Below are positions 1 to 64,000 of a stretch of DNA of 64,000 bases, one piece after another. Made by a program: the position numbers and the translations under genes. Where the stretch lies: NCBI GenBank assembly GCA_020050685.1, contig JAGVKG010000004.1, positions 1-64,000 of the forward strand, written 5' to 3'. The notes under the pieces were generated by a model. The model did no database searches. It saw only the letters and a list, made by a program, of their open reading frames with translations, and was not told where the DNA came from. The DNA is from Candidatus Obscuribacterales bacterium. GTDB taxonomy: Bacteria > Cyanobacteriota > Vampirovibrionia > Obscuribacterales > Obscuribacteraceae. The stretch's first letter is position 1. Each line of letters starts with the position of its first letter.

Positions 1-215
1 ACAAGCCAGGCTTTCCTTTGCTGCAAAACTTACGCGACCATTCTTATGCCACCATCTCTGAGAAATCTTCTGCCACTTTGCGTGAAAAATGACAATATGG
101 GTCAGCCGCCAATTCGCAAGCCGTATCTGATTGCATTAGACAAGCAGAACCTGCTCGGTCAGCTGAAGGGGTAAAGGCTACCTCTGATCGATATGAGGCG
201 CTTAGTCACGGACGT

Positions 216-1193
216 ATGTTGCCAGGTACAAGTCCAACCGAAATGATTATGCGTGGTTTTGTTCCACCCGGAATGTCACCTGAGCAAGCCGCCGTTTTAT
301 ACCGGGCCTTGCCGAAAGTGCCGACGCTACCAATGCCGAGATCGCCAAATGCTATGGCTAACGAATCACTGGATCCAACAGAACAAATACTCCAAGCGCA
401 AGGGCTTTCACGCCAACAGATAAATGCACAAAATCAAAAAATTCTTGAGGAAAGTATACGAGACCGTTTTGGTCCTATTTTTGTACCGTCACTCCATCGT
501 AATCCAAACACAATTGTAAACCCGGCAAAGAATATCAGCCATCACCAGGGTTCAATTATGGAAATGACTGATTCTAACGGGAATATAGTTAGCCAATATT
601 CTTACGATCCTTATGGTGTGAGAACGATAATTAGCGAAACGGTGCCTTCTGATTTTCAATACGCCGGGTATTACATGCATGGTAGAAGTGGGTTGAATCT
701 CACATTGTACAGAGCGTACAAGCCTGAGCTTGGTAGGTGGTTGAGTAGGGATCCAATCGGGGAATTCCCAGCAGTTACCTATCGCAATGGCACATACGCA
801 GGTGAATACAATTTGTCAAATCCAGGATCTGTCTTGCAGACAGTGACGAATGTGAGTCTTAGTTCCAATCAGCCAGTGCAGAGATTTGGGGGCACAAATC
901 TGTATGCATACGTAATGAACAATCCCGTCAATTTTGTAGATCCGTGGGGATTGCTGTTTTGCCCGCATCCACGCCCGCTTCCGGCTGCAGTAATCTATGA
1001 AAGACCGCCTGGCCCTGGTTCGGGTGTGTTGATTGCTCCAATGAGTGGACCGCTTATACCCGGAGTATCCGGACCAGAGGGTCCAGCGCCTGATCTGGCA
1101 CCCATTCCAGCTCCTCTAGACCTACCACCTGGGTATAATATAAAACAAGGCCCAGCTCTGATTATTCCTGGTGCAGGAATGTTTGGACGCTGA
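216..1193 (+). CDS. RHS repeat-associated core domain protein (orphan C-terminal module)
   Basis: The central part is a recognisable RHS/YD core: a QGSIMEMTDSNGNI block at about residues 111-124, then YSYDPYG, YAGYY, SGLNLTLYRAY, LGRWLSRDPIGE and a closing NLYAYVMNNPVNFVDPWGL. RHS cores normally end a protein of more than 1000 residues made of YD repeats. Here there are only about 100 unrelated residues before the core and a proline- and glycine-rich tail of about 75 residues after the DPWGL hallmark, where a toxin domain would usually sit. The reading frame stays open upstream to position 93, where an in-frame TGA (90-92) closes a short preceding stretch, so the gene may be a remnant of a longer RHS protein. 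No strong ribosome site precedes the ATG at 216. Confidence 0.7.
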   Translation: MLPGTSPTEMIMRGFVPPGMSPEQAAVLYRALPKVPTLPMPRSPNAMANESLDPTEQILQAQGLSRQQINAQNQKILEESIRDRFGPIFVPSLHRNPNTIVNPAKNISHHQGSIMEMTDSNGNIVSQYSYDPYGVRTIISETVPSDFQYAGYYMHGRSGLNLTLYRAYKPELGRWLSRDPIGEFPAVTYRNGTYAGEYNLSNPGSVLQTVTNVSLSSNQPVQRFGGTNLYAYVMNNPVNFVDPWGLLFCPHPRPLPAAVIYERPPGPGSGVLIAPMSGPLIPGVSGPEGPAPDLAPIPAPLDLPPGYNIKQGPALIIPGAGMFGR

Positions 1194-1259
1194 ACTAAAC
1201 CAACACGTAAAATTATCTTGAGTTTTTGGTACTCACAATGAGGGAGCGTAAACAAGCTG

Positions 1260-1904
1260 ATGACTCTCGCACAATCTTTCTATATGGCTTTTCCACAACT
1301 TGCTTGCTTGTGCATGTTAACTGCTATTCAACCAGGCCTTGCGAAAGAAGCGCAGCAAACGGTACAAAAGCCAATTGCGCCTAAAAGCCCTACTCCAATT
1401 GCAAAAACGGATAGAGTCCTTTCAAGTCCATATCGTACGGACGCAGTGATTAATTATAATCGGGCTCTAGAATTGCATCAGAACGGGTATTTCACTCAAG
1501 CAATCTCTCGATATAAATCCGCACTAAGGTCTGATGATCGAATTAACGAGGCATGGAACAATTTGGCCATAATTTATCTCTCCCAGAACAAATTAGTCCA
1601 GGCGACCGAAGCATTTCGCAAAGCCCTACTTCTAAAACCAAATCAGGCGGTCACTCTGAATGGCTATGCAATTGCATTGTATCGAAGCGGTCACGCAAAA
1701 AGTGCGGAAGAGGAATGGCGTAAAGCAATCAAAGCAGATCCTTCTTTTACTGCAGCTTACTATAATTTGGCACATCTGCTTACAAACACAGGACGTAACC
1801 AAGAGGCACAAGAGTTATTGAAGGCGGGTGGACTGACTCCACTCCAACACTGGGAAGGCGACTTTGTCGAACCCAGCGGATTTTCTATGAAGCGGCAGAA
1901 GTAG
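1260..1904 (+). CDS. Secreted TPR-repeat protein
   Basis: The 214-residue protein opens with a hydrophobic segment ending near GLAKEA that looks like a signal peptide. After a proline-rich linker it has three to four TPR units at about residues 60-190. Typical repeat cores are AWNNLAIIYLSQNKLVQATEAFRKALLLKPNQ and TAAYYNLAHLLTNTGRNQEAQELL (partly quoted). TPR arrays bind protein partners; nothing identifies this one's partner. GGGAG upstream of the ATG is a weak, distant ribosome site. The next gene downstream also starts with TPRs, so the two may work together. Confidence 0.75.
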   Translation: MTLAQSFYMAFPQLACLCMLTAIQPGLAKEAQQTVQKPIAPKSPTPIAKTDRVLSSPYRTDAVINYNRALELHQNGYFTQAISRYKSALRSDDRINEAWNNLAIIYLSQNKLVQATEAFRKALLLKPNQAVTLNGYAIALYRSGHAKSAEEEWRKAIKADPSFTAAYYNLAHLLTNTGRNQEAQELLKAGGLTPLQHWEGDFVEPSGFSMKRQK

Positions 1905-1994
1905 CTTAGGGTGACCTCACTGTATCATTCTTCACTGTCAAGTTGATATGGATTCGTTTTCGGGGGTCAGGTCAGTGGCAGCTTGAGGCTTTGT

Positions 1995-2987
1995 ATGAAT
2001 AAACTACAGAATTCTGGCATACTGTTATTTATCCTGATAAACAATATCACCGTTCAATTGGCACGAGCCGGTGATCTGAATTCTGATGGTGAACAATATT
2101 TCAATGGTGGGAATTTCGCTCGTGCACGGGAATGCTTTAATCAGTGCTTAAAGCAAAATCCTAATGATTGGCAGGCCTTACAAAGTATTGCTAGCTGTGA
2201 CAATAGACTCGGTGAATTTAAAAATGCCATTGAAATTCTTCGAAAATCAATTGAAACGGGTGGCTTACATTCAAGTCAGTGTACGATAATGGCGGGATCC
2301 TTGGAGGAGCTTGGTCAACCCAAACAAGCGCTTTCTTGGTTGAAATTGGCTTGCGCCATTGATCCAACTCAAGCAACCAATCCAGGAATGCAGGCTGCGA
2401 TCAACCGCCTGGAGTCTCCAGAAATAAATCCACTTGGTTCACCGAAAGACAAAAATTATCTGTACTCCCTACAGAACGCTAAGAAATGGCGAGCAAAATC
2501 GTTTCCTCTGAAAGTGTATGTACGGCAAAATATTCAAATTCCAGGCTTTTTTGACTCGTTCAAAAAAATTATAAAAGAATCAATGGATCAGTGGTGCCAA
2601 GCCACTGGTGGTGTTGTTTCTTATAAGCTTGTTGATTCTTACCAAAATGCAGATATTATTTGGGATTACACAGACAGACGTGAACTATGTACGTCCGAAC
2701 ATGATCCGGGTGTTGATGGAGCAGCGGAAATGCTTTTCCGCGCAACAGATAACACTATCGGTACCGCCAAAATAGTTGTCTTGGTCAAAGACAGCCCACT
2801 TAGAAATTCTTTCAGAGACTCGCGAATAATACTCACGTCTTGCTTGCATGAGATGGGGCATGCTTTGGGAATAGATGGACACTCCAACAACACAACCGAC
2901 GTTATGTTCTTGGCGGCAACGCCTTATCCAATTACCAGGCTGAGCCAGCGAGATAAGAATACCATTCGGCTTATGTATCCCCGATAA
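1995..2987 (+). CDS. TPR and matrixin-like zinc metallopeptidase, secreted
   Basis: This is a signal-peptide protein with two parts. Residues of about 25-130 form TPR-like helices (for example ARECFNQCLKQNPNDWQAL). The C-terminal half carries a metzincin zinc site, HEMGHALGIDGHS, with histidines at about residues 285, 289 and 296, followed by DVMF as the Met-turn. The third histidine lies one residue later than in classical matrixins, a spacing I recall from bacterial TPR-linked matrixin-like enzymes. The ATG at 1995 is preferred over an in-frame TTG at 1983 because it places the hydrophobic leader at the extreme N-terminus. Expected role: extracytoplasmic proteolysis; substrate unknown. Confidence 0.8.
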   Translation: MNKLQNSGILLFILINNITVQLARAGDLNSDGEQYFNGGNFARARECFNQCLKQNPNDWQALQSIASCDNRLGEFKNAIEILRKSIETGGLHSSQCTIMAGSLEELGQPKQALSWLKLACAIDPTQATNPGMQAAINRLESPEINPLGSPKDKNYLYSLQNAKKWRAKSFPLKVYVRQNIQIPGFFDSFKKIIKESMDQWCQATGGVVSYKLVDSYQNADIIWDYTDRRELCTSEHDPGVDGAAEMLFRATDNTIGTAKIVVLVKDSPLRNSFRDSRIILTSCLHEMGHALGIDGHSNNTTDVMFLAATPYPITRLSQRDKNTIRLMYPR

Positions 2988-3029
2988 ACATTATCGAAAA
3001 TGATTGAAAGGAGCCCTCGATGACGCGCC

Positions 3030-4208
3030 TTAAACGAAAAAGTGGATTAAGTATGCAGCCAAAATGCCGAGCGCAACAAACATGAAATACAAAGCCACAG
3101 CTAGTTTCTTGGATACCTCTGTCCATAAATAGCTCATTGGCAGGAAGCTATAGGTTCCTAGCGTAAAAAGAAATAGCATGACATATGGTGCTGGAACGTG
3201 ATGCGTGTAGAGCTGCTGGGCAGTCATCACGTCAAGCGCTATCGGTATGGGCAGAAGCACGGTAATAAGAGCAGTGCCTGCAAGAACGAGAGGGTTTGTC
3301 TCAGCAAATATGCTCTTCAATGGCAGCACTTCCATCGCCAAGGAACTCAAGATGGCAGCAAGCAACATAAACGGGACAGCTGTTTTGATTAGCTTCCACA
3401 AGTTCTTCAAGTATTCTAGACCGACATGTTTGGCAGAATCCAAAAGACTTTCCTGGCATTCCTTGTAAAGCGGAATCGAGCACGCTACTGCTGCTTGCTC
3501 AGGTAAGCCATCTTCCACTCTGGCTTTGCGGTTGCTGAGGTAGACGATAAGCGGCACAAATACCAGCAAAACCAAGGTTATGAGGGAGTATTGAATCGCA
3601 CCGTAATACCAAGGTAATCCGGCAAAGACCATCGATACAACAATAAAATTCAAGGTCGGAGAACTGAACATAAAGCCTAAAGCTGCTTCCACGTTGGCCT
3701 TACCACGAGTGATGCCGCAAGCGACTGGAACAGCGCAATTCACACAGACGCCAGCCGGTGCGCCCATTACTATTCCTTTCAGAGTGTTCGTGTAAATGTT
3801 TCCACCCAGTTTCGGCGGGTAGAACTCAAACAGTGTATGGAGTAGCGCTCCTAGCGTTATTCCGAACGACATACCAATGCGCATGGACCAGATCCAGTTA
3901 ACGAATGATACCCACCAGCGCTCAATAAAACCTGCCCGAATAGATGCTCTGATTAGCTCCGAATTGTAGATATAGGAAACAAGTTCATGATGACCCATAT
4001 CTTCAGCCTTATGAAATAGCTGAGGGTAGCGCGAACCGAACCAGAAACTGCCTAAGATCATTACGGCCATCATGAGTATTACAAAGAGAGGATAATAACA
4101 TCGGATATCTTTACCGGCGATGAGGATTGGCCGCGCAAACGGTAGTGACGACTTTATTGAAAAAGCGAGTGCCATAAACTTATTCTCCAGCCTTTGCCAA
4201 AGGTCCAT
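3030..4208 (-). CDS. Polytopic permease of the DUF318/ArsP-like family
   Basis: The protein of about 392 residues has many hydrophobic helices. The middle contains the family hallmark GAPAGVCVNCAVPVACGI followed by SSPTLNFIVVS, matching predicted permeases (Pfam ArsP_1/DUF318) that export oxyanions or organic metalloids. Here the cysteine pair is CVNC. The central cytoplasmic loop, about 60 residues and charged, contains two more cysteines (AVACSIPLYKECQ). The ATG at 4208 follows GAGTG; an in-frame GTG at 4214 is possible. A perfect 8-bp hairpin lies about 45 bp upstream. The transported substrate cannot be read from sequence. Confidence 0.75.
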   Translation of the reverse strand: MDLWQRLENKFMALAFSIKSSLPFARPILIAGKDIRCYYPLFVILMMAVMILGSFWFGSRYPQLFHKAEDMGHHELVSYIYNSELIRASIRAGFIERWWVSFVNWIWSMRIGMSFGITLGALLHTLFEFYPPKLGGNIYTNTLKGIVMGAPAGVCVNCAVPVACGITRGKANVEAALGFMFSSPTLNFIVVSMVFAGLPWYYGAIQYSLITLVLLVFVPLIVYLSNRKARVEDGLPEQAAVACSIPLYKECQESLLDSAKHVGLEYLKNLWKLIKTAVPFMLLAAILSSLAMEVLPLKSIFAETNPLVLAGTALITVLLPIPIALDVMTAQQLYTHHVPAPYVMLFLFTLGTYSFLPMSYLWTEVSKKLAVALYFMFVALGILAAYLIHFFV

Positions 4209-4254
4209 TATCACTCAATTGGCAGCGGACAGCAAGTTGCCAAGCAAATGAATC

Positions 4255-4277
4255 GCTTACCACCAATCTTGGTAAGC
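4255..4277. promoter_or_regulatory. Perfect inverted repeat upstream of the permease gene
   Basis: GCTTACCA, a seven-base loop, then TGGTAAGC forms a perfect 8-bp stem. It lies 47 bp upstream of the permease ATG and is not followed by a T-run on either strand. It could be an operator for a metal- or metalloid-responsive repressor, or a leader hairpin of the permease mRNA. No regulator gene is adjacent. Confidence 0.4.
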
Positions 4278-4356
4278 AAGTTGGTTTGCGCAGGGGTGGC
4301 ACCTATGCAAATGCGATCGTAATTGCATGTGTGCGCTATGCTGAGTGCGTTTAGGC

Positions 4357-5232
4357 TTAGTTACCCTGGGTTTTCACAGAGTCGTTTCCTGGGGTTAGGT
4401 CCACTGTTTCCAATCGCTTGATTCGGTCGGCGATCGGGGGATGGGTGGACATTAGGTTGACGAACCAGCTATTTGGATTGGGTTTGACGATGTATAAAGA
4501 TGACATTGCTGGATTGACATCGCGCATGGGAATAGCTTGTGATGCTTGGTCGAGCTTAGCAAGGGCTGAAGCTAATTCTTCCGGCTCACCGCAAAGTCTG
4601 GCGCCCGAGGCATCGGCTTGATATTCGCGCGAGCGGGAAATGGCTAGGTTAATTAGCATCGCCGCAAACGGGGCAAGAAATGCCAAAAGTATGACAAAAA
4701 TTGGATTTGTACCACCACCATCGCGGTCATCCCTTGGTCCACCCATGAACATTGCCATGCGTGCCAGCATTGTAATTACGGATGCAAGTACTGCTGCCAT
4801 GGACGTGATCAAAACGTCGCGATTCTTGACGTGCGAAAGTTCGTGGGCTAGAACACCGCGCAATTGATCGCGATTCATCAAACGCATGATGCCAGTTGTG
4901 CAGGCTATTGCCGAATTCTCTGGATTGCGTCCGGTAGCAAATGCATTGGGTGATGGATCTTCCACCATATATATTCTTGGCGTGGGAATGTCTGCCTTTT
5001 CGCTTAGCTCTTCCACGATTGCATAAAGCTCGGGCGCTTCCTCGCGCGTGACGGGTTGCGCCCTGGACATAGCCAGAGCAATTTTGTCGGAGAACCAATA
5101 GCTGCCGAGGTTCATTACGCAAGCAATGAAAAAGGCAATCATCAGACCGCTTTTGCCGCCAATTGCGGCACCGACAGCGACCATTAGTCCTGTAAGAACA
5201 CCAATCAGCAAGATTGTCCGCAAAGTATTCAT
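4357..5232 (-). CDS. htpX: HtpX-family M48 membrane zinc protease
   Basis: The 291-residue protein matches HtpX in length and layout: two N-terminal membrane helices (about residues 6-48), the catalytic HELSH motif at residues 130-134, two further hydrophobic segments at about 145-165 and 178-200, and the third zinc ligand region SREYQADASGARL. HtpX degrades damaged membrane proteins at the inner membrane. The ATG begins MNTLRTILLIG; ribosome-site match is weak (GGAGACC upstream). It is divergent from fumC across a 272-bp gap. Confidence 0.93.
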   Translation of the reverse strand: MNTLRTILLIGVLTGLMVAVGAAIGGKSGLMIAFFIACVMNLGSYWFSDKIALAMSRAQPVTREEAPELYAIVEELSEKADIPTPRIYMVEDPSPNAFATGRNPENSAIACTTGIMRLMNRDQLRGVLAHELSHVKNRDVLITSMAAVLASVITMLARMAMFMGGPRDDRDGGGTNPIFVILLAFLAPFAAMLINLAISRSREYQADASGARLCGEPEELASALAKLDQASQAIPMRDVNPAMSSLYIVKPNPNSWFVNLMSTHPPIADRIKRLETVDLTPGNDSVKTQGN

Positions 5233-5411
5233 TGTTGGTCTCCGTAGTCTAGTCTTATCCTCATTATGGATCGACTAAATAGATCGATATCTTAATTGCG
5301 CCCGGATTTACCAATTGTACGATAAGTCTTAATCATTACTAATTCGCCTGACGGGCTGCCGCTCCGCTAAGTTGCATTGCAATTAAATTCTTAATCGGTC
5401 CAATGCGAGCT

Positions 5412-5436
5412 TATAATAGATCCCTTTGTGGATCTA
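5412..5436 (+). promoter_or_regulatory. Candidate fumC promoter -10 with adjacent hairpin
   Basis: TATAAT at 5412-5417 is followed directly by a perfect 7-bp hairpin, TAGATCC-CTTTGT-GGATCTA (5417-5436). No convincing -35 box is present 17 bp upstream. The hairpin would fall at the start of the fumC transcript, roughly 70-90 nt before the start codon. It may stabilise the mRNA or be a repressor site. Confidence 0.35.
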
Positions 5437-5504
5437 TATGATCATCTGCACGTTATGTACTAAATTTACCCTTGACTTGGGGGCCCCGAATTTGAGGTTG
5501 ACAT

Positions 5505-6908
5505 ATGCCCGTCATGACTGAAACAACACGAATTGAACGCGACTCTATGGGACAAATGGAAGTACCAGCTTCTGTTTATTATGGTGCTTCGACACAGCGC
5601 GCTGTTTTGAACTTTCCTATAAGCGAATTGCGCTATTCGCGCGATTTTATTCGGGCGCTGGCGTTGATCAAATATTGCGCATGCGAAGTGAATTTCGAAG
5701 ATGGTGATTTAGACAAGAAAGTCGCTGATGCAATCAAGCAAGCTGCTATGGAAGTAGCTGATGGAAAGTTTGACGAGCAGTTTGTTGTTGATATTTTTCA
5801 AACCGGCTCGGGCACCTCTACTAATATGAATGCCAACGAAGTAATTGCCAATCGGGCAATTGAAGTTCTTGGTGGTAAACGTGGTGAGCGCTCCTTGGTT
5901 CACCCAAACGATCACGTCAATCGCGGTATGTCATCCAACGATGCTATTCCGACAGCCACACACGTTGCTGCCTTGATCGGTATCAAGAATGATTTGCTTC
6001 CAGCCATGCAATTGCTCAGACAATCGCTGGATAAAAAGTCAAAAGAATTTTGGACTGTGATCAAAACCGGTCGCACACATTTGCAAGATGCAACACCAAT
6101 TAGATTGGGGCAAGAGTTTGTCGGTTATAGAGGGCAGGTCGAAAGAGCCATCGAGCGGCTGGAAAATGCTCAAAAGCGTTTGGGCGAAGTTGCCCTTGGT
6201 GGCACCGCCGTCGGCACTGGTATCAACACTCGTCCGGATTACGCCAAGCGCATTTGTGCCAAATTGTCCAAAATTATTGGCATTGAAATTCGCGAAACCT
6301 CTAATCACTTCCAAGCTCAAAGCACGCTTGATGAAGTGGTGAATGCATCTGGTGAACTGAAGACAATTGCAGTCTCGTTAATCAAGATCGCTAACGACAT
6401 TCGTTTCCTTGGTTGCGGTCCGCGCGCTGGATTTGCTGAGTTGGCATTACCGGAAGTTCAACCAGGATCTTCGATCATGCCAGGCAAAGTTAATCCGGTG
6501 ATTGCTGAGGCACTCTGTCAAGTTTGCGCTCAAGTAATTGGCAATGATGTGACTGTGACAATTGCTGGACAATCCGGCAATTTTGAATTGAACGTCATGC
6601 AACCAGTTGCTGCCTACAATTTGTTGCAATCGATTCAATTGCTGGCTCATGCCTCGGCAAACTTCAGCAAGCAATGCGTGGATGGTTTGAAGGCAACAGA
6701 AAAGGGTCCGGAAATGGTGGAGAAGGGACTCGCCCTTTGCACCGCTCTGGTTCCTGCAGTTGGTTATGATTTGTCCGCGCAAATTTCGCACGATGCACAC
6801 GAGACCGGTGAAACCATTCGCGAAGTCGCCAGAAAGAAAACCAAACTTTCTGAAAATGAACTGACGGAAATTCTCGATCCGGAGAAGATGACGGAGCCGG
6901 GTCTCTAA
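5505..6908 (+). CDS. fumC: Class II fumarate hydratase
   Basis: It catalyses reversible hydration of fumarate to L-malate in the citric acid cycle. The 467-residue length is typical. Diagnostic blocks are TGSGTSTNMNANEV near residues 105-118, HPNDHVNRGMSSND near 134-147, GRTHLQDATP near 188-197 and the superfamily signature GSSIMPGKVNP at 321-331. Fumarase is favoured over aspartase by overall similarity to FumC around TRIERDSMG and QTGSGTSTNMNANE. GAGGTTGAC precedes the ATG at 5505; a second ATG lies four codons later. The downstream permease follows after 17 bp and may be cotranscribed. Confidence 0.95.
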   Translation: MPVMTETTRIERDSMGQMEVPASVYYGASTQRAVLNFPISELRYSRDFIRALALIKYCACEVNFEDGDLDKKVADAIKQAAMEVADGKFDEQFVVDIFQTGSGTSTNMNANEVIANRAIEVLGGKRGERSLVHPNDHVNRGMSSNDAIPTATHVAALIGIKNDLLPAMQLLRQSLDKKSKEFWTVIKTGRTHLQDATPIRLGQEFVGYRGQVERAIERLENAQKRLGEVALGGTAVGTGINTRPDYAKRICAKLSKIIGIEIRETSNHFQAQSTLDEVVNASGELKTIAVSLIKIANDIRFLGCGPRAGFAELALPEVQPGSSIMPGKVNPVIAEALCQVCAQVIGNDVTVTIAGQSGNFELNVMQPVAAYNLLQSIQLLAHASANFSKQCVDGLKATEKGPEMVEKGLALCTALVPAVGYDLSAQISHDAHETGETIREVARKKTKLSENELTEILDPEKMTEPGL

Positions 6909-6925
6909 GGCAACTAGGCTAGAAA

Positions 6926-8830
6926 TTGATAAGCAATCAACACAAAGATCGCTTTAAACTATGGTTCTTCGAAGGAACCAAAGCTAGTCATCCACATGAA
7001 GTAAAAGCTCACCAGGATGTTTGGTACAAAGTAATGTGCTTAACCGGGGTGGATTATTTCTCCACCCTCGGTTATCAGCCGGGCATTGCATTTTTGGCAG
7101 CCGGCTTGTTATCGCCACTTGCTACCTTGATTCTGGTTATCCTGACGCTTTTCGGCGCCCTACCTATATATTTAAAGGTGGCCAAAGAAAGCCCTCATGG
7201 TCAGGGATCATTTGCGCTGCTTGAGCAACTCTTGCCCAAGTGGAAAGGCAAGACCTTTGTGCTTTGCCTTTTGGGTTTTGCTGCCACGGACTTCATCATC
7301 ACCATAACTTTGTCCGCCGCTGACGCAGCAGCTCACGTGGTGCAAAATCCATTGGCACCATATTGGCTGCAAGACCGCATGATGATCACGCTTGTCTTGC
7401 TTGCAGTGTTGGGCGCGATCTTTATGAAAGGTTTTAGAGAAGCGATTGGCATCTCGTTTTTTCTTGTTGTCTCATATCTATTGATGAACACAGTTGTAAT
7501 TGCCACAGCGCTTACGCACATGGTTGAACATCCGATTGTTTTGATTGATTGGCAGAAGGCACTCTTTGCCCAACATGGATCTATATATGTACAGATTGGC
7601 TTAGCCTTGTTTCTCTTTCCAAAATTAGCGCTTGGACTATCAGGATTTGAAACTGGTGTTGCTGTCATGCCGCACGTGCGCGGTGACCAGGACGACAGCC
7701 TGCGTCAACCAATTGGACGAATTCGCAATACGCATCGTTTGTTAATTACCGCAGCCGCCATCATGAGCGTTCTCTTGCTTTGTTCGTCGCTCGTCACTAC
7801 AACTTTGATTCCGGCAAGTGAATTCCAAGAAGGTGGTGGTGCAAATGGTCGGGCTTTAGCCTACCTAGCTCACCAGTACTTGGGACACGGCTTTGGCACT
7901 GTATACGACGTAATTACGATAGCCATACTTTGGTTCGCTGGAGCGTCTGCTTTGGCTGGACTTCTCAATCTTGTACCGCGTTATTTGCCTCATTATGGTA
8001 TGGCACCGGAATGGGCTCGTGGTATGCGACCACTGGTTTTGTTTTTTACAGTAGTTGCTTTCCTGGTGACAGCGATCTTCAATGCCAATGTTGACGCACA
8101 AGGTGCAGCATATGCTACCGGCGTTTTGGTTCTGATGACCTCAGACGCAATTACAGTTACGCTTCTTTCCTTTAAAGAGGCAAAGCGCAAAGGCATATAC
8201 TTTCTGATAGTGACTTTTGTTTTCCTCTATACCACAATTGCCAATTGCATTGAAAGACCTGATGGTCTAAAGATTGCCTCAATCTTTATTGCTGCCATTC
8301 TGATTACCTCTTTGATCTCACGTGCTTTGCGAACTATGGAGCTCAGGGTGCGCGAGGTCATGCTTGACGATCAGGCTCGTCAATTCGTTAATAGATGCGA
8401 TGGTGGCGTTTTACGACTCGTTGCTCATCGACCAGGCGGCAGTACAAATTATGACGAGAAGGCTAAAGAGGCATGCGAGACGCATAACATTGAAGAAAGC
8501 GATATCATCTTTTTGGAAGTGAAACTGGGTGATGCGTCTGAGTTTTCAGATGAAGTGTTGGAAGTCCGTGGTGTGATGCGAGGTACACACAAAGTATTGC
8601 AGTGTGAAAGCCCGGCTGTGCCAAATGCGATTGCTGCACTTTTGTTATACGCGCGTGACACATTGCATTTAATGCCGCACTTATATCTTGGTTGGACGGA
8701 AGGTAATCCTTTGGTCTATGTACTCAAGTATTTGTTTTTCGGAGAAGGTGAAACAGCTCCTGTGGTGCGTGAAATTCTCCGAGAAACGGAAAAGGATCCG
8801 GAGCGCCGTCCGCGCGTGCATGTTGGATAA
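6926..8830 (+). CDS. APC-superfamily amino acid permease with cytoplasmic C-terminal domain
   Basis: The 634-residue protein starts with the conserved block [14 protein letters not shown] and [19 protein letters not shown], followed by about 12 membrane helices to roughly residue 475. A soluble C-terminal domain of about 150 residues follows. This matches a bacterial APC subfamily related to amino acid and KUP-type potassium carriers. The predicted start is TTG at 6926; the nearest AAGG lies about 15 bases upstream, so the exact start is uncertain. Substrate is not evident. It sits 17 bp after fumC and 35 bp before the zinc-ribbon gene, consistent with one operon. Confidence 0.8.
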
Positions 8831-8865
8831 GATTGGTAGTGAAGGTTTGATCGAAAGAGGTAAGT

Positions 8866-9393
8866 ATGAAGTGTCCTGCCTGTGAAAATGAATTGACGCA
8901 AACCAAAGCTGGGTCCCTAACTGTTGACGCCTGCCAGGATGGATGTGGTGGCATTTGGTTCGATCATTTTGAATTATCCAAGGTGGATGAGCCAGCCGAA
9001 TCGGCAGGCGCAGAACTTTTGAACGTGACGAAAAACCCTAATGTGCAAGTCAATCACGAGAAAAGATACAGCTGTCCCAAATGTTTGGACGTGATCATGA
9101 TGCGGCACTACTTTAGTGTTAAGCGCCGTGCGTTAGTTGATGAATGCCCGAAATGTGCCGGCTACTTCTTGGATGCCGGTGAGCTCGGCGTTATCCGTTC
9201 TCTCTTTAATTCAGAGGCAGAAGCACGTGCTTCTGCCCAAGCATATTTTTCCGAATTGTTTGGTAGCAAGCTGACGCAAATGCTGCAAGAGTCAGAATCC
9301 GAGTCTGCGAAGGCTAACAAAATTCAGAGCATGTTCCGCTTCATTTGCCCAAGCTATTATGTTGACGCTCTTAAAAGTTTGAGCAAGAAATAA
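8866..9393 (+). CDS. Protein with two TFIIB-type zinc ribbons
   Basis: The 175-residue protein contains two zf-TFIIB-like units. The first is MKCPACENELTQ...CQDGCGGIWFDHFEL at residues 1-38. The second is CPKCLDVIMMRHY...DECPKCAGYFLDAGEL at about 68-107. The W/Y-F-D-x-x-E-L ending of each is the family hallmark. Such proteins are common and of unknown function. AAAGAGGTAAGT gives a good ribosome site for the ATG at 8866. The 3' end overlaps the 3' end of the opposite-strand gene by 23 bp. Confidence 0.8.
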   Translation: MKCPACENELTQTKAGSLTVDACQDGCGGIWFDHFELSKVDEPAESAGAELLNVTKNPNVQVNHEKRYSCPKCLDVIMMRHYFSVKRRALVDECPKCAGYFLDAGELGVIRSLFNSEAEARASAQAYFSELFGSKLTQMLQESESESAKANKIQSMFRFICPSYYVDALKSLSKK

Positions 9394-12076
9394 ACGTCCG
9401 GCAATCGCATAACGATAGCACTACCGAAGGATGATGTGTGGAATGCAAGCGGTGCTTCTTCACTACAAAAGTGCGAACAGGAGTTTGGGTGCTAAATTCG
9501 ATTGCAAGAAAACGTTTGATGCCCTTGCGCATAATTATTTGACTAAGCCTTGTTCTGCGCGAATTGGCTTTCGTGCCGCGCACTATAACTAGCTTTCTGG
9601 GAACGGTTGATTCGCTTGATGGGCAAGAAGCAACTGGGAATTTGACTAGCAGCTCCTGCAATTTGCGTTTGCGCAGCCTGCGTCTGCGAGCTATGCGAAT
9701 AACTTTTGTGGCAAATGCAACGTCATCCTTGTTTGGCTTCTTTGTCTCAGGAATAATTTCAAAATCGTCTCCGGTTAAATGGTTGATTTGTTTGGTGTCT
9801 TTGTTGTCGACAATATCGCCGCCCTTAACTATTCTGATTGGTTGAATGGTCGGGCGAGTGTTCTTGATGTTGTCTGGCTGGAAGTAGATGAGCGGCTTGC
9901 GAGTCGTGCCATCCATTTCAATTGATTTGCCAGGCTCTATTTTATTGCTTGTGGGTAAATTGTGAATTTCGCTTTGTTTGCCGGTAACAACTGACTGAAT
10001 TGAAGTAGCAGCACCAACAACAACATTTGGTTGAACAGCGGCATTGTCGCGAACTTGCGATTGTGAGCCGAGGTTTGTTGAAGCAGATGTCGCTGAAGTC
10101 TGAGCCGGTATTGCAGTGCCTTGGGCAGTCGATACTGATTTTGCTGTTGACGCTATCGCCGAATCCGCTGTGTTTGATTTTGTATCAGCTTCTCTGGCAA
10201 ATGAAATGGGTGCAAACGAGAGTTGACGAATGGACGCGGCAGCCGCAACTGATGCGGCAACCGATTCGTTTGAGTTGGAATTTCCTTTGGCAAATTGAGG
10301 AACTTGCTGAGCGACTTCTTGCTGCCTAACTGGCTCCGATTGTCTAATTTGTTCCGTTTGTCTTGCTGGCTCGATTGGTTTGGTTTGGACGGGTTGTGCA
10401 ACTTGCTCTGCAACTCTTACAGGTTCAATTGGCTTGGGTGGCTCGATTTGTTTCGGGTCAACAATTCTTGAAGTTGGTGGTGTTTGTGCAACAGCCTGTT
10501 CTGGTTTGTGTTCTTCCTGGGCTGGCGAATTTCCAGGACTCTTGTATGTCATTAAGCGAATCCACTCTTCTTCTTTTTCTTTACGCTTGCGTTCTTTTTC
10601 TTTTGCTTCTTCAAGCAAGGCATATTCATCTTTGCTTGCTGCAACGTATTGAGTGGTCGAACTTGTTGGCGTTACTTGTGTGTGTGCGTCACGTTGAATC
10701 TGTGGTTCGCTGTAAGTCGATGGAGCTGCAACTGCGACTTCCCGTGTAGGAGAAATTTGTTGTGATACTGCCTGTGGTGCTTGGGGAGTGGCAGTGGTAT
10801 CACGGGTGATAATAGCTTCGGACTGTGTAGTCGGAACCGGCTTGTCTGTGCGGCTAGCAATAACAGTCGGTGTATCCGTATAAACAGACCCTGCTGGGGT
10901 ACCTACAGCTCTGATATCTATTGACGCTGAAGGTCTGAGTACTTCGACCCCCGTGCCGCCAACTGGTTCAACTCTGATATCAGCCAGTCTTGTGGGTTTC
11001 AATACTTCGACTGGCTCTATTCTATGACGTATCTCCATTGCATCGGGCCGTGGCTCGTGCTTTACGATTCCCTCGATTGGTGGCTGATGCCTTATAACTT
11101 CTTCGGCTCGTATCTCGTGTTTAGCAATTACAACTTTGTCCGCTCCCGAGTCCTCTCTGGAAATAGGTTCTATGGGTACAGGACGCGACGGAACTATAAT
11201 TCGCTGCCCTGCCTCTGGTGCGTTAAAGTCACGAGCACTCTTCAATTCGAATGAGAGAAGCGACGAGTCAGTAATTCTGGATAGTGGCAAAGCTCTGTCC
11301 TGCGTTACTGATCGATCAACGCTTGGGCTGAGCAGCACGGCTTCGTCAGAACGTTTTGCTATGTCGGCAGCTGCCAGCAGACGCGAGCTTTGTGGTTGGG
11401 GATGATCCCAGTAATTGGCAGTGGCTTGGTCTTGTTGAATCGGTTTGAATGTAAGCGAATCTGTCTTCTCTGGAATCCCTGATTGGGCGGAGATGATTGC
11501 ATTCAGACTTTTGGTTGTCTTAGCTACCTGGTAGCTAGGAATGGTGTGTTCTTTGGCTGTGAATGCAAGCGATGTCTTGTCCTTTATGTCGCTTCGACGA
11601 TCCTGATTGGCAGTTGCATCTGCAAAGGTATTGAGTTTCGGACCATCAAGCTTTTTGCTGGTGTCTTCAATCTTCTGGCTGGTGTCGGCAATTTTAGGCA
11701 AACTGAATTCGATCGGCTGCGTATTGGTTTTTTTAGAAGTAGCTTTATCCGTCGGCTTACCCATCTCGGTTAGACGAGGAATTTCCAAAGTGTCTTTTGC
11801 AGAGTCTTTTAATTCAGTCTTACGGGCCTTTTGTGACTCGGATTCAAATTTTGCGTCTTTCTTTGTACCCGTACTTGAATCAGTCTTCGAATCTCCGTTT
11901 GCTTTGCTATCGAGCTTCGATTCCCGCGCGGAAGCTTTCAAATCTTTGTGGCTATTTTTTTCAGAACGATTCCAAAATGGAGATTTGGTGAAAAAGTCGG
12001 CAGCAAACTTTTCCAGAGCCTTGCGTTGTTGCTCAGGAATCTCAAGGTTACCGATTTTTGGTAAGTCAAAAGCCAC
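9371..12076 (-). CDS. Very long, mostly disordered Q/P/S/T-rich protein of unknown function
   Basis: The 901-residue protein has no recognisable enzyme domain, signal peptide or membrane helix. The N-terminus (about residues 1-40, MAFDLPKIGNLEIPEQQ) looks like a short amphipathic helix. Residues 40-760 are low in hydrophobics and rich in K, S, T, P, Q and E, with recurrent short motifs such as KPIEP, EPVR and QQVPQ around 540-600 and a highly charged EEAKEKERKRKEKEEE helix at about 490-505. The last 120 residues are strongly basic (IARRRRLRKRKLQ), suggesting nucleic-acid or membrane-surface binding. Translation is convincing because the frame is open for 2.7 kb. I cannot name a family. Confidence 0.65.
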   Translation of the reverse strand: MAFDLPKIGNLEIPEQQRKALEKFAADFFTKSPFWNRSEKNSHKDLKASARESKLDSKANGDSKTDSSTGTKKDAKFESESQKARKTELKDSAKDTLEIPRLTEMGKPTDKATSKKTNTQPIEFSLPKIADTSQKIEDTSKKLDGPKLNTFADATANQDRRSDIKDKTSLAFTAKEHTIPSYQVAKTTKSLNAIISAQSGIPEKTDSLTFKPIQQDQATANYWDHPQPQSSRLLAAADIAKRSDEAVLLSPSVDRSVTQDRALPLSRITDSSLLSFELKSARDFNAPEAGQRIIVPSRPVPIEPISREDSGADKVVIAKHEIRAEEVIRHQPPIEGIVKHEPRPDAMEIRHRIEPVEVLKPTRLADIRVEPVGGTGVEVLRPSASIDIRAVGTPAGSVYTDTPTVIASRTDKPVPTTQSEAIITRDTTATPQAPQAVSQQISPTREVAVAAPSTYSEPQIQRDAHTQVTPTSSTTQYVAASKDEYALLEEAKEKERKRKEKEEEWIRLMTYKSPGNSPAQEEHKPEQAVAQTPPTSRIVDPKQIEPPKPIEPVRVAEQVAQPVQTKPIEPARQTEQIRQSEPVRQQEVAQQVPQFAKGNSNSNESVAASVAAAASIRQLSFAPISFAREADTKSNTADSAIASTAKSVSTAQGTAIPAQTSATSASTNLGSQSQVRDNAAVQPNVVVGAATSIQSVVTGKQSEIHNLPTSNKIEPGKSIEMDGTTRKPLIYFQPDNIKNTRPTIQPIRIVKGGDIVDNKDTKQINHLTGDDFEIIPETKKPNKDDVAFATKVIRIARRRRLRKRKLQELLVKFPVASCPSSESTVPRKLVIVRGTKANSRRTRLSQIIMRKGIKRFLAIEFSTQTPVRTFVVKKHRLHSTHHPSVVLSLCDCRTFISCSNF

Positions 12077-12113
12077 TTAACCTAACTCCCAAAGTTGGTA
12101 AGGCTGCCCGGTT

Positions 12114-12138
12114 CTTGACAATCTACTTGTATGTCAAG
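12114..12138. promoter_or_regulatory. Inverted repeat in divergent intergenic region
   Basis: CTTGACA, 11 bases, then TGTCAAG is a perfect 7-bp inverted repeat that contains a TTGACA -35-like box on each strand. It lies between the divergent start of the 901-residue gene and the thioesterase gene, so it could be a shared bidirectional promoter or operator. A second perfect 7-bp repeat, TGAGCAG-N8-CTGCTCA, follows at 12168-12189. Confidence 0.35.
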
Positions 12139-12243
12139 CAATCTACAGTGGGGAAATTACGTATGCCTGAGCAGATTTAATCCTGCTCATAATCGAAACG
12201 CCAATCTGGTATTCTGGAGCCGGAAATTTAATTAGGGGCAGAA

Positions 12244-12696
12244 ATGAAAGCAGCTCAAAAGTACCCAGTCAGCAAGATGTTGGCGTCTTTCGGTGGTGAT
12301 ATCGAGGTCCTTGGGGATGGACATGCCTGCGGCACATTACCTCTAACGGAATTGGTTATGCAGCCAACTCAGGTTTATCATGCAGGTGCCATCATTGCTC
12401 TTGCAGACGAGGTCGCCTCGGCAGCAATTTACGGTGTGCCAGGTGGAGCCGGTCCGGATGTGAGTAAGCCCTTTCCCTATTCAATTCAAATCAGCACCAA
12501 TTTGCTCACTAACGATCCTCACGGGCCGATTACTGCTGAATCAAAAGTGATTAAGCGTGGCAAAGTCACAGTGGTTGAAACGGAAGTGCACAACTCGCAA
12601 GGCAAGTTGATGACACTTGTGCGTTCGACGCATCTCATGGTTGATCTGACAAAGACCGGACCGCACAAGCGCGAAATTTTGGACGGTCGCGGCTAA
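12244..12696 (+). CDS. PaaI-like hotdog-fold acyl-CoA thioesterase
   Basis: The 150-residue length and the block PTQVYHAGAIIALADEVASAAIYG (shortened here) around residues 40-62 match the 4HBT/PaaI hotdog family. In that family the HxG...D segment forms the CoA-thioester hydrolysis site. The C-terminal SKVIKRGKVTVVETEV strand is also typical. Likely hydrolyses acyl- or aryl-CoA esters in the cytoplasm; the physiological substrate is unknown. AGGGGCAGAA precedes the ATG. Its TAA directly abuts the stop of the convergent DUF1634 gene with no intergenic base. Confidence 0.8.
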   Translation: MKAAQKYPVSKMLASFGGDIEVLGDGHACGTLPLTELVMQPTQVYHAGAIIALADEVASAAIYGVPGGAGPDVSKPFPYSIQISTNLLTNDPHGPITAESKVIKRGKVTVVETEVHNSQGKLMTLVRSTHLMVDLTKTGPHKREILDGRG

Positions 12697-13089
12697 CTAA
12701 GAAAATAAGCTGTAGAGCAGAACAACCAAGACGATCAAATTCAGAGCCATGAAGGCGCGGTCATGTTTGATTGCGTAGGCATAAGTTGAGAATGCGACAC
12801 GCGCTACTGGTGTTAGGATCAATAGCAAGACGCCGAACATGATCAGTCCGCGTCCATGCAGCTCGCATGCGCCTTTGAGGATGTCGAAAACTTCCCGATA
12901 TTCGGAAAGATGCCCGTGGAATTCTCTATAGTCGGCAATCGCAGTGCCATGACGCGATAGGAAAATAATTCCACCGACCAGAACAATTGCTGCTGAAATG
13001 CGCGATCCGTATTTCAAAATCTTAGCAATGACGGCTTCAATTTCGTCCTCGCTCCACACCTCTGATTTTGATTCTTCTAGTGGTGGCAT
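12697..13089 (-). CDS. DUF1634 membrane protein
   Basis: The 130-residue protein has three predicted membrane helices (about residues 34-48, 83-102 and 112-129) and an acidic N-terminus beginning MPPLEESKSEVWSEDEIEAV. Size and placement immediately after a TauE/SafE gene match DUF1634, a family repeatedly found beside these transporters and probably an accessory subunit. The ATG directly follows the TAA of the tauE-like gene, so the two are translationally coupled. Confidence 0.8.
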   Translation of the reverse strand: MPPLEESKSEVWSEDEIEAVIAKILKYGSRISAAIVLVGGIIFLSRHGTAIADYREFHGHLSEYREVFDILKGACELHGRGLIMFGVLLLILTPVARVAFSTYAYAIKHDRAFMALNLIVLVVLLYSLFS

Positions 13090-13926
13090 TTAGATTTTCC
13101 CCTGCAGACCTTTGTAAATCATTTGCAATGCAAGAACAAAGATCACAATGGAAAATACACGACGCAAAGTTTTTGCTTTAGCGCCAATCAAAACTTTGGC
13201 ACCAGCGTAAGAGCCAATTAGAACACCCAAGACAACAGGCATCACAAGACCAGCGTCGATGTATCCGCGCGTCAAATAAATCCCAGCCGATGCTGCTGCG
13301 GTTACGCCAATCATCAGGTTGCTAGTTGTGGTTGCAACTTTGAACGGCATGCGCATCACTTGATCCATGGCCAAAACTTTTAGCGAGCCGGAGCCTATGC
13401 CGAGCAAGCCGGAAATTACTCCGGCTGCGACCATGACCGAGCATCCGCCGGCCACGTTGTGAACATAATACTTGTGCAAACCATCTTCTGCCGGATAAGC
13501 GTTGTCTAGCTTCAGACGAACAGCTGACGCGTCAGTTGGACCGTCGTCGACATGTGGATCGCGAGGACAGTTTGTTAGATAAGCCGAAAATGCCAGCACC
13601 AGACCAAATACTATTGCCAGAACTGAAGAGGAAAATTGCGCAGCAAGATAGGCGCCATAGATTGCACCAAATACGGTGGCAACTTGTAAAAGCATTCCCA
13701 CGCGCAAATTTGTAAATCCGCCGCGCACATAAGCTGCAGCTGCGCCCGATGATGTGGCAATCACAGAAATAAGCGATGCCCCAATGGCGTAACGAATATC
13801 AACGTGGAAGATCAAAGTCAAAAATGGCGTGATTATGACACCACCACCAAGACCGGTTAGTGCACCCAGGAAACCGGCAGCAATTGAGCCGAAAAAAACT
13901 ACGACGCTAAAATCCAGAACGTTCAT
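13090..13926 (-). CDS. TauE/SafE family sulfite or organosulfonate exporter
   Basis: The 278-residue polytopic protein has the two-fold repeat of the TauE/SafE family: an N-terminal GALTGLGGGVIITPFLTLIF near residues 20-39, and a C-terminal counterpart GVISGLLGIGSGSLKVLAMD at about 165-184. A hydrophilic loop separates the halves. The family exports sulfite, sulfonates or related anions, or acts as a permease of unknown direction. It is directly followed by DUF1634. Exact substrate is not determinable. Confidence 0.87.
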   Translation of the reverse strand: MNVLDFSVVVFFGSIAAGFLGALTGLGGGVIITPFLTLIFHVDIRYAIGASLISVIATSSGAAAAYVRGGFTNLRVGMLLQVATVFGAIYGAYLAAQFSSSVLAIVFGLVLAFSAYLTNCPRDPHVDDGPTDASAVRLKLDNAYPAEDGLHKYYVHNVAGGCSVMVAAGVISGLLGIGSGSLKVLAMDQVMRMPFKVATTTSNLMIGVTAAASAGIYLTRGYIDAGLVMPVVLGVLIGSYAGAKVLIGAKAKTLRRVFSIVIFVLALQMIYKGLQGKI

Positions 13927-14063
13927 CGGTTGTAAGGAGATTCCGTTAGCACCTGAAAATACCTGGTTGGCAAGCTGTTTGCAATCAGATCCAAACGATG
14001 ATCTGTCGCCTTCAAGTTTGACATATAATTGCAGTTTGACAATGACCGATTGCGAGTATTTTC

Positions 14064-15494
14064 GTGCCTAACAATTCTAGTTCGACTGAGCCCTTGACCA
14101 TTGCCATTGTTGGTTCTGGTTTTAGTGGCACAATGCTTGCGGTGCACTTGTTGCGCAAAGCCACGCAAGGTCATTTACGTGTTGTTTTAATTGAAAAGGG
14201 TTCACGCTTTGCAAAGGGTGTTGCTTATGGCACTATGTGTCCGCTGCACTTACTCAATGTACCAGCCGGTGACATGACTGCGTTTCCTGATCAACCGCAA
14301 CATTTTTTTAATTGGGCAAAGGCTCAAGACCCTTCGACGCAAACTACCACGTTTGTTCAGCGGCTTCTATACGGAAGATATATTGAGCAATTGCTTAACG
14401 AGGCAGACGAAAGCAAAGCGGTGAATATCAAATTTGAGAAGGTTCATGACGAAGTTGTGGCAATTGATTTGGCCGCTGACGGCAAATCCGCAGAAGTTAA
14501 ATTGGCCGGTGGCAAATCAATCGCTGCCAATCGTGTTGTTCTGGCGCTGGGAAATTTTGCGCCTGGCAATCCGCCGGTTAAGGACATGAGTTTCTATCAG
14601 AGCAAACGTTATTTCCAAGATCCATGGTTGTGCGATGCAATTGATGATCCGGATGAAGCAGTGCTTTTGATTGGCACTGGATTGACAGCGGTGGACAAGG
14701 CATTGCAATTGCATGCATCCGGACATTCCGGTGTAATATATATGTTATCGCGACACGGACTGATGCCCCAGGTACACAAAATTGGACTGACGAAATTACC
14801 GGTACCGTTTGATGTGCAGAATTTACCGAAGTCTGCCAGAGAACTCTTTCACTTCTTGCGTGTCAAGGCCAAGGAAGCAGGCAATTCGGGAAATGGCACA
14901 GAAAGCCTCGATTGGCGCCAAGTTGTCGATTCGATTCGACCGGTAACACAAAAAATATGGCAAGGCTTTCCGCCAGAAGAACAAAAGAAGTTTATTCGGC
15001 ATCTGCGCTGCTTGTGGGACGTTCATAGACATCGCATTGCGCCGGATGTTGGTGCAGCAATTGAAAAAATGAAAAATGCGGGCGTGCTTCAACTAATCGC
15101 TGCCCGAATCATCAAGTACAAAGAAGATGAAAATGGCGTTGACATAACTATTCGGCCTCGCTTTTCAAATGAAGAAAAGGTGATTCGTGTTTCTGCTGTC
15201 ATAAACTGTACTGGCCCTGAACCAAATTATTCGCGCATCACCGAACCAATGATTGTCAGTTTGTACAAACAAGGAATTATCGGCTCCGATCCAATGCGCT
15301 TAGGCATGCATGTGGCGGAAAGCTATGCTTTAAAAGACAAGAACGGGAAAGTCTCAGAAGTTTTCTTCACGCTCGGCCCGCCATTGAAAGGGCTCTTATG
15401 GGAATCCGTAGCTGTCCCCGAACTTCGCGTTCAAGCAGCTAAACTTGCCGACGAACTGGTACCATCCGCGGTGCCCACCCGAAGCATTATCTAG
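14064..15494 (+). CDS. FAD/NAD(P)-binding oxidoreductase (NAD_binding_9 type)
   Basis: Residues 11-25 carry a Rossmann dinucleotide motif, IAIVGSGFSGTMLAV. The following YGTMCPLHLLNVPAGDMTAFPDQPQHFFNWA block is typical of the Pfam NAD_binding_9 flavoprotein group (shortened here for position: about residues 52-82). A second Rossmann-like segment, AVLLIGTGLTAVDKAL, starts near residue 199. The total of 476 residues matches the family. Such enzymes are often called hydroxyacylglutathione-unrelated FAD proteins of unknown reaction. Start is GTG at 14064 with a weak GAG upstream. The next gene follows after 19 bp and may be cotranscribed. Confidence 0.75.
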   Translation: MPNNSSSTEPLTIAIVGSGFSGTMLAVHLLRKATQGHLRVVLIEKGSRFAKGVAYGTMCPLHLLNVPAGDMTAFPDQPQHFFNWAKAQDPSTQTTTFVQRLLYGRYIEQLLNEADESKAVNIKFEKVHDEVVAIDLAADGKSAEVKLAGGKSIAANRVVLALGNFAPGNPPVKDMSFYQSKRYFQDPWLCDAIDDPDEAVLLIGTGLTAVDKALQLHASGHSGVIYMLSRHGLMPQVHKIGLTKLPVPFDVQNLPKSARELFHFLRVKAKEAGNSGNGTESLDWRQVVDSIRPVTQKIWQGFPPEEQKKFIRHLRCLWDVHRHRIAPDVGAAIEKMKNAGVLQLIAARIIKYKEDENGVDITIRPRFSNEEKVIRVSAVINCTGPEPNYSRITEPMIVSLYKQGIIGSDPMRLGMHVAESYALKDKNGKVSEVFFTLGPPLKGLLWESVAVPELRVQAAKLADELVPSAVPTRSII

Positions 15495-15513
15495 ATCAAC
15501 TAACGAGGAAAAA

Positions 15514-16161
15514 ATGAAAAATCACCTAACCACAACATTGGTATCACTTTTCTGCTTCCAAGCTTCTTTCATACCAGCCCAAAGTGAAGGCACTTGGCGG
15601 AACCGCGCATATGACGCAACCTATGCAATGACCAGCAGGCTCGGAGTCGGCACTATGCGTTTGGCAGCCGACGGCAAAGGTCATGCCTTGATCGAAAATG
15701 CGATCAAGGGAGGTATGAAAAATACAATGATAGTTGATTCAGCTCAGAACACTTGCTATTCCATAATCCAGGCACCGGAAGTCGGCAAAATGGCCATGAA
15801 AATGCCAATGAGTGACTCAATGAATCATGCCTCAACATCGGAGGATATGAAAAAGCGCGGCGCTACACCATTAGGTGCAAAAGTAATTGCCGGACATCCA
15901 TGCCATGGTTTCCGCTATTCTATTGAAGGTGGTACGCACGAAGATTGGATTGGCGATGATATAGATATGCTCGTGCAAGGCGCATTCAAAGATAAAGATG
16001 GTGATATGACACTACTTCTCCAAGCCTATTCACCTCAAGCACCGGCCCCTTCGGCCTTTGTATTGCCTTCTGATGCCAGAGTTATGGACGTTGGCAGCAT
16101 GGGTGGATTCGGCGGTATGGGCGGCGGGAAAGTGCCATCGGGATTTCCAGGTCGCATGTAA
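15514..16161 (+). CDS. Secreted protein with DUF4412-like fold
   Basis: ACGAGGAAAA just upstream selects the ATG at 15514, giving 215 residues with a signal peptide ending near FIPAQS. The rest is a predicted periplasmic domain with features of DUF4412: methionine-rich stretches (KMAMKMPMSDSMNH near residue 90), a later GHPCHGFRYSIEGG segment and a glycine- and methionine-rich tail. Function unknown; lipoprotein-carrier-like beta sheets are possible. A longer frame from 15445 would overlap the preceding flavoprotein gene and hide the signal peptide. Confidence 0.65.
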   Translation: MKNHLTTTLVSLFCFQASFIPAQSEGTWRNRAYDATYAMTSRLGVGTMRLAADGKGHALIENAIKGGMKNTMIVDSAQNTCYSIIQAPEVGKMAMKMPMSDSMNHASTSEDMKKRGATPLGAKVIAGHPCHGFRYSIEGGTHEDWIGDDIDMLVQGAFKDKDGDMTLLLQAYSPQAPAPSAFVLPSDARVMDVGSMGGFGGMGGGKVPSGFPGRM

Positions 16162-16297
16162 TTTCCAATTGAGTTGTTTACCTTTTGTCTGTCAGGATGA
16201 GTTCCATGTAAAAAAACCTGTTACATTCCGTTGCCCAGAGTCTGGCTGAGGAAAAACAGATATTGGTACCCATGGTTCGTTGCAAAATATTTGATCT

Positions 16298-16316
16298 CGA
16301 TAATCTCAGATTATCG
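16298..16316. promoter_or_regulatory. Perfect 9-bp inverted repeat
   Basis: CGATAATCT-C-AGATTATCG is a 19-bp perfect palindrome with a single central base. It is located 29 bp before the preferred start of the next gene, where a promoter or operator would be expected. No T-run follows, so a terminator for the preceding gene is less likely. Confidence 0.4.
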
Positions 16317-16345
16317 GAACTTCAATGATCAAAAAAGGAGTGGAT

Positions 16346-16882
16346 GTGAACGCTAAGCTTGCAATTCTATTGTCTGGAATCTTAGTAATTTCTTCTTCAA
16401 TTTTCTCTTTTAATCTATCAACCTTACCAGGTGATGCGGCTACTAAGAAAACAGCTTCCGCAAAACCGAAAGAGTTACCGACAATTATGACTGGCTTTCC
16501 GACTAACTTGAGTCTCAAGGTCTTGCGTTGTGTACGTGCGCATGTACCTGAGTTTGGTACCAACAACGTTGTCGTGATTCAATACAGATTGCGCAAAGAA
16601 GGTCCAAATACCGGTGATGTGAAATATTTTGGTGACGCACGATTTGTGGCGCTGGACATCAAGTCGCGCGATCCGGCTTTAGCATCAGCCTATGAACCAA
16701 TTAGAGGCGCCAATCTTGGTGAGCGTACTTATTCTGATGACGTCGACACTGCCAATTGGAAAGTCGGCCAAACTGGAGATGGCTACGCTTGGTTCAAAAT
16801 TCCCGAACGCGTAACTTCCTTGGATGTTTTCTTTCCGAAAACAAGCCCAGTGAGAATTCCCATTGAAGTTCCTAAAGGCTAG
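16346..16882 (+). CDS. Small secreted protein of unknown function
   Basis: A strong AAGGAG (16335-16340) points to GTG at 16346 as the start, not the ATG at 16325 that lies upstream of the ribosome site. The resulting protein of about 178 residues begins with a clear signal peptide (NAKLAILLSGILVISSSIF) followed by a beta-rich domain without a family I recognise. The last codons overlap the convergent nagA stop: the bases CTAG at 16879-16882 serve both genes. Confidence 0.65.
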   Translation: MNAKLAILLSGILVISSSIFSFNLSTLPGDAATKKTASAKPKELPTIMTGFPTNLSLKVLRCVRAHVPEFGTNNVVVIQYRLRKEGPNTGDVKYFGDARFVALDIKSRDPALASAYEPIRGANLGERTYSDDVDTANWKVGQTGDGYAWFKIPERVTSLDVFFPKTSPVRIPIEVPKG

Positions 16883-17982
16883 AACAGACGATTTCCGGAC
16901 ATGATCACATGTTTGATGGCCAGTGTTTGTTTGTCCCATACTACGATATCGGCAAGCTTGCCTTTGGCTAAGCTGCCGATATTTTTGTCTAGCCCCATTG
17001 CTTTGGCGGGATTGAGTGTAGCCATCAAAATGGCATCGGCAAAGCTTGCTAATTTCCACTGTACGACATTTCGTACGGCTTGATCAAGCGTAATCGAAGA
17101 GCCGACTAAGCCGCCTTGGCTTGTGCCGATATGCGCAGAATCCGTGACGAAAATCACTTTGTCGCGTCCCTTCACTTTCAAGATCAATCCGACCATTGCC
17201 GGGTCGACGTGCTGTCCATCTGGTATCACGCAGCAAGTGACATTGTCATTGATAAAGGCAGCACCAACTGCGCCCGGAGCGCGATGATGCAATGGTGGCA
17301 GTGCATTGAATGTGTGTGTCATCAGACCCACGCCAAGTTCGAATGCTTGCATCGCCTCTGCAAAAGTCGCATTGGAATGACCGAGCGAGGCACAAATTCC
17401 ATGCTTCTTCAAAAGCGCAATTGCTTTGCCACTCTTATCCAATTCGGGCGCTAGTGTGATTAGTTTGACTTGATCGGCAATTAGATCATGCATCAAACCT
17501 TCTGATAATGTTTGCAAATGTTTGGGCGGATGGACACCCGGCTTTTCCGGCGAAAGGCATGGGCCTTCCAAATGAATCCCTGGCATTCGTGCACCTTGAT
17601 CCGATTTGCCGTTATGCTCAACTTGCGTTGCACCGGCTCCCTGACTGGCTAAGAACGAAATGTTTTTCTTCAGATGCGTCAGATCGTCTGTAATCAATGT
17701 TGGCAAAAAGCTGGTCACACCGCACTTGGCCAATTGCCCACGCATTTTTGCCAAATCTTCTGCCGTCGGATCTGCCCAGAGGTCGCAATCAGACGTGCCA
17801 TTCACCTGCAAGTCAAAGAGCCCAGGCGTGACAAACGAGCCGCGCACGTTCAGCCGCTCGCAGCTACCCGCCAAATTCTCCCTTGTGATTTCCTCAATCA
17901 CCGACCCGTTCACGGCGATATCACCGTTCAGCTCCTCGGTGGGAGTAATAATTTGTCCGCCTTCAAGAATCAGAGTTGCCAT
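16879..17982 (-). CDS. nagA: N-acetylglucosamine-6-phosphate deacetylase
   Basis: It removes the acetyl group from GlcNAc-6-phosphate in amino-sugar and cell-wall recycling. Recognised blocks of this amidohydrolase are FVTPGLFDLQVNG, HLEGPCLSPEKPGVHP, ASLGHSNATFAEAM, THTFNALPPLHHRAPG, and VTDSAHIGT, which holds the catalytic aspartate. The length of about 367 residues is normal. AAGGTG six bases upstream favours the ATG at 17982 over a GTG at 17991. No nagB or PTS gene is adjacent. Confidence 0.93.
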   Translation of the reverse strand: MATLILEGGQIITPTEELNGDIAVNGSVIEEITRENLAGSCERLNVRGSFVTPGLFDLQVNGTSDCDLWADPTAEDLAKMRGQLAKCGVTSFLPTLITDDLTHLKKNISFLASQGAGATQVEHNGKSDQGARMPGIHLEGPCLSPEKPGVHPPKHLQTLSEGLMHDLIADQVKLITLAPELDKSGKAIALLKKHGICASLGHSNATFAEAMQAFELGVGLMTHTFNALPPLHHRAPGAVGAAFINDNVTCCVIPDGQHVDPAMVGLILKVKGRDKVIFVTDSAHIGTSQGGLVGSSITLDQAVRNVVQWKLASFADAILMATLNPAKAMGLDKNIGSLAKGKLADIVVWDKQTLAIKHVIMSGNRLF

Positions 17983-18121
17983 GAAATTCACCTTGAAATT
18001 AGCTCAGTCATTAAAGCTTAAGCCCAAAGATGCCTCTTGGCCAAATCAGTTTTAGAGATTGAATGTGGAATTTGGTGGGAATATTAATCCTAGAAGTTAG
18101 TTTCAAAAGCTGAAAACGACC

Positions 18122-18631
18122 ATGGTAGAAGCAAATCCGATAATTAACCCACTAACGGGGCGTCAGTGGGACCTCAATTCCCTGATGGCTAAGGTCTTGG
18201 AATTGCAGGAAGCATTGGTGCAGTCCCAGGAGCGGAATATCACGCTCACCGCCCAGGCGCGGGAATTGGAGCGGATTGCTCGCGATGCCGACGACCTCAA
18301 GGTTGAATTGACCAACCAGGGGCAGCTTCTGGCTGATAAAAGCCGGGAAAACAAACATTTACACCAAGAATTGTCCCGAATGGCGGGCATTCTTGAGGCT
18401 AAAAACCAAGAGGCAGAAGAATTAAAGGCAGCAATTGTCGATGTTCAGCATCAGCTGAAGACCTGCCAATCGGAACGCGATTTGCTGGCAGTGATGTTGA
18501 CGGACGCCGAAAACGCCGCACGACAAGCACGCCGCTCGTCAGAAACGGTAGACTCCGGGTCAACCTATCAGACTGGCGCGAAAGAACAGCAACAAAGCGG
18601 CTGGCTCAAGTATCTCAAGCCAAAAAATTAG
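18122..18631 (+). CDS. Coiled-coil protein of unknown function
   Basis: The 169-residue protein has a long uninterrupted heptad pattern from about residue 20 to 135 (LMAKVLELQEALVQSQERN, then ELERIARDADDLKVEL). There is no signal peptide or membrane helix, and a lysine-containing tail GWLKYLKPKN closes it. Probable structural or scaffold role in the cytoplasm. Its stop shares bases with the opposite-strand gene (TTAG at 18628-18631). Confidence 0.65.
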   Translation: MVEANPIINPLTGRQWDLNSLMAKVLELQEALVQSQERNITLTAQARELERIARDADDLKVELTNQGQLLADKSRENKHLHQELSRMAGILEAKNQEAEELKAAIVDVQHQLKTCQSERDLLAVMLTDAENAARQARRSSETVDSGSTYQTGAKEQQQSGWLKYLKPKN

Positions 18632-19122
18632 TTTGGTGGTGTATCCAAGCTCGGGTTGAGGCTTGGCATTGGCATAGTCGGTATGTGAGCTGGCAGGTGA
18701 GACGATGAGTCCGATTTGGACATATGATTGAAGAGCGCACCTACCATTGCTGCTGTGCCGCTTACGTCGATGTTTGCCTTCTTGCCTAATGGACCATCTT
18801 TGATAGTCACCTTGTCGCCCAAAATTGAATTGAACTCGGTCTTCTTGCTGATGATCCCTTTTTTCTTGGAATAATTATTTCCCAAAAGACCGACTGTTTT
18901 TTCTGAGCGCCCAAACCAGCCCTTCTTGGCAGTGTATTCGTTGCCCAAGCGATCTTTGGCTGATTTCTTTTCGCTGCCAAACCAACCTTTCTTTATTGAT
19001 ACCTGCTCGCCCTTGCCATCTGTGATGTTGATGTCAACTGGTTTGGCAATTGCCAGGCTGCCAGTGCAGAGAGCCACTGCTGCTAGGCAGGCTGAGGCTG
19101 TCGAAAGCTTCAAATAATTCAT
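18628..19122 (-). CDS. Secreted repeat protein of unknown function
   Basis: GGGAGAAATCT precedes the ATG at 19122, which gives 164 residues with a signal peptide (MNYLKLSTASACLAAVALCTG). The mature part has about four imperfect repeats of 20-25 residues: QVSIKKGWFGSEKKS, EYTAKKGWFGRSEKT, NNYSKKKGIISKKTE and KVTIKDGPLGKKANI. Each combines a K-K/D-G turn with a short strand, which suggests a small beta-repeat structure. The tail is proline-rich. No known family recognised. Confidence 0.6.
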   Translation of the reverse strand: MNYLKLSTASACLAAVALCTGSLAIAKPVDINITDGKGEQVSIKKGWFGSEKKSAKDRLGNEYTAKKGWFGRSEKTVGLLGNNYSKKKGIISKKTEFNSILGDKVTIKDGPLGKKANIDVSGTAAMVGALFNHMSKSDSSSHLPAHIPTMPMPSLNPSLDTPPN

Positions 19123-19269
19123 AGATTTCTCCCATTCCAAGTGCAAAGATGCGCCCTTCCAAATAAGTAGACTAATCTCATTGAACTTTGTTTCCGAAAA
19201 ATTCAGAGGGATTGGTTGTGGCTCGCTTGCTAAAATCAACTGATTAATCTCATTTGCGTAAGTTGAAAG

Positions 19270-20229
19270 TTGGAAGCGAACTTGGAAACTATATCTAAAG
19301 AAGTGGTTGCTGGTAATCGCCGGGCACTAGCCAAGGCTATCAGTATAGTTGAAGATGGTGGCGCGGAAGCATCTTGGCTTGTGCGCAATCTCTTTGACCG
19401 CACGGGTCGCGCGCACTTAATTGGTGTCACCGGATCTCCAGGTGTGGGTAAGTCTACTTTTGTTGATGCTTTGATTGCCGAGGTTCGCAAGCAAGGATTG
19501 AAAGTCGCAGTGCTTGCCGTTGATCCGACAAGCCCATTTACCGGTGGTGCAATTCTTGGTGATCGCATTCGCATGCAAGAACACACTTTGGACAAAAATG
19601 TTTTTATTCGCTCGATGGCTAATCGTGGTCATGCTGGAGGTACCGCGCTAGCAACTTGGGATGCAGTGCGCATGCTGGAAGCATCTGGCTATGATGTTGT
19701 GATTATTGAAACAGTTGGCGTTGGTCAATCGGAATTAGCGATTGCTCAAACTGCAGACACAACTGTGCTTGTGCTTATGCCGAGCTCCGGTGATGACATT
19801 CAAGCAATTAAATCAGGCATTATGGAAATTGGTGATGTCTTTGTTGTGAATAAAGCGGATTTACCTGGCGCGGATAAAACCACAGCAGAGGTAACCTCCT
19901 CGCTTGAGCTTTCAAATTTCACGACAAGCTGGCGTCCACCGGTTTTGCAATCGGTCGCAGAAACCGGACAAGGTGTTGATGCAGTCTGGCAAGCGGTGCA
20001 AAATCACAAAAAATTTCTCGACGAGTCCGGCGAATTGGATAAAAGAAGAAAAGCGCGCGTGGAAGCAGAACTGACTGAACTGGTTGCTGATCTTGCTCGC
20101 GAAAATCTCAAAGAATCACTCGAGCATTGCCCACAAGTTAAGGATGTACTATCAAAAGTACTCAAGCATAAACTTGATCCGCACTCGGCTGCTGAAGACT
20201 TGATGCAAAGACTATTTGGTGATGAATAG
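19270..20229 (+). CDS. meaB: MeaB/ArgK-type P-loop GTPase, methylmalonyl-CoA mutase chaperone
   Basis: The G3E-family GTPase has a Walker A VTGSPGVGKSTFV at about residues 54-66, DPTSPFTGGAILGDRIRM, the Mg/switch segment IIETVGVGQSE near 150 and NKAD as the base-specificity motif near 197. The 319-residue length is typical. Members load or protect adenosylcobalamin in methylmalonyl-CoA mutase. No mutase gene is in this window; a propionyl-CoA-carboxylase-like subunit is 26 kb away. Start is a TTG at 19270 or at 19282; ribosome sites do not decide between them. Confidence 0.9.
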   Translation: MEANLETISKEVVAGNRRALAKAISIVEDGGAEASWLVRNLFDRTGRAHLIGVTGSPGVGKSTFVDALIAEVRKQGLKVAVLAVDPTSPFTGGAILGDRIRMQEHTLDKNVFIRSMANRGHAGGTALATWDAVRMLEASGYDVVIIETVGVGQSELAIAQTADTTVLVLMPSSGDDIQAIKSGIMEIGDVFVVNKADLPGADKTTAEVTSSLELSNFTTSWRPPVLQSVAETGQGVDAVWQAVQNHKKFLDESGELDKRRKARVEAELTELVADLARENLKESLEHCPQVKDVLSKVLKHKLDPHSAAEDLMQRLFGDE

Positions 20230-20231
20230 GT

Positions 20232-21446
20232 CTATTTCTCGGCTTCTTCGTCCCAGTTCATTTCGGAGCGACTGTTGATCAGTTTCTGGCTGTCTTTAGT
20301 TGATGGGAGTATGGTGGCACCAGTAGCGTGAAACTTCCGATTATGGATTGTTTCTTTTACCGTCTTCTTGTCCACTTTATAAAACTTTCCTCGCCCTGCT
20401 TGTGCGAGGTCACCCATTTCGTTTTCTGTTTGTTTGTCTGGCATAACCGCATGCACATCCATTTCCACGTCTTTTGCGTCAGGATCGTTTTTGAGTTTCT
20501 TGATAGTCTTGCGAGGATCTCCACAAGTAGACTTGCCGTCTCCAATTCCAATAACTAGTTTCTTACCCTTAATTCCTTTCAGGTCGCTTTTAATTGCTTG
20601 CTCAATGGCAAATGGAATAGGTGTCTCGTGAATTGGTTTTATCTCTGGCACGCGACTCATAAAGTGATGAAAGACAGATTCCTGTCCTTGTGGTCGATTC
20701 GGTCGGATTTTCTCAATTAGCTGCGAATTGTGACATCTGCAAACGGGGTTGTAGTCTTGTTTATCTATTGGCTCCGCCCCAAAAATTCTTATACCTACCG
20801 GCATGTCGGCAGGAAGCGTCTCCAAAATCTTTCTCACCGAATTCAGAACATATTCCCAGCGCGTATGTTTAATACTTTGTCTAACAATTTTTCCTTGCCG
20901 ATATTCCGTTAGTACATCATCCGGCTGCAGGACGGACCAGGAGCAGTCGACCGCTAAAATCACAGCATTTGGTCGCTGATCCTTCGGCACGCCCTTAAAG
21001 CTATATTTTTCAAAGAACGATTTTCCTGGAACACCGTTTGTGATATCGGCAAATGCATAATCACCTTCTCCCTGCGATTCTTGCTGCACTTTTTTCTGCA
21101 ACTCTTTCGGGCTTATGGGAATGACTTTTTGCGATTGACTCGATGTCTCTACTTTTACGGGTTGGGATAATTTGAAATTCTTTTCCGTTGTCGTGTCCAA
21201 TTGCGGAGTTTGTCTTATCAGATTCAATAGCGGAACCGATCCGGGCACCTTTATCTGATCGTTGCCGCGCACAGAGTGAACCTTTTTGTCTGCCGAGGAG
21301 CTCGAAGCTTTTGCCGCTTGAGAGGAGCGCGCAATTTTGTGCTTAGTCAAGGCGATTTCAGTAGCATGCGCCGATAAGCCATCGCCGAGGGCTATGAATG
21401 CATTTTTAAAAATATCAAAGTCCGAGGCTTTATCGCGAGGGGGCAT
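20232..21446 (-). CDS. Cytoplasmic von Willebrand factor A-like protein
   Basis: Residues 1-150 are polar and probably disordered. From about residue 160 a VWA fold begins, with VILAVDCSWSV containing a MIDAS DxSxS (D167, S169, S171). Later segments GIRIFGAEP, an extended acidic-to-basic linker and LVIGIGDGKSTCGDP fit the later strands. No signal peptide or membrane anchor is visible, so it may act inside the cell. Its C-terminus ends two bases from the stop of the convergent meaB. Role unknown. Confidence 0.65.
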   Translation of the reverse strand: MPPRDKASDFDIFKNAFIALGDGLSAHATEIALTKHKIARSSQAAKASSSSADKKVHSVRGNDQIKVPGSVPLLNLIRQTPQLDTTTEKNFKLSQPVKVETSSQSQKVIPISPKELQKKVQQESQGEGDYAFADITNGVPGKSFFEKYSFKGVPKDQRPNAVILAVDCSWSVLQPDDVLTEYRQGKIVRQSIKHTRWEYVLNSVRKILETLPADMPVGIRIFGAEPIDKQDYNPVCRCHNSQLIEKIRPNRPQGQESVFHHFMSRVPEIKPIHETPIPFAIEQAIKSDLKGIKGKKLVIGIGDGKSTCGDPRKTIKKLKNDPDAKDVEMDVHAVMPDKQTENEMGDLAQAGRGKFYKVDKKTVKETIHNRKFHATGATILPSTKDSQKLINSRSEMNWDEEAEK

Positions 21447-21559
21447 GGCTTAGTCCTAGTTACTGCTATTTGGACATCATGATAAATTTGTAGATCGCAG
21501 TAAATACGGATACTACGTAGGAATCAAAGATTTTGGTCTGAGAAAGTAGTATCTATGTG

Positions 21560-22252
21560 CTATTTGGGAAACCACTCTTTGAGATTTTTGTCAAAAACAA
21601 AAGTGCCGACGTACCTTCTTCTGGGGGCGCAATCCTGCGATTTGGCGAACTTTTGATTGGCATCCTTGCTCCTGTCTTCGGGCAGAGAGTCTCGCTTGAT
21701 GTAATCTTGCTTCGCTAAATCATTTCTGCCCAGCTTGCTGTAGGCTTCTGCGCGCCAACTGTAAGCTGATTGGGTTGGTTCGATCTCAATTGATTGAGTT
21801 AGATCTTCAATCGATTTCTTGATCTTGCCCAGGGCTAGCTGACAGTCAGAGCGATAAATGTACCAAATCGGATTATCAGGATCCGTTGAAATGAGTTTGG
21901 TGTAGTCTTTGATGGCGCGCTCATCTTGGTGAATATCTATGTATGATTGGGCTCGAAAGGATCTGCAGTCAAGGCAATCGGGACTGAGCCTAATACATTT
22001 GGTGAAATCGCGAATGGCGTTCTCGTGATGCCCAAGATCGTTGTAAGCCCGACCTCTTTGATATAAAGCGTCGAAATCATTTGCGTTTAGGCGCAGTTTG
22101 CGGGATTGTTCGGCGATGAATGTTTTCAACTTCGTAGCTTTTGCTTTCTGTTCAACACTTTCTCGCGGGTTGGCACTGGCACAAATGCTTGAAGTCATGA
22201 TTGCCATCAAAGCAGATATGAATGATCGAGAAATGAAGCTTTTCGATTTCAT
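21560..22252 (-). CDS. Secreted TPR protein
   Basis: The ATG at 22252 gives about 230 residues with a signal peptide (FISRSFISALMAIMTSSICASA). Four TPR units follow: DALYQRGRAYNDLGHHENAIRDF, CRSFRAQSYIDIHQDERAIKDY, WYIYRSDCQLALGKIKKSIEDL and SAYSWRAEAYSKLGRNDLAKQD (each slightly over the motif core). It starts inside the last codons of the upstream gene, indicating translational coupling to it. Probable periplasmic scaffold protein. Confidence 0.72.
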   Translation of the reverse strand: MKSKSFISRSFISALMAIMTSSICASANPRESVEQKAKATKLKTFIAEQSRKLRLNANDFDALYQRGRAYNDLGHHENAIRDFTKCIRLSPDCLDCRSFRAQSYIDIHQDERAIKDYTKLISTDPDNPIWYIYRSDCQLALGKIKKSIEDLTQSIEIEPTQSAYSWRAEAYSKLGRNDLAKQDYIKRDSLPEDRSKDANQKFAKSQDCAPRRRYVGTFVFDKNLKEWFPK

Positions 22253-22259
22253 TTGAAAG

Positions 22260-23561
22260 TTACCTTTCACCGGGGCCCTTTAGCACGACCGAGTCATAGT
22301 ATTCCAATCCGTCTCTAATTGACTGATATTCCACTCCGTTAATGACAGCACTCTGAATCAAGAATGCCTTACGTCCTTGGTCATTGTATCCAAGAACTCC
22401 GGATACCCTGCTTATATCGCCTGTTGTACCGGTTCGAAGCGAAGCGCTAATGTCAGCGCTGGATGCATCTACGGGGATTTTGATGTCGTTGGGACTATTT
22501 CCGATATGGATGGGCGCTATGTGACCTTTAATGTTCACGTTCTTAGAACCATGGAAATACTCTTTGTTTACATCATAAATACTGCCGACCATCCTTGGTG
22601 CTGGATAGTCTAGCGCATGATCAGTAACGTCGGCATTAAGATGAGTTTGATCTTTTCGACCAGACTTGTCTGCACCTAATTCAAAGCGTGATGAGCCGGG
22701 GTTATAACCATCATCTCTGGACTGATGCACTTGTGTAGGCACAGTGGTAGTATGGTCAACGATGCCAGAACGGCTGACATCTGTGCCTCTGCCCAGCGTT
22801 TGAATCAGATCCGGATCTTGGTTTAGCGCAGCTTGCACTGCACGCCCCAACGTATTCCATTGCATTTGGCTCAGATTATGATCGGGTTGATAACGCAATT
22901 TGTTGCCAGACTGTGAAAAATGTATTGTTGTGTCCGCCGGTATAGCAGCAGCAATGTTCTTGATCAGGGCCGCGGTATCATCAGAATGTCGAGTTCGATC
23001 ATTATTGGTATGAGATTCTGCCCTTTTTTCTGATTGATCATTTGTATTCCGCTGTAGCTGAGGCTGATTGTCCTGTGGCAACGTATTCTGTACCTGGTCA
23101 GCAGGCGCAGAATGTTTAGAATCGATCTTGCCAACGCTAATGTTTGTGTTGCCATCTTGTTGGAGCATTTTTTCAACATGCTTCCAAAGCTCCGAATCGG
23201 CCGGAAGTGCGCCTATGTTCGCGGCTAGCATCTCCCCCAGTTCGGTTGTTGGTCCTTTTGCAAGAAAATTGAGTCTTCCGCCACTCATATAAAAGCTCAC
23301 ATTGTATCGATCGTCTGATGGGAGCAGTGCTTGCAGGTCTTCTTTAACCTGTGTAACAGCAGACGTATCTCTAATGTGTACATCGTGTAGTTTGGCGCTA
23401 GTAGAGTTGCTTTTCTCTTGTGCAATTAGGGCATCTAAGCTCTCGCGATTTTTATCGGCATATGGGCTCTCAAAATTGGGTTGGCCATTCTCATGATCAG
23501 CCGCGTGCTTGTCTGACGATTGTCCAATCTGCTGTTCGCCAGAATTTGCACGATCGCCCAT
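22260..23561 (-). CDS. Hydrophilic protein of unknown function with a possible duplicated module
   Basis: The 433-residue protein lacks a signal peptide. Two similar regions are seen: about residues 70-145 (ALLPSDDRYNVSFYMSGGRLNFLAKG ... GEMLAANIGALP) and about 205-275 (AAIPADTTIHFSQSGNKLRYQPDH ... LGRAVQAALNQDP), each a strand pair followed by a helix. Between and around them is low-complexity polar sequence. The last 110 residues form a separate beta-rich domain with PAPRMVGSIYDVNKEYFHG. No family recognised. It overlaps the following TPR gene start. Confidence 0.55.
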   Translation of the reverse strand: MGDRANSGEQQIGQSSDKHAADHENGQPNFESPYADKNRESLDALIAQEKSNSTSAKLHDVHIRDTSAVTQVKEDLQALLPSDDRYNVSFYMSGGRLNFLAKGPTTELGEMLAANIGALPADSELWKHVEKMLQQDGNTNISVGKIDSKHSAPADQVQNTLPQDNQPQLQRNTNDQSEKRAESHTNNDRTRHSDDTAALIKNIAAAIPADTTIHFSQSGNKLRYQPDHNLSQMQWNTLGRAVQAALNQDPDLIQTLGRGTDVSRSGIVDHTTTVPTQVHQSRDDGYNPGSSRFELGADKSGRKDQTHLNADVTDHALDYPAPRMVGSIYDVNKEYFHGSKNVNIKGHIAPIHIGNSPNDIKIPVDASSADISASLRTGTTGDISRVSGVLGYNDQGRKAFLIQSAVINGVEYQSIRDGLEYYDSVVLKGPGER

Positions 23562-23659
23562 TTCAATGGCTCCTCAAAATTCGTTGCACTTCTTTGATTT
23601 TAGCAGCTATCAAGAAGATGCCAAGTTAATCTTTGTCATGACGGGCGCAGAGATTTGCT

Positions 23660-24790
23660 CTAATAGACGTTTAGCGAGGGATCAATTTCTTTTGCCCAGC
23701 TTGTGATTCCGCCTTCGAGATTTCTGGCTTTTTTGAAGCCGTGTTCGAGCAAAAGTTGTACCGCTTTGTTTGAACGTACGCCGCTTTTGCAGTAGGCGAC
23801 GATATCAGCGTCTGAATTTAATTCGCTGAGACGATTGGGCAGTTCGGCAAGTTCTATGTGCGTCGAATCTGCAATACGGGAAATCGCTACTTCCTGTGGC
23901 GTGCGGACATCGAGCAAAAGAAGTTTGTGTCCGGATTTAAGTTCTCGCTCCAGTTCAGTTGCAGAAATGGAAACTGTGGTTGGTGCTTGTTGGCTTTCGC
24001 ACGTGACTGTGATGTCTTCTAGTTTTTGGATGCTGGGATTTGTTCCACAAATTGGGCAATTGGGATTTTTGGGAATGGCGACTGAGTCAAAATTCATTGC
24101 CAGTGAATCGTATATGAGCAGTTTGCCGGAAAGGGAATTGCCTATGCCGAGAATAATTTTTAGGGCTTCCGTTGCTTGAATGCAGCCGATGATACCAGCC
24201 ATCACTCCGAGTACTCCGCCTTCAGCGCAATTAGGCACGGCATCTGGTGGAGGCGGATCTGGGAAGAGACAGCGATAACAGGGGCCATCTTTGTGGGCAA
24301 ATACGCTTGCTTGTCCTTCAAAGCGATAAATTGCACCGTAGACATTTGGCTTCTTAGAAAACACACAAGCGTCATTGACTAGGTAACGTGTGGAGAAATT
24401 ATCTGTGCCGTCTACGATGATGTCGTATCCGGAAAAAATCTCAAGAGCATTCTCACTGGACAAACGAACATCGTGACGCTGCAACTGAATTTCCGGATTG
24501 AGTGATGTTGCGCGTGCAGCAGCTCGTTCCACTTTCGATGAAGACACGTCATCATTTGTATAAATGATTTGACGCTGCAAATTGGAGAGATCAACTTGAT
24601 CAAAATCAACAATACCAATTGTGCCAACACCAGCGGCTGCTAGATAAAGTATTGTCGGTGAGCCAAGCCCACCTGCACCGATTACAAGAATGCGAGCCTT
24701 CTTTAGGCGCTCTTGTCCTTCAATTCCTACTTCCGGTAGGAGAAGGTGACGGCTGTAGCGCTGCAATTCGGATTTGTTGAGCGAAGCCAT
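23660..24790 (-). CDS. moeB: MoeB/ThiF-type E1-like adenylyltransferase fused to rhodanese
   Basis: Residues 1-260 form the adenylating domain, with RYSRHLLLPEVG, the ATP-binding GAGGLGSP at 38-45, and a zinc CxxC pair (CPICG near 245). A rhodanese domain occupies about 275-375 with its catalytic loop YCKSGVRSN, cysteine at 334. This MoeZ-like fusion activates and sulfurylates the C-terminal glycine of a MoaD/ThiS/CysO-type carrier. The carrier gene lies directly upstream, its stop abutting this ATG, so the pair is a functional unit for sulfur transfer (molybdopterin, thiamine or cysteine). Confidence 0.9.
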   Translation of the reverse strand: MASLNKSELQRYSRHLLLPEVGIEGQERLKKARILVIGAGGLGSPTILYLAAAGVGTIGIVDFDQVDLSNLQRQIIYTNDDVSSSKVERAAARATSLNPEIQLQRHDVRLSSENALEIFSGYDIIVDGTDNFSTRYLVNDACVFSKKPNVYGAIYRFEGQASVFAHKDGPCYRCLFPDPPPPDAVPNCAEGGVLGVMAGIIGCIQATEALKIILGIGNSLSGKLLIYDSLAMNFDSVAIPKNPNCPICGTNPSIQKLEDITVTCESQQAPTTVSISATELERELKSGHKLLLLDVRTPQEVAISRIADSTHIELAELPNRLSELNSDADIVAYCKSGVRSNKAVQLLLEHGFKKARNLEGGITSWAKEIDPSLNVY

Positions 24791-25051
24791 TTAGCCTCCG
24801 CTCAATGCGCAGATTATATGAATGGTTTCCGTGCCATTCAATTTCATGTTCAGCGTTTCGATTTGCTTTCTGTCTACGTATAATTTGATGTGCTCGCGAA
24901 TTCCATCTTGTTCGTCGATCATTCTAAAACGAATGCCGGGATAAGACTTGTCCATGTTCGCAAGCAGACCTTGCACAGAATCGCCATCTACCTGAATCTC
25001 GCTCTGATTCTTAGTGTAGGAACGCAAGGGGCTTGGTATGTGGACCAGCAT
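24791..25051 (-). CDS. MoaD/ThiS-family sulfur-carrier protein
   Basis: The 86-residue protein beginning MLVHIPSPLRSYTKNQSEI has the beta-grasp pattern of ubiquitin-like sulfur carriers and ends in ALSGG, the double glycine that is adenylated and thiocarboxylated by MoeB/ThiF enzymes. The ATG at 25051 overlaps the stop of the upstream BNR gene and follows CGAGGA. The next gene is the E1-like partner. Whether it serves molybdopterin or cysteine synthesis cannot be decided; no moaE is in view. Confidence 0.85.
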   Translation of the reverse strand: MLVHIPSPLRSYTKNQSEIQVDGDSVQGLLANMDKSYPGIRFRMIDEQDGIREHIKLYVDRKQIETLNMKLNGTETIHIICALSGG

Positions 25052-25053
25052 AA

Positions 25054-26184
25054 TTAATCCTCGTATTCCATAATTCTCAGGCAATAAATTTCTGGCAAAT
25101 AGCTAGCCAAACATTTCCAGGAATTTCCTTCATCGATGCTTGCCCAGACTTCTCCCTGACTCGTGCCGAAATACAATCCCATGGGATTTGCATTATCACC
25201 AGTCATTGCTTGTCTCTTCACTGTGAAATAAGCATGCTTGCTTGGCAGACCCTTGTCTTGGCGCTTCCATGACTCGCCACCATCTTTGGTGACATAGACT
25301 GCCGGCTTACCGTCCGGACTGGTGCGCGGCCAAACTTCAGTACCATCCATCGGAAATACCCAAGCTGTATTGGGATCATTTGGGTGAACGACAATTGGAA
25401 AACCAATGTCGCCAATTTCCTTGGGCATGTTATCGCCAATGCGGATCCATTTATTGTCTGGCCTGTCCATGCGATAAATGCCGCAGTGATTCTGCTGGTA
25501 CAAGCGCTCCGGCTTTTGCGGATGCATAACCACGCAATGTGGATCGTGTCCGATTTCGGGATCCGGCTCTGGCATGAAATCAGCAGCGCATCCTTTGTTC
25601 AGCGGATCCCAAGTCTTGCCTTGATCTTTTGATTCAAAAACTCCACCGGCTGAAACTCCCAGGTACATGTGGTTCTTATCGGCGGGATTGATAATTACTG
25701 AGTGAACCATTTGTCCGCCAGGAGTGCCATCAAATTGTGCTAGCTCTGGGTAACGTGGATTTTCGTTGAATCCTTTGACTGGTTCCCATGTCGTGCCATT
25801 GTCATTGCTGACAAATAAACCGGGTGGTGATGTTCCTGCATACCACTTGTTTGGCTCGCTGGCATGACCGGGCGAAATCCAGAAGACGGTGTTCACAGCT
25901 TTAGCATTAGTCTCACCTTCTGCCGCCTGCGGAAATGCTGGTGGCGATGTTGACTCTGTCCAAGTGGCACCGCGATCGTTTGAGTGATAAACAGTTGGTC
26001 CCAAGTGTCCTGCTTTAGCGCCGATCACTACTTTGTCTTTGTCGCGCGGATCGGGCTGGACGTGATAAATAAGATTGCCGAGAAATTGCGCATCTGAAAG
26101 CGTCCAGCTTTCTCTTTTGCCATCGCTGGTCAAAAGGAAAAGACCCTTTCGCGTTCCAACAAACAGAATCGTCTTCTTCGCCAT
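25054..26184 (-). CDS. BNR/sialidase-like beta-propeller protein
   Basis: The 376-residue protein repeats Asp-box-like turns, S-x-D-x-G-x-x-W: SNDRGATWTE near residue 70, SNDNGTTWEP near 128, SKDQGKTWDP near 188, TKDGGESWKR near 297 and SIDEGNSWKC near 357. There is no signal peptide, so it is likely cytoplasmic. This is a BNR/WD40-like propeller, often annotated as exo-alpha-sialidase, but the catalytic residues of true sialidases are not evident. It begins the operon with the sulfur carrier and MoeB-rhodanese genes. Confidence 0.8.
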   Translation of the reverse strand: MAKKTILFVGTRKGLFLLTSDGKRESWTLSDAQFLGNLIYHVQPDPRDKDKVVIGAKAGHLGPTVYHSNDRGATWTESTSPPAFPQAAEGETNAKAVNTVFWISPGHASEPNKWYAGTSPPGLFVSNDNGTTWEPVKGFNENPRYPELAQFDGTPGGQMVHSVIINPADKNHMYLGVSAGGVFESKDQGKTWDPLNKGCAADFMPEPDPEIGHDPHCVVMHPQKPERLYQQNHCGIYRMDRPDNKWIRIGDNMPKEIGDIGFPIVVHPNDPNTAWVFPMDGTEVWPRTSPDGKPAVYVTKDGGESWKRQDKGLPSKHAYFTVKRQAMTGDNANPMGLYFGTSQGEVWASIDEGNSWKCLASYLPEIYCLRIMEYED

Positions 26185-26224
26185 AATCCAACTCCATCAG
26201 TGTCAAAGAATCTAGTTAAAGATT

Positions 26225-27553
26225 CTAGCTAATGCCCAAGCTCGCCTGCAATTTTTCCAAGGAAACTTGTTTGGTCTCAGGATAGAAGGCAAGTACGACG
26301 AAGAACATCACAATCATCATGACGCCAAACAAGGCAAACGGATAAGCGCCGGATGATTGAGCGACAATCGGGAATATGCTTGAGATTATCGCGTTCATTA
26401 TCCAGTGTGCTGATGAACCAAGGCTCTGTCCTTGAGCGCGAACAGGCGTTGGGAATATTTCTGCCAGGTAAACCCAGACAACTGCACCTTGTGAAAATGC
26501 AAATGAGGCAATGAAGCCCATTAAGCACCAGAGCAACATATTTGCATGTGTGTGCGTGAAGAAAATCGTTGCGATACCAAAGAGCGACGCCGCCATGCCG
26601 ATACCACCAAGCAGCAGAAGCGGCTTGCGTCCGACTTTGTCGATCATAGACATTGCGATAAGTGTGAATAACAAATTGGTCGCGCCAATAATTACTGCTT
26701 GCAAGCTGGCAGACATGCTTGTGAATCCAGCTTGGGCAAAAATATCATTCAAGTAATAAAGAATCGCATTGATGCCGGAAAGTTGATTGAACATGCCGAT
26801 TGTCACAGCCAGCAAAATTGGTCGCAAATATTTTTTGGAAAAGAGCGGTTCGTATTTTTGATTTTCGACGCCGACTGAGGCGACAATTTGCTCCAATTCT
26901 TCTTTGACATTTGCACCAGTCATTTCCAAGACTTTTCTTGCTTCATCAATATGACCTTTGAGCACAAGCCAACGTGGGCTTCTGGGAATTCCGAAAAGCA
27001 TTACCAAAAATGCCAGTGCCGGAATGGCTGATACACCAAGTTGCCAGCGCCATTCTAAAGCCCCCAAATGTTGCAAGCCAATCAAGAAATTTGAAAAATA
27101 GGCAAGCAAAATGCCGATCACAATATTTGTTTGGAAAAGTCCGACTAAGCGGCCGCGCCATCTTGCTGGTGCCAGCTCGGCAATGTAAATCGGTCCAAGC
27201 ACAGATGATGCGCCAATTCCCAAGCCGCCAATAAAGCGGAAGAAGATAAGCGCCCACCAATTCCAAGAAATTGCGCAACCAATTGCGGAAATTACATAAA
27301 GCAGTGCGGTGATACGCAAGGCATCTCTGGCGCCAAACTTTTCGCCCGGAATGCCGGAGAGCATCGAGCTGAGAACAGTGCCCCAAAGTGCGCTTGAGAC
27401 CGTGAAGCCTAAGGCGGCTGCAGTCAGTTGATATGTTTCGACCAGCGAATGTGTGGTTCCGGCAATCACTGCCGTATCGAAACCAAACAGAAGTCCGCCG
27501 AGCGCGGCTACGACTGAGCTCTTAACGAGAAAAAATTTGTGGCTTAACTTCAT
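26225..27553 (-). CDS. MFS sugar porter (proton symporter type)
   Basis: The 442-residue protein has 12 predicted membrane helices and the sugar-porter signatures: GGLLFGFDTAVIAG in helix 1, RFIGGLGIGASSV before PIYIAELAPARWRGRLVG between helices 4 and 5, and a second-half block SMIDKVGRKPLLLLGG. It resembles bacterial XylE/GalP-like transporters that move pentoses or hexoses with protons. The actual sugar is unknown. It ends about 40 bp before the BNR-gene start on the same strand. Confidence 0.85.
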   Translation of the reverse strand: MKLSHKFFLVKSSVVAALGGLLFGFDTAVIAGTTHSLVETYQLTAAALGFTVSSALWGTVLSSMLSGIPGEKFGARDALRITALLYVISAIGCAISWNWWALIFFRFIGGLGIGASSVLGPIYIAELAPARWRGRLVGLFQTNIVIGILLAYFSNFLIGLQHLGALEWRWQLGVSAIPALAFLVMLFGIPRSPRWLVLKGHIDEARKVLEMTGANVKEELEQIVASVGVENQKYEPLFSKKYLRPILLAVTIGMFNQLSGINAILYYLNDIFAQAGFTSMSASLQAVIIGATNLLFTLIAMSMIDKVGRKPLLLLGGIGMAASLFGIATIFFTHTHANMLLWCLMGFIASFAFSQGAVVWVYLAEIFPTPVRAQGQSLGSSAHWIMNAIISSIFPIVAQSSGAYPFALFGVMMIVMFFVVLAFYPETKQVSLEKLQASLGIS

Positions 27554-27716
27554 AGTGTCCTTGGGGGAAGAAGGGCAGAGGAATCGATATCTGATTGACA
27601 GAATTCCGAATGAAAAAGAATACCAACAAGAGCATCGCGCTCAATGAAATAGATCTGAGGAATGCATGCAGAAAATGCGGCAGGCTTGACAACCGAGACG
27701 GCAAAGCCAGGTGGAG

Positions 27717-30700
27717 CTAGAAAGTTTCGCTTGTGGTGGTCGGCTTGTTCTTTTCCATTGTTTCCAAAATGTCGCTAACTTTTAGATATAGCACATAGAA
27801 GAGCGGCCACAAGAAAAGCATAACCAACAGGGCAAAGTCTTGGGCGAAAAGTGGCAGACCATACCTGTAAATATCGACAAGCGTCCAGAGGAGAACGCCA
27901 CCATAGCCGCAGAAAAAGTACGATAGAACATTTTGCCTAGCTAGCTTTACCATCCAAATCCAAAGCCAAGAGGCAATCAGTACTGTTTCCATTATTCCTA
28001 AAGCAATCACTTGCCAGTGTGTTTCGCCGCTCAAGGAAATCGCTGTGGTTGCAACGATGAGTCCTAAATACATTGGGAAGCCTTTCGGGCAAAACTTCGC
28101 ATATAAACCAGCGATAATTGGTGCAGCTACGATTACTCTTATTCCCGTTTGCATTGATTCCAATAGCAATTTCAAAGTTGGTGATGATACGTTAGCAATT
28201 GCATACAGAGTGCTAAACGACTCTTGCTGTACGTCTTCTGAAAAACTGTTCTCAATTGGCGAAAAGATAAGAGCAATTATTGTACTAATCAGAAATGACG
28301 AATAGCCCGTGATGATTCCGTCAATCCAGAGACTTAATTGAGCGACTTTGCATTCGTGCTCCCCTTGGCGAAGCGCCATTCTAAAAATTGAAGATACAGA
28401 CAACTTCGGGCTAATTATTCGCAGACAAGCAAGTGACATGGCAATGAAGAATGTGCCGCTGCCAAAATCTCCGGCTATGCGCCCCAGGTATCCTAAGACT
28501 TTGTTTGTCGTGAATGTTGTCCACGGAATGGTTGTTTGATAGTACCAGTTCATTTGTGGCCAACTATTGAGAATTTCTGGAATGAGAAAAGCTGACATCA
28601 ATGCGCTGCCAATAATAGCAGGACGCCAATGAATTGCCCCTGTGCGAAAAACACCGTATACAAACCAAAGCAAAAGCAGTCCTATTACACCATACAATAT
28701 GGATTTGATGTTTTGGCTGACTTCGTCTTGCGTGGTTCGCTTTTCTTTTTTCCAAAGCCAGGCACTGGGAATATCCCAATAGTTGCTAAAGCCAGAAACA
28801 GTATCACCAACAACCGTGGCAACAGCTTTATGGTTGGCTTCAGCTACGCGAAAGTTTGGAGCTGAAAATGTAAATGTGTAATCGATTCTGTTCTTGCGCT
28901 TGTGCTCGGCAGCACTTTCAAATTTTATTGGCGCAAACTCTGGACACAAAGCGATGACAAAATCCTCCGCCAGTTCCTTTGCCTTTTGCTCTGGTAACTT
29001 GGCACCGGGTGTGTCTTCTGCTTCATATAATTCACAACCGACAATTCTGCCTCTGTCGTCAACCATCACGCGGTATTCTTCTGGATCCATGGGTCGAAAG
29101 AATCTCACGGACCAAAGATATGGAGTTCCGACAGTCAATGCCAGTTGATTGGTTTTTTTGAAACCAACTTTCTCATAAACGTATTGCAAATTAGAGGACA
29201 TTCCGCTGGTTAAATATGCGGAAATTTTTCTGCCGGAAAGATTGTAGTGATGAGTTTGCAAATGCTTTTGCGCTAGGCGAATTGCTTGGTTGTGCGAAAT
29301 AGTCAGTGGATGAGCCTGGGTGCCAATTTTTGTTTCATGATAAGTGAAGGACACGATAACTAGCACGATAGCTAAAACACCCAAGGCAACTCGCACTTTT
29401 ACGGACAACGGTTTGTAATGGAAGGCAATAATTTCTGCCAGCAATTTTTTATCTGGAGCGGTAGCTTTTTTACTGCGCGTCGCCGCATTTGAAATTGAAC
29501 GTGAGTCGGTAAATACTCCCTGCTTTCTTATGAGCCAAAGTGCAAACAGTATGAGCAGGGCAAACGGAATGACCGCAATTACTGCAGAAAGTTGCAGTGC
29601 CGGTAATGGTGAAGTGAGAAGTGGTACCACTCCCCACATCGCATCAAAGAGGTAGTGGGCAATCAAGCAGGCAAGAATGCCATAGCGTTTCAGCACCCAA
29701 CCATAGAAGAGTCCTGCGATGGTTAGCTCAACTCCTCTTGCATAGGGTGGCTGTTGTGGATAACCACTATGCATGAATCCCCATATCATTGCCTGAATCA
29801 AGTTAGCAATCCAAAACTTGCGAACTAACCTTTGCACCAGGCTCAAGCCGATTATGCGATAGGTAAATTCTTCGTTGGTGGCTGCGATGATGCCGATCAT
29901 TATTGATGAGAATGCCGGTACATATGCACTAAGAACCTGGTAGTTGGTGATTTCTAGCGGACACCAAACTCCTAGCTTTTTTCCAATTAGGTAATAGGAC
30001 ATTTGCCACAAAAGAGAAATACCGAAGGCACAGTACCCGACTATTAGTGCAGCAATAATCTGCGGACTACGTAATGCACGAATGGTAAATAAACTTTCCA
30101 TGGCAACGTGGCGCCGGAAGAAGAGTCGGTACGCAACCTCAGCCGTGCCAAAAAGTATTGCCGTGCCGAAAAATGATCCGACTACTTTGAAGAGCGTATT
30201 CATGGCTAGACTGATCAAATATGCCTGAAATGATCCTTCTGGTCCATAATTGGCCACGCTAATCTCGAACTCGTTCAAAGAGTCTAGCAAGGCCAATAGT
30301 GCCATTAGTCCGCCACAAGTTAGAGCAAAACGCCAATGGATTTGTTTTGCCACAAATGCCCATAAGAAGATAAAAGCAGAAGCAATTGAAATCAGAAGCG
30401 AAAAGAAGCTGGCGACGTTTTGTAAGAGGCGATTGTAGGAACGCATAGTGTCAAATTTGCGTTCCCATGTTTCTGGCTCATAAAGATAATGGTAAAAGCG
30501 AGTGACTACATTCCCAGATACATATGTGCTGGTTCTGATTCTCGCGCCCTTCCATTCTGCTGATTGATCTTCCCAGACAAATGAATAGTCGGTCCGATGC
30601 AGTTGTGTGATGGATTGATCTATTACCATCTTCCATCCAGAAAGTGAAACTCCACCTTTGGTCTCCACGAAATTCCGGGCCAGTGTCAGAGCCTCATCTT

Positions 30701-31157
30701 TTGGAATTGTGGGAACGGTGCGATCATTTTCAATCCAATGGTAAAAGTGATGCAGCTTTCCATCCGGTCGCAAATACACGTATATGTATTCTTGTTGGAA
30801 TTCTTTGCAAAAGCGTGTTGACCAAAACCATACTGGAATTCTTTCCTTCATGAGCGTGTTGGCTTCTTCCAAGCTCAGCTCTGACTCAAGGAAGGTTTTG
30901 GCCTCATTGTCGTATGAGAACTCTGTGGATTTGATACTGCCCTTGGTTTGATAACCGAGATCTTGAGCCCACTTATCCGAAAGACGTTGGATCTGCGACT
31001 TTGGTACCTTCAAGTCGATGGAGGCAGATGGAAATACTTTGCCTTGTACAACACAGAAAAAGATTAGACCGAAAAGCCCAAGTGCGACGAGCCACCACAA
31101 TTTGCGCAGTTCTCCGGAGATCTGCCATCCTGATTTAGCGCTCGGAGAATCAGGCAC
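27717..31157 (-). CDS. Giant CPBP-family intramembrane protease-like protein with internal duplication
   Basis: The 1146-residue polytopic protein has a PepSY-like soluble region (about residues 45-230) between a first helix and a helical bundle, then a CPBP (Abi) domain near residues 400-560. That domain carries TNEEFTYRIIG (EExxxR), FMHSGYPQ and IAHYLFDAMWG, the glutamate, arginine and histidines expected for a CAAX-protease-like active site. Residues of about 610-1140 repeat the soluble region and helices (WSVRFFRPMDPEEYRV vs WFWSTRFCKEFQQEYIYV) but lack the CPBP motifs. Role unknown; related proteins act in membrane protein processing or immunity. Confidence 0.75.
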   Translation of the reverse strand: MPDSPSAKSGWQISGELRKLWWLVALGLFGLIFFCVVQGKVFPSASIDLKVPKSQIQRLSDKWAQDLGYQTKGSIKSTEFSYDNEAKTFLESELSLEEANTLMKERIPVWFWSTRFCKEFQQEYIYVYLRPDGKLHHFYHWIENDRTVPTIPKDEALTLARNFVETKGGVSLSGWKMVIDQSITQLHRTDYSFVWEDQSAEWKGARIRTSTYVSGNVVTRFYHYLYEPETWERKFDTMRSYNRLLQNVASFFSLLISIASAFIFLWAFVAKQIHWRFALTCGGLMALLALLDSLNEFEISVANYGPEGSFQAYLISLAMNTLFKVVGSFFGTAILFGTAEVAYRLFFRRHVAMESLFTIRALRSPQIIAALIVGYCAFGISLLWQMSYYLIGKKLGVWCPLEITNYQVLSAYVPAFSSIMIGIIAATNEEFTYRIIGLSLVQRLVRKFWIANLIQAMIWGFMHSGYPQQPPYARGVELTIAGLFYGWVLKRYGILACLIAHYLFDAMWGVVPLLTSPLPALQLSAVIAVIPFALLILFALWLIRKQGVFTDSRSISNAATRSKKATAPDKKLLAEIIAFHYKPLSVKVRVALGVLAIVLVIVSFTYHETKIGTQAHPLTISHNQAIRLAQKHLQTHHYNLSGRKISAYLTSGMSSNLQYVYEKVGFKKTNQLALTVGTPYLWSVRFFRPMDPEEYRVMVDDRGRIVGCELYEAEDTPGAKLPEQKAKELAEDFVIALCPEFAPIKFESAAEHKRKNRIDYTFTFSAPNFRVAEANHKAVATVVGDTVSGFSNYWDIPSAWLWKKEKRTTQDEVSQNIKSILYGVIGLLLLWFVYGVFRTGAIHWRPAIIGSALMSAFLIPEILNSWPQMNWYYQTTIPWTTFTTNKVLGYLGRIAGDFGSGTFFIAMSLACLRIISPKLSVSSIFRMALRQGEHECKVAQLSLWIDGIITGYSSFLISTIIALIFSPIENSFSEDVQQESFSTLYAIANVSSPTLKLLLESMQTGIRVIVAAPIIAGLYAKFCPKGFPMYLGLIVATTAISLSGETHWQVIALGIMETVLIASWLWIWMVKLARQNVLSYFFCGYGGVLLWTLVDIYRYGLPLFAQDFALLVMLFLWPLFYVLYLKVSDILETMEKNKPTTTSETF

Positions 31158-31297
31158 GCAAGCACATCCTGTTCTGGTTACAACTTACAAAATAATATAC
31201 GCGCGATTAGTTATTTTCTTACCCGATTTGAGAGTAATTCAAACCGGGCAGAATTAATGCCATTACAAATTGTTACTGGCTCAAAGGTCCGCCAGCT

Positions 31298-32794
31298 CTA
31301 GGCTTTGGCTTTCTTTAGGTGCCAGAAAAGATAGGCCGGCAGACCGGACAAAATAATCAAAAATCCAGCGCCTGTGTATTTAGGCGAAAGGCAAAGTTGA
31401 CCAATCATAATACCCAGTGTCAACACGACATAAACAGCCGGCATCAAAGGATAACCGATGACTTTGTACGGACGTGGGGTGTCTTTGTGTGTACGGCGCA
31501 AAACAAATAGTGCAACCACGGTAATTAAATAGAATGCCAGAGCGGCAAACACTACATAATCGAGGAGATTGGAGTATGTGCCGGATGTGGCTAGAAAGCA
31601 TGACCAAATGCCTTGGGCAATCAGTCCATAAACAGGAACGTTGGTTGTCGGACTGAGGTGTTGTGCTTTCTTGAAAAACAATCCGTCTTTGGCCATTGCG
31701 TAATAGACACGTGCACCAGCCAGAATCAATCCGTTCAAGCAACCGAATGTAGAAATCATAATTCCAGCTGCCATTAACTTCTCGCCGATTGGTCCAAATA
31801 ATACTTGGGCTGCGGCTGTGCCGACGCGGTCTTCGGCGGCAAACTGAATGCCGCGTGCTGCAACGGTGGCACCATCAGCACTTCCATGCAGAGGTAACAA
31901 CAACAAATAAACTACATTGGCCAAAATATAAATGGTGGCAACAATTGCCGTACCAATCGCCAAGCTCTTGGGCAAAATCTTTTCCGGATTATGCACTTCT
32001 TCCGAGGCAAAGGTTATGTTGTTCCAGGCATCGCATGAAAATAGCGAGCCGACCATTGCTAGTCCGAGCACTGCCATCAGTTTAATGCCGAACAGAGGCT
32101 CGCCTTGCAAATTGGTGGCGCGCCAGAATCCTGCCATATCATTTGTCAGGTTTGGTCCTAGACCGTTGAACTTATCGACAGCGAAGAGTCCAAGAATGAT
32201 CAAAGCAGCAATGGCACCAACTTTGGTGACAGTAAAAGTTGTTTGAATAAATTTGGCAGCGTGAATGCCGCGGCAATTTACATATGTAAGTAGAGAAACT
32301 ACGCCAATTGCCAACATTTGCGCCGAACTAAATTTCCAAGCGCCAAGTTGAAACAAAATATTTGAGGCGGATATAAAAGGAATAAAGACGCCAGTGAATT
32401 TGGCAAAGCCCACCGCAACAGCCGCAATTGTGCCTGATTGAATTACGGCAAACAAAGTCCATCCATATAAGAAAGCCGCAAGTGGTCCGTAAGCCTCGCG
32501 CAAAAACACGTATTGCCCACCAGCTTTGGGAAACATGGCGGCAAGTTCGGCGTAGCAAAGTGCTGCCATGATTGTCAGGACACCTGCCAAGCCCCATGCC
32601 ACCAAGAGCCACCCGCCTGCACCCATTTGCCTGGAAATTTCTGCCGATACTATAAAGATGCCGGAGCCAATCATCGAACCGACGACGATTGCTGTTGCAT
32701 CAACAAGATTTAAGGCGCGCTTAAATTCACCAACTGTTTCTTCTTGCGTATGGATTGCCATGTGCTCTTCTTCTTTGCTTGAAACCAGTGCCAT
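31298..32794 (-). CDS. APC-superfamily amino acid permease
   Basis: About 500 residues with 12 predicted helices. Conserved blocks include DATAIVVGSMIGSGIFIVSAEISRQ at helix 1 (shortened), GVLTIMAALCYAELAAMFPKAGGQY at helices 2-3, and TFASEEVHNPEKILPKSLAIG in the sixth segment. It resembles LAT-like bacterial amino acid/polyamine transporters. The preferred ATG at 32794 follows AAAGGTTCG; an in-frame ATG at 32827 would add 11 residues. Divergent from the minCDE cluster. Confidence 0.88.
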   Translation of the reverse strand: MALVSSKEEEHMAIHTQEETVGEFKRALNLVDATAIVVGSMIGSGIFIVSAEISRQMGAGGWLLVAWGLAGVLTIMAALCYAELAAMFPKAGGQYVFLREAYGPLAAFLYGWTLFAVIQSGTIAAVAVGFAKFTGVFIPFISASNILFQLGAWKFSSAQMLAIGVVSLLTYVNCRGIHAAKFIQTTFTVTKVGAIAALIILGLFAVDKFNGLGPNLTNDMAGFWRATNLQGEPLFGIKLMAVLGLAMVGSLFSCDAWNNITFASEEVHNPEKILPKSLAIGTAIVATIYILANVVYLLLLPLHGSADGATVAARGIQFAAEDRVGTAAAQVLFGPIGEKLMAAGIMISTFGCLNGLILAGARVYYAMAKDGLFFKKAQHLSPTTNVPVYGLIAQGIWSCFLATSGTYSNLLDYVVFAALAFYLITVVALFVLRRTHKDTPRPYKVIGYPLMPAVYVVLTLGIMIGQLCLSPKYTGAGFLIILSGLPAYLFWHLKKAKA

Positions 32795-32928
32795 CGAACC
32801 TTTATTCCTTAAATATGATCTGGACATGCGATCGAATTTAACTTAGCTAAACCCCGCATAAATAGTAGCTGATCTCGAACCTTACTGTAATGTCATCAAA
32901 TGTATATGCACCCTATATTTGATTTAGC

Positions 32929-32957
32929 TTGACGAGCGGAAGTGCACAACTTACGAT
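32929..32957 (+). promoter_or_regulatory. Predicted sigma-70 promoter of the min cluster
   Basis: TTGACG at 32929-32934 and TACGAT at 32952-32957 are separated by 17 bp. Transcription would start about 100 nt before minC. A second TTGACA lies closer at 33031-33036 but is followed by a -10-like TATAGG at only 15 bp spacing. Confidence 0.5.
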
Positions 32958-33064
32958 TTACAGGATCATTCTATTCAAGTTTTCGGCGGGGTTTTTCTCG
33001 GCTGAATTCGGCATATATTACAACATGTCTTTGACAACATCTCTTTGAAAGTATAGGACTCCGA

Positions 33065-33904
33065 ATGTCTAAAATAGCTATCATTAGTCAACCGGATCAA
33101 GGTGTCTTGCTCGATGTAAGTGGCTGCCAGTCTTTGGAAGAAGCCACTCAACATCTGACGAGCACGCTCAATGTATCAAGCCAATTTTGGGATGGCTTGA
33201 CCGTGGATTTGAATTTGGGAACACTCAATCTTGCCGGGCACGAAGTCGAACAAATTTTGTCGACAGCGTCTGGGATGGGCGTTGAGTTCGACAAAGTTTT
33301 TACCGAAGATGAAGAGACGGTTTCTTGGTTGAGCCAACGCAACATCAAAGCCAGCCAAGGCAAGCCGACATTTGTGAATGAAGAAACTGAAGAAGACAAA
33401 ACAATTGTCGATGAAGGTTATGAGACGGACGTAGTTGGATTTGCTGGACCCGGATCGGAAAATGCTAATCCGGAAGACGCCGAAGGCAGCCCAAAAGCAC
33501 CGGCCACCAAATCTGGTGCCAAAGCTAAGAAGGGCAAGAAAAGTGCAGCGATAAATAACGGCCCTCAAGTTATGTTCTTACGCCAGACTTTGAGATCCGG
33601 ACAAACGGTCAGTCACAAAGGTCACTTAGTGATTGTTGGTGATGTGAATCCGGGTGCAGAAGTTGTTGCCGATGGTGACATCACAATCTGGGGAGCATTG
33701 CGCGGTGTTGCACACGCTGGTGTGAACGGCAATGTCGATGCCCAAATTCGTGCATTGAAATTACGCCCGATGCAATTGCGCATTGCTCATGCAATTGCTC
33801 GTGCTCCGGACAGACCTCACAATCCAAACATTGGCTATGCCGGTCCTGAAACCGCCAGAATCGTCAATGGACAAATTCGTATCGCAGTAAATCTCCCCGA
33901 ATAA
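33065..33904 (+). CDS. minC: Septum-site inhibitor MinC
   Basis: It blocks FtsZ assembly away from midcell, recruited by MinD. The N-terminal 100 residues are the variable domain. A polar, acidic linker runs to about residue 165. The C-terminal beta-helix begins FLRQTLRSGQTVSHKGHLVIVGDV and contains GAEVVADGDITIWGALRGVAHAG, the most conserved MinC segment (both shortened from context). Length 279 is slightly long because of the linker. AGGACTCCGA precedes the ATG. minD follows after 30 bp. Confidence 0.94.
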   Translation: MSKIAIISQPDQGVLLDVSGCQSLEEATQHLTSTLNVSSQFWDGLTVDLNLGTLNLAGHEVEQILSTASGMGVEFDKVFTEDEETVSWLSQRNIKASQGKPTFVNEETEEDKTIVDEGYETDVVGFAGPGSENANPEDAEGSPKAPATKSGAKAKKGKKSAAINNGPQVMFLRQTLRSGQTVSHKGHLVIVGDVNPGAEVVADGDITIWGALRGVAHAGVNGNVDAQIRALKLRPMQLRIAHAIARAPDRPHNPNIGYAGPETARIVNGQIRIAVNLPE

Positions 33905-33934
33905 GCAAAACAAATCACAAAAAAGGATCTAGCA

Positions 33935-34747
33935 ATGAGCGGTAGAGTAATTGTAATTACCTCAGGGAAAGGCGGAGTCGGTAAGACTACAGCGTCAGCC
34001 AATATTGGCGTAGCGCTTGCAGGTACCGGTGCCAGTGTTGTGCTTGTCGATATGGATATCGGGTTGCGCAACTTGGACATTCTCATGGGTTTGGAAAACC
34101 GCGTGGTTTACAACCTGGTGGATGTAATTGAAGAGCGCTGCAAGCTGCGTCAAGCATTTGTCAAAGACAAACGTTTGCCAAACCTCTGCTTGTTACCAGC
34201 TGCTCAAACTCGCGACAAGAACGCAGTTAACGCTGAGCAAATGAAGAAGCTCTGCGGCGAACTGAAAGGCATGTTCGATTTTGTTGTCATAGACTGCCCA
34301 GCCGGTATCGAATCCGGATTCCACAATGCAGTTGCCGGTGCCGACGAAGCAATCATTATTACGACTCCGGAAATGTCCGCAGTTCGTGATGCCGATCGCG
34401 TTATCGGACTTCTGGAAGCACGCAAGGATGAAATCAAGGAACAACGCTTGGTCGTTAACAGACTGCGTCCGTCCATGGTTAAGACCAACGACATGATGAG
34501 TGTTGATGACGTTCTAGAAATTCTCTCCGTGAAACTTCTGGGCGTGGTGCCGGAAGACGAGGAAATTATTGTTTCCACCAACCGTGGTGAACCGCTGGCG
34601 GGAAGCGTTAATGAGCGAGCTGGACTTGCTTATAGAAACATTGCCCGTCGTTTGAAAGGCGAAGAAGTTCCAATTATGGATCTTGATGCGCTTGATCAAA
34701 CATGGTTCAAGAAGATAGCAAAGCTATTCACCCCGGCGCGGGCTTAA
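33935..34747 (+). CDS. minD: Septum-site ATPase MinD
   Basis: The deviant Walker A GKGGVGKTT is at residues 11-19, followed by DMDIGLRNLDILMGLENR and the FDFVVIDCPAGIE Walker B region at about 110-122. The C-terminal segment WFKKIAKLFTPARA is a plausible amphipathic membrane-targeting helix. MinD binds the membrane when ATP-loaded, recruits MinC, and is released by MinE. AAAAAGGATCT is the ribosome site. The 270-residue length is normal. Confidence 0.97.
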   Translation: MSGRVIVITSGKGGVGKTTASANIGVALAGTGASVVLVDMDIGLRNLDILMGLENRVVYNLVDVIEERCKLRQAFVKDKRLPNLCLLPAAQTRDKNAVNAEQMKKLCGELKGMFDFVVIDCPAGIESGFHNAVAGADEAIIITTPEMSAVRDADRVIGLLEARKDEIKEQRLVVNRLRPSMVKTNDMMSVDDVLEILSVKLLGVVPEDEEIIVSTNRGEPLAGSVNERAGLAYRNIARRLKGEEVPIMDLDALDQTWFKKIAKLFTPARA

Positions 34748-34760
34748 AGGAGAAAAGACG

Positions 34761-35018
34761 GTGCAAGTTCTCAATTGGTTTTTCCGCAAAAAGGGTGATA
34801 CTGCCAGAACTAAGGCTAAGGATCGAATGCGCCTCATGCTCATTCACGATCGTTTGGAATTACCGCCAGACCGTTTAGCTAGTTTGGAAGAAGAATTGGT
34901 AGCGGTTGTTTCAAGATATTTTGAAATTGATCGTGATACCACGCGCTTTGATCTGCAACAATATGAGCGTAGGGCAGCATTAATTGCTAATTTCCCGTTA
35001 TTGCGCTCTAAGTGTTAG
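34761..35018 (+). CDS. minE: Cell-division topological factor MinE
   Basis: The 85-residue protein starts at GTG (AGGAGAAAAGACG upstream), 13 bp after minD. NWFFRKKGDTARTKAKDRMRLMLIHDRLEL contains the N-terminal amphipathic helix and the MinD-contact strand (residues about 4-33, shortened reading), followed by the dimerisation sheet. MinE stimulates MinD ATPase and drives pole-to-pole oscillation. Confidence 0.95.
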   Translation: MQVLNWFFRKKGDTARTKAKDRMRLMLIHDRLELPPDRLASLEEELVAVVSRYFEIDRDTTRFDLQQYERRAALIANFPLLRSKC

Positions 35019-35043
35019 GCAAGTCAAGCGGTATACGTGGTAG

Positions 35044-36351
35044 ATCATTCTGCAAAGTACAAGCGAAAAACTCACTGATTCTACGTTTGTAATTCGTAGC
35101 ATTTTCAGACTCCTGTCTGAAGTAGATTGGTGGCTGATTTTAGCGACTGGCTTTTTGGTGGTCGTTGGTCTTTCGACGCTTAAGTTCTCGCATGGCGCGA
35201 CAAGTTTTTACGACAAACAACTTGGCTACCTTTGGGCGGGCATGCTTGCTTGTTTGGTTTTTTGGCGTGTCCCATATTTTGTCTGGACCAACCGGGTTGT
35301 TGTGCCAATTTTGTGGGGCATAAACATGGGCTTGCTCTTGGCAGTTATGCTCAAGGGCCACTCCGCACTTGGTGCACAACGTTGGTTGGCCATCGGCCCA
35401 ATTACCTTGCAGCCATCCGAACTTGCCAAACTCGTGGTCATTTTCACTTTGGCGGCATGGTTCCGCTCAAGACCAATCAAAAGCTTTTTCGATACTTTTA
35501 AAGCCGCAGCAATTATTATTCCGCCGGCAATTTTAGTCTTCAAACAACCAGACCTTGGCACATCGCTGACATTCGGCGCTGTGTTTTTAGGAATGTGCTT
35601 TTGGGCGAGGGCAACACTTTGAGATCTTCTGGTTTTGATCTCACCTGTCTTGAGTTTGATTTTCAATGCGCTCAATCCGCTTTGGTGGCAAGCTTATTTG
35701 ATCTCGCTTGCAGCTACGCTTCTAATTTGGTGGCGCAAGCTTGATTGGAGTTGGTGGGTACGCATACTTTTGATTGTTGCAGTCCTCGGTGCAAATTTTG
35801 CCTGCGGAGAACTGCGTCCACACATGTGGGGCATGTTGAAAGAGTACCAACAAAAACGTTTGGTTAGCTTCCTCAATCCCTATGACGATCCACGTGGTGC
35901 TGGCTATCACATTTTGCAAAGTCTAATTGCAATTGGCTCAGGAGGCTTCTCTGGAGCCGGTCTTGGTCATGGCAATCAAAGCCAAGGTGCATTCATTCCT
36001 GAGCGCCACACAGATTTTATTTTCGCCGTAGTTGGAGAAGAATTGGGTTTCCGCATTTCATCACTTGTGATTCTCGCTTATCTGGTTGTTTGCATACGAG
36101 CCTTGATCATCGCCTATCAAGCCAGAGAAGAACCAGCCGGAAGTTTGATAGCTATTGGTGTCATGTCCATGTTCTTATTCCACGTCTTCCTCAACATCGG
36201 CATGACCATGGGTGTTATGCCAGTTGCCGGTGTGCCGCTGCCATTTCTCAGTTATGGTGGCACAGCACTTGTCGTAGATCTTATGGCAATCGGATTATTA
36301 CAATCTATCCGCTATCTCAATCCCCCACCAAGACAAGACGTCTGGCGATAG
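35044..36351 (+). pseudogene. rodA: rodA (SEDS peptidoglycan polymerase) interrupted by an in-frame TGA
   Basis: Translation in one frame from about 35044 to 36351 gives a complete RodA, with KQPDLGTSLTFGAVFLGM before the break and GAGYHILQSLIAIGSGG, PERHTDFIFAVVGEELG and VPLPFLSYGGTALVV after it. TGA at 35620-35622 interrupts FWARATL-stop-DLLVLISPVLS; by analogy with cyanobacterial RodA a tryptophan (TGG) is expected there. Upstream, no ATG, GTG or TTG opens this frame before the TTG at 35155. A plausible GTG start at 35037 is in another frame and would need removal of one A from the A5 run near 35066-35070. RodA polymerises glycan strands for rod shape. Two lesions suggest decay or sequence error; readthrough is an alternative. 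Confidence 0.8.
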
Positions 36352-36413
36352 AGATTTCAATTATTTGTTTGGGCAGATTGAGCAGAGCTAGCTTTGTCGT
36401 GCCGAAGTGCGGC

Positions 36414-36442
36414 TTGACAAGATGTCAACACATACTTATAAT
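36414..36442 (+). promoter_or_regulatory. Consensus sigma-70 promoter overlapped by an operator palindrome
   Basis: TTGACA (36414-36419) and TATAAT (36437-36442) both match consensus exactly and are 17 bp apart. The -35 box is the left arm of a perfect inverted repeat, TTGACA-AGA-TGTCAA (36414-36428). Transcription should begin around the ATG at 36449, so the mRNA is probably leaderless. The second gene's HTH protein is the natural candidate repressor. Confidence 0.75.
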
Positions 36443-36448
36443 TGTGTT

Positions 36449-36874
36449 ATGATACCGCCGTTTGATGACAAAGGTAATTTGCCTCCAGGGGTTCATATTG
36501 CCACGCTAGCAGAAATTGAAGGACGATTTGTAACCAATTTGGGGCGGAAGAGACTATTTAATGCGCTTAAAAAAGTTGTGAAGATTTTTGAAAAGTGCAA
36601 CTGTCAGGAGATTTACCTAAACGGGAGTTTTATAACGATTGCAGACGAGCCAAATGATTATGATATCTGTTGGGAGCCAACCGGCATTTCACCAACTGCG
36701 GAACTTAAGGTGATTTTGGAGGATCTGGAAGCTGCAAAAATGAAATACTTAGGAGACATTTTTGTTCGTTTCCCTGTACCACCGTTTTACTTTGACCATG
36801 TTATTGAATGGCAGAAGGACAGGAACGGAAATGCAAAGGGCATAATTCGAATAGAGCTTGGAAAAATGACATGA
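36449..36874 (+). CDS. Small nucleotidyltransferase-like protein (DUF6932-like), putative toxin
   Basis: The 141-residue protein beginning MIPPFDDKGNLPPG contains a minimal nucleotidyltransferase pattern: YLNGSFIT at 57-64 and NDYDICW with D70 and D72, like the GS...DxD of MNT toxins. The N-terminal LPPGVH and size match the DUF6932-type proteins. The ATG at 36449 is chosen because it coincides with the expected transcription start; earlier starts lie inside the promoter. Its stop overlaps the next ATG (ATGA), typical of a toxin-antitoxin operon. Target unknown. Confidence 0.7.
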   Translation: MIPPFDDKGNLPPGVHIATLAEIEGRFVTNLGRKRLFNALKKVVKIFEKCNCQEIYLNGSFITIADEPNDYDICWEPTGISPTAELKVILEDLEAAKMKYLGDIFVRFPVPPFYFDHVIEWQKDRNGNAKGIIRIELGKMT

Positions 36875-37299
36875 TTAAGAACGAAAAGCAGTACAAAATT
36901 ACAAGTAAGTTGTTGGCAGATTGGGAAGCAAATCTTTCCTTGCTAGTTTCCAGCAAGATGTCGAAAACGCCTGATTGGATATATAAGGCACAGGTGGAAA
37001 CAGCCAAGCATGAGATTAAGCAGCTCAAAAGCCAGTTGAAGGAATATGAGGATTTGAAATCTGGAAAACAAAAGTTACCCGATTTAGGACTGGTCAATGA
37101 CTTACCACTATTGCTTATTAAATGGCGCATTTATCGAAAGTTGACGCAAAAAGAACTTGCTGAGTTGTTGGGGCTTTATGAGCAGCAAATTCAAAAATAT
37201 GAGGAAACAAATTATTCTGGTGCTTCTTTAGCTACAATCAGCAAGGTGGCAGAGACGTTGAGCAGTTATAAGTGCAAGCCTAAGCGTCATTCTGCATGA
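36871..37299 (+). CDS. XRE-family HTH regulator, putative antitoxin
   Basis: The 142-residue protein has a charged helical N-terminal region (about residues 40-65 look coiled-coil) and a C-terminal XRE helix-turn-helix at about 82-135: WRIYRKLTQKELAELLGLYEQQIQKYE (partly quoted). The HTH at the C-terminus with an N-terminal partner-binding part is a common antitoxin layout. ATGA overlap with the upstream gene couples their translation. It probably represses the palindromic promoter at 36414-36442. Confidence 0.75.
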   Translation: MIKNEKQYKITSKLLADWEANLSLLVSSKMSKTPDWIYKAQVETAKHEIKQLKSQLKEYEDLKSGKQKLPDLGLVNDLPLLLIKWRIYRKLTQKELAELLGLYEQQIQKYEETNYSGASLATISKVAETLSSYKCKPKRHSA

Positions 37300-37602
37300 A
37301 AAGCTGAAATCCCCCTAGTTATAGCAGTTGCTCGTTACCACTATTTCATGCTCAAGAACATGCCGCATGCAAATTGCGTTTTGTGAGATGTTCAGAAGAG
37401 AGTGGGAATGAGCACCAATTCTAGGGGCTTAATTTCCCAACGACCAATGACTATTGATAAAACTACCATGTGCAATTACCACTTGTAGGTGCGTACTTTT
37501 GGTGCCGGCACGCGTTGTAACGGTGCGCGTTGCACTTGCTGTCGTTTTCATTGCAGACGGGCGACTTGCTTAAAAGTTGCAAGATGCGCGAATATTCTAA
37601 GG
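37300..37602. other. Non-coding stretch with a long-range complementary pair
   Basis: I see no convincing gene. CCCCTAG near 37312 and CTAGGGG near 37421 could pair and close a domain of about 110 bases. The right part (37490-37560) has repeated GCGCGTTG/GTGCGCGTTGC-like words. This may be a structured RNA or repeat remnant; the evidence is weak. Confidence 0.25.
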
Positions 37603-37845
37603 TTACGAGGCGCGGCGACGTTTGCGCTTAATTGGTACGATGCGAGTTTTCTGGTCTGCGATTTTTTCTTTACTCATGTCTCGGGACGCGCGTTTACGCG
37701 AAGTTTCTTCTGTGCCGGAACTTGAATTTTTCTTTCTGCCTTGGCCGGACGAAGCCGGAATGCACAGCATCGGCAAGATATAATTGAATGCCACATACGC
37801 TAAGACTGACATAGTGAAAGCCGCCCACAAAGTTCCAAACTTCAT
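37603..37845 (-). CDS. Small single-pass membrane protein
   Basis: AGGAG seven bases upstream supports the ATG at 37845, giving 80 residues. One hydrophobic helix (LWAAFTMSVLAYVAFNYIL, about residues 5-23) is followed by a basic, serine-rich tail ending PIKRKRRRAS. The tail should lie in the cytoplasm. No family recognised. Confidence 0.55.
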   Translation of the reverse strand: MKFGTLWAAFTMSVLAYVAFNYILPMLCIPASSGQGRKKNSSSGTEETSRKRASRDMSKEKIADQKTRIVPIKRKRRRAS

Positions 37846-37930
37846 ACATAAACTCCTATCTTCCAATAGCCGAGACGGAGCTATTACTCAAAAGTTGCAA
37901 TTAAAGGGATATTCTAAGCTTCGCTCAAAT

Positions 37931-38578
37931 TCAGTTGACGCAGCCTTGCCGGGCGTATTTGGCGTAGTTCAATAGATCTGTGGGTGAATTGGTGGCTGTG
38001 GCGAGAAATTGATCGATGATTGGTTCTGTTTTGGATGCGCAATTTAAATGCCAGTGACCCAGACCATGTATTGCGCTTTCCTGGCAGGCGATGTGGGGAA
38101 TTTGTAGGGTCTTGGCCATCACTTCTAATATTGCCTCGTCAATCTTTTGTAAATGAGGCTGATCTGGTGCGCCCCAGGAAGGAAAGAGGTCCCACCACAT
38201 GTAGCATATACTGTTCAAGGGGCTCATCTCGGGATCTGGATCTTTCAACAGATACGAGAGTTTCTCCGTACAATTCTTGGCGAATAAATCTGTGAACACG
38301 TGTTCAATTGCCGTGATGCAATTTATTCGAGCTTGAAGTGGGATATCTTCACGGAATAAAAGATTCGGCGGACCCAATTCTCCGAGCAAGCACCAGAACA
38401 TCGTGTTAAGTGCGTCTGCGGTGTATGTTTGAATCAACTTGCCGGATGATCTGAATAACTGTCCCATCTGTTCGACTGTATTGGTCGGATCAATTTCCCA
38501 GTCGACTTCGTACGGATCCTCTATTAAATAGAGCACCCAATCTTCGAAACTCAAAGTATTTCCTGCCAATCGATCCAC
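37931..38578 (-). CDS. Unknown alpha-helical protein
   Basis: The 215-residue cytoplasmic-type protein begins at GTG directly after the TAA of the upstream gene. It is rich in aromatic residues and helices, for example NSICYMWWDLFPSWG at about residues 122-136 and an AIHGLGHWHLN segment near 172, reminiscent of HEAT-like armadillo turns. No domain recognised. Coupling to the upstream gene suggests a shared function. Confidence 0.6.
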   Translation of the reverse strand: MDRLAGNTLSFEDWVLYLIEDPYEVDWEIDPTNTVEQMGQLFRSSGKLIQTYTADALNTMFWCLLGELGPPNLLFREDIPLQARINCITAIEHVFTDLFAKNCTEKLSYLLKDPDPEMSPLNSICYMWWDLFPSWGAPDQPHLQKIDEAILEVMAKTLQIPHIACQESAIHGLGHWHLNCASKTEPIIDQFLATATNSPTDLLNYAKYARQGCVN

Positions 38579-39142
38579 TTAGGGTTCGAAGGTAGCGGCT
38601 TTCTTTGGCCAAACGACTTTGACAAGATTGCTTTCATCGTGGCTGTTTTCGAAGGCGTCGATCTGCTGAGTCGATGGTGCCATAGCGGAAAGCTTGCTTG
38701 ATTTGCCGAGCGTGACCATCTTGTCCAATACGGTGAACGTCTCTTCAACGTGACGTGCAAGCGCCCGACCTTGCGGTGCGATTTGCTCGACAGTGCCATC
38801 CAAGAATACATGCGACTCTACGCCGCCAATTGGTTGCGCTTGCGGATCCGGATTGTGTCCATCTTGCCATACGCATTGAAAACGCAATTTCAAGGGAGAA
38901 CCCGGCTTGGCTAAAAGCCAAAGCGTTCTGCGAAATCCATGAGTGTTGATTGTCAGTTCGCCAACTAATTCGTCGAAGCTTTCCGGACCTTGTGGCAGAA
39001 GACCTTGAATGCGACCGGCTGGTACACCAAGCTCATTGGCTAACAATTCGACGAGCCCAACAAATGCTGCTACTCCTTGCAAATCGATTGTCTTTCCAAG
39101 GTTGGCCTTTTGACCAGCGAAGTTGTTTGATTGTGACAGCAT
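38579..39142 (-). CDS. Unknown cytoplasmic protein
   Basis: The 187-residue protein starts at ATG after GTAGGTGCACT. The N-terminal half includes LQGVAAFVGLVELLANELGVPAGRI, a predicted helix pair. The remainder is mixed, and the C-terminus contains PKKAATFEP. No signal peptide and no family recognised. It forms a two-gene operon with the following gene, with no base between stop and start. Confidence 0.6.
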   Translation of the reverse strand: MLSQSNNFAGQKANLGKTIDLQGVAAFVGLVELLANELGVPAGRIQGLLPQGPESFDELVGELTINTHGFRRTLWLLAKPGSPLKLRFQCVWQDGHNPDPQAQPIGGVESHVFLDGTVEQIAPQGRALARHVEETFTVLDKMVTLGKSSKLSAMAPSTQQIDAFENSHDESNLVKVVWPKKAATFEP

Positions 39143-39414
39143 AGTGCACCTACTCTATTTGATTTCGCGAAATTTATAGCGACGCGAATAAGTTCCCTTG
39201 ACAAGCTTGTGTGATTAAGCTCACATCATCTAGATTAGCGCATATCCAATAAAGCGGGGAGGGTGGCGACGTATTCATCTTCTACTTTCGCTCGTGCCAA
39301 GATGAACGTGAATAATATTGACAACTTGTTGAAGCTGTCACCAGATTTGATATCTATAATTTGCCGAATCAGGCGGAAAGGGGAAGTCAAGCGACTAAGA
39401 TTTTATCTTCAGAC

Positions 39415-40320
39415 ATGAGCAAGACGATGACAAACAGCGCAAAAACATCTGATTATCCGCATGTATTTATTGATGTACTTCGCCAATGGGCGGAGATGAT
39501 TAAAATTGAGCACACAGTTTTTGCCTTGCCGTTTGCACTTTCCGGCATGATTTTGGCCTCTCCGACAATTCCACCACTTTCCGTCTGGCTTTGGACGATG
39601 CTTGCCTTTCTCGGTGCACGCTCTGCGGCAATGACATTGAATCGCCTGATTGACGCAAATATAGATGCGCGCAATCCACGAACCAGTATGCGGGCAATTC
39701 CCGCAGGCAAGATCAAAAATGCCCAAGCCGCATTATTTGCAATCGGCTCATTTGCTCTAATGCTTTGGGCTGCTTCGCATTTGCCACCACTTTGTCTTAC
39801 GCTCTCGCCCATTGCCGTTATCTGGCTCAGTTTCTATTCCTATACAAAACGTTTTACTTGGCTTTGTCACATTGCCCTTGGTATCGCCCTTGGTGGCGCA
39901 GCTTTAGGCGGCTGGGTTGCTGCCTCTGGCGCGGTAACCGGCTCTGCTCCCTGGCTTTTAGCATTGGCTGTTGCAACATGGGTTTCCGGCTTCGATATTA
40001 TTTATGCCAGCCAGGACATCGCAATTGATCAGAAGGAAAAACTTCATTCCATCCCCGCGCACTTTGGTTTGGCACGCGCCTTATCAATTTCTAGCGCCTT
40101 GCACCTAGTAACAATTGCTTGCCTAATCGTGCTTGGCGCGGTTCTATCACTTGGTCCAATATATTGGACAGGAGCATTGCTTGTTGCTGTTATGCTTTTC
40201 TACGAACACAGCTTGGTTAAGCCAAACGATTTATCCAAAGTTGATGCAGCCTTCTTCAACATAAACGGTTACGTAAGTATCGCCGCTTTTGTCTCTATCC
40301 TGCTTGACAAGATTTTCTAA
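39415..40320 (+). CDS. ubiA: UbiA-family aromatic prenyltransferase
   Basis: The integral membrane enzyme transfers a polyprenyl chain to an aromatic acid in quinone synthesis. NRLIDANIDARNPRT (N76, D80, D84) is the first aspartate motif and YASQDIAIDQ the second. The NPRTSMRAIPAG block matches 4-hydroxybenzoate-type prenyltransferases, including MqnP of the futalosine menaquinone pathway. The ATG at 39415 is preferred over a TTG at 39361. UbiE at 60 kb is a later enzyme of the same pathway. About 300 residues, normal. Confidence 0.9.
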   Translation: MSKTMTNSAKTSDYPHVFIDVLRQWAEMIKIEHTVFALPFALSGMILASPTIPPLSVWLWTMLAFLGARSAAMTLNRLIDANIDARNPRTSMRAIPAGKIKNAQAALFAIGSFALMLWAASHLPPLCLTLSPIAVIWLSFYSYTKRFTWLCHIALGIALGGAALGGWVAASGAVTGSAPWLLALAVATWVSGFDIIYASQDIAIDQKEKLHSIPAHFGLARALSISSALHLVTIACLIVLGAVLSLGPIYWTGALLVAVMLFYEHSLVKPNDLSKVDAAFFNINGYVSIAAFVSILLDKIF

Positions 40321-40410
40321 ACTAGTTTTACCCTTGAAATTCTTTCACACTTGTAATCTGGCTTGCAAGTAGAATGACAGAGTAACAGCACAACATCGCA
40401 GGAAGCAAAG

Positions 40411-41457
40411 ATGTCAGAGTTTGAACATGCAACTCAAGTGTTGCCCACGGGCACATTCTCGGCCGATCCCAATTGTGTGGATAACACAGGAACGTCGACA
40501 GCTTTTGAGAAAGCCAAAGAAGTCCTCCAGCTTGAAGCCGAAGCGATATTGTCGATGCGCGACAGGCTTTCGCCCACATTCGATCAGGCTTTGAATTTAA
40601 TCGAGGGTTGTCAGGGTAAGGTTGTGGTCACGGGCATGGGCAAGTCTGGTCATATTGCTCGCAAGATTGCTGCCACCTTAGCCTCGACTGGCACGCCGGC
40701 ATTTTTTGTTCATCCGGCTGAGCTTCGTCACGGTGATTTCGGCATGGTTGATGCGCGCGATATCGTGATTGCCTTATCCGGGTCTGGCGAAACGCAAGAA
40801 ATTAAATTGATTTTGGAGCCGCTCAAACGTTTGGGTGTGAAGATGATTGCTTTCACCGGCAACGTTAATTCCACTCTTGCGGGATTCTCTGATGTGGTTT
40901 TGGATGTTGGTGTAGAAAGAGAAGTTTGTCCGCTTAATTTGGCGCCAACTTCTTCCACCACCGCAGCACTGGCGATGGGCGATGCGGTGGCAATTGCTCT
41001 CATGGAAAAACGCAATTTCCAAATTGAAGATTACGCTAAGTTGCATCCGGGTGGTGCGCTTGGTCAACGTACAGTTTTGGTGAAAGACATCATGCGCTCC
41101 GGCATCTTGGTGCCGACAGTGGCACTTGGTGATAGCTACAATTCTGTGCTGGCAGAAATTGATCGCAAGCGTCTGGGCTTTACCGCGGTTGTAAATTCGG
41201 AGAAGCGCTTGATTGGCATGATTACAGATGGTGATTTGCGCCGTGCTCAAGTTAAGTGGGGCATTGATGCTTTCAAGAAAGAAGCATCCGAAATCATGAG
41301 CGCAAACCCGAAAACTTTGTCGGAAGAATCACTGGCAGTTGAAGGCTGGAAGATGATGGAAAAGCACTCCATCTCCGATATTTTGATTGTTGATCAACAT
41401 GGTCGCCCAGTCGGCATTGTCGACATTAAGGACATGCTCCGAGCCGGGTTCGCCTAA
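40411..41457 (+). CDS. kdsD: D-arabinose-5-phosphate isomerase
   Basis: It converts ribulose-5-phosphate to arabinose-5-phosphate, the first step to Kdo of lipopolysaccharide. A SIS domain (about residues 55-190) includes GMGKSGHIARKIAATLASTGTPAFF and HPAELRHGDFGMV. Two CBS domains follow at about 225-345, with MIRDGDL-type motif MITDGDLRR. GCAAAGATG start context is weak; 348 residues are slightly long because of the N-terminal extension. The enzyme, with LpxB, supports a Kdo-containing outer membrane. Confidence 0.93.
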   Translation: MSEFEHATQVLPTGTFSADPNCVDNTGTSTAFEKAKEVLQLEAEAILSMRDRLSPTFDQALNLIEGCQGKVVVTGMGKSGHIARKIAATLASTGTPAFFVHPAELRHGDFGMVDARDIVIALSGSGETQEIKLILEPLKRLGVKMIAFTGNVNSTLAGFSDVVLDVGVEREVCPLNLAPTSSTTAALAMGDAVAIALMEKRNFQIEDYAKLHPGGALGQRTVLVKDIMRSGILVPTVALGDSYNSVLAEIDRKRLGFTAVVNSEKRLIGMITDGDLRRAQVKWGIDAFKKEASEIMSANPKTLSEESLAVEGWKMMEKHSISDILIVDQHGRPVGIVDIKDMLRAGFA

Positions 41458-41477
41458 ACAAATACACTTTTTGCGGA

Positions 41478-42134
41478 CTAATTGCTATCTCTAAGATCGT
41501 GTGAGATTGTCGGCACGAGATCTTCTATCTTGCCGCAGAGATCGTAAATGCCCACGGCTTGCTTGCCGATGGCCATGTTATCCAGTTTGTCCGTTGCACA
41601 AAGATTCTTCATAGTCTCAAAATTAGTTTCAAGCTTTTGCATGTAAGCATCTAGTTTGTCCAAATCATCTTTGGTTGTGCCTTGCTTATTTTCTGGAACT
41701 GAGATGGCATCGATGTCTTTTTTGAGCGTGCCGATAAGTGGTGTCATTTGGTTGATGATGTAGGCCGTCCACTTTTTGCTGGCTGGTATCAAATCTTCGT
41801 TTGGACTCTTGCCCTTTTTTACATCAACTGATGGCGTGGCAATGGACAGATCTTCTGGGAACGTAGATACCACCCATTTGTTCTGCTCGACTTCGTTGAC
41901 CATATCGAGAGCTGAGCGGCGCAAATATTTTGTACTTTGCAAAAGTTCTTTCAGTTGACTGAACGTGCTCTGTGTCGAGTTGCTGGCTGAAACCGCCTTG
42001 CTTGTCGATTCTGCTAGCAACCGGTTTTGATTGGCTGACGCCGTGTTATTCAAACAAATCAGTGCAGCCAATGTCAGGCAGGAGGCAAACAATATTTGCC
42101 TTTGACTTCCTGGTCTCCAAGTGGTTGAAAGCAT
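41478..42134 (-). CDS. Secreted helical protein of unknown function
   Basis: The 218-residue protein has a signal peptide (QILFASCLTLAALICLNNTASA) and a mostly helical mature part. Helices of about residues 50-80 and 120-215 are amphipathic and contain few aromatics. The pattern recalls photosystem PsbQ-like or four-helix-bundle proteins, but no specific motif identifies it. AGGAGGAAACTAA upstream is a strong ribosome site. Confidence 0.6.
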   Translation of the reverse strand: MLSTTWRPGSQRQILFASCLTLAALICLNNTASANQNRLLAESTSKAVSASNSTQSTFSQLKELLQSTKYLRRSALDMVNEVEQNKWVVSTFPEDLSIATPSVDVKKGKSPNEDLIPASKKWTAYIINQMTPLIGTLKKDIDAISVPENKQGTTKDDLDKLDAYMQKLETNFETMKNLCATDKLDNMAIGKQAVGIYDLCGKIEDLVPTISHDLRDSN

Positions 42135-42235
42135 TTAGTTTCCTCCTGACAGTCACCGAACTAATTATTACCAAGACAATTCTATATCGACTCTGAGTTA
42201 AAATAGCAGGCTTACGCTGCTTGGAGGAAGAGATT

Positions 42236-42787
42236 ATGGCGCGACTACAGACAATTACTCAGGAGACCGCGACCGGTCGGGCAAAAGATGTGCTCGATTC
42301 CGTGCAAAAGAAAATGGGACGCGTGCCCAACATTTTTTCTTTAATGGCAAATTCGCCAGCCGCTGTGCAAGGCTATCTAAACTTTAGTGGCGCACTTGCC
42401 GATGGACTGCTCGATGCAAAAATTCGTGAAAGTATTGCGATTGTATGTGCTCAGACCAATGAATGCGAGTATTGCCTTTCTGCCCACACGGCAATCGGCA
42501 AGTCGATTGGCATGACTGATGAGGAGCTCAAGCTTGCTCAGCAAGTTACATCGAAAGATCCTAAGGCAGATGCAGCAATTAAATTTGCGCGTTGGTTGAT
42601 TTTGCGCAAGGCTGAAGATGTGAGTGATGAAGACATTGCCAATCTGAAGGCAGCAGGTCTAAATGATGGCGAGATTGCGGAAATTGTTGCTAACGTTGCA
42701 TTGAATATATTCACAAATTACTTCAATCACGTTGCCCAAACGGAAGTGGACTTTCCAAAAGTAAAACTTGCTTTCCCTGTGGGTTAA
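42236..42787 (+). CDS. Carboxymuconolactone decarboxylase-family (AhpD-like) protein
   Basis: The 183-residue protein contains NECEYCLSAHTAIGK near residues 77-91, the CxxC...H redox site of AhpD/CMD peroxidase-like proteins. The N-terminal PNIFSLMANSPAAVQGYLNF block is typical of the peroxidase-related CMD subgroup. GGAGGAAGAG before the ATG at 42236 fixes the start. Probable thiol-disulfide or alkylhydroperoxide reductase activity; partner unknown. Confidence 0.85.
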   Translation: MARLQTITQETATGRAKDVLDSVQKKMGRVPNIFSLMANSPAAVQGYLNFSGALADGLLDAKIRESIAIVCAQTNECEYCLSAHTAIGKSIGMTDEELKLAQQVTSKDPKADAAIKFARWLILRKAEDVSDEDIANLKAAGLNDGEIAEIVANVALNIFTNYFNHVAQTEVDFPKVKLAFPVG

Positions 42788-42850
42788 GCAAGTCGGTAAA
42801 CTAATCGCGCCCAATTGAGTCTCTCGAATCAAGCGCGTTAAAACGATCTG

Positions 42851-42886
42851 GCAAGGCGTCCTATGTGGATGCCTTGTCTTGTTTTG
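42851..42886 (+). terminator. Rho-independent terminator
   Basis: GCAAGGC and GCCTTG pair around an inner TCC/GGA stem (CAAGGC-G-TCC-TATGT-GGA-T-GCCTTG), followed by TCTTGTTTT. It would end the CMD-gene transcript about 65 bp after its stop codon. Confidence 0.7.
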
Positions 42887-43249
42887 GCATTGTGGCGATA
42901 GAGGTGGCAACATTTGTGCGTCGTTCCCACCAAGCTTCAGAAAAGTTCTCCAAAATTACAAGTCTGTTTGTCCAAGTGGGAGAGAGGCTAATTCCATAAT
43001 GCGAGTTGTTTTGGGCATGCAGGTTCTTGGCTGGTTCTTGGCTGTTCCCATCACCGATATATTTTGACGTGGTCTTCATTACGGCCATTGTTGTCTTCCT
43101 TCTTATAATCGCTCCGTCGGTTCGTTCCTCGCCTCCTCCGCTCGGGAGACGCTTACTTCCGATTGCTCACCGCAATCGTTCGTTCGCTCGATGGGCACTC
43201 GTTCTAACCACGGACTTCTCGCCTTCTCCGTTCGCTCATCAGATTCGTA

Positions 43250-43269
43250 GACGACGACCGTCGTCTTTT
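43250..43269 (+). terminator. Possible hairpin terminator
   Basis: GACGAC-GACC-GTCGTC followed by TTTT forms a short GC-rich hairpin with a four-base loop. It could end a plus-strand non-coding transcript from the repeat-rich gap. Confidence 0.3.
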
Positions 43270-43385
43270 GTTTCGCGAGCCAGGCGCTTGCCTTTGCTCC
43301 ACCGGCTGGGTGAATGTTGTTTTTTTACTAAGGGGACATTGTCCGGTGTGGCGCCGGATTAGTCGATGGGAAAATTACGAAGCGC

Positions 43386-44930
43386 TCAAGAAATCTTTCC
43401 CGGCGAAATTTTGAGAGCCTTGTCGGCTGCCCGCCTGGCGGCAAAGATGGCTGATTCCGCGCAAGGAATGCCATACATACTGTTGTGCGCCAAAGTATAA
43501 GAATCGTTTTGCGATTGGTGAATTTTTTCCAGCCGTCCATAGGTGCCTGGTCGGAAGACGACCATGGCGTGTCCCCAACGGGAAAGGACGATTTGCTCCA
43601 GATGGCTGGACATAGATGCGACGGCCTTGGACATTTCTTTTATCAGTGATGCGGAAATTTCTTGGCGATTGCCTTCATATAATAAGGATCGGCCGCCGGT
43701 GCCATAAGCATAGGGGCGATAGGCGGTGAGGACAGAGCCCATGCTGGGCTTGTAGGCATTTTGGGCGATGTATGGTGTTTCGGCAGCAATGAAGTCGGAA
43801 ATTCCGTGCGGTGTAGGGAACCAATTATCATAGTTGCCTTTAAATGCCGGTTTGTTGAAGCAGAAATTGCCGACCAAATAAGCGCCATATTTAAATGCGA
43901 GCAATTGACCTTTGATGCTGTCATTCATGTTGGGGATGATTCGCGATGCCACCAGGGGTGGTGCCGCGACAATTACTTGTTTGCAATCAACGCGATGTAA
44001 TTCACCGTTCTTATCCTGGTAAACAACTGAAGCACCATTGTCTTTTAGATCTATTTGCCAAACAAAGCATCCGGTTTGGCAGCGCCCATGTCCCGATTTT
44101 TCTACTTTCGATTTGAGGGCGCGAGCAATTGCTGGGTTGCCGCCTTGGAAGACGTAACTTTCGTTGAACAAGTCTGCAACCAAATCAATCATTGCCAGCG
44201 CCGATACTTGTTGAATGCCACCACACAAAGACGATAAGCAAAAATTGTCTAGAATCGCTAAGAATTTTGGATCGTATCCTTTTAATAGCGAAGCAAAAGT
44301 CTGCCCATCTAATTTAGCAAGTTGTGGATTGAGCGCTGGGAATTGCCATTCCCGGACGAGCTTCAGCAGTGGCTTGAATTCGTTTTGCAGGCGAGCAAAT
44401 TGCTTTGCCAGATCTGGTCTGCAATTAGAGTCTGTTCCCTGATCCCATTTCCCTGAGTTACCTAACCAGCTGTTTCTCTCCGGACCGAGCACGGCAGGCT
44501 TGATACCCAGCTCGTCAATTAATTGACCAACGATGCCATCATTAGTGCCAAGGTAGGCTGCGCCCAGCGAATAATCCATGCCGCGATAACTGCGTCCAAT
44601 CGAGTTGCCGCCAAATTCATCGTATTGTTCTAACAACAAAAAATTGTGGTCTTTTAAATAGTAGGCAGAAGTCAGCCCGGCAACTCCACCGCCGACGATG
44701 ACAAAGTCGACTGTTGCCTCAGCGTTTTTGGGAAAGGTCGGCAGCTCTCCGTCGCGCAATTTGTGCCCACGCTCAAAATTGTCGCCCAACCAGGGGGACA
44801 ACTTATGGTGGTAGACGGACTCAAGCGCTCGCTTGATTTTTGCTTGAGCTTCCGCGCTATAAAGCGATGTGCCGCCAAAGGCAAGCAGCCAAGTCAACGA
44901 TTGCAAGAATTCGCGTCTGCTTTTGTACAT
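43386..44930 (-). CDS. Tat-exported FAD-dependent amine oxidase
   Basis: The N-terminus MYKSRREFLQSL carries a twin-arginine motif (R5, R6) before a hydrophobic stretch ending near YSAEAQA, indicating folded export by Tat with bound FAD. VDFVIVGGGVAGLTSAYYL is the Rossmann motif near residue 75 and LLLEQYDEFGGNS the second flavin block. The C-terminal AESAIFAARRAADKAL fits the flavin amine oxidase family. 514 residues. Substrate unknown: may be an amine or a carotenoid-like compound. The HigBA-type and other neighbours do not help. Confidence 0.8.
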   Translation of the reverse strand: MYKSRREFLQSLTWLLAFGGTSLYSAEAQAKIKRALESVYHHKLSPWLGDNFERGHKLRDGELPTFPKNAEATVDFVIVGGGVAGLTSAYYLKDHNFLLLEQYDEFGGNSIGRSYRGMDYSLGAAYLGTNDGIVGQLIDELGIKPAVLGPERNSWLGNSGKWDQGTDSNCRPDLAKQFARLQNEFKPLLKLVREWQFPALNPQLAKLDGQTFASLLKGYDPKFLAILDNFCLSSLCGGIQQVSALAMIDLVADLFNESYVFQGGNPAIARALKSKVEKSGHGRCQTGCFVWQIDLKDNGASVVYQDKNGELHRVDCKQVIVAAPPLVASRIIPNMNDSIKGQLLAFKYGAYLVGNFCFNKPAFKGNYDNWFPTPHGISDFIAAETPYIAQNAYKPSMGSVLTAYRPYAYGTGGRSLLYEGNRQEISASLIKEMSKAVASMSSHLEQIVLSRWGHAMVVFRPGTYGRLEKIHQSQNDSYTLAHNSMYGIPCAESAIFAARRAADKALKISPGKIS

Positions 44931-44932
44931 AA

Positions 44933-45358
44933 TTATTTACGCCACTCCCATGGGTTAATCACAGGTACGCCCGCAGCAATAAATGGAGCGACATCTCGGG
45001 TTGCAACGGAGAAGCCATGAACAAGCGCAATCGCGGCAATCTGTCCGTCTGCAACGGAAACAGCACGACCACTCGCCCGTGCACTGCCGACCAGCCGCGC
45101 ATAGACTGTCGCGGCTTTCTCATCGAACGGCAAGATTCTTGAACCAAACAGTTTGATCATTACTTCGTTCAATGTAGCACGCAGTCCTTCCTTGCGTTTG
45201 CCAACCGGCAGGAACTCCACGCCAACCAAAAGTTCTGAAAGGCTGGTTGCCGTCAAATACAATGTTTCGGCAGCTTGCTCATCCAGCCATGTTTTAACCG
45301 CGGCACTGCCATTGGCTCTCATGGGCTCAGCGACGACGTTCGTATCGAGAATAATCAT
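44933..45358 (-). CDS. vapC: PIN-domain toxin (VapC/FitB-like)
   Basis: The 141-residue protein has the PIN acidic pattern: MIILDTNVVAEPM (first Asp at 5), E42 in LSELLVGVEFL, and the late VADGQIAAIA aspartate near 103. PIN toxins are Mg-dependent RNases. The DTNVxxE start is characteristic of FitB. The ATG overlaps the antitoxin stop by four bases. Confidence 0.9.
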   Translation of the reverse strand: MIILDTNVVAEPMRANGSAAVKTWLDEQAAETLYLTATSLSELLVGVEFLPVGKRKEGLRATLNEVMIKLFGSRILPFDEKAATVYARLVGSARASGRAVSVADGQIAAIALVHGFSVATRDVAPFIAAGVPVINPWEWRK

Positions 45359-45594
45359 TCAAATGATGCTGGTTCGGTGGGTGACTGGTCGCGGCTGATT
45401 TTGTTAACGAGCTCTGCAAACCGGTGCTGAAGTGCGGCTAGCTCCGAGCCAATTTTTAGGCGCTGACTGGGTTGCACTGCTTCTTGGAGAATCGCGCGGA
45501 TCTCGGCTTCTGTGCTGCGCCCATGCTTGGCGGCACGCACCTTGAGGGCGCGGTGGGTTGCATCAGGCAGATTGCGAATGGTGACGACAGCCAT
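45355..45594 (-). CDS. vapB: Ribbon-helix-helix antitoxin (FitA/VapB-like)
   Basis: The 79-residue protein starts MAVVTIRNLPDATHRALKVRAAKHGRSTEAEIR (partly quoted). That matches the FitA-type Arc/MetJ fold: an N-terminal beta strand for DNA binding and two helices. The C-terminus would neutralise the PIN toxin encoded by the next gene. A 9-bp palindrome lies 21 bp upstream of its start. Confidence 0.9.
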   Translation of the reverse strand: MAVVTIRNLPDATHRALKVRAAKHGRSTEAEIRAILQEAVQPSQRLKIGSELAALQHRFAELVNKISRDQSPTEPASFE

Positions 45595-45614
45595 GTGACT
45601 TCACTCCTGTACTT

Positions 45615-45633
45615 ATGCTATCAATGATAGCAT
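45615..45633. promoter_or_regulatory. Operator palindrome of the vapBC/fitAB pair
   Basis: ATGCTATCA-A-TGATAGCAT is a perfect 9-bp inverted repeat with one central base, 21 bp upstream of the antitoxin start codon. Ribbon-helix-helix antitoxins typically bind such repeats to repress their own operon. Confidence 0.7.
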
Positions 45634-45800
45634 TTCTTGAAAATGATATCAAGTCTGCCTCGTAGATATCGGGCTCTTGGATTCCATTTTCATTAGCGCC
45701 ATACAATCCACTTGCTTGATGCTAACTGTAGAATAGCAGTTGACTTTTCAAGATGTCAGCAAGACATCGCAATTATTGGCTACGCCAGGACGGGAACAGG

Positions 45801-47354
45801 ATGGTAGTTGAGTTGAAGACGCATAATAACAAAGCAGAACATTTGCAAGGACGCGCAGACCAAATCAAAAAAGGTGGCGCGCCGAAGTACCATCAAAAAT
45901 TGCAGGAAGAGAAAAAACTTTTCGCACGCGAACGTTTGCGTTTGTTGCTGGACCCTGGATTTGAAGTTGAAGATGGATTGTTTGCTAACAATCTCGAAGC
46001 GGATCTTCCGGCCGATGGTGTTGTTTGCGGCGTCGGTCAAATCGAAGGTCGCACTGTTTGCTATATGGCGAACGACTCAACTGTTAAAGCTGGTTCGTGG
46101 GGCTGGCGCACAGTCGAAAAAATTATTCGCATTCAAGAAACAGCCGCCAAATTACGCGTGCCGTTGATTTATTTAGTTGACTCGGCTGGTGCTCGCATCA
46201 CAGATCAAATTGAAATGTTCCCTGGTCGTCGCGGCGCCGGAAGGATTTTTCACAACCAAGTGCAACTGTCCGGATACATTCCGCAAATCTGTTTGCTCTT
46301 TGGACCATCAGCAGCTGGCGGTGCATACATTCCAGCATTTTGTGACATCGTGATTATGAACGAAGGTCGCGCTTCCATGTACTTGGGTTCGCCACGCATG
46401 GCAGAGATGGTGATTGGTGAGAAGGTCACGTTGGAAGAAATGGGTGGCGCGCGCATGCACTGCTCAGTGTCCGGTTGTGGTGATGTGCTCGTTAATTCGG
46501 AAGAAGAGGCAATCACACTTTGCAAAGACTATTTGCGTTACATGCCGCCAAACTGCGATGAGCCGGCACCGATTCTTGCCGCTGTTGAGCCAACGCATTA
46601 CGACAAAGGCATTGATGAGATAATCCCGGAAAAAGAAAATGTACCGTTTGATATGCATCACCTGATTGACCGGTTGGTTGATCACGGAACGTTCTTTGAA
46701 ATGAAGAAACTCTTCGCAGGAGAATTGATCACGGGATTTGCCAGAATTGGCGGTCGCCCAGTCGGCATTCTCGCTAATCAGCCAAAAGTAAAAGGTGGCG
46801 TTTTGTTTGTTGATTCAGCAGACAAGGGTGCGCGCTTTATGTGGTTGTGCCAAGCCTTCAACATTCCGCTTCTGTTCTTGGCAGATGTTCCTGGCTTTAT
46901 GATCGGTACCAAAGTTGAACGCGCTGGAATTATTCGTTCGGGCGCTAAGATGATCTCGGCGATGGCATCGGCGACAGTGCCGAAGATTTCCGTGATTGTG
47001 CGCAAAGCATATGGTGCAGGACTTTACGCCATGTGCGGACCAGCCTTCGAGCCGGACGCTTGCTTGGCATTGCCAACCGCATGTATTGCCGTAATGGGAC
47101 CGGAAGCTGCAGTCAACGCTGTCTACTACAACAAAATAATGGAACTGCCGGAAGCCGAGCGTCCAGCGTTTGTTGAACAGAAGCGCGAAGAATATCGCAA
47201 GGATGTCGATATTTCACGTCTGGCCTCCGAGCTGATTATTGATGGCATGGTGACTGGTGCAAACTTGCGTCAAGAATTGATCAGTCGATTCAACACTTAC
47301 GCAACTAAGGAAGTCACCGGCTTCAAGAAGAAGCAGGCTGTACTGCCAGTTTAG
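45801..47354 (+). CDS. Acyl-CoA carboxylase carboxyltransferase (beta) subunit
   Basis: The roughly 517-residue carboxyltransferase has both halves of the fold. ARERLRLLLDPGFEVEDG and a central LVDSAGARITDQIEMFPGRRGAGRIFHNQ occur in the N-half; GKRPVGI-type ARIGGRPVGILANQPKVKGG and ADVPGFMIGTKVERAGIIRSGAKM in the C-half (both shortened). This resembles propionyl-CoA or methylcrotonyl-CoA carboxylase beta, which carries biotin-bound carboxyl to acyl-CoA. The biotin carboxylase/BCCP subunit is not in the window. ATG at 45801 follows GGGAACAGG; a frame extension to ATG 45753 lacks a ribosome site. Confidence 0.9.
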   Translation: MVVELKTHNNKAEHLQGRADQIKKGGAPKYHQKLQEEKKLFARERLRLLLDPGFEVEDGLFANNLEADLPADGVVCGVGQIEGRTVCYMANDSTVKAGSWGWRTVEKIIRIQETAAKLRVPLIYLVDSAGARITDQIEMFPGRRGAGRIFHNQVQLSGYIPQICLLFGPSAAGGAYIPAFCDIVIMNEGRASMYLGSPRMAEMVIGEKVTLEEMGGARMHCSVSGCGDVLVNSEEEAITLCKDYLRYMPPNCDEPAPILAAVEPTHYDKGIDEIIPEKENVPFDMHHLIDRLVDHGTFFEMKKLFAGELITGFARIGGRPVGILANQPKVKGGVLFVDSADKGARFMWLCQAFNIPLLFLADVPGFMIGTKVERAGIIRSGAKMISAMASATVPKISVIVRKAYGAGLYAMCGPAFEPDACLALPTACIAVMGPEAAVNAVYYNKIMELPEAERPAFVEQKREEYRKDVDISRLASELIIDGMVTGANLRQELISRFNTYATKEVTGFKKKQAVLPV

Positions 47355-47358
47355 CCTG

Positions 47359-49020
47359 GTGAATAATTCAAAGGGTACAAGTCTGAGTTCCATTTTGAAT
47401 TCCTTTTGGAATTCTTGGGCAAATGCTGACCCACGATTGGTAGCTGCTTTACTGATTTGTGCTGGCATGCTTTCCTTCCTGCCATTTCTTGGCGGATGGC
47501 GCCTTATCGATCCAAGCGATGCTTGGTATGCCGAAGGCGCGCGTGAAATGGTGGCGCTGGGAAATTATTTGACGCCGCATCTCAACTACGAGCCTTGGTT
47601 GGAAAAGCCAATCATGATTTTCTGGCTTACGTGCGCTTCCTACAAACTTTTAGGAGTAAACGAATTTGCTGCCAGGCTGCCGTCAGCACTTTCGGCAATT
47701 GCGCTCATTGCCCTTGTTTTTAATTTCGCGAGAAAATATATTCAGCAGCGTGTAGCAATATTTGCGGCAATGATACTTTTATCTAGTCCATTGTTTTGTG
47801 TGGTCGGGCACATGTCTCAAACGGACATGCCGTTAACACTGTTTGTCTTTGCTGCCTTGAGCTTTGCCTTTGACGCGCTGAGGAGTGGGCAAACCAAAGA
47901 CAATTTTTCTTGGATTGGTTTTTACGTTGCATGCGGTCTTGCGGTGCTTACAAAAGGTCCAATCGGTTTTGCTCTGCCATCGATAATTGTCGTGGCATAC
48001 ATATTGTGGACGAATCAAACGAAAGTTGACATTTGGAATGCGGTGAAAAGGCTCAACCCGGTGATTGGCTTGGGAATCACCTTGCTAGTTGCTGCTCCCT
48101 GGTTCGTAGTGGAAAACATCGCTACGCAAGGGGCATTCTTCCGTGAGTTTTTCGTTCGCCAAAATTTGGATCGCGTCACCGGGCATTTGGATCATGTAAT
48201 GCCGGCTTGGTTTTACCTGCCAATTTTTCTTGGCGGATTCTTCCCCTGGTCCATCTGCCTATTAAGTAATTTCGCATTGGTGAAGAAATTATTCCTGCGT
48301 CGTTTCAGCCTATCGCCGCGAACACAGTTGATCACATTTTGTCTGATGGCGTCAGGAATTATCATCTGCACATTTGCTGGAATTCCCAGCAAGCTGCCTA
48401 CCTATATATTGCCTGCGTGGCCATTTTTGGCAATCTCTGCGGCCGGCGTTCTGGACCTTATGCAGAAATTGAAAGTTAAAAGACCACTTTTAGTTTCGAC
48501 GATTATTGTGCAAATTGGCGCCCTTGGAGCCCTAGGGTTTTTGCTCTATTTCGCGAACAAAGTTTCTCCTGCATTTGTACCGATTGTCTGCGGCGCAGCC
48601 GTAATGTTCTTAGCCTTTCTTCCCGCGACAATTTTTGCTAAGTGTAATCTGCTTTCCCGAGGCATTGCCAGCCTTACAATTGTTTCTGTAATCGGCTGTG
48701 CAGTTCTCGTGCCCTTTAGTCTGAAGACCTACAGTCGAGTTTATCAAAAAGGACAATACAGACTTGTAGATTACGCCAAACAAGCCAATTTGGATTTAGC
48801 AGTATTTGGTCGCTACTCGCCTGGCTATTTGTTCTATTACCACAAGCCAATTCCCATGATTCATTACTACGAGAAGGCTGTTCAATATGTAATTGATCAT
48901 AAGCAATGTGCATTCATTGCTAAGGCAGACAGAATTCCCCTGCTCACTCGTGTCGGATTTAGTGTTCAGGTATTGAAGCGAGAAGGAAATTGGTGTCTTC
49001 TTATGGTTTCTAACAACTGA
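47359..49020 (+). CDS. GT39-type membrane glycosyltransferase (ArnT/PMT-like)
   Basis: The 553-residue protein begins at GTG, four bases after the carboxylase stop. About 11-12 helices are predicted. DPSDAWYAEGAREMVALGNYLTPHLNYEPWLEKP in the first external loop (residues of about 50-83, shortened) has the acidic and basic residues of polyprenyl-phosphate sugar transferases. ArnT homologues move 4-amino-arabinose or other sugars to lipid A; the real acceptor is unknown. C-terminal domain is small and soluble. Confidence 0.85.
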   Translation: MNNSKGTSLSSILNSFWNSWANADPRLVAALLICAGMLSFLPFLGGWRLIDPSDAWYAEGAREMVALGNYLTPHLNYEPWLEKPIMIFWLTCASYKLLGVNEFAARLPSALSAIALIALVFNFARKYIQQRVAIFAAMILLSSPLFCVVGHMSQTDMPLTLFVFAALSFAFDALRSGQTKDNFSWIGFYVACGLAVLTKGPIGFALPSIIVVAYILWTNQTKVDIWNAVKRLNPVIGLGITLLVAAPWFVVENIATQGAFFREFFVRQNLDRVTGHLDHVMPAWFYLPIFLGGFFPWSICLLSNFALVKKLFLRRFSLSPRTQLITFCLMASGIIICTFAGIPSKLPTYILPAWPFLAISAAGVLDLMQKLKVKRPLLVSTIIVQIGALGALGFLLYFANKVSPAFVPIVCGAAVMFLAFLPATIFAKCNLLSRGIASLTIVSVIGCAVLVPFSLKTYSRVYQKGQYRLVDYAKQANLDLAVFGRYSPGYLFYYHKPIPMIHYYEKAVQYVIDHKQCAFIAKADRIPLLTRVGFSVQVLKREGNWCLLMVSNN

Positions 49021-49040
49021 ACAAGCTGCTTGCTCAGTTG

Positions 49041-49460
49041 TTAGGCAAGCAGACAACGAACATCAACTTTAAAATGTTCAGATAACTTGAGAGCATTTGT
49101 CTTGCTGAGATGTCGGTTGTGTGACAGAAATGCCGACAAATTCGCTCTGTCCATTCCGAGCTCAGCCGCCAGAGCTGTTTGATTCAATTTGTGCTCCTTC
49201 ATTAAGGCTTCAACTAATTCCTGTGGGGTGCACTTAGCTGGTGCATAATATTTTGATTCATATTCACGAATCAGAATGGTTAATATCTTGAGATATCCGG
49301 CTTCCGAAATGGAAAGTTTTTTTCGTGGATGAGTTAGCTCTTTCATGATTTCTATTGCGGCATCAAGCTTACTTTCAGAGTTGATAGGCAGCAAAGGAAA
49401 ACGCTTAATTAGGCGCAAATATTCTTTTGGTGTGTCGATTACTGCGCTCATGGTTTCCAC
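49041..49460 (-). CDS. higA: HTH antitoxin, HigA-like
   Basis: The 139-residue protein contains a C-terminal XRE helix-turn-helix (LNQTALAAELGMDRANLSAFLSHNR, shortened) preceded by a helical region typical of HigA antitoxins with a leading DUF-like portion. It overlaps the toxin gene by 13 bp, and both are read from the same minus-strand promoter region. Confidence 0.87.
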   Translation of the reverse strand: METMSAVIDTPKEYLRLIKRFPLLPINSESKLDAAIEIMKELTHPRKKLSISEAGYLKILTILIREYESKYYAPAKCTPQELVEALMKEHKLNQTALAAELGMDRANLSAFLSHNRHLSKTNALKLSEHFKVDVRCLLA

Positions 49461-49729
49461 CTATCGTATTGTTCGTGTGTCATGATCTCGTGAATGTTTA
49501 GTTCTTGATTTGGATAAGCAATGGTTGTGATCAGCCTGTAACTGTTTCCTTTGATGTTAAACACGACCCAGCCTTTGATGTCTTCCGCCGATGGAAATGA
49601 ATTCTGAACATCTATTACCTTTGTCCATGCGGCAGCTCGTGTAATCTCAATCCATCGATTCAGTGGAGCCCGACAATCAGGATATTTAGCCTGGAAATGC
49701 CTAACTGCTTTCAGGTTGTTAATGTCCAT
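49448..49729 (-). CDS. higB: HigB-family mRNA interferase toxin
   Basis: The 93-residue protein beginning MDINNLKAVRHFQAKYPDCRAPL matches HigB (RelE superfamily) with its LNRWIEITRAAAW, FNIKGNSYRLIT core and HEQYDRW tail, which includes the late basic and aromatic catalytic residues. It cleaves mRNA in the ribosome. The toxin precedes the antitoxin, normal for higBA. The ATG at 49729 is preferred over an upstream TTG. Confidence 0.9.
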   Translation of the reverse strand: MDINNLKAVRHFQAKYPDCRAPLNRWIEITRAAAWTKVIDVQNSFPSAEDIKGWVVFNIKGNSYRLITTIAYPNQELNIHEIMTHEQYDRWKP

Positions 49730-49758
49730 TTGACCATCTTTCCTCGACAATCATAATT

Positions 49759-49791
49759 GTGTCATATTGACACGATTATGTCAAGGTGACA
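49759..49791. promoter_or_regulatory. Twin operator of higBA
   Basis: Two perfect inverted repeats occur here: GTGTCA-TAT-TGACAC (49759-49773) and TGTCA-AGG-TGACA (49779-49791). Their centres are 19 bp apart, about two helical turns, so HigA dimers could bind side by side. A minus-strand TTGACA lies within the second repeat, so binding would block RNA polymerase. Confidence 0.7.
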
Positions 49792-49827
49792 CGTTTTGGA
49801 TGTGATTGGTGTGGTTGCAGGCCAAAT

Positions 49828-52596
49828 TCAGTGTACAGTGGAAAGGCTGCCGTTATGTGTGCCCGAGATGTTTTTCTTGGCTGGAAGACTGAGAACTCTG
49901 TATTTGCCAGGCAACTTAGAATATTGTTCGAGAATGGACTTGCGGATCAAATTGTAGTGTTCAATTTCTACGGTATGTGATGCAACCTTCCGCTCGTTGC
50001 TCAGGTGGGCAAATGATTGCTTAAACCACGTTTGGGCAAGTGCGCCATTGTTTCTGCGGAGGCATAATTCTGCAACGTCGGCGGAAAGTTTTGCTAGTGC
50101 AAGTTGCCTTGATGCGTAGATTCGTTCTTTGCTTAGTGTAGAAGTGCGAGGTAGCGGCCAGCATGTTCCGACAAGGCACGGCTCCTCGAAGGATGGAAAA
50201 ACAGGAGCGCATACTGTGGGTTCGACTCTCTCTGAACCGTCGGTTGCTTTGTATGGTATAGGATCTCTTGCCCCGATCAGTCGAGAAGTCACTGTTCCGG
50301 CCGTATTTACTCCTTGAATAATTGTGGTGTCACCACCCTGAGGTCCAATTGTCCCGTTGGTTGATTGCATTAGTATCAGGGTGTCATCCTCCGGTACTTG
50401 AACATAGGCTCGTTCATAAATACCACTCGAATTGTTATCATACGAAATCGCGTCTGGCCTTGAAACAGAAGCAATTAGGTCTTTGGTTGTCTGTTCAGCT
50501 TTATCTTGCCTTCCAGTATTGGCATAGATAGAAGCCAACTCGTAAAGGTCAGCGAATGTATCTTGACCTAACCAATACGATTGTCTAAATTTGTCTGGCA
50601 CTGTAGGCTTTAGAATCGCTTCTGCTTCTTTGTATCGCTTGGCTGTTAGATACAATTGTGTGAGCTTTCTTGAGACCATCCTTTCTTGCCATTCAGTGTG
50701 ACAGTTGTTCCAAAATTCATTATAGAGATCGATTGCGCGCTCGGGATGTCCTAATTTGATCTCGAGATCTGCGAGTCTATCTATATCATTTGCGGCTTCG
50801 TAAAATTCAGAAGTAGTCGAGGCAAAAGACTTAACCTTGGTCGGTTGTTTCTCTATCAAGGAAGTATCGGGAGGGCTAAATCCGAAGGGATCAGTTTTCT
50901 TTGATGTGTCTAGAACATCAAAAGCAATTTGATCAGTTGATTTGTCGACCACACTTGGAGTGGATGAATCCGATAGCTTTGGGAAATACTTCAGCACAAG
51001 CATTGAGTAATAAGATTCTGCTTGTGAAAGTTGATTTTGATCTTCGTATGATGCGCCTAACAAGCGAAGTGTCTTCTGCACTTCTTTGTCGCTTGCTTTA
51101 ATAGTATTCAACCGCACAAGGCGCAAATTCAATAACTCTATGGCCTTAGTGTAGTTTTTCTGTGAAAGGTAATGCGATGCAAGATCTTCCAGATCATTGG
51201 CAAACAATAGTCTGTCATCGCCTTTGAAGTCTCGTTCAACTGCTTCTGCTAGCATTACTTCTGCTTCGTTCGGCCTATTTTCCAGTGAGTACACATCTGT
51301 GAGATTTTGTCTTACTGTGCGTGCAATAGGATCGTGTAATTTGACCCTTATGGCAAGCGCCCGCTTAAGCAAATCTTCTGCCTGCGAATATTCTTTGTGC
51401 CTTACATAAAATGAAGCGACATGACTCAAGCAGTTAGCCATGTCAGGGTCATCTATTTCCTTTCCGTTTTCATATCTTGCCATCAATTTCTTGTAGGTGT
51501 CTTCCGCTTCTTTGAGTTTTCCTTGCTTAACTAGGACAGCTTCCAGATCATGTAAGGTTTCTAGCGTTTTGGGATTTAAGGCCCCGATGGTTTGTATTTG
51601 TAATGAGAGAAGTTCTCGATTAGCAGTCTCAGCAGTTGAAAAACTATTTTGCGCCATGGCAAATGAAAGGTACGATTGTAAAAGATGGCCAACCAGTTCG
51701 TTATTGGGCCCGTACGCATTTCTTGCGGCGGAAATTGCATTCTTGTATAAGTTGTTTGCACGATCACGAGCTCCATGGTTGGCATAAATTTTGGCAGTAG
51801 TTGCTAAATCGGAAGTCAATTCAGCCATAAAGAAATCAAGATTTGGAAGTTCTGGTGGTAACCATGCCGATTTGGAGCCGGGTGTATTTATCCTGACGAA
51901 AATTGCTTTTTCAAAACAGTCCGCTGCTTGCAAATATCTATGCTGCATGTAATAACAATCACCGAGCCAATTAAAATCGGTGGCTCTGTTACTTTTCTCT
52001 TCAAATAAATTTCCGCCATCCATTGTTGTAAGCTTGGAAAAGATTTTTGTAGCAAGCGGGTATTTGCGCTTGCCGTAGTAACGCATGCCAATTTCTCTTA
52101 GCTCAGCAAGTGTGCCAGTAACTCTCTTGCCATTTTCAATAACGTTGTAGGCAAAATTGAACTGGATAGCAACGGACTCTGGTGCGCCGTTTGGCAGAGG
52201 GCGAAATGGTGCTGATTGTCGCACTGCTCTCAGTGCGGCTTGTCCTGCTGCGGGATTTGGGAGGACAGTATCCGCCGAAGGCGCCAAACGCAGTTGTGAG
52301 ATGTGACCGTCCGCATGTATATCAAACAGTACCTGAATGTTGCGTGACAGTTCATCCTTGGGTGCATTCCAGACCTTTTTAATGCGCTTCTGGATATCAG
52401 CCATATAAGGACCAAAGTCGACTTCCGCTTTTGCCGGCTTGCTATTTGATTTGGCTTCCTCTGGCTTATTGGGATGAAAGCCGTATGCTGGAAGCCCAGG
52501 CTGCTCGCCCTCGGCTTGCGCTCGTCCGGGAGCCTGCGTGCTAAGCAAGCTCAATAATATGAATGTTGAGGCTAACCAGGCATGCTGTTGGCGCAT
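49828..52596 (-). CDS. Large TonB-C/TPR protein carrying the NTAGT motif
   Basis: The longest frame starts at 52695. The ATG at 52596 gives a protein of about 922 residues with a signal peptide ending near PGRAQA. A TonB C-terminal-like domain (KVWNAPKDELSRNIQVLFDIHADG) sits near the start of the mature protein. About 15 TPR-like helices follow. Residues 784-802 of the longest frame read GPQGGDTTIIQGVNTAGTV, the motif that begins the mature form of two small membrane proteins encoded divergently 5 kb away. The C-terminal 100 residues return to TPR helices. Third gene of a minus-strand set. Role inferred: periplasmic scaffold that may recruit or mimic those small proteins. Confidence 0.75.
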   Translation of the reverse strand: MRQQHAWLASTFILLSLLSTQAPGRAQAEGEQPGLPAYGFHPNKPEEAKSNSKPAKAEVDFGPYMADIQKRIKKVWNAPKDELSRNIQVLFDIHADGHISQLRLAPSADTVLPNPAAGQAALRAVRQSAPFRPLPNGAPESVAIQFNFAYNVIENGKRVTGTLAELREIGMRYYGKRKYPLATKIFSKLTTMDGGNLFEEKSNRATDFNWLGDCYYMQHRYLQAADCFEKAIFVRINTPGSKSAWLPPELPNLDFFMAELTSDLATTAKIYANHGARDRANNLYKNAISAARNAYGPNNELVGHLLQSYLSFAMAQNSFSTAETANRELLSLQIQTIGALNPKTLETLHDLEAVLVKQGKLKEAEDTYKKLMARYENGKEIDDPDMANCLSHVASFYVRHKEYSQAEDLLKRALAIRVKLHDPIARTVRQNLTDVYSLENRPNEAEVMLAEAVERDFKGDDRLLFANDLEDLASHYLSQKNYTKAIELLNLRLVRLNTIKASDKEVQKTLRLLGASYEDQNQLSQAESYYSMLVLKYFPKLSDSSTPSVVDKSTDQIAFDVLDTSKKTDPFGFSPPDTSLIEKQPTKVKSFASTTSEFYEAANDIDRLADLEIKLGHPERAIDLYNEFWNNCHTEWQERMVSRKLTQLYLTAKRYKEAEAILKPTVPDKFRQSYWLGQDTFADLYELASIYANTGRQDKAEQTTKDLIASVSRPDAISYDNNSSGIYERAYVQVPEDDTLILMQSTNGTIGPQGGDTTIIQGVNTAGTVTSRLIGARDPIPYKATDGSERVEPTVCAPVFPSFEEPCLVGTCWPLPRTSTLSKERIYASRQLALAKLSADVAELCLRRNNGALAQTWFKQSFAHLSNERKVASHTVEIEHYNLIRKSILEQYSKLPGKYRVLSLPAKKNISGTHNGSLSTVH

Positions 52597-52710
52597 AGTG
52601 CGGCAAGTACCAAACAAATTAGTTTTGATCTCTTTAGTAATATGTGCGGAAAAAGTGCGTAAGCCCATTCTGCTCGGATCACTTGAGCTTGTCAAGTAAA
52701 ATGTAAACGT

Positions 52711-53232
52711 TCATGATTCAAGATAGCCACAGGCTTTGTTTGGATCAATTGGTGGCAATGGCTCAATGGGCTTTTTGGACGCCAGTATCGCTGAAATAAC
52801 CAGAGCCATAATCGCTCCTGTAATCGAGCCGAATAAAAAGATGTGAGCTTGGCTGGAGAGCAAAAGCGCGAGCCTACCACCAATCAATAGTCCGGCAATC
52901 AGCGCTGATGCAAACTTAGCTTGCGGACTAAATTTCTCAAGCGTTGAAAGTGCATAGAAAACACCAAGAAATGTTCCCAATGCCGAGCCGAATCGGGCGG
53001 CGCCAAGAAAGGTGAAGTTGTGCCAGCTGATCACAGCATCAATAATTGAGGCATGATTGTCCGTCGTTGCGCTTATCTGATTTGACAGTTGAGGAATGAC
53101 TGGCAGACCACTACCAAAATTTCTCATCCAATCCAAAACATCCCAAAGCAAAGCCATGATGATCACAAAGCCTGTGGTAATCAGAAGAACACGTGCAATT
53201 GCAATTATTGGTTCAATAAGATAGTTTCTCAT
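52711..53232 (-). CDS. Small polytopic membrane protein
   Basis: The 173-residue protein has four predicted helices: about residues 10-30, 72-93, 106-125 and 130-148. The loop between the first two is long, polar and periplasmic. A short proline-rich cytoplasmic tail ends DPNKACGYLES. It shares four bases (ATGA) with the preceding TPR membrane gene and precedes the TonB-C/TPR gene by a short gap. No family recognised. Confidence 0.65.
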   Translation of the reverse strand: MRNYLIEPIIAIARVLLITTGFVIIMALLWDVLDWMRNFGSGLPVIPQLSNQISATTDNHASIIDAVISWHNFTFLGAARFGSALGTFLGVFYALSTLEKFSPQAKFASALIAGLLIGGRLALLLSSQAHIFLFGSITGAIMALVISAILASKKPIEPLPPIDPNKACGYLES

Positions 53233-54467
53233 TTCTTTTCCTCCACAGAGTCACTCTCCTGCTTTATGTGTATCTGTGTAAGTACAATTTTTGCTAGATT
53301 GTTTTTTGGATCCATGCTCAATACCTTTTGCGCCAAACTTCTTGCTTGTTCATCAAGTCCAAGCTGATGAGACAATTGCGCGCAGGCGCTCAAGGAATTT
53401 GCGTCTTGGTTGCTTAAATGTGTGGCAGTAGAAAGGGTATCAATTGCTTCTTGTTTTTTGCCGTCTTGCAAAAATAGCTGAGTAAGATAAATGTATGATT
53501 GGGGATTATGTGGCGCAAGTCTTGTGCATTGTGTCAGCAGTCTGATTGCCTCAGGGTTTTGGTGCTTGGCGATGTAGACGCAAGATAGTCCAAGTTTTGC
53601 TTCAACAAGATCAGGTTTGACTAATAGCGCTTTTAGCCAATCTCGTTCTGCTTGATCGATATTCCCCAAATTGTATTCGCAACGCGCCAGCTGATCCCAC
53701 GCCATGGCAAAAGTTGGATCGGTCGCGGCTGATGCTCGGAAGTGTTTCTTGGCGCTGAGATAATCAGAACTTGCAAATGATTTGCGTCCAAGATTGTATT
53801 CAGAATTTACAAAAGTCTTGCGCGCTAAAAACGAAACCAAGCTGATTACGATAATTGCCGAGAGCAGGAGTCTCATTTTTGCAATACGCAGGTAGAGCTT
53901 CTTCACTGCTCCAGTTTCAGATAATGGCAGCACGAGAAATTGCAGACCGTTGGGAACGAAACCAAAAACTCTGCTGGATACATGCCATATTAAGGAACGA
54001 AACTCCGGCAATAGAAATAAATATGATGGCAAATGCACAGGCTCTAGTTTCTCACCAGCTCTTTTGACATAAAGAGTGAAGCGTAATACCGGTGCTTTGA
54101 GAAAAAATGCGCGTGCAAATATTTTTTGTTGCTCAGTGCCCATCGCGGAAATTGATTGCCACGCTATGACTTTGCCGAAGCGCCAGAGTTTTATTCCATT
54201 GCCATCAATAATAATTGGGCCAGTGAGAATTCGAATGATGTGAATAAGACCAAGGAATCCGCAAAACCAGAGTACCAATGCTGTGAGCCATAGACCGACA
54301 AGACGCATGGCCCAAATGCCTAAACTGGGAGCAATCGGGAAAAGTGAAAAGGCGTCTGGAATGCACATGAGCGTGGCAATTGTGCAAGAACTGCCGAGCG
54401 CAAGCTTCACTAACGCTTTGGGATTTGAACTAAGTTGGTAGGGTCCGAAGTTGTTCACGTGTGGCAA
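53229..54467 (-). CDS. Membrane protein with PH-like domain and C-terminal TPRs
   Basis: The 412-residue protein has hydrophobic helices at about residues 25-45, 48-85 and 200-218. The segment of about 85-150 (IIIDGNGIKLWRFGKVIAWQSISAMG) resembles a bacterial PH-like beta domain on the cytoplasmic face. After the last helix come five TPR units up to about 400, predicted periplasmic. Start is TTG at 54467 or GTG at 54458; ribosome site weak. First gene of the minus-strand set that faces the small-protein operon. Confidence 0.65.
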   Translation of the reverse strand: MPHVNNFGPYQLSSNPKALVKLALGSSCTIATLMCIPDAFSLFPIAPSLGIWAMRLVGLWLTALVLWFCGFLGLIHIIRILTGPIIIDGNGIKLWRFGKVIAWQSISAMGTEQQKIFARAFFLKAPVLRFTLYVKRAGEKLEPVHLPSYLFLLPEFRSLIWHVSSRVFGFVPNGLQFLVLPLSETGAVKKLYLRIAKMRLLLSAIIVISLVSFLARKTFVNSEYNLGRKSFASSDYLSAKKHFRASAATDPTFAMAWDQLARCEYNLGNIDQAERDWLKALLVKPDLVEAKLGLSCVYIAKHQNPEAIRLLTQCTRLAPHNPQSYIYLTQLFLQDGKKQEAIDTLSTATHLSNQDANSLSACAQLSHQLGLDEQARSLAQKVLSMDPKNNLAKIVLTQIHIKQESDSVEEKK

Positions 54468-54601
54468 TTCATCAGAGTGGATTCGCTAGTAAGGTGTGGT
54501 CGCAAGATTTCTATGGACAAGATTCCTATATAAAGGATTCGGCTATTCTGTCTGAGTGAAATTGGCTTGTCAATTCGCGTGCCTATCGCCTCAAGCTTAA
54601 C

Positions 54602-54630
54602 TTGACAACCAGCAAAAGTTGCATAATAAT
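54602..54630 (+). promoter_or_regulatory. Promoter of the NTAGT small-protein operon
   Basis: TTGACA (54602-54607) and AATAAT (54625-54630) are 17 bp apart. The transcript would have a leader of about 150 nt before the ATG at 54792. The rest of the 324-bp gap between the divergent gene sets (54468-54791) shows no gene. Confidence 0.55.
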
Positions 54631-54791
54631 TTGGGCTACGGTCCTTTTGACCGTGTACTCGTCCGATTTACTACGTCCGACAAATCAACCGGCAAATTAG
54701 TGTGAAAACGCGTGCTTTGGCACATGTTTTTTCGGTGGCTTGCCATTCAAAACATTTTGGACCGATCCGTTTGGTTCAAGTAGGAGATACT

Positions 54792-55190
54792 ATGGCTTCT
54801 AATTGGCAGAAGTTATTTTTCGTTGGCCTTGGCGCTATTAATTCAGCATTTTGTTTGCCTGCATTTGCGCAAAATCCGGCTGGACCAATTGGTCCGCAGG
54901 GTTTGGATACAAATGTAATCGAAGGTATTAACACCGCCGGTACTGTGCGTGTAAACATGTTGGCTAACTTTGAGTCGTTGGTAAACATTACTGCAAACGG
55001 TGCTGAGGTAATTGGAATCATTTGGGCAAGTATTTTGTTGGTTTCGGTCTACCGTTGCATGACGAAGAATGCACGTCAGGATAAGAAAAGACTTGCGTTT
55101 GGTATTTCAATTTTTGCGTTGGCGCTGGCAATTCCAGGATTGGTCAACTGGCTTCTGGCCTCCGCTCGCGATGCGAATCTGTTTTCTTAG
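54792..55190 (+). CDS. Secreted two-helix membrane protein, paralogue A (pilin-like topology)
   Basis: TAGGAGATACT fixes the ATG at 54792. The 132-residue precursor has a signal peptide cleaved after FA at residue 26, leaving Q27 first. The mature N-terminus GPIGPQGLDTNVIEGINTAGTV (residues 31-52, motif core QGLDTNVIEGINTAGTV) is the shared motif. Two helices, about 69-90 (GAEVIGIIWASILLV) and 102-124 (AFGISIFALALAIPGLVNW), are joined by a basic loop. The tail is ARDANLFS. Signal peptide, glutamine start and helix-loop-helix resemble VirB2/TrbC pilins, but no homology is proven. Confidence 0.7.
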   Translation: MASNWQKLFFVGLGAINSAFCLPAFAQNPAGPIGPQGLDTNVIEGINTAGTVRVNMLANFESLVNITANGAEVIGIIWASILLVSVYRCMTKNARQDKKRLAFGISIFALALAIPGLVNWLLASARDANLFS

Positions 55191-55202
55191 GGGGAGTATT
55201 CA

Positions 55203-55595
55203 ATGATTATTCAACGAAAGAGATTTTCTTTGGCTGGTGTTTGTGCGCTATGTGCAATTATTTCATTGGGTGTTCCCGCACTTGCTCAATACACAGGAAC
55301 CCAAGGAGTTGATATGACTGTAATTCAAGGTGTCAACACCGCAGGAACAATACGCGTAAATAATCTTGGCTGTCTGGAAGCATTGATCAATATTATTGCT
55401 AATGGCACACAGGTGGTCGGCATCATTTGGGCCTCCGTTATTCTGGTTACCGTGAGGCGGTGCATGAAGAATAGTTCGCGAAAGGCGAAAGTTCGATTAG
55501 TAATTGGTTTAGTAGTACTTGCAATTGCATTGAGTACGCCGGCGATGTTCAATTGGCTTGTCGCCAGTGCGCGCGATGCGAATTTGTTTAGTTAG
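55203..55595 (+). CDS. Secreted two-helix membrane protein, paralogue B
   Basis: The 130-residue protein is a clear paralogue of the preceding one: signal peptide with cleavage after LA at residue 28, mature start QYTGTQGVDMTVIQGVNTAG, TM1 QVVGIIWASVILVTV, a basic loop RRCMKNSSRKAK, TM2 VIGLVVLAIALSTPAMFNW and the identical tail SARDANLFS. GGGGAG upstream is the ribosome site; the gene follows paralogue A after 12 bp. Confidence 0.7.
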   Translation: MIIQRKRFSLAGVCALCAIISLGVPALAQYTGTQGVDMTVIQGVNTAGTIRVNNLGCLEALINIIANGTQVVGIIWASVILVTVRRCMKNSSRKAKVRLVIGLVVLAIALSTPAMFNWLVASARDANLFS

Positions 55596-55606
55596 TGGTG
55601 ATTGCT

Positions 55607-56743
55607 ATGACTATTCAAACACTTACTATCAATTCAATTGCTCAACATGATTCTGCCGGAATGCAACCATCCGTTGAGCACGCTTCAGGCAAGCCTTATG
55701 CATGGATTCTGCACCCAGCAATTGATCTTTTCTTCGTTTGCGGCGGCATTGCTTGGCTATTGTTTGCGCTGCATTATTTTGTGCTAGGTCCAAACAGCGG
55801 TAGTTCTACGGTGCAAACTTTCGTTGTGATTGCCGCATTGGGTACGCTATTGTTTAGCGAAACACATACGGTTGCAACATTGGTGCGTGCCTATGACAAG
55901 GATAGCATCAGAGAAAAATTCTCCCTCTATACTCATTGGGCGGCAATTATTTGCGCGTCATTGACGCTTGCTGGATTGTTTTGCAAACCCTTGCTGCCAA
56001 TTTTTGCCAAAATCTATTTGCTGATTGTGTCGCAACATTTCACCGCTCAAACGTACGGCTTGGTTCTACTCTATTGCTACAAGCGCCAATATCCGTTGAG
56101 TATTTGGGAAAAGCGCCTCATGTCGCTCTTGATGCAAGCAACAATGTGGTTTGCTGTGCTCAGACAATGCACCTATAGAGAATGGAGTGGTGACATCTTT
56201 CTTGGTCAAACTCTTCCATTCTGGGGACCACTTCCAGAATGGATATTTCTGCTTGCCCAAGCTGTCCTCGTCGCTGCCGGTGTAGCCGTTGCCTTCATGG
56301 TTTTGGTTAAGGCAATCGCTGAAAAGCAATACTTGCCCTTGCCGTCCGCAATGTTGCTTCTTAGTGGTGTCCTGATTTTTGTCTTTGGCAAACAAGCGAC
56401 AGGTATTCTATGGCTTTATGTGCCCGCCTTCTTTCATGGCAGCCAATATATTGTTGTATCGACATCGTACTATTTAAAGGAACAAGGCTTGCCGGAAAAT
56501 GTTCCTACTAGCAAGATTGCCTCATTGCTTGGACAAAAACGTGCATTGCGCTATCTTGGATTTCTTATTTTGGCCGGTACTTTTGTCTATATCGGTCTGC
56601 CACGCATCCTGGAACAGTTCGGATTCAACTATCAAGTCGCCTTTGCGGCAATATTTACTACCGTCAATTTCCATCATGTGCTAATAGATCGGGTAATCTG
56701 GAAGATGAGAGATGCCGATGTAAGGAGACTTTTGAATGGATAA
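55607..56743 (+). CDS. Polytopic membrane protein with conserved-looking histidine motifs
   Basis: About 378 residues and roughly ten helices. Notable intramembrane or loop motifs are WILHPAIDLFF, HFTAQTYGLVLLY, PAFFHGSQYIVVS and VNFHHVLIDRVIWKMRD. Several histidines lie at helix ends, as in membrane di-iron or haem enzymes, but no family is recognised. The ATG at 55607 follows GGTGA; a GTG at 55595 overlaps the previous stop. It sits between paralogues B and C, so it probably acts on or with them. Confidence 0.6.
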   Translation: MTIQTLTINSIAQHDSAGMQPSVEHASGKPYAWILHPAIDLFFVCGGIAWLLFALHYFVLGPNSGSSTVQTFVVIAALGTLLFSETHTVATLVRAYDKDSIREKFSLYTHWAAIICASLTLAGLFCKPLLPIFAKIYLLIVSQHFTAQTYGLVLLYCYKRQYPLSIWEKRLMSLLMQATMWFAVLRQCTYREWSGDIFLGQTLPFWGPLPEWIFLLAQAVLVAAGVAVAFMVLVKAIAEKQYLPLPSAMLLLSGVLIFVFGKQATGILWLYVPAFFHGSQYIVVSTSYYLKEQGLPENVPTSKIASLLGQKRALRYLGFLILAGTFVYIGLPRILEQFGFNYQVAFAAIFTTVNFHHVLIDRVIWKMRDADVRRLLNG

Positions 56744-56972
56744 TTTCTTGGAAGGCTTCCTAAATGTATTTGCCAACGGTGTAGAAATTGGTTGTCTGAT
56801 TTGGGCAATTGTAATTCTGGTAACGCTGGGCAAACATTTCAAATTCGGTGCGCTTCGTGTGTTGCAGCGGGTATCGTTGGCATTAGCCATAGCATTTATT
56901 GGTCTGATCACACCGGGGCTTATAAATTGGTTCTATGTTTCGCTCAATCCACCCCGAGGAAACCTTTTCTAA
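56736..56972 (+). CDS. Leaderless two-helix paralogue C
   Basis: The 78-residue protein lacks a signal peptide and the NTAGT motif but matches the helix-loop-helix of paralogues A and B: FANGVEIGCLIWAIVILVTL, then LALAIAFIGLITPGLINW and a PRGNLF tail. AGGAG precedes the ATG, which overlaps the polytopic gene's stop by eight bases. The stop shares bases with the convergent msbA-like gene (CTAA at 56969-56972). Confidence 0.65.
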   Translation: MDNFLEGFLNVFANGVEIGCLIWAIVILVTLGKHFKFGALRVLQRVSLALAIAFIGLITPGLINWFYVSLNPPRGNLF

Positions 56973-58747
56973 ACCGAAGCTACCGGTCGTTCAAATTGTG
57001 CACGGATTAGGCGTGCGTAAGTAGCGTCTTTTTCGATGAGCGCATCATGCGTACCGGATTCGACAATTGAGCCGTGTTCCAAAACAAGAATTTGATCTGC
57101 GTGGCGCACTGTGGAAAGCCTGTGAGCAATGACGATAACCGTACGCCCTTCCATCAAGCGATTGAGAGCCTTCTGCACCATTGCTTCCGATTCGTTATCG
57201 AGTGAGCTGGTTGCTTCATCCAAGATCAATATCGGTGCGTCTTTGAGGAAGGCGCGGGCGATGGACAAGCGTTGCTGCTGTCCACCGGATAGTCTCACGC
57301 CGCGTTCACCAATTTCTGAGCCGTACCCGCCTGGCAATTCTTCGATAAAGTCGTGACAGTAGGCTGCCTTAGCTGCTTGTTCAATTTCTTCGTGAGTGGC
57401 ATCAAGACGGCCCAAGCGAATGTTTTCTTCCACAGTGGCGTTGAACAAAAAGTTGTCTTGGCTGACGACGGCAATTTGCGAGCGCAGGGAACTCATCGTG
57501 TAATTCGATAGTGGCTTGCCATCAATAAAGATTGTTCCCGCTGTGGTATCAAAAAAGCGCGGCACTAAATTAGCAAGAGTCGATTTGCCGGATCCGGATA
57601 AACCAACTAATGCCACCATGCGTCCGGCTGGTATCTCGAGATTGATATCACGCAAGACCATATCCGGTGTTGATGGATATTGGAAATAAACGTGTTTGAA
57701 TTCAACATTGTGCGAACCTTGTGGCAATGGTTCTGCATCGATGGAGTCTTTTAAATCTGGATCAATATCGAGCACTTCAAACACTCTGGTGGAAGCAGCA
57801 AGGGCTGGTTGAATAATTCCTTGAATGCGACCGAGATTTTTGAGTGGTGAGTATAAAAGTATCAGAGCAAGCAAAAACGATGTAAGTGATCCAAGATTCA
57901 TTTGATGATGCACAACCTGATAGCCAGCAACCCACATGACGCAGGCGATACCAAGGGCACCAATCATGCCCAAAATGGGCGACATCATAGCCTCTGACCG
58001 CACGGCCTTCATCACATTGGCAAACACACTTTGATTGGTGGCAAAAAAGCGGTTAGTCTGAAATGTTTCCAAATTAAAGGACTGAATCACCTTGGCACCT
58101 TGAATTGATTCGGAGAGCACGGAAGTAAGATCGCCGACTGCTTCCTGTCCGCCACGGCTTGCCTTGCGAATTTTCTTGGAAAGAATTGTCACTGGAATGA
58201 CGATAAAGGACATGATGGAAAGAGCAATTATGCTCAGCTGCCAGCTTTGCATTAGGACAACAATAATCAGTGATACCAAAGTGACAATGCGCGAAAGCAT
58301 TGTTTGGAATGTTTGGGCGATGGCATTTTCAATCACGTTTACATCGTTGATCATCCGACCGATTAAGATGCCGGAAGAATTACCTTGGAAATAAAGCAAT
58401 GGTTGCTTCTGCAAATGTTGAAATATTTCATTGCGTAGATCGCGAATCGCCGCAGCACCAACATAGCGAATACAAATTGCTTCAACGAAACGAGCCGAGC
58501 CTTGGATCGCCATAGCGAGCAAAACCAGAAGTGGTGCTATATAAATTAGTTCTTGGTGTCCCTGAACAAAAATCCGCTGCAATCCTTGCCCGGCCAACCA
58601 AGCGATAACACCGTCCATGCCACCAGCCGGAATGGCTGCAGCAAGTCCGATTACAAATCGCACCCAGTAAGGACGAATATATTTCAGCACCCTCATGTAG
58701 AGGAGAAATTGTTCTGTGAACGTATTTTGTAGCTGCCTTACGCGCAT
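56969..58747 (-). CDS. msbA: MsbA-like ABC exporter (lipid A flippase type)
   Basis: The 592-residue half-transporter has six membrane helices in the first 320 residues, followed by an ATPase domain with Walker A GLSGSGKST, signature LSGGQQQR, Walker B ILILDEATSSLD and the HRLST switch. Position right after lpxB on the same strand supports the role of flipping lipid A core across the inner membrane. Other multidrug-type substrates remain possible. Confidence 0.88.
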   Translation of the reverse strand: MRVRQLQNTFTEQFLLYMRVLKYIRPYWVRFVIGLAAAIPAGGMDGVIAWLAGQGLQRIFVQGHQELIYIAPLLVLLAMAIQGSARFVEAICIRYVGAAAIRDLRNEIFQHLQKQPLLYFQGNSSGILIGRMINDVNVIENAIAQTFQTMLSRIVTLVSLIIVVLMQSWQLSIIALSIMSFIVIPVTILSKKIRKASRGGQEAVGDLTSVLSESIQGAKVIQSFNLETFQTNRFFATNQSVFANVMKAVRSEAMMSPILGMIGALGIACVMWVAGYQVVHHQMNLGSLTSFLLALILLYSPLKNLGRIQGIIQPALAASTRVFEVLDIDPDLKDSIDAEPLPQGSHNVEFKHVYFQYPSTPDMVLRDINLEIPAGRMVALVGLSGSGKSTLANLVPRFFDTTAGTIFIDGKPLSNYTMSSLRSQIAVVSQDNFLFNATVEENIRLGRLDATHEEIEQAAKAAYCHDFIEELPGGYGSEIGERGVRLSGGQQQRLSIARAFLKDAPILILDEATSSLDNESEAMVQKALNRLMEGRTVIVIAHRLSTVRHADQILVLEHGSIVESGTHDALIEKDATYARLIRAQFERPVASV

Positions 58748-58755
58748 AACTTCCT

Positions 58756-60006
58756 CTACGTGGATGCCTTGGTTACAGGGGAATAATCTAACTTCTGCGA
58801 AACTTTCTCATTTCCTTTGGCAGTAATTCCCAAGGTTGCCAATATTTGCTTGCTCACATTGGAGACAAACTCGCCTCTGCCCAATTGCGCCTTTACGGAT
58901 TGCAAACGTTTTGTGGTTTGCTCACGAAATGCAGGCACATCCAACCAATCGCAGGTATATCTTACAAACTGCTCGGCACGGCAATCTAGTTGAAATAACT
59001 CAGGAACCACACCTTCGCCTGCCAAGATGTTGGGCCAGCCTACGCGTTTGATTTGTTTAAAAAAGAAAATTAAGATGGCGGAAATCCAGTTGCTTCGGTA
59101 AAAGATCAGCATCGGTGTGCCGAGCATGGCTGCTTCCAATGTTGTGGAGCCGGATTTAGCCCAAGCGAGATCGCAATTTGTCATCAAATTGTAATTTTCG
59201 CCGGGACTGATCAATTTCAGCCGGTCACCGACCAGATGACGATAACCAAGCTTGTCCACCAATTTCTCAATTAGATCATCCAGCGTGGCATTTGCTTTTG
59301 ATATGACGCATTGCACTTCTGGTCTTTCCTGTAAAACCCAAGCCACCGCCTGTAGTACCACAGGAATATGGTCGCGAATTTCTTGTTTGCGGCTGCCAGG
59401 AAAAATGCCAATAATTGGACGATTAGGATCAAGCCCGTGTTTGGCGGCAAAGGCCTCGCGCGTTTCCAAATCAGTTGCTTTTGGCAAGTTGGTTGTATAG
59501 GGGTTGCCGACGAAATATGATTCAATACCTTGATCGCGATAAATCTTTTCCTCAAACGGAAAAATTACTAGCATTTTGTTGATAGTGGCTTTCAAGGCAT
59601 TAATGCGCCATGGGCGAGAGGCCCAAACTTGCGGCGAAATAAAATAGATGATTGGCAATTGCTCTTTGCTGTAATGTTTGCGAATTGTTTGCGCTAAGTG
59701 AATGTTGAAGCCGCCAAAGTCCACAAGCAAAATGGCTTGCGGGCGGCGTTTGGCGATTTCTGCCAAAATGTGCTTTTTGATTTTTTGCAAAAGTGGCAGA
59801 ACTCGAATTACTTCGACAATCCCAAATGTGGAAAATGTTTGTAGGTTGTAGAGAATTTCTGCGCCGGCTGCTTCCATTTCCGAGCCGCCCACGCCCCAAA
59901 CAGAAAGATCTGGTGCGTCTTCTTTTAGTTTGCTGAGTACCTTCGACACATGTTTGTCGGCGGACAAATCGCCAACAAAGACAAACAAGTTCCGCTCGCC
60001 ACTCAC
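58756..60006 (-). CDS. lpxB: Lipid-A-disaccharide synthase
   Basis: It joins UDP-diacylglucosamine to lipid X in lipid A synthesis. Matching blocks are VGDLSADKHVSKVL, FVGNPY-type region ESYFVGNPYTTNLP, GIFPGSRKQEIRDH (donor-binding loop) and AWAKSGSTTLEAAMLGTPMLIFYR, partly quoted. The 416-residue length is slightly long. It overlaps ubiE by four bases and is followed by the msbA-like gene. Its presence implies an outer membrane with lipid A. Confidence 0.92.
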   Translation of the reverse strand: MSGERNLFVFVGDLSADKHVSKVLSKLKEDAPDLSVWGVGGSEMEAAGAEILYNLQTFSTFGIVEVIRVLPLLQKIKKHILAEIAKRRPQAILLVDFGGFNIHLAQTIRKHYSKEQLPIIYFISPQVWASRPWRINALKATINKMLVIFPFEEKIYRDQGIESYFVGNPYTTNLPKATDLETREAFAAKHGLDPNRPIIGIFPGSRKQEIRDHIPVVLQAVAWVLQERPEVQCVISKANATLDDLIEKLVDKLGYRHLVGDRLKLISPGENYNLMTNCDLAWAKSGSTTLEAAMLGTPMLIFYRSNWISAILIFFFKQIKRVGWPNILAGEGVVPELFQLDCRAEQFVRYTCDWLDVPAFREQTTKRLQSVKAQLGRGEFVSNVSKQILATLGITAKGNEKVSQKLDYSPVTKAST

Positions 60007-60749
60007 CTGCGAGTCCCCACGTGCAGGGCAACCGAATCGAAAGCCAAAGGAATGTGCTGGACATTCGTCAATCCAGCCTGTTCAAACATTTTCGTAATTG
60101 CGTTCGGCTTGGGATAAGTGTTTCGTGACTCTGGCAAATAAGTATAAGCCTGGCGATCGTTTTGCAAAACTTCGCCAATTATTGGTACTACGTGACCGAA
60201 AAACAAACCAAACATCGGCGCAAAAATTGGATTGGTTGGATGACCAAGATCAAGATTTACGACTCTGCCGCCTGGTTTCACTACTCGTGCCATCTCGTTC
60301 AATCCGGCTTGCAGATCGGTAAGATTGCGCAAACCAAAACTGATGATTGCACCATCAAAACTTTCAGCGGCAAATGGTAACTTTTGTGCGTCGCCTTGTT
60401 GAAATTCAATTTTGGCCGAATTGCCATTTTGTGATTGTGAGCTTTGCAAATTCTTGGCTCGGCTGCGAGCCACATCAAGCATGTTGGCCGAAAAATCCAA
60501 ACCAGTCACACTGCCTTGTGCGCTCAGATATTTTGCAACGGTAAGGGCAAGATCCCCGGTGCCACAACAAACATCCAAATAATTGCCGGTGGGAGATTGG
60601 ACAAGTTCTTTTACCGCGCGCTTTTTCCACGAGCGGTGCATGTAAAGACTAATTACGTCGTTTGTCAGATCGTAACGTTTAGCAATGCGTTCAAACTGAT
60701 CGTGGACGTATGAAAATTTCTCTTCTGCGTTTGGCAGTCGAAAAGACAT
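60003..60749 (-). CDS. ubiE: Demethylmenaquinone/ubiquinone methyltransferase
   Basis: The 248-residue SAM-dependent methyltransferase contains RIAKRYDLTNDVISLYMHRSWK, motif I LDVCCGTGDLAL, GLDFSANML, and FGLRNL, all UbiE hallmarks. It methylates the quinone ring in the final step of menaquinone synthesis. The ATG shares its A with the secG stop (TGATG). Confidence 0.95.
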   Translation of the reverse strand: MSFRLPNAEEKFSYVHDQFERIAKRYDLTNDVISLYMHRSWKKRAVKELVQSPTGNYLDVCCGTGDLALTVAKYLSAQGSVTGLDFSANMLDVARSRAKNLQSSQSQNGNSAKIEFQQGDAQKLPFAAESFDGAIISFGLRNLTDLQAGLNEMARVVKPGGRVVNLDLGHPTNPIFAPMFGLFFGHVVPIIGEVLQNDRQAYTYLPESRNTYPKPNAITKMFEQAGLTNVQHIPLAFDSVALHVGTRR

Positions 60750-60985
60750 CAGGGTCTAATGATTCCAAAACCGAGCAAAGCGCAAACGACCACAAAGAGC
60801 AACGCCACTGTTCCTGTGACGCGATCGAGTCCAGCTTCAGCACCACTTTTGCCTTGAAACAAAACCGCTTGTCCGCCTATTCCACCCATACCCTCTCCCT
60901 TAGGAGCGTGGAGGAGAATCAAAATTACCAGCATGAGCCCGAGAACAACTTCGGCGCCAAGCAAAACCATATAAGCTACGTGCAT
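60749..60985 (-). CDS. secG: Protein-export membrane protein SecG
   Basis: The 78-residue protein has two helices joined by the conserved cytoplasmic segment LLHAPKGEGMGGIGGQAVLFQGKSGAE (shortened), a SecG signature. GAGGAATAAGC precedes the ATG at 60985. It is a component of the SecYEG translocon and the first gene of the operon. Confidence 0.93.
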   Translation of the reverse strand: MHVAYMVLLGAEVVLGLMLVILILLHAPKGEGMGGIGGQAVLFQGKSGAEAGLDRVTGTVALLFVVVCALLGFGIIRP

Positions 60986-61119
60986 GCTTATTCCTCTCAG
61001 AAAATGCAAAGAAAAATTATAACTGATTTGCCTCAAGATCAGGGTTTATCTGGTTTTCTCACCTGGTGAAGAATGAAATAATCTTATTTGGTTGCTTGAA
61101 TTGCTTACTAGATGTATGA

Positions 61120-61206
61120 TGTTCATGAACAGTGAACACGCATAGCTGGTTTGGGCTTTTAATGCTGGAATTGATTGCTTTTGATATAATGTTCATTGTT
61201 CATGAA
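61120..61206. promoter_or_regulatory. Palindromic operators and extended -10 of the HTH/NTase pair
   Basis: TGTTCATGAACA at 61120-61131 is a perfect 12-bp palindrome, followed by AGTGAAC. A second cluster at 61191-61206 contains two GTTCAT words and TTCATGAA. Between them lies an extended -10 box, TGATATAAT (TATAAT at 61185-61190). The downstream HTH protein is the likely binder, which would make the pair autoregulated. Confidence 0.65.
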
Positions 61207-61224
61207 ATATGAAAAGGGTGGACT

Positions 61225-61749
61225 ATGCAGTTGAAACCACAAGATATCGTTGTGCTTCTGAAATTGGTCGGTCTTAAAGGCGGCTGGTCATATCGTCAAC
61301 TGGCGCAGGAGCTGTTTATGAGCATCGGCGAGGTCCATAATGCTTTAAATCGCGCTGCCCGGGCACAGTTATTTGATACCAGCGAGAATCGCCCGAGAAT
61401 ACAAGCTCTGGAAGAGTTTCTTATTCATGGTCTTAAATATGCATTTCCTGCTGAGAGGGGTTCTATTACCAGAGGTACCCCGACTGCTTTTGCCGCTTCA
61501 CCGCTAAATCAGATTATTTCATCACCGGATGATGTGAATATGCCAGTTTGGCCCGATCCAGATGGATCTGCCAGAGGTTATAAATTAGAACCTCTGTTTA
61601 GCTCCGTGCCAAAGGCAGTAAAAAAGGACAAGGCTTTATATGAGTTGCTCGCACTTGTTGATGCAATTCGAGATGGACGTGCTCGCGAACGCAATCTTGC
61701 CGTTGAACATTTACGAGACCGCTTGAGGGAAAGTTATGCGTCGGCATAG
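61225..61749 (+). CDS. Winged-helix/HTH regulator paired with nucleotidyltransferase
   Basis: The 174-residue protein begins with a winged-helix-like HTH (residues 7-60: GGWSYRQLAQELFMSIGEVHNALNRA). The middle is a linker, and the C-terminal 60 residues are helical and acidic-basic. AAAAGGGTGG gives the ribosome site. It overlaps the nucleotidyltransferase gene by 14 bp. By position it is the antitoxin-like regulator of the pair. Confidence 0.75.
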   Translation: MQLKPQDIVVLLKLVGLKGGWSYRQLAQELFMSIGEVHNALNRAARAQLFDTSENRPRIQALEEFLIHGLKYAFPAERGSITRGTPTAFAASPLNQIISSPDDVNMPVWPDPDGSARGYKLEPLFSSVPKAVKKDKALYELLALVDAIRDGRARERNLAVEHLRDRLRESYASA

Positions 61750-62506
61750 TGTACACGTAGAAGGAATTTCCCTGGTAGCTCAACAGCTGGCAAAGCTCGA
61801 GACTGAAGTCGTTTTCACGGGCGGAGCGATTGTCGGTCTCTTACTGACAGATAGTGCTGCACCAGATGTTAGACCGACAGATGACGTTGATGTGATCGTT
61901 GGCATTGCTCGATACTCAGACTATGCGCTTCTGCAAGAGGAGCTTCGCAAGCTTGGTTTTAAACATGATATGGACGGTCCAAACTGCAGATTCAATCTCA
62001 ACGGCTTGAAAGTTGATGTGATGCCGAGCGACGGTAAGGCGCTTGGCATCACCAATCGTTGGTATGAGTATGCTATCAGTTCGGCAAACGATTATTTGCT
62101 ACCAGATGGTACTTCGATTCGCCTAATATCCGCCCCAGCATTTATCGCTACGAAACTTGAAGCCTTTGATGATCGCGGTGAAGGAGACTATGTTGTAAGT
62201 CATGACGTGGAAGATATAATCGCCGTCATTAATGGACGCACCGAATTACTTGGTGAGATCAAGGCAGCAGATACAGCCATTAGTGCCTATATTAGCGCAA
62301 GGTTTGCAATGTTACTCAAGGACCGGAAATTTCTGGATGCCGTTGGTATGCACCTTTTCCCAGATGCTGATAGCCAAGGACGCGCGAGAATAATTATCGA
62401 TCGAATGCGAGGAATTTCACAAATTGGTCAAAGAATTGAAATCCCGGAGGATTTTAATCGGATGGGGCAAGCTGAGATTGAACGACTGTTTGACGGTGAG
62501 GGATAA
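61736..62506 (+). CDS. Nucleotidyltransferase-fold protein (AbiEii-like), putative toxin
   Basis: The 256-residue protein has the NTase pattern TGGAIVGLLL...RPTDDVDVIV with G29-G30 and D50/D52 and later RFNLNGLKVDVMPSD, similar to the AbiEii/AbiGii family. Enzymes of this type transfer nucleotides to tRNA or proteins. With the upstream HTH gene it forms a toxin-antitoxin or abortive-infection-like module. No classical AbiEi partner is seen; the regulator is different. Confidence 0.75.
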   Translation: MRRHSVHVEGISLVAQQLAKLETEVVFTGGAIVGLLLTDSAAPDVRPTDDVDVIVGIARYSDYALLQEELRKLGFKHDMDGPNCRFNLNGLKVDVMPSDGKALGITNRWYEYAISSANDYLLPDGTSIRLISAPAFIATKLEAFDDRGEGDYVVSHDVEDIIAVINGRTELLGEIKAADTAISAYISARFAMLLKDRKFLDAVGMHLFPDADSQGRARIIIDRMRGISQIGQRIEIPEDFNRMGQAEIERLFDGEG

Positions 62507-62716
62507 TTCCAGCCGTAAAATTTTCAATTAACTAAGTGTTGAAATATTTTGTTAATTGCCGGGTACAAAGTTTATGGGTCGAGGAATGTTCACGGAGTGG
62601 CGCTTTGGGAACCTTTTTCGATACCATGCAAGAAGGAAGGCAATTGGTTAATTGATGGCGTACGAAATGAGTCGCGTTCTGCGGCTTGAGGGCTAGGCGA
62701 GCCCGGCGGGTAGATA

Positions 62717-63700
62717 ATGTCAATGATGGAAAGCGTAATAAGGCTTACCGATCGCTTCTACGACCCACGCGATCCGGATACTATTGAGCGCCAAAGTAAG
62801 CTACAGCAATGCATTCTAATTGTTCTAATTTGTTACGTGATTGCGGGCATTGCGTTTTATAAGATGAAAGAGTGGGAAGTGGCTCATCCGCGCATCATTC
62901 ATGATGTCGATGTCACTTTCGAATTTACGCCGCCACCACCTGAACCACCGCCGATGGCCCAAGAAATGGGCAGAGGTCCAGGATTATCAGCCGGTGGATT
63001 GCCGGGTTCTGCTCCGGCACCAGCGCCAGCCGAAACTGCCAAGGTGGCTATGCCAACGCCGCAAGCACCAACTATAACCAAGCCGACTCCCGTGCCGGTC
63101 AAACCAATTCCCTCGCGTAAGACAACAGTGGCAGCACCAATTGCTGTCACGCCAACCAATGTAATTAAGGCCCCAATTGTTGTGCCGAAGCCTACGAAGG
63201 CGCCGACACAACAGAATCCGCAAACAGGAACTCCTGTTGCTGCCAATCCTTCAGGAGCACCAAACGCAGCCGGTGCTCCAGGTGGTGTTGATGGTGGCGC
63301 AGGCACAGGTGGTGCTGGTGGTGGTGGCACTGGAACCGGACAAGGAGGTCTAGGTGCTGGCACCGGTGGTGGTGGCGCGCCGCAAATTGCCATGTCCTTA
63401 GGAACAAACAGGGCAATGGGCAATATTGCTCCTTATCGCAAAGATTTATTGATGCGGCTGGCCCAAAATTGGAAACCCAAAAACCCCAACGAAAATATTA
63501 TTGTTTTGATCGATCTGGCAACGGACGGCAGTCTTATTTCTGCCGAGATATTTCAATCATCCGGCAACAAGAAATCTGATAAGGCAGCGTTGGCGGCAAT
63601 TGAAGAAACTAAGTTTGCTCCCTTGCCGGATTGGTATAAAGGCAAGCATTTGCCTTTCAAAATCGAACTTAGTAAAGTGGAGGCACTGCACCAGCAATGA
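62717..63700 (+). CDS. TonB-like energy-transducing protein
   Basis: A single membrane helix (about residues 31-49) follows a cytoplasmic N-terminus. Residues 70-190 are proline-rich, 190-225 glycine-rich, and 240-325 form a TonB C-terminal domain (MRLAQNWKPKNPNENIIVLIDLATDG ... FAPLPDWYKG). This is the standard layout for passing proton-motive energy to outer-membrane receptors or TonB-like scaffolding. 327 residues. Its stop overlaps the next ATG. Confidence 0.82.
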   Translation: MSMMESVIRLTDRFYDPRDPDTIERQSKLQQCILIVLICYVIAGIAFYKMKEWEVAHPRIIHDVDVTFEFTPPPPEPPPMAQEMGRGPGLSAGGLPGSAPAPAPAETAKVAMPTPQAPTITKPTPVPVKPIPSRKTTVAAPIAVTPTNVIKAPIVVPKPTKAPTQQNPQTGTPVAANPSGAPNAAGAPGGVDGGAGTGGAGGGGTGTGQGGLGAGTGGGGAPQIAMSLGTNRAMGNIAPYRKDLLMRLAQNWKPKNPNENIIVLIDLATDGSLISAEIFQSSGNKKSDKAALAAIEETKFAPLPDWYKGKHLPFKIELSKVEALHQQ

Positions 63701-64000
63701 GCCAGGTACTCACAGATGTACAAGAAAAGGAACCATCAGCCATTCAAAGGATGGGAGATTCCATAGGCGGATTTTTCAACTCCTTGGGATTGCGCTTGGT
63801 TGTGATATTTGTTGCCGGTGCAATGCTCTCGGCTTTAGCCGCCGATGTGGTTTACCCGCATGTTAGCACCGGTTTTGCCAATCAGTTAGTGGTTAAGCTT
63901 GGTGAAGATGCGGATAAGAAAATGCCGGCTGGTTCGCAAATCCTTGAGATGCTCAACCAATACGATTTGTCTTGGTATTACATTACTGGTGCCGACAACA
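63697..64000 (+). CDS. Membrane protein of unknown function, cut by window end
   Basis: The ATG overlaps the TonB-like stop (ATGA). The visible 101 residues have one helix (about 31-49: GLRLVVIFVAGAMLSALAA) and a large periplasmic portion starting DVVYPHVSTGFANQ. The gene continues past 64000. Position next to a TonB-like gene suggests a partner, but ExbB similarity is not evident. Confidence 0.6.
   Translation, partial: MSQVLTDVQEKEPSAIQRMGDSIGGFFNSLGLRLVVIFVAGAMLSALAADVVYPHVSTGFANQLVVKLGEDADKKMPAGSQILEMLNQYDLSWYYITGADN

Follow-up and report, generated by a model that had tools for sequence, protein, structure and literature searches.

A single in-frame TGA in an otherwise normally evolving rodA gene of an uncultured Obscuribacterales bacterium

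The rodA gene described here is most probably (about 0.88) a normal Obscuribacterales rodA that carries one isolated, young nonsense lesion, caused by an error of the consensus or by strain mixture, or else by a mutation of very recent date. It lies in the window, a stretch of 64,000 nt from contig C5 of a 4.2-Mb genome (70 contigs, completeness 98.7%, contamination 3.0%), which is most closely related to other uncultured members of the Obscuribacterales (Vampirovibrionia, 'Melainabacteria'). Directly visible in the sequences are the stop itself, the intact conservation of the remaining gene and the absence of the stop from all relatives. As the gene is written, the TGA would act as a plain stop and give a truncated RodA of about 190 residues, which would presumably be inactive; the lesion falls on a non-conserved codon and is likely to be young or not real.

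We examined the identity of the gene and found, in agreement with the original prediction, that one + strand frame encodes RodA on either side of the TGA. PF01098 matches flank the stop on both sides and, with the TGA read through, reach 280.9 bits in two stretches. The reading frame is thus interrupted, by the TGA at 35620. The protein is 72-73% identical to its nearest relatives in a comparison set that extends to other genera; compared with the two SEDS copies of family members, it shares 63-76% identity with the first and about 40% with the second. By sequence comparison, the window gene is a RodA orthologue and FtsW is excluded. A look for a second rodA or ftsW, which had been proposed, showed that the genome has just one other SEDS gene, an intact FtsW that lies close to a MurD-like gene on contig C4. 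The window rodA follows minC, minD and minE (Table 1), and the minE-rodA order is the same in most family members. The gene therefore resembles other Obscuribacterales RodAs (PF01098; for example L005, L034 and L049) in identity, length and usual place downstream of minE, but differs from them in its TGA codon, in a CTG instead of an ATG, GTG or TTG start and in the substitution G189R. One of these relatives, L034 (SBAT01000170.1), is a typical Obscuribacterales rodA in a metagenome-assembled genome labelled Chloroflexi, a label that is probably wrong.

Table 1. Positions in the window of rodA, its unusual features and the upstream min genes
Feature	Position	Strand	Basis or remark
minC-like gene, intact, upstream of rodA	33065..33904	+	Open reading frame; name from reading the sequence
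minD, intact	33935..34747	+	Open reading frame; name from reading the sequence
minE, intact	34761..35018	+	Open reading frame
rodA (SEDS glycosyltransferase), 433 codons, one in-frame TGA	35050..36351	+	PF01098, identity to relatives, start by comparison
AGG (Arg); Gly in all 29 other aligned sequences (order and class)	35608..35610	+	
In-frame TGA, residue 193 when the frame is numbered from 35044	35620..35622	+	All relatives have a sense codon
Perfect 7-bp inverted repeat, TGAGATC-10 nt-GATCTCA, TGA in left arm	35620..35643	.	

The original prediction expected a tryptophan at the stop. Among 45 distinct Obscuribacterales RodA sequences, however, the column is variable (T 16, A 7, C 6, M 4, V 4, F 3, L 2, G 2, S 1) and contains neither a tryptophan nor a stop; every rodA locus of the order that we examined has a sense codon here, none of them for Trp, and in the three nearest relatives the codon is ACA or ACC, for Thr. 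TGA closes 38 of the 183 long ORFs in the 431 kb sampled and is an ordinary stop in this genome, as had been claimed. Hence, a recoding of TGA as Trp is rejected, both on the relatives without tryptophan and on the common use of TGA as a stop.

A frameshift near the N-terminus, caused by an extra A in an A5 run, had also been proposed as a possibility. CTG is permitted as a start codon, though it is uncommon. In relatives, the start codon (ATG, GTG or TTG) lies 22-26 codons before a conserved Asp, and the window frame is open up to a CTG at 35050, 25 codons upstream of the same residue. The N-terminal sequences can be aligned (L005, LRSLFRLLSEMDWW; window, IRSIFRLLSEVDWW), whereas the frame that begins at GTG 35037 reads VVDHSAKYKRKTH and then meets a stop, with nothing similar in relatives. 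CTG 35050 is therefore the probable start of rodA, its use being deduced from the position of the relatives' starts. As the frame already reaches the homologous start position, no frameshift is called for, and an indel in the A5 run is unneeded.

We then looked for signs of decay in the rest of the gene. Three of the 136 columns that are invariant in 23 relatives deviate in the window RodA, which is at the top of the range seen in intact relatives (0-3); one of them is the radical change G189R, four codons before the stop. The terminal branch leading to the window sequence has a length of 0.26, equal to the tree median, and the codon-position change ratios upstream and downstream of the stop are 0.31 and 0.29, within or close to the range of the other branches (0.18-0.38). 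At the Obscuribacterales loci examined, the full-length rodA copies of relatives are all intact. By these sequence measures, the window rodA is not measurably decayed. An old pseudogene is rejected, since the rate is not raised and the codon-position bias is kept; apart from the stop and G189R, the gene evolves normally, from which it follows that the lesion is either young or not real.

To place this stop among others in the assembly, 431 kb were scanned for stops within a frame, and 544 same-frame stop pairs were reduced by a coding-score filter to 33 candidates. Pfam was run on 29 candidates alongside rodA, leaving out two that cross stretch borders and the one at 33902, which is the plain minC-minD junction. 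In none of the 29 other candidates did a domain run across the stop, a few of them being uninformative as they have no Pfam match at all, and most resemble neighbouring genes that share a frame. The codon-score scan lacks sensitivity for membrane genes, to the point that rodA falls just below its filter, and the rarity of such stops is therefore a rough bound. Two further places in the window were noted, both on the - strand. At 37931-39142, frames of 187 and 215 aa without a Pfam match are split by a TAA at 38581 with a GTG directly after it, and may represent either a single broken gene or two genes. At 49828-53250, two ORFs share a frame on either side of a TGA at 52713; the second has a probable signal peptide and later a repeat-rich sequence, so that the pair looks like two adjacent genes.

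Within the preferred reading of an isolated young lesion, the odds are about even that the TGA is a consensus or strain-mixture error of a draft metagenome assembly and that, in the living cells, a sense codon stands at 35620. In favour of an error are the usual essentiality of RodA in rods, the intact gene of all relatives whose copy is full-length, the lack of any other sign of decay and an assembly of 70 contigs that apparently lacks at least one conserved block. The case resembles other isolated nonsense lesions and consensus errors in draft metagenome assemblies, where a lone in-frame stop breaks a conserved gene and is absent from relatives. Against an error, the 431-kb scan found no other in-frame stop that breaks a domain, suggesting that the consensus is not generally poor, and a single error sits uneasily with the CTG start, G189R and the inverted repeat at the stop all occurring in one gene; these oddities could be early decay instead. 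Only 1.1% of the TGA triplets in the window sit in such an inverted repeat, a figure obtained post hoc, and with the same post hoc character it is conceivable that the TGA arose in the repeat by template switching or is a sequencing artefact at the hairpin. Against the preferred reading as a whole, the nearest relatives have ACA or ACC, so that at least two changes separate their codons from TGA.

That rodA was really and recently inactivated, perhaps in the course of losing the elongasome, has a somewhat less than even chance. The odd CTG start and G189R speak for it, and so does the absence from the window genome of MreB, which is present in 22 of the 23 other family members, and of MreC and a mrdA-type PBP2, both found in each of the 14 other family members that were searched. 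The normal codon evolution of RodA speaks against it, as does the wider extent of what is missing. According to names read from the sequences, the mreB-mreC-mreD-mrdA genes of relatives adjoin a 3-hydroxyacyl-CoA dehydrogenase gene, with ispF nearby and usually also biotin-carboxylase-like and M20 peptidase genes. Orthologues of the 3-hydroxyacyl-CoA dehydrogenase, IspF and the M20 peptidase were not found in the window genome, the IspF search being one without a positive control in the same search, whereas the genome does have IspG, a member of the essential pathway to which IspF also belongs. The M20 peptidase-ispF-3-hydroxyacyl-CoA dehydrogenase-mreBCD-mrdA block is thus apparently missing despite the high estimated completeness. 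Because ispF and its neighbours are missing too while IspG is kept, the missing mre block is most simply a single assembly or binning gap, which is likelier than a loss of the elongasome. It is accordingly unlikely that the lineage is dismantling its lateral-wall machinery, with mreBCD-mrdA deleted together with neighbours and rodA just hit by a nonsense mutation; this would need a true and tolerated loss of ispF, a doubtful condition. In summary, on the sequence alone, an error is put only slightly ahead of a recent mutation, on the grounds that all relatives have an intact rodA and that the window gene has no other strong mark of decay.

Readthrough or decoding of the UGA, for instance as selenocysteine, which would give a full-length RodA, is very improbable. 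The genome has a tRNA-Sec gene with a TCA anticodon (69.7 bits; G000:C34:12285-12379, L168:8286-8384) beside rpoB, from which it is predicted that it probably makes selenoproteins, and selenocysteine decoding is therefore possible in principle. Like bacterial selenoproteins, the window rodA has an in-frame UGA, a tRNA-Sec in its genome and Cys in some homologues; unlike them, it has no SECIS-like hairpin, no conserved Cys and no UGA in relatives. Cys, which would be expected in most homologues of a selenoprotein, occupies the column in 6 of the 45 distinct relatives, Thr is the commonest residue and the one in the nearest relatives, and the variable column is not a redox site. Published constraints on bacterial SECIS elements comprise a spacing of 16-37 nt, a G in the first two loop positions and an MFE <= -7.5 kcal/mol (PMC13188914). 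No hairpin meeting these constraints follows the TGA at 35620; the best candidate has +1.0 kcal/mol, a score equalled or bettered at half of random TGAs, and an Rfam search gave no match. The inverted repeat was rejected as a SECIS, since it begins at the TGA codon itself and is too close. Selenocysteine at 35620 is rejected for want of a SECIS and of conservation. Of the three causes listed in the original prediction, which was the right list, error and recent loss stand, whereas readthrough finds no support at the site.

A split gene with both halves made and working together is the least probable reading, as a TTG at 35635, four codons past the TGA, is offset by the lack of any relative with a split rodA, by a cut inside a single integral membrane domain and by the absence, on inspection, of an evident ribosome-binding site before 35635.

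The TGA is most likely explained by a sequence error of the ordinary kind or by a mutation that happened very recently, and a novel decoding of the codon is unlikely; a literature search returned nothing specific to the case. As it stands, the finding has little significance, single stop codons being commonplace in draft genomes. If the stop is real and the mre block truly deleted, however, the genome would show an uncultured sister lineage of cyanobacteria in the act of losing its rod-growth machinery, and such a dismantling would be a natural example of how MreB-type growth is lost, within a family whose members nearly all have MreB.

Follow-up and report, generated by a model that had tools for sequence, protein, structure and literature searches.

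Organization of the gene pair and its surroundings

The window, i.e., the whole stretch of 64,000 nucleotides (64 kb) of Candidatus Obscuribacterales DNA analyzed here, carries two overlapping genes on the + strand: an HTH gene (61225-61749), encoding a winged-helix protein of 174 aa, and an NTase gene (61736-62506), encoding a nucleotidyltransferase of 256 aa. Both come from the list of open reading frames (ORFs), overlap by 14 bp, and match profiles of PADLOC, namely PDC-M21A (E 1.1e-49) and PDC-M21B (E 3.9e-67), respectively. Upstream on the same strand, an extended -10 element, TGATATAAT, was read by eye at 61182-61190, and 1 nt past this box begins the putative main operator O1 (TTCATTGTTCATGAAATATGAA, 61192-61213), whose four half-sites were recognized through an exact layout match and through homologues; therefore, the expected transcription start would fall within O1. 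A partial operator, O2 (TATGATGTTCATGAACAGTGAA, 61115-61136, + strand), which agrees with the consensus at 10 of 12 positions and shows direct repeats, lies 77 bp upstream of O1, within a duplicated stretch of promoter and operator (34 nt, 74% identity, spacing 70), and a -10-like hexamer, TATGAT, occupies 61115-61120, 5' of the central TTCATGAA of O2. For the box at 61182-61190 no -35 element was evident by eye, a sigma-70 scan found no promoter with a -35 element, and TGATATAAT was absent from the output of a simple promoter consensus scan. TGTTCATGAACA covers 61120-61131, and the GTTCAT word starts at 61121, 61191, and 61198; the first-pass annotation, which had described a palindrome, GTTCAT words, an extended -10 box, and the overlap of the two genes, was right in its coordinates and words.

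On one side of the pair lies a secG-like gene (60749-61036) in divergent orientation and on the other a TonB-like gene (62717-63700), the latter being the next long + strand ORF past 62506 (both names derive from sequence reading), and no tRNA was found in 58000-64000. The order of ubiE, secG, and the TonB-like gene recurs among their homologues in a relative (G026), where secG and the TonB-like gene are ~225 bp apart as compared with ~1.7 kb in the window; the pair is absent from this interval, and genome profile searches of G026 returned neither an HTH nor an NTase match. Consequently, the pair is either a gain in the window's lineage or a loss in G026. Elsewhere in the window, a long repeat-type protein (49828-52695) and two small membrane-like proteins (54702-55595) were seen by eye to have the motif GPQG(x)DT(x)I(x)G(I/V)NTAGTV in common.

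A catalogued defense candidate and its distribution

The pair is already catalogued as PDC-M21, a phage defense candidate of PADLOC-DB 2.0.0, under a label without assigned function, and the window matches M21A and then M21B in the same order; PDC names trace back to a 'guilt-by-embedding' screen (PMC12988326). The third gene of PDC-M21, M21C, whose profiles match PP2C phosphatases, is absent beside the window pair, and one PP2C query and a four-sequence profile detected no PP2C in the 1.5 kb 3' of it. A PP2C gene lies 3' of the NTase gene in 11 of 24 opened plasmid loci, which were hand-picked from 115 records, some of them for an annotated PP2C; nine of these 11 loci match PDC-M21C, and the other two (L059 and L239) were recognized via similarity, the four-sequence profile, or annotation. 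One Legionella plasmid has a metallophosphoesterase in place of PP2C. PP2C was found in only 2 of 63 NTase loci that derive from genomes and have >=800 bp of downstream sequence, and thus the two-gene form prevails there.

The distribution of the family is patchy. Of the genomes searched, 16 of 53 in the order and 28 of 386 in the phylum sample have the HTH protein; among 72,556 plasmid records, 115 have the NTase, and 46 of these 115 are typed as conjugative. The nearest named relatives (73-75% identity) are MAGs titled Cyanobacteria bacterium SZAS LIN-3 and Candidatus Obscuribacterales.

The NTase as a remote AbiEii relative with a MenT-like predicted fold

The window NTase matched no Pfam or NCBIfam family above the cut-off, PF08843 included, and reached E 0.016 with the PADLOC AbiEii profile. 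Among 16 NTase homologues, PF08843 matched six at E<=0.01 (best 2.9e-6); it also scored above the cut-off in two of six plasmid homologues, none of the six having an NCBIfam match, and 6 of the 20 plasmid homologues among the matches listed are annotated 'nucleotidyl transferase AbiEii/AbiGii toxin family protein'. The idea of an NTase wholly outside AbiEii was ruled out by these PF08843 matches in part of the family; judged by its profiles, the NTase appears to be a remote AbiEii relative, on a divergent branch of the AbiEii/MenT group. When the sequences of solved structures were searched, one weak chain each was returned for the HTH protein and the NTase.

Structural comparison placed the NTase more closely. 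For its AlphaFold model (pLDDT 90.1), the best solved fold match is MenT1 (Z 15.4, rmsd 2.9, 170 aligned), and further matches are MenT1 phosphorylated at T39 (Z 13.6), the fungal NTase-like protein 5uvd (Z 12.5), MenT3/TglT (Z 10.9), and, at a level of ~10, antibiotic adenylyltransferases (ANT(2'')-Ia, Z 10.2; LnuA, Z 10.1). The model would therefore have its NTase fold in common with MenT1 and MenT3 of M. tuberculosis. The motif residues of the window NTase are R46-x-T48-x-D50-x-D52, K140, and R147, so that the [ST]-x-D-x-D motif and the conserved Lys of MenAT are both present, and T48, D50, D52, and K140 occur in all 87 of the 87 aligned NTases; by spacing, T39 and D41 of MenT1 correspond to T48-x-D50-x-D52 as a Thr/Ser-x-Asp motif. 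Additionally, the structure of an AbiEi antitoxin, 6y8q, aligns with the NTase model (Z 8.2), which is in line with the likeness between AbiEi and adenylyltransferases described in PMC7319586.

One-sided decay of the pair

The fate of the two genes was followed with profiles of both proteins in four sets: the 53 genomes of the order, the 386 of the phylum sample, and two samples drawn from the phyla to which L023 (titled Hydrogenophaga; 299 genomes) and L010 (titled Acidobacteria; 247 genomes) belong. Further input came from 26 loci of an HTH-only scan and from 17 genomes that were searched with the NTase; NTase matches of <=35 bits and the plasmid loci L058-L061 were left aside. Of the resulting 117 merged sites, 67 have both genes intact, 22 have an intact HTH gene with the NTase gene broken (12, including L035/L057, whose 'broken' NTase is merely short at its C end) or absent (10), a single one (L161/L181) has an intact NTase gene with a broken HTH gene whose two parts share one open frame, and the remaining 27 show double damage, lone fragments, or cuts at contig ends; intactness here means an open frame over most of the profile, irrespective of the start codon, and many copies lie in draft assemblies. 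Since the HTH-only scan favors HTH orphans, the count was repeated without the five sites that it had contributed (L007, L013, L015, L017, and L020), which gave 17 to 1. Among the NTase matches of <=35 bits there are four long open frames (G100, G116, G126, and G380; E 3e-6 to 5e-5), and the phylum-sample profile search found no HTH match in those genomes.

Sequencing errors would be expected in both genes alike. The one-sided decay fits what a toxin and its antitoxin predict, namely that an antitoxin is kept without its toxin and rarely the reverse, and an HTH protein with a use of its own could likewise leave an intact HTH gene next to a broken NTase gene. A different view is that of a self-regulated operon whose NTase is harmless to the host and modifies a metabolite, a phage product, or an antibiotic, for which the fold matches to 5uvd, ANT(2'')-Ia, and LnuA can be cited; nevertheless, the match to MenT1 is higher, a ratio of 22 to 1 is unexpected for a harmless enzyme beside its repressor, and the NTase is present on plasmids (115 records), all of which makes this view unlikely.

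Several single loci deserve mention in their own right. At L161/L181 (G455), the HTH homologue carries an in-frame extra of ~25-30 residues after approximately residue 54. At L076 and L109 (G054), ~1.5 kb of DNA splits the NTase gene, and the HTH gene is intact. On contig C11 of G051, two HTH copies (L037 and L045) lie 5 kb apart, one of them without an NTase; this copy is followed by an ORF that looks recombinase-like by eye and is preceded by TTCATGAA-type and TTCGC-type repeats.

The HTH protein and its comparison with known antitoxins

No Pfam or NCBIfam family matched the HTH protein of the window above the cut-off, and 22 members of its family gave weak, mixed HTH matches only. An AbiEi match was found neither for the window protein at E<=1 with Pfam, NCBIfam, and PADLOC profiles nor for any of the 22 members at E<=0.01, and a profile comparison with an AbiEi gave E 0.44; as a positive control, the same libraries recognized at L031 a genuine AbiEi (E 9.7e-42) and AbiEii (E 6.2e-37). 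On these grounds AbiEi membership was rejected by profile, and the antitoxin family appears to have no sequence relation to AbiEi. L031 (G022) also has an orphan intact HTH copy (1453-1956), ~150 bp upstream of its standard AbiEi/AbiEii pair (2106-3450).

The AlphaFold model of the HTH protein (pLDDT 93.7) was matched over residues 1-75 by MarR-type and other winged helices among solved structures (best Z 8.5), a predicted fold that is a common arrangement, and Foldseek returned nothing at E<=0.001. The fold matches listed do not include AbiEi 6y8q, and these lists are filled by the winged-helix half (residues 1-75), so that the C-terminal half was barely probed. The candidate antitoxin, with its 174 aa, winged helix, and no AbiEi match, is also set apart by description from MenA antitoxins, of which MenA1 has 68 aa and MenA3 and MenA4 belong to COG5340 and are AbiEi-like (PMC10435456, PMC11375011).

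In AbiE, the antitoxin comes first and the NTase second, the antitoxin has an N-terminal winged helix, and promoter repeats are read by the antitoxin (PMC7319586). The window pair resembles AbiE in its antitoxin-first bicistronic order, in the inverted repeats at its promoter (their binding being predicted), and in its winged helix, and the NTase of AbiE is distantly related to the window NTase family, as the PF08843 matches in 6 of 16 homologues indicate. It differs in that the HTH protein is not AbiEi by profile and in the build of the operator, since AbiEi binds two 23-bp repeats 3 bp apart (PMC7319586), whereas the window offers four half-sites in one 22-bp palindrome. One could think of a diverged AbiEi/AbiEii type IV toxin-antitoxin system with the HTH protein as an unrecognized AbiEi: gene order and autoregulation through promoter inverted repeats would be common to both, the plasmid homologues annotated as AbiEii/AbiGii toxins would be explained, and, because the PF08843 matches (up to the two of six plasmid homologues above the cut-off) bring the NTase half nearer to AbiE, we raised our estimate of this reading slightly. 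However, the HTH protein (at E<=1) and the 22 family members (at E<=0.01) lack any AbiEi match, the profile comparison gives E 0.44, and a true AbiEi is easily recognized by the same libraries, and so we regard a diverged AbiE as quite improbable.

The first-pass annotation had taken the two genes for an NTase toxin-antitoxin pair, which the MenT-like model and the predominance of NTase loss both fit, and had stated that the HTH protein is not of the usual AbiEi type, a view borne out by the profile searches; by its profiles the pair is not a standard AbiE system. Its further suggestion of a distinct class of such pairs stands for the antitoxin, which sets the pair apart, and not for the NTase half, a remote AbiEii relative.

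Conservation and specificity of the operator

The layout TTCn4TTCn2GAAn4GAA was first read from 36 homologue upstream regions. At least 10 of its 12 positions were found in 29 of 31 discovery regions (0.26 expected from dinucleotide shuffles) and in 53 of 61 upstream regions outside the derivation set (0.46 expected from 100 dinucleotide shuffles each), with 33 of the 61 reaching 12/12, although these test regions are mutually non-independent and many are close relatives. The operators proposed for the window are thus present in homologues from several phyla, with a fixed 7-bp step. Furthermore, a letter-blind self-repetition scan singled out this 7-bp step among steps 5-11 and placed 52 of 92 regions at the top score (0.1 expected), the 92 loci being the 94 unique HTH domains minus L008 and L035, which have <40 bp upstream. 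At L058, TCCTCAGTCCTAGGACAAAGGA keeps the layout with other letters though failing the TTC pattern, as do some other regions, and L017, L065, L078, and L208 stand out in neither the TTC-pattern nor the letter-blind test. A -10 box abutting the operator holds in the window and in L002-L004; as a family-wide rule it was rejected, being found in 14 of 82 loci (17%) versus 12% at random positions in the same regions.

Within the window, O1 follows TTC-4-TTC-2-GAA-4-GAA with zero mismatches and is the sole exact match; the loose 22-mer with <=2 mismatches occurs 10 times against 4.81 expected, and the 10-mer GTTCATGAAC with <=1 mismatch twice in 64 kb against 2.77 expected, i.e., not beyond chance. 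Throughout the 4.2-Mb assembly, TTCn4TTCATGAAn4GAA has one exact copy, O1 itself, and one more with a single mismatch, and sites with <=2 mismatches number 28 versus 22 for the reversed pattern; therefore, a wide regulon is not indicated, and, as the window's site occurs just once in perfect form in the genome, dedicated autoregulation of the pair is likely. That the operators might be coincidental promoter palindromes, the HTH protein regulating other genes, would agree with the chance frequency of the 10-mer alone but hardly with a layout kept upstream of homologues across phyla, with half-site letters that covary with the recognition helix (see below), or with the single exact copy in the assembly, and can be set aside as very improbable indeed.

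Covariation between recognition helix and half-sites

In the AlphaFold model, the recognition helix of the HTH protein comprises residues 34-46. We compared its residues with the fourth base of the half-site (TTCX, majority of the four half-sites) and found E36 with G in 39 of 44 loci, Q36 with T in 12 of 12, R36 with C in 8 of 10, and G35 with A in 6 of 6. Taken together as one rule (G35->A, E36->G, Q36->T, R36->C), these pairings hold for 65 of 72 applicable loci and leave seven exceptions; 10 of the 92 loci, scoring <10/12, had been left out of the code count, and the rule does not apply to a further 10 of the resulting 82, which have V, T, or I at position 36. When each cluster is represented by a single locus, agreement is 40/45 at 70% identity, 25/29 at 60%, and 7/7 at 50%, and it was equalled by 0, 0, and 43 of 20,000 label shuffles, respectively. 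Among 170 aligned window residues, E36 and N39 show the top mutual-information excess; a relatedness-matched column test ranks F125 first, E36 second, and N39 third, and because F125 outranks E36 there, shared ancestry may account for some of the covariation. Outside the rule-finding set, nine of ten plasmid or viral loci agree, all ten having E36, so that one branch of the rule was tested.

A separate class has K34, which goes with TCC half-sites in 11 of 13 loci and in 0 of 101 others, a link noticed and counted on the same loci. Where K34 is present, the base found with E36 is not G but T, A, or a mixture, i.e., the residue-36 rule fails in this class. L269, with an annotated HTH gene that lacks the helix, was omitted from both the K34 and the plasmid/viral counts. 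Read on the opposite strand, the pairings become Arg-G, Gln-A, Glu-C, and Lys-G, which are contacts familiar from protein-DNA structures. The sequence comparison thus provides strong indirect evidence that the HTH protein itself would read the predicted half-sites.

A proposed toxin-antitoxin module and its control

We consider it probable that the locus encodes an autorepressed MenT-like toxin-antitoxin module with an antitoxin family distinct from AbiEi, a reading that draws, at the level of sequence, on the gene pair, the operators, the covariation, the one-sided decay, and the MenT-like predicted fold. In such a bicistronic module, the HTH gene would supply the antitoxin and the NTase gene a MenT-like toxin, which would block translation by adding nucleotides to the 3' ends of tRNA, a toxicity and a target that we infer from MenT. 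Through its N-terminal winged helix, the antitoxin would bind the complete operator and the partial one at the promoter of the pair and would repress its own operon; the half-sites would be read by residues 34-36, where the recognition helix begins. The antitoxin may also trigger phosphorylation of Thr48 and thereby silence the toxin, in the manner of MenT1 and MenT3, and the module as a whole may have an anti-phage role.

The enzyme PstP is a PP2C phosphatase. PstP could dephosphorylate MenT3 in vitro (PMC11541572), and MenA1 induces phosphorylation of MenT1 at T39, which inactivates MenT1 (PMC11375011). These observations, together with the presence of T48 in every aligned NTase, led to the proposal that M21C re-activates a phosphorylated toxin; T48 conservation alone is no proof of phosphorylation, because T39A lowered MenT1 activity (PMC11375011). 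In its widest form, the proposal would be a new toxin-antitoxin class in which the winged-helix antitoxin represses through the four-half-site operator, with letters set by residues 34-36, and silences the NTase via Thr48 phosphorylation, and in which PP2C (M21C) in the three-gene versions, or the metallophosphoesterase in one plasmid, removes the phosphate and frees the toxin when a phage, or the loss of a plasmid, is sensed, the window holding an ancestral or reduced two-gene form. We offer this extended scheme tentatively and think it rather doubtful in its entirety.

In our searches of open-access papers, we found no description of the PDC-M21 family and none joining AbiEii or NTase toxin-antitoxin or anti-phage systems with PP2C; nor were the operator layout, the code, the one-sided decay, or the phosphatase-gating proposal found in print there. 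The uncharacterized defense candidate PDC-M21 hereby gains a concrete and testable mechanism, and its natural variants amount to a code by which a winged-helix repressor would read its operator, testable through swaps of single residues. For the MenT field, the PP2C partner in many plasmid relatives makes it testable how phosphorylated, silenced NTase toxins switch back on.

Lastly, some settings of the pair in mobile elements are worth recording. On a Mitsuaria plasmid a restriction subunit S gene stands on one side of it and a DEAD/DEAH helicase gene on the other, and a DNA methyltransferase gene comes before; the pair hence seems to sit inside an apparent type I restriction operon. The HTH protein had no match in annotated phages, and two contigs of IMG/VR match the HTH profile, one of them with an open NTase frame behind it and, nearby, an ORF judged terminase-like by eye. 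The phage-like IMG/VR contig L260 carries, in 886-2807, a metallophosphatase gene followed by an open HTH-NTase pair; an ORF beyond these appears terminase-like by eye.
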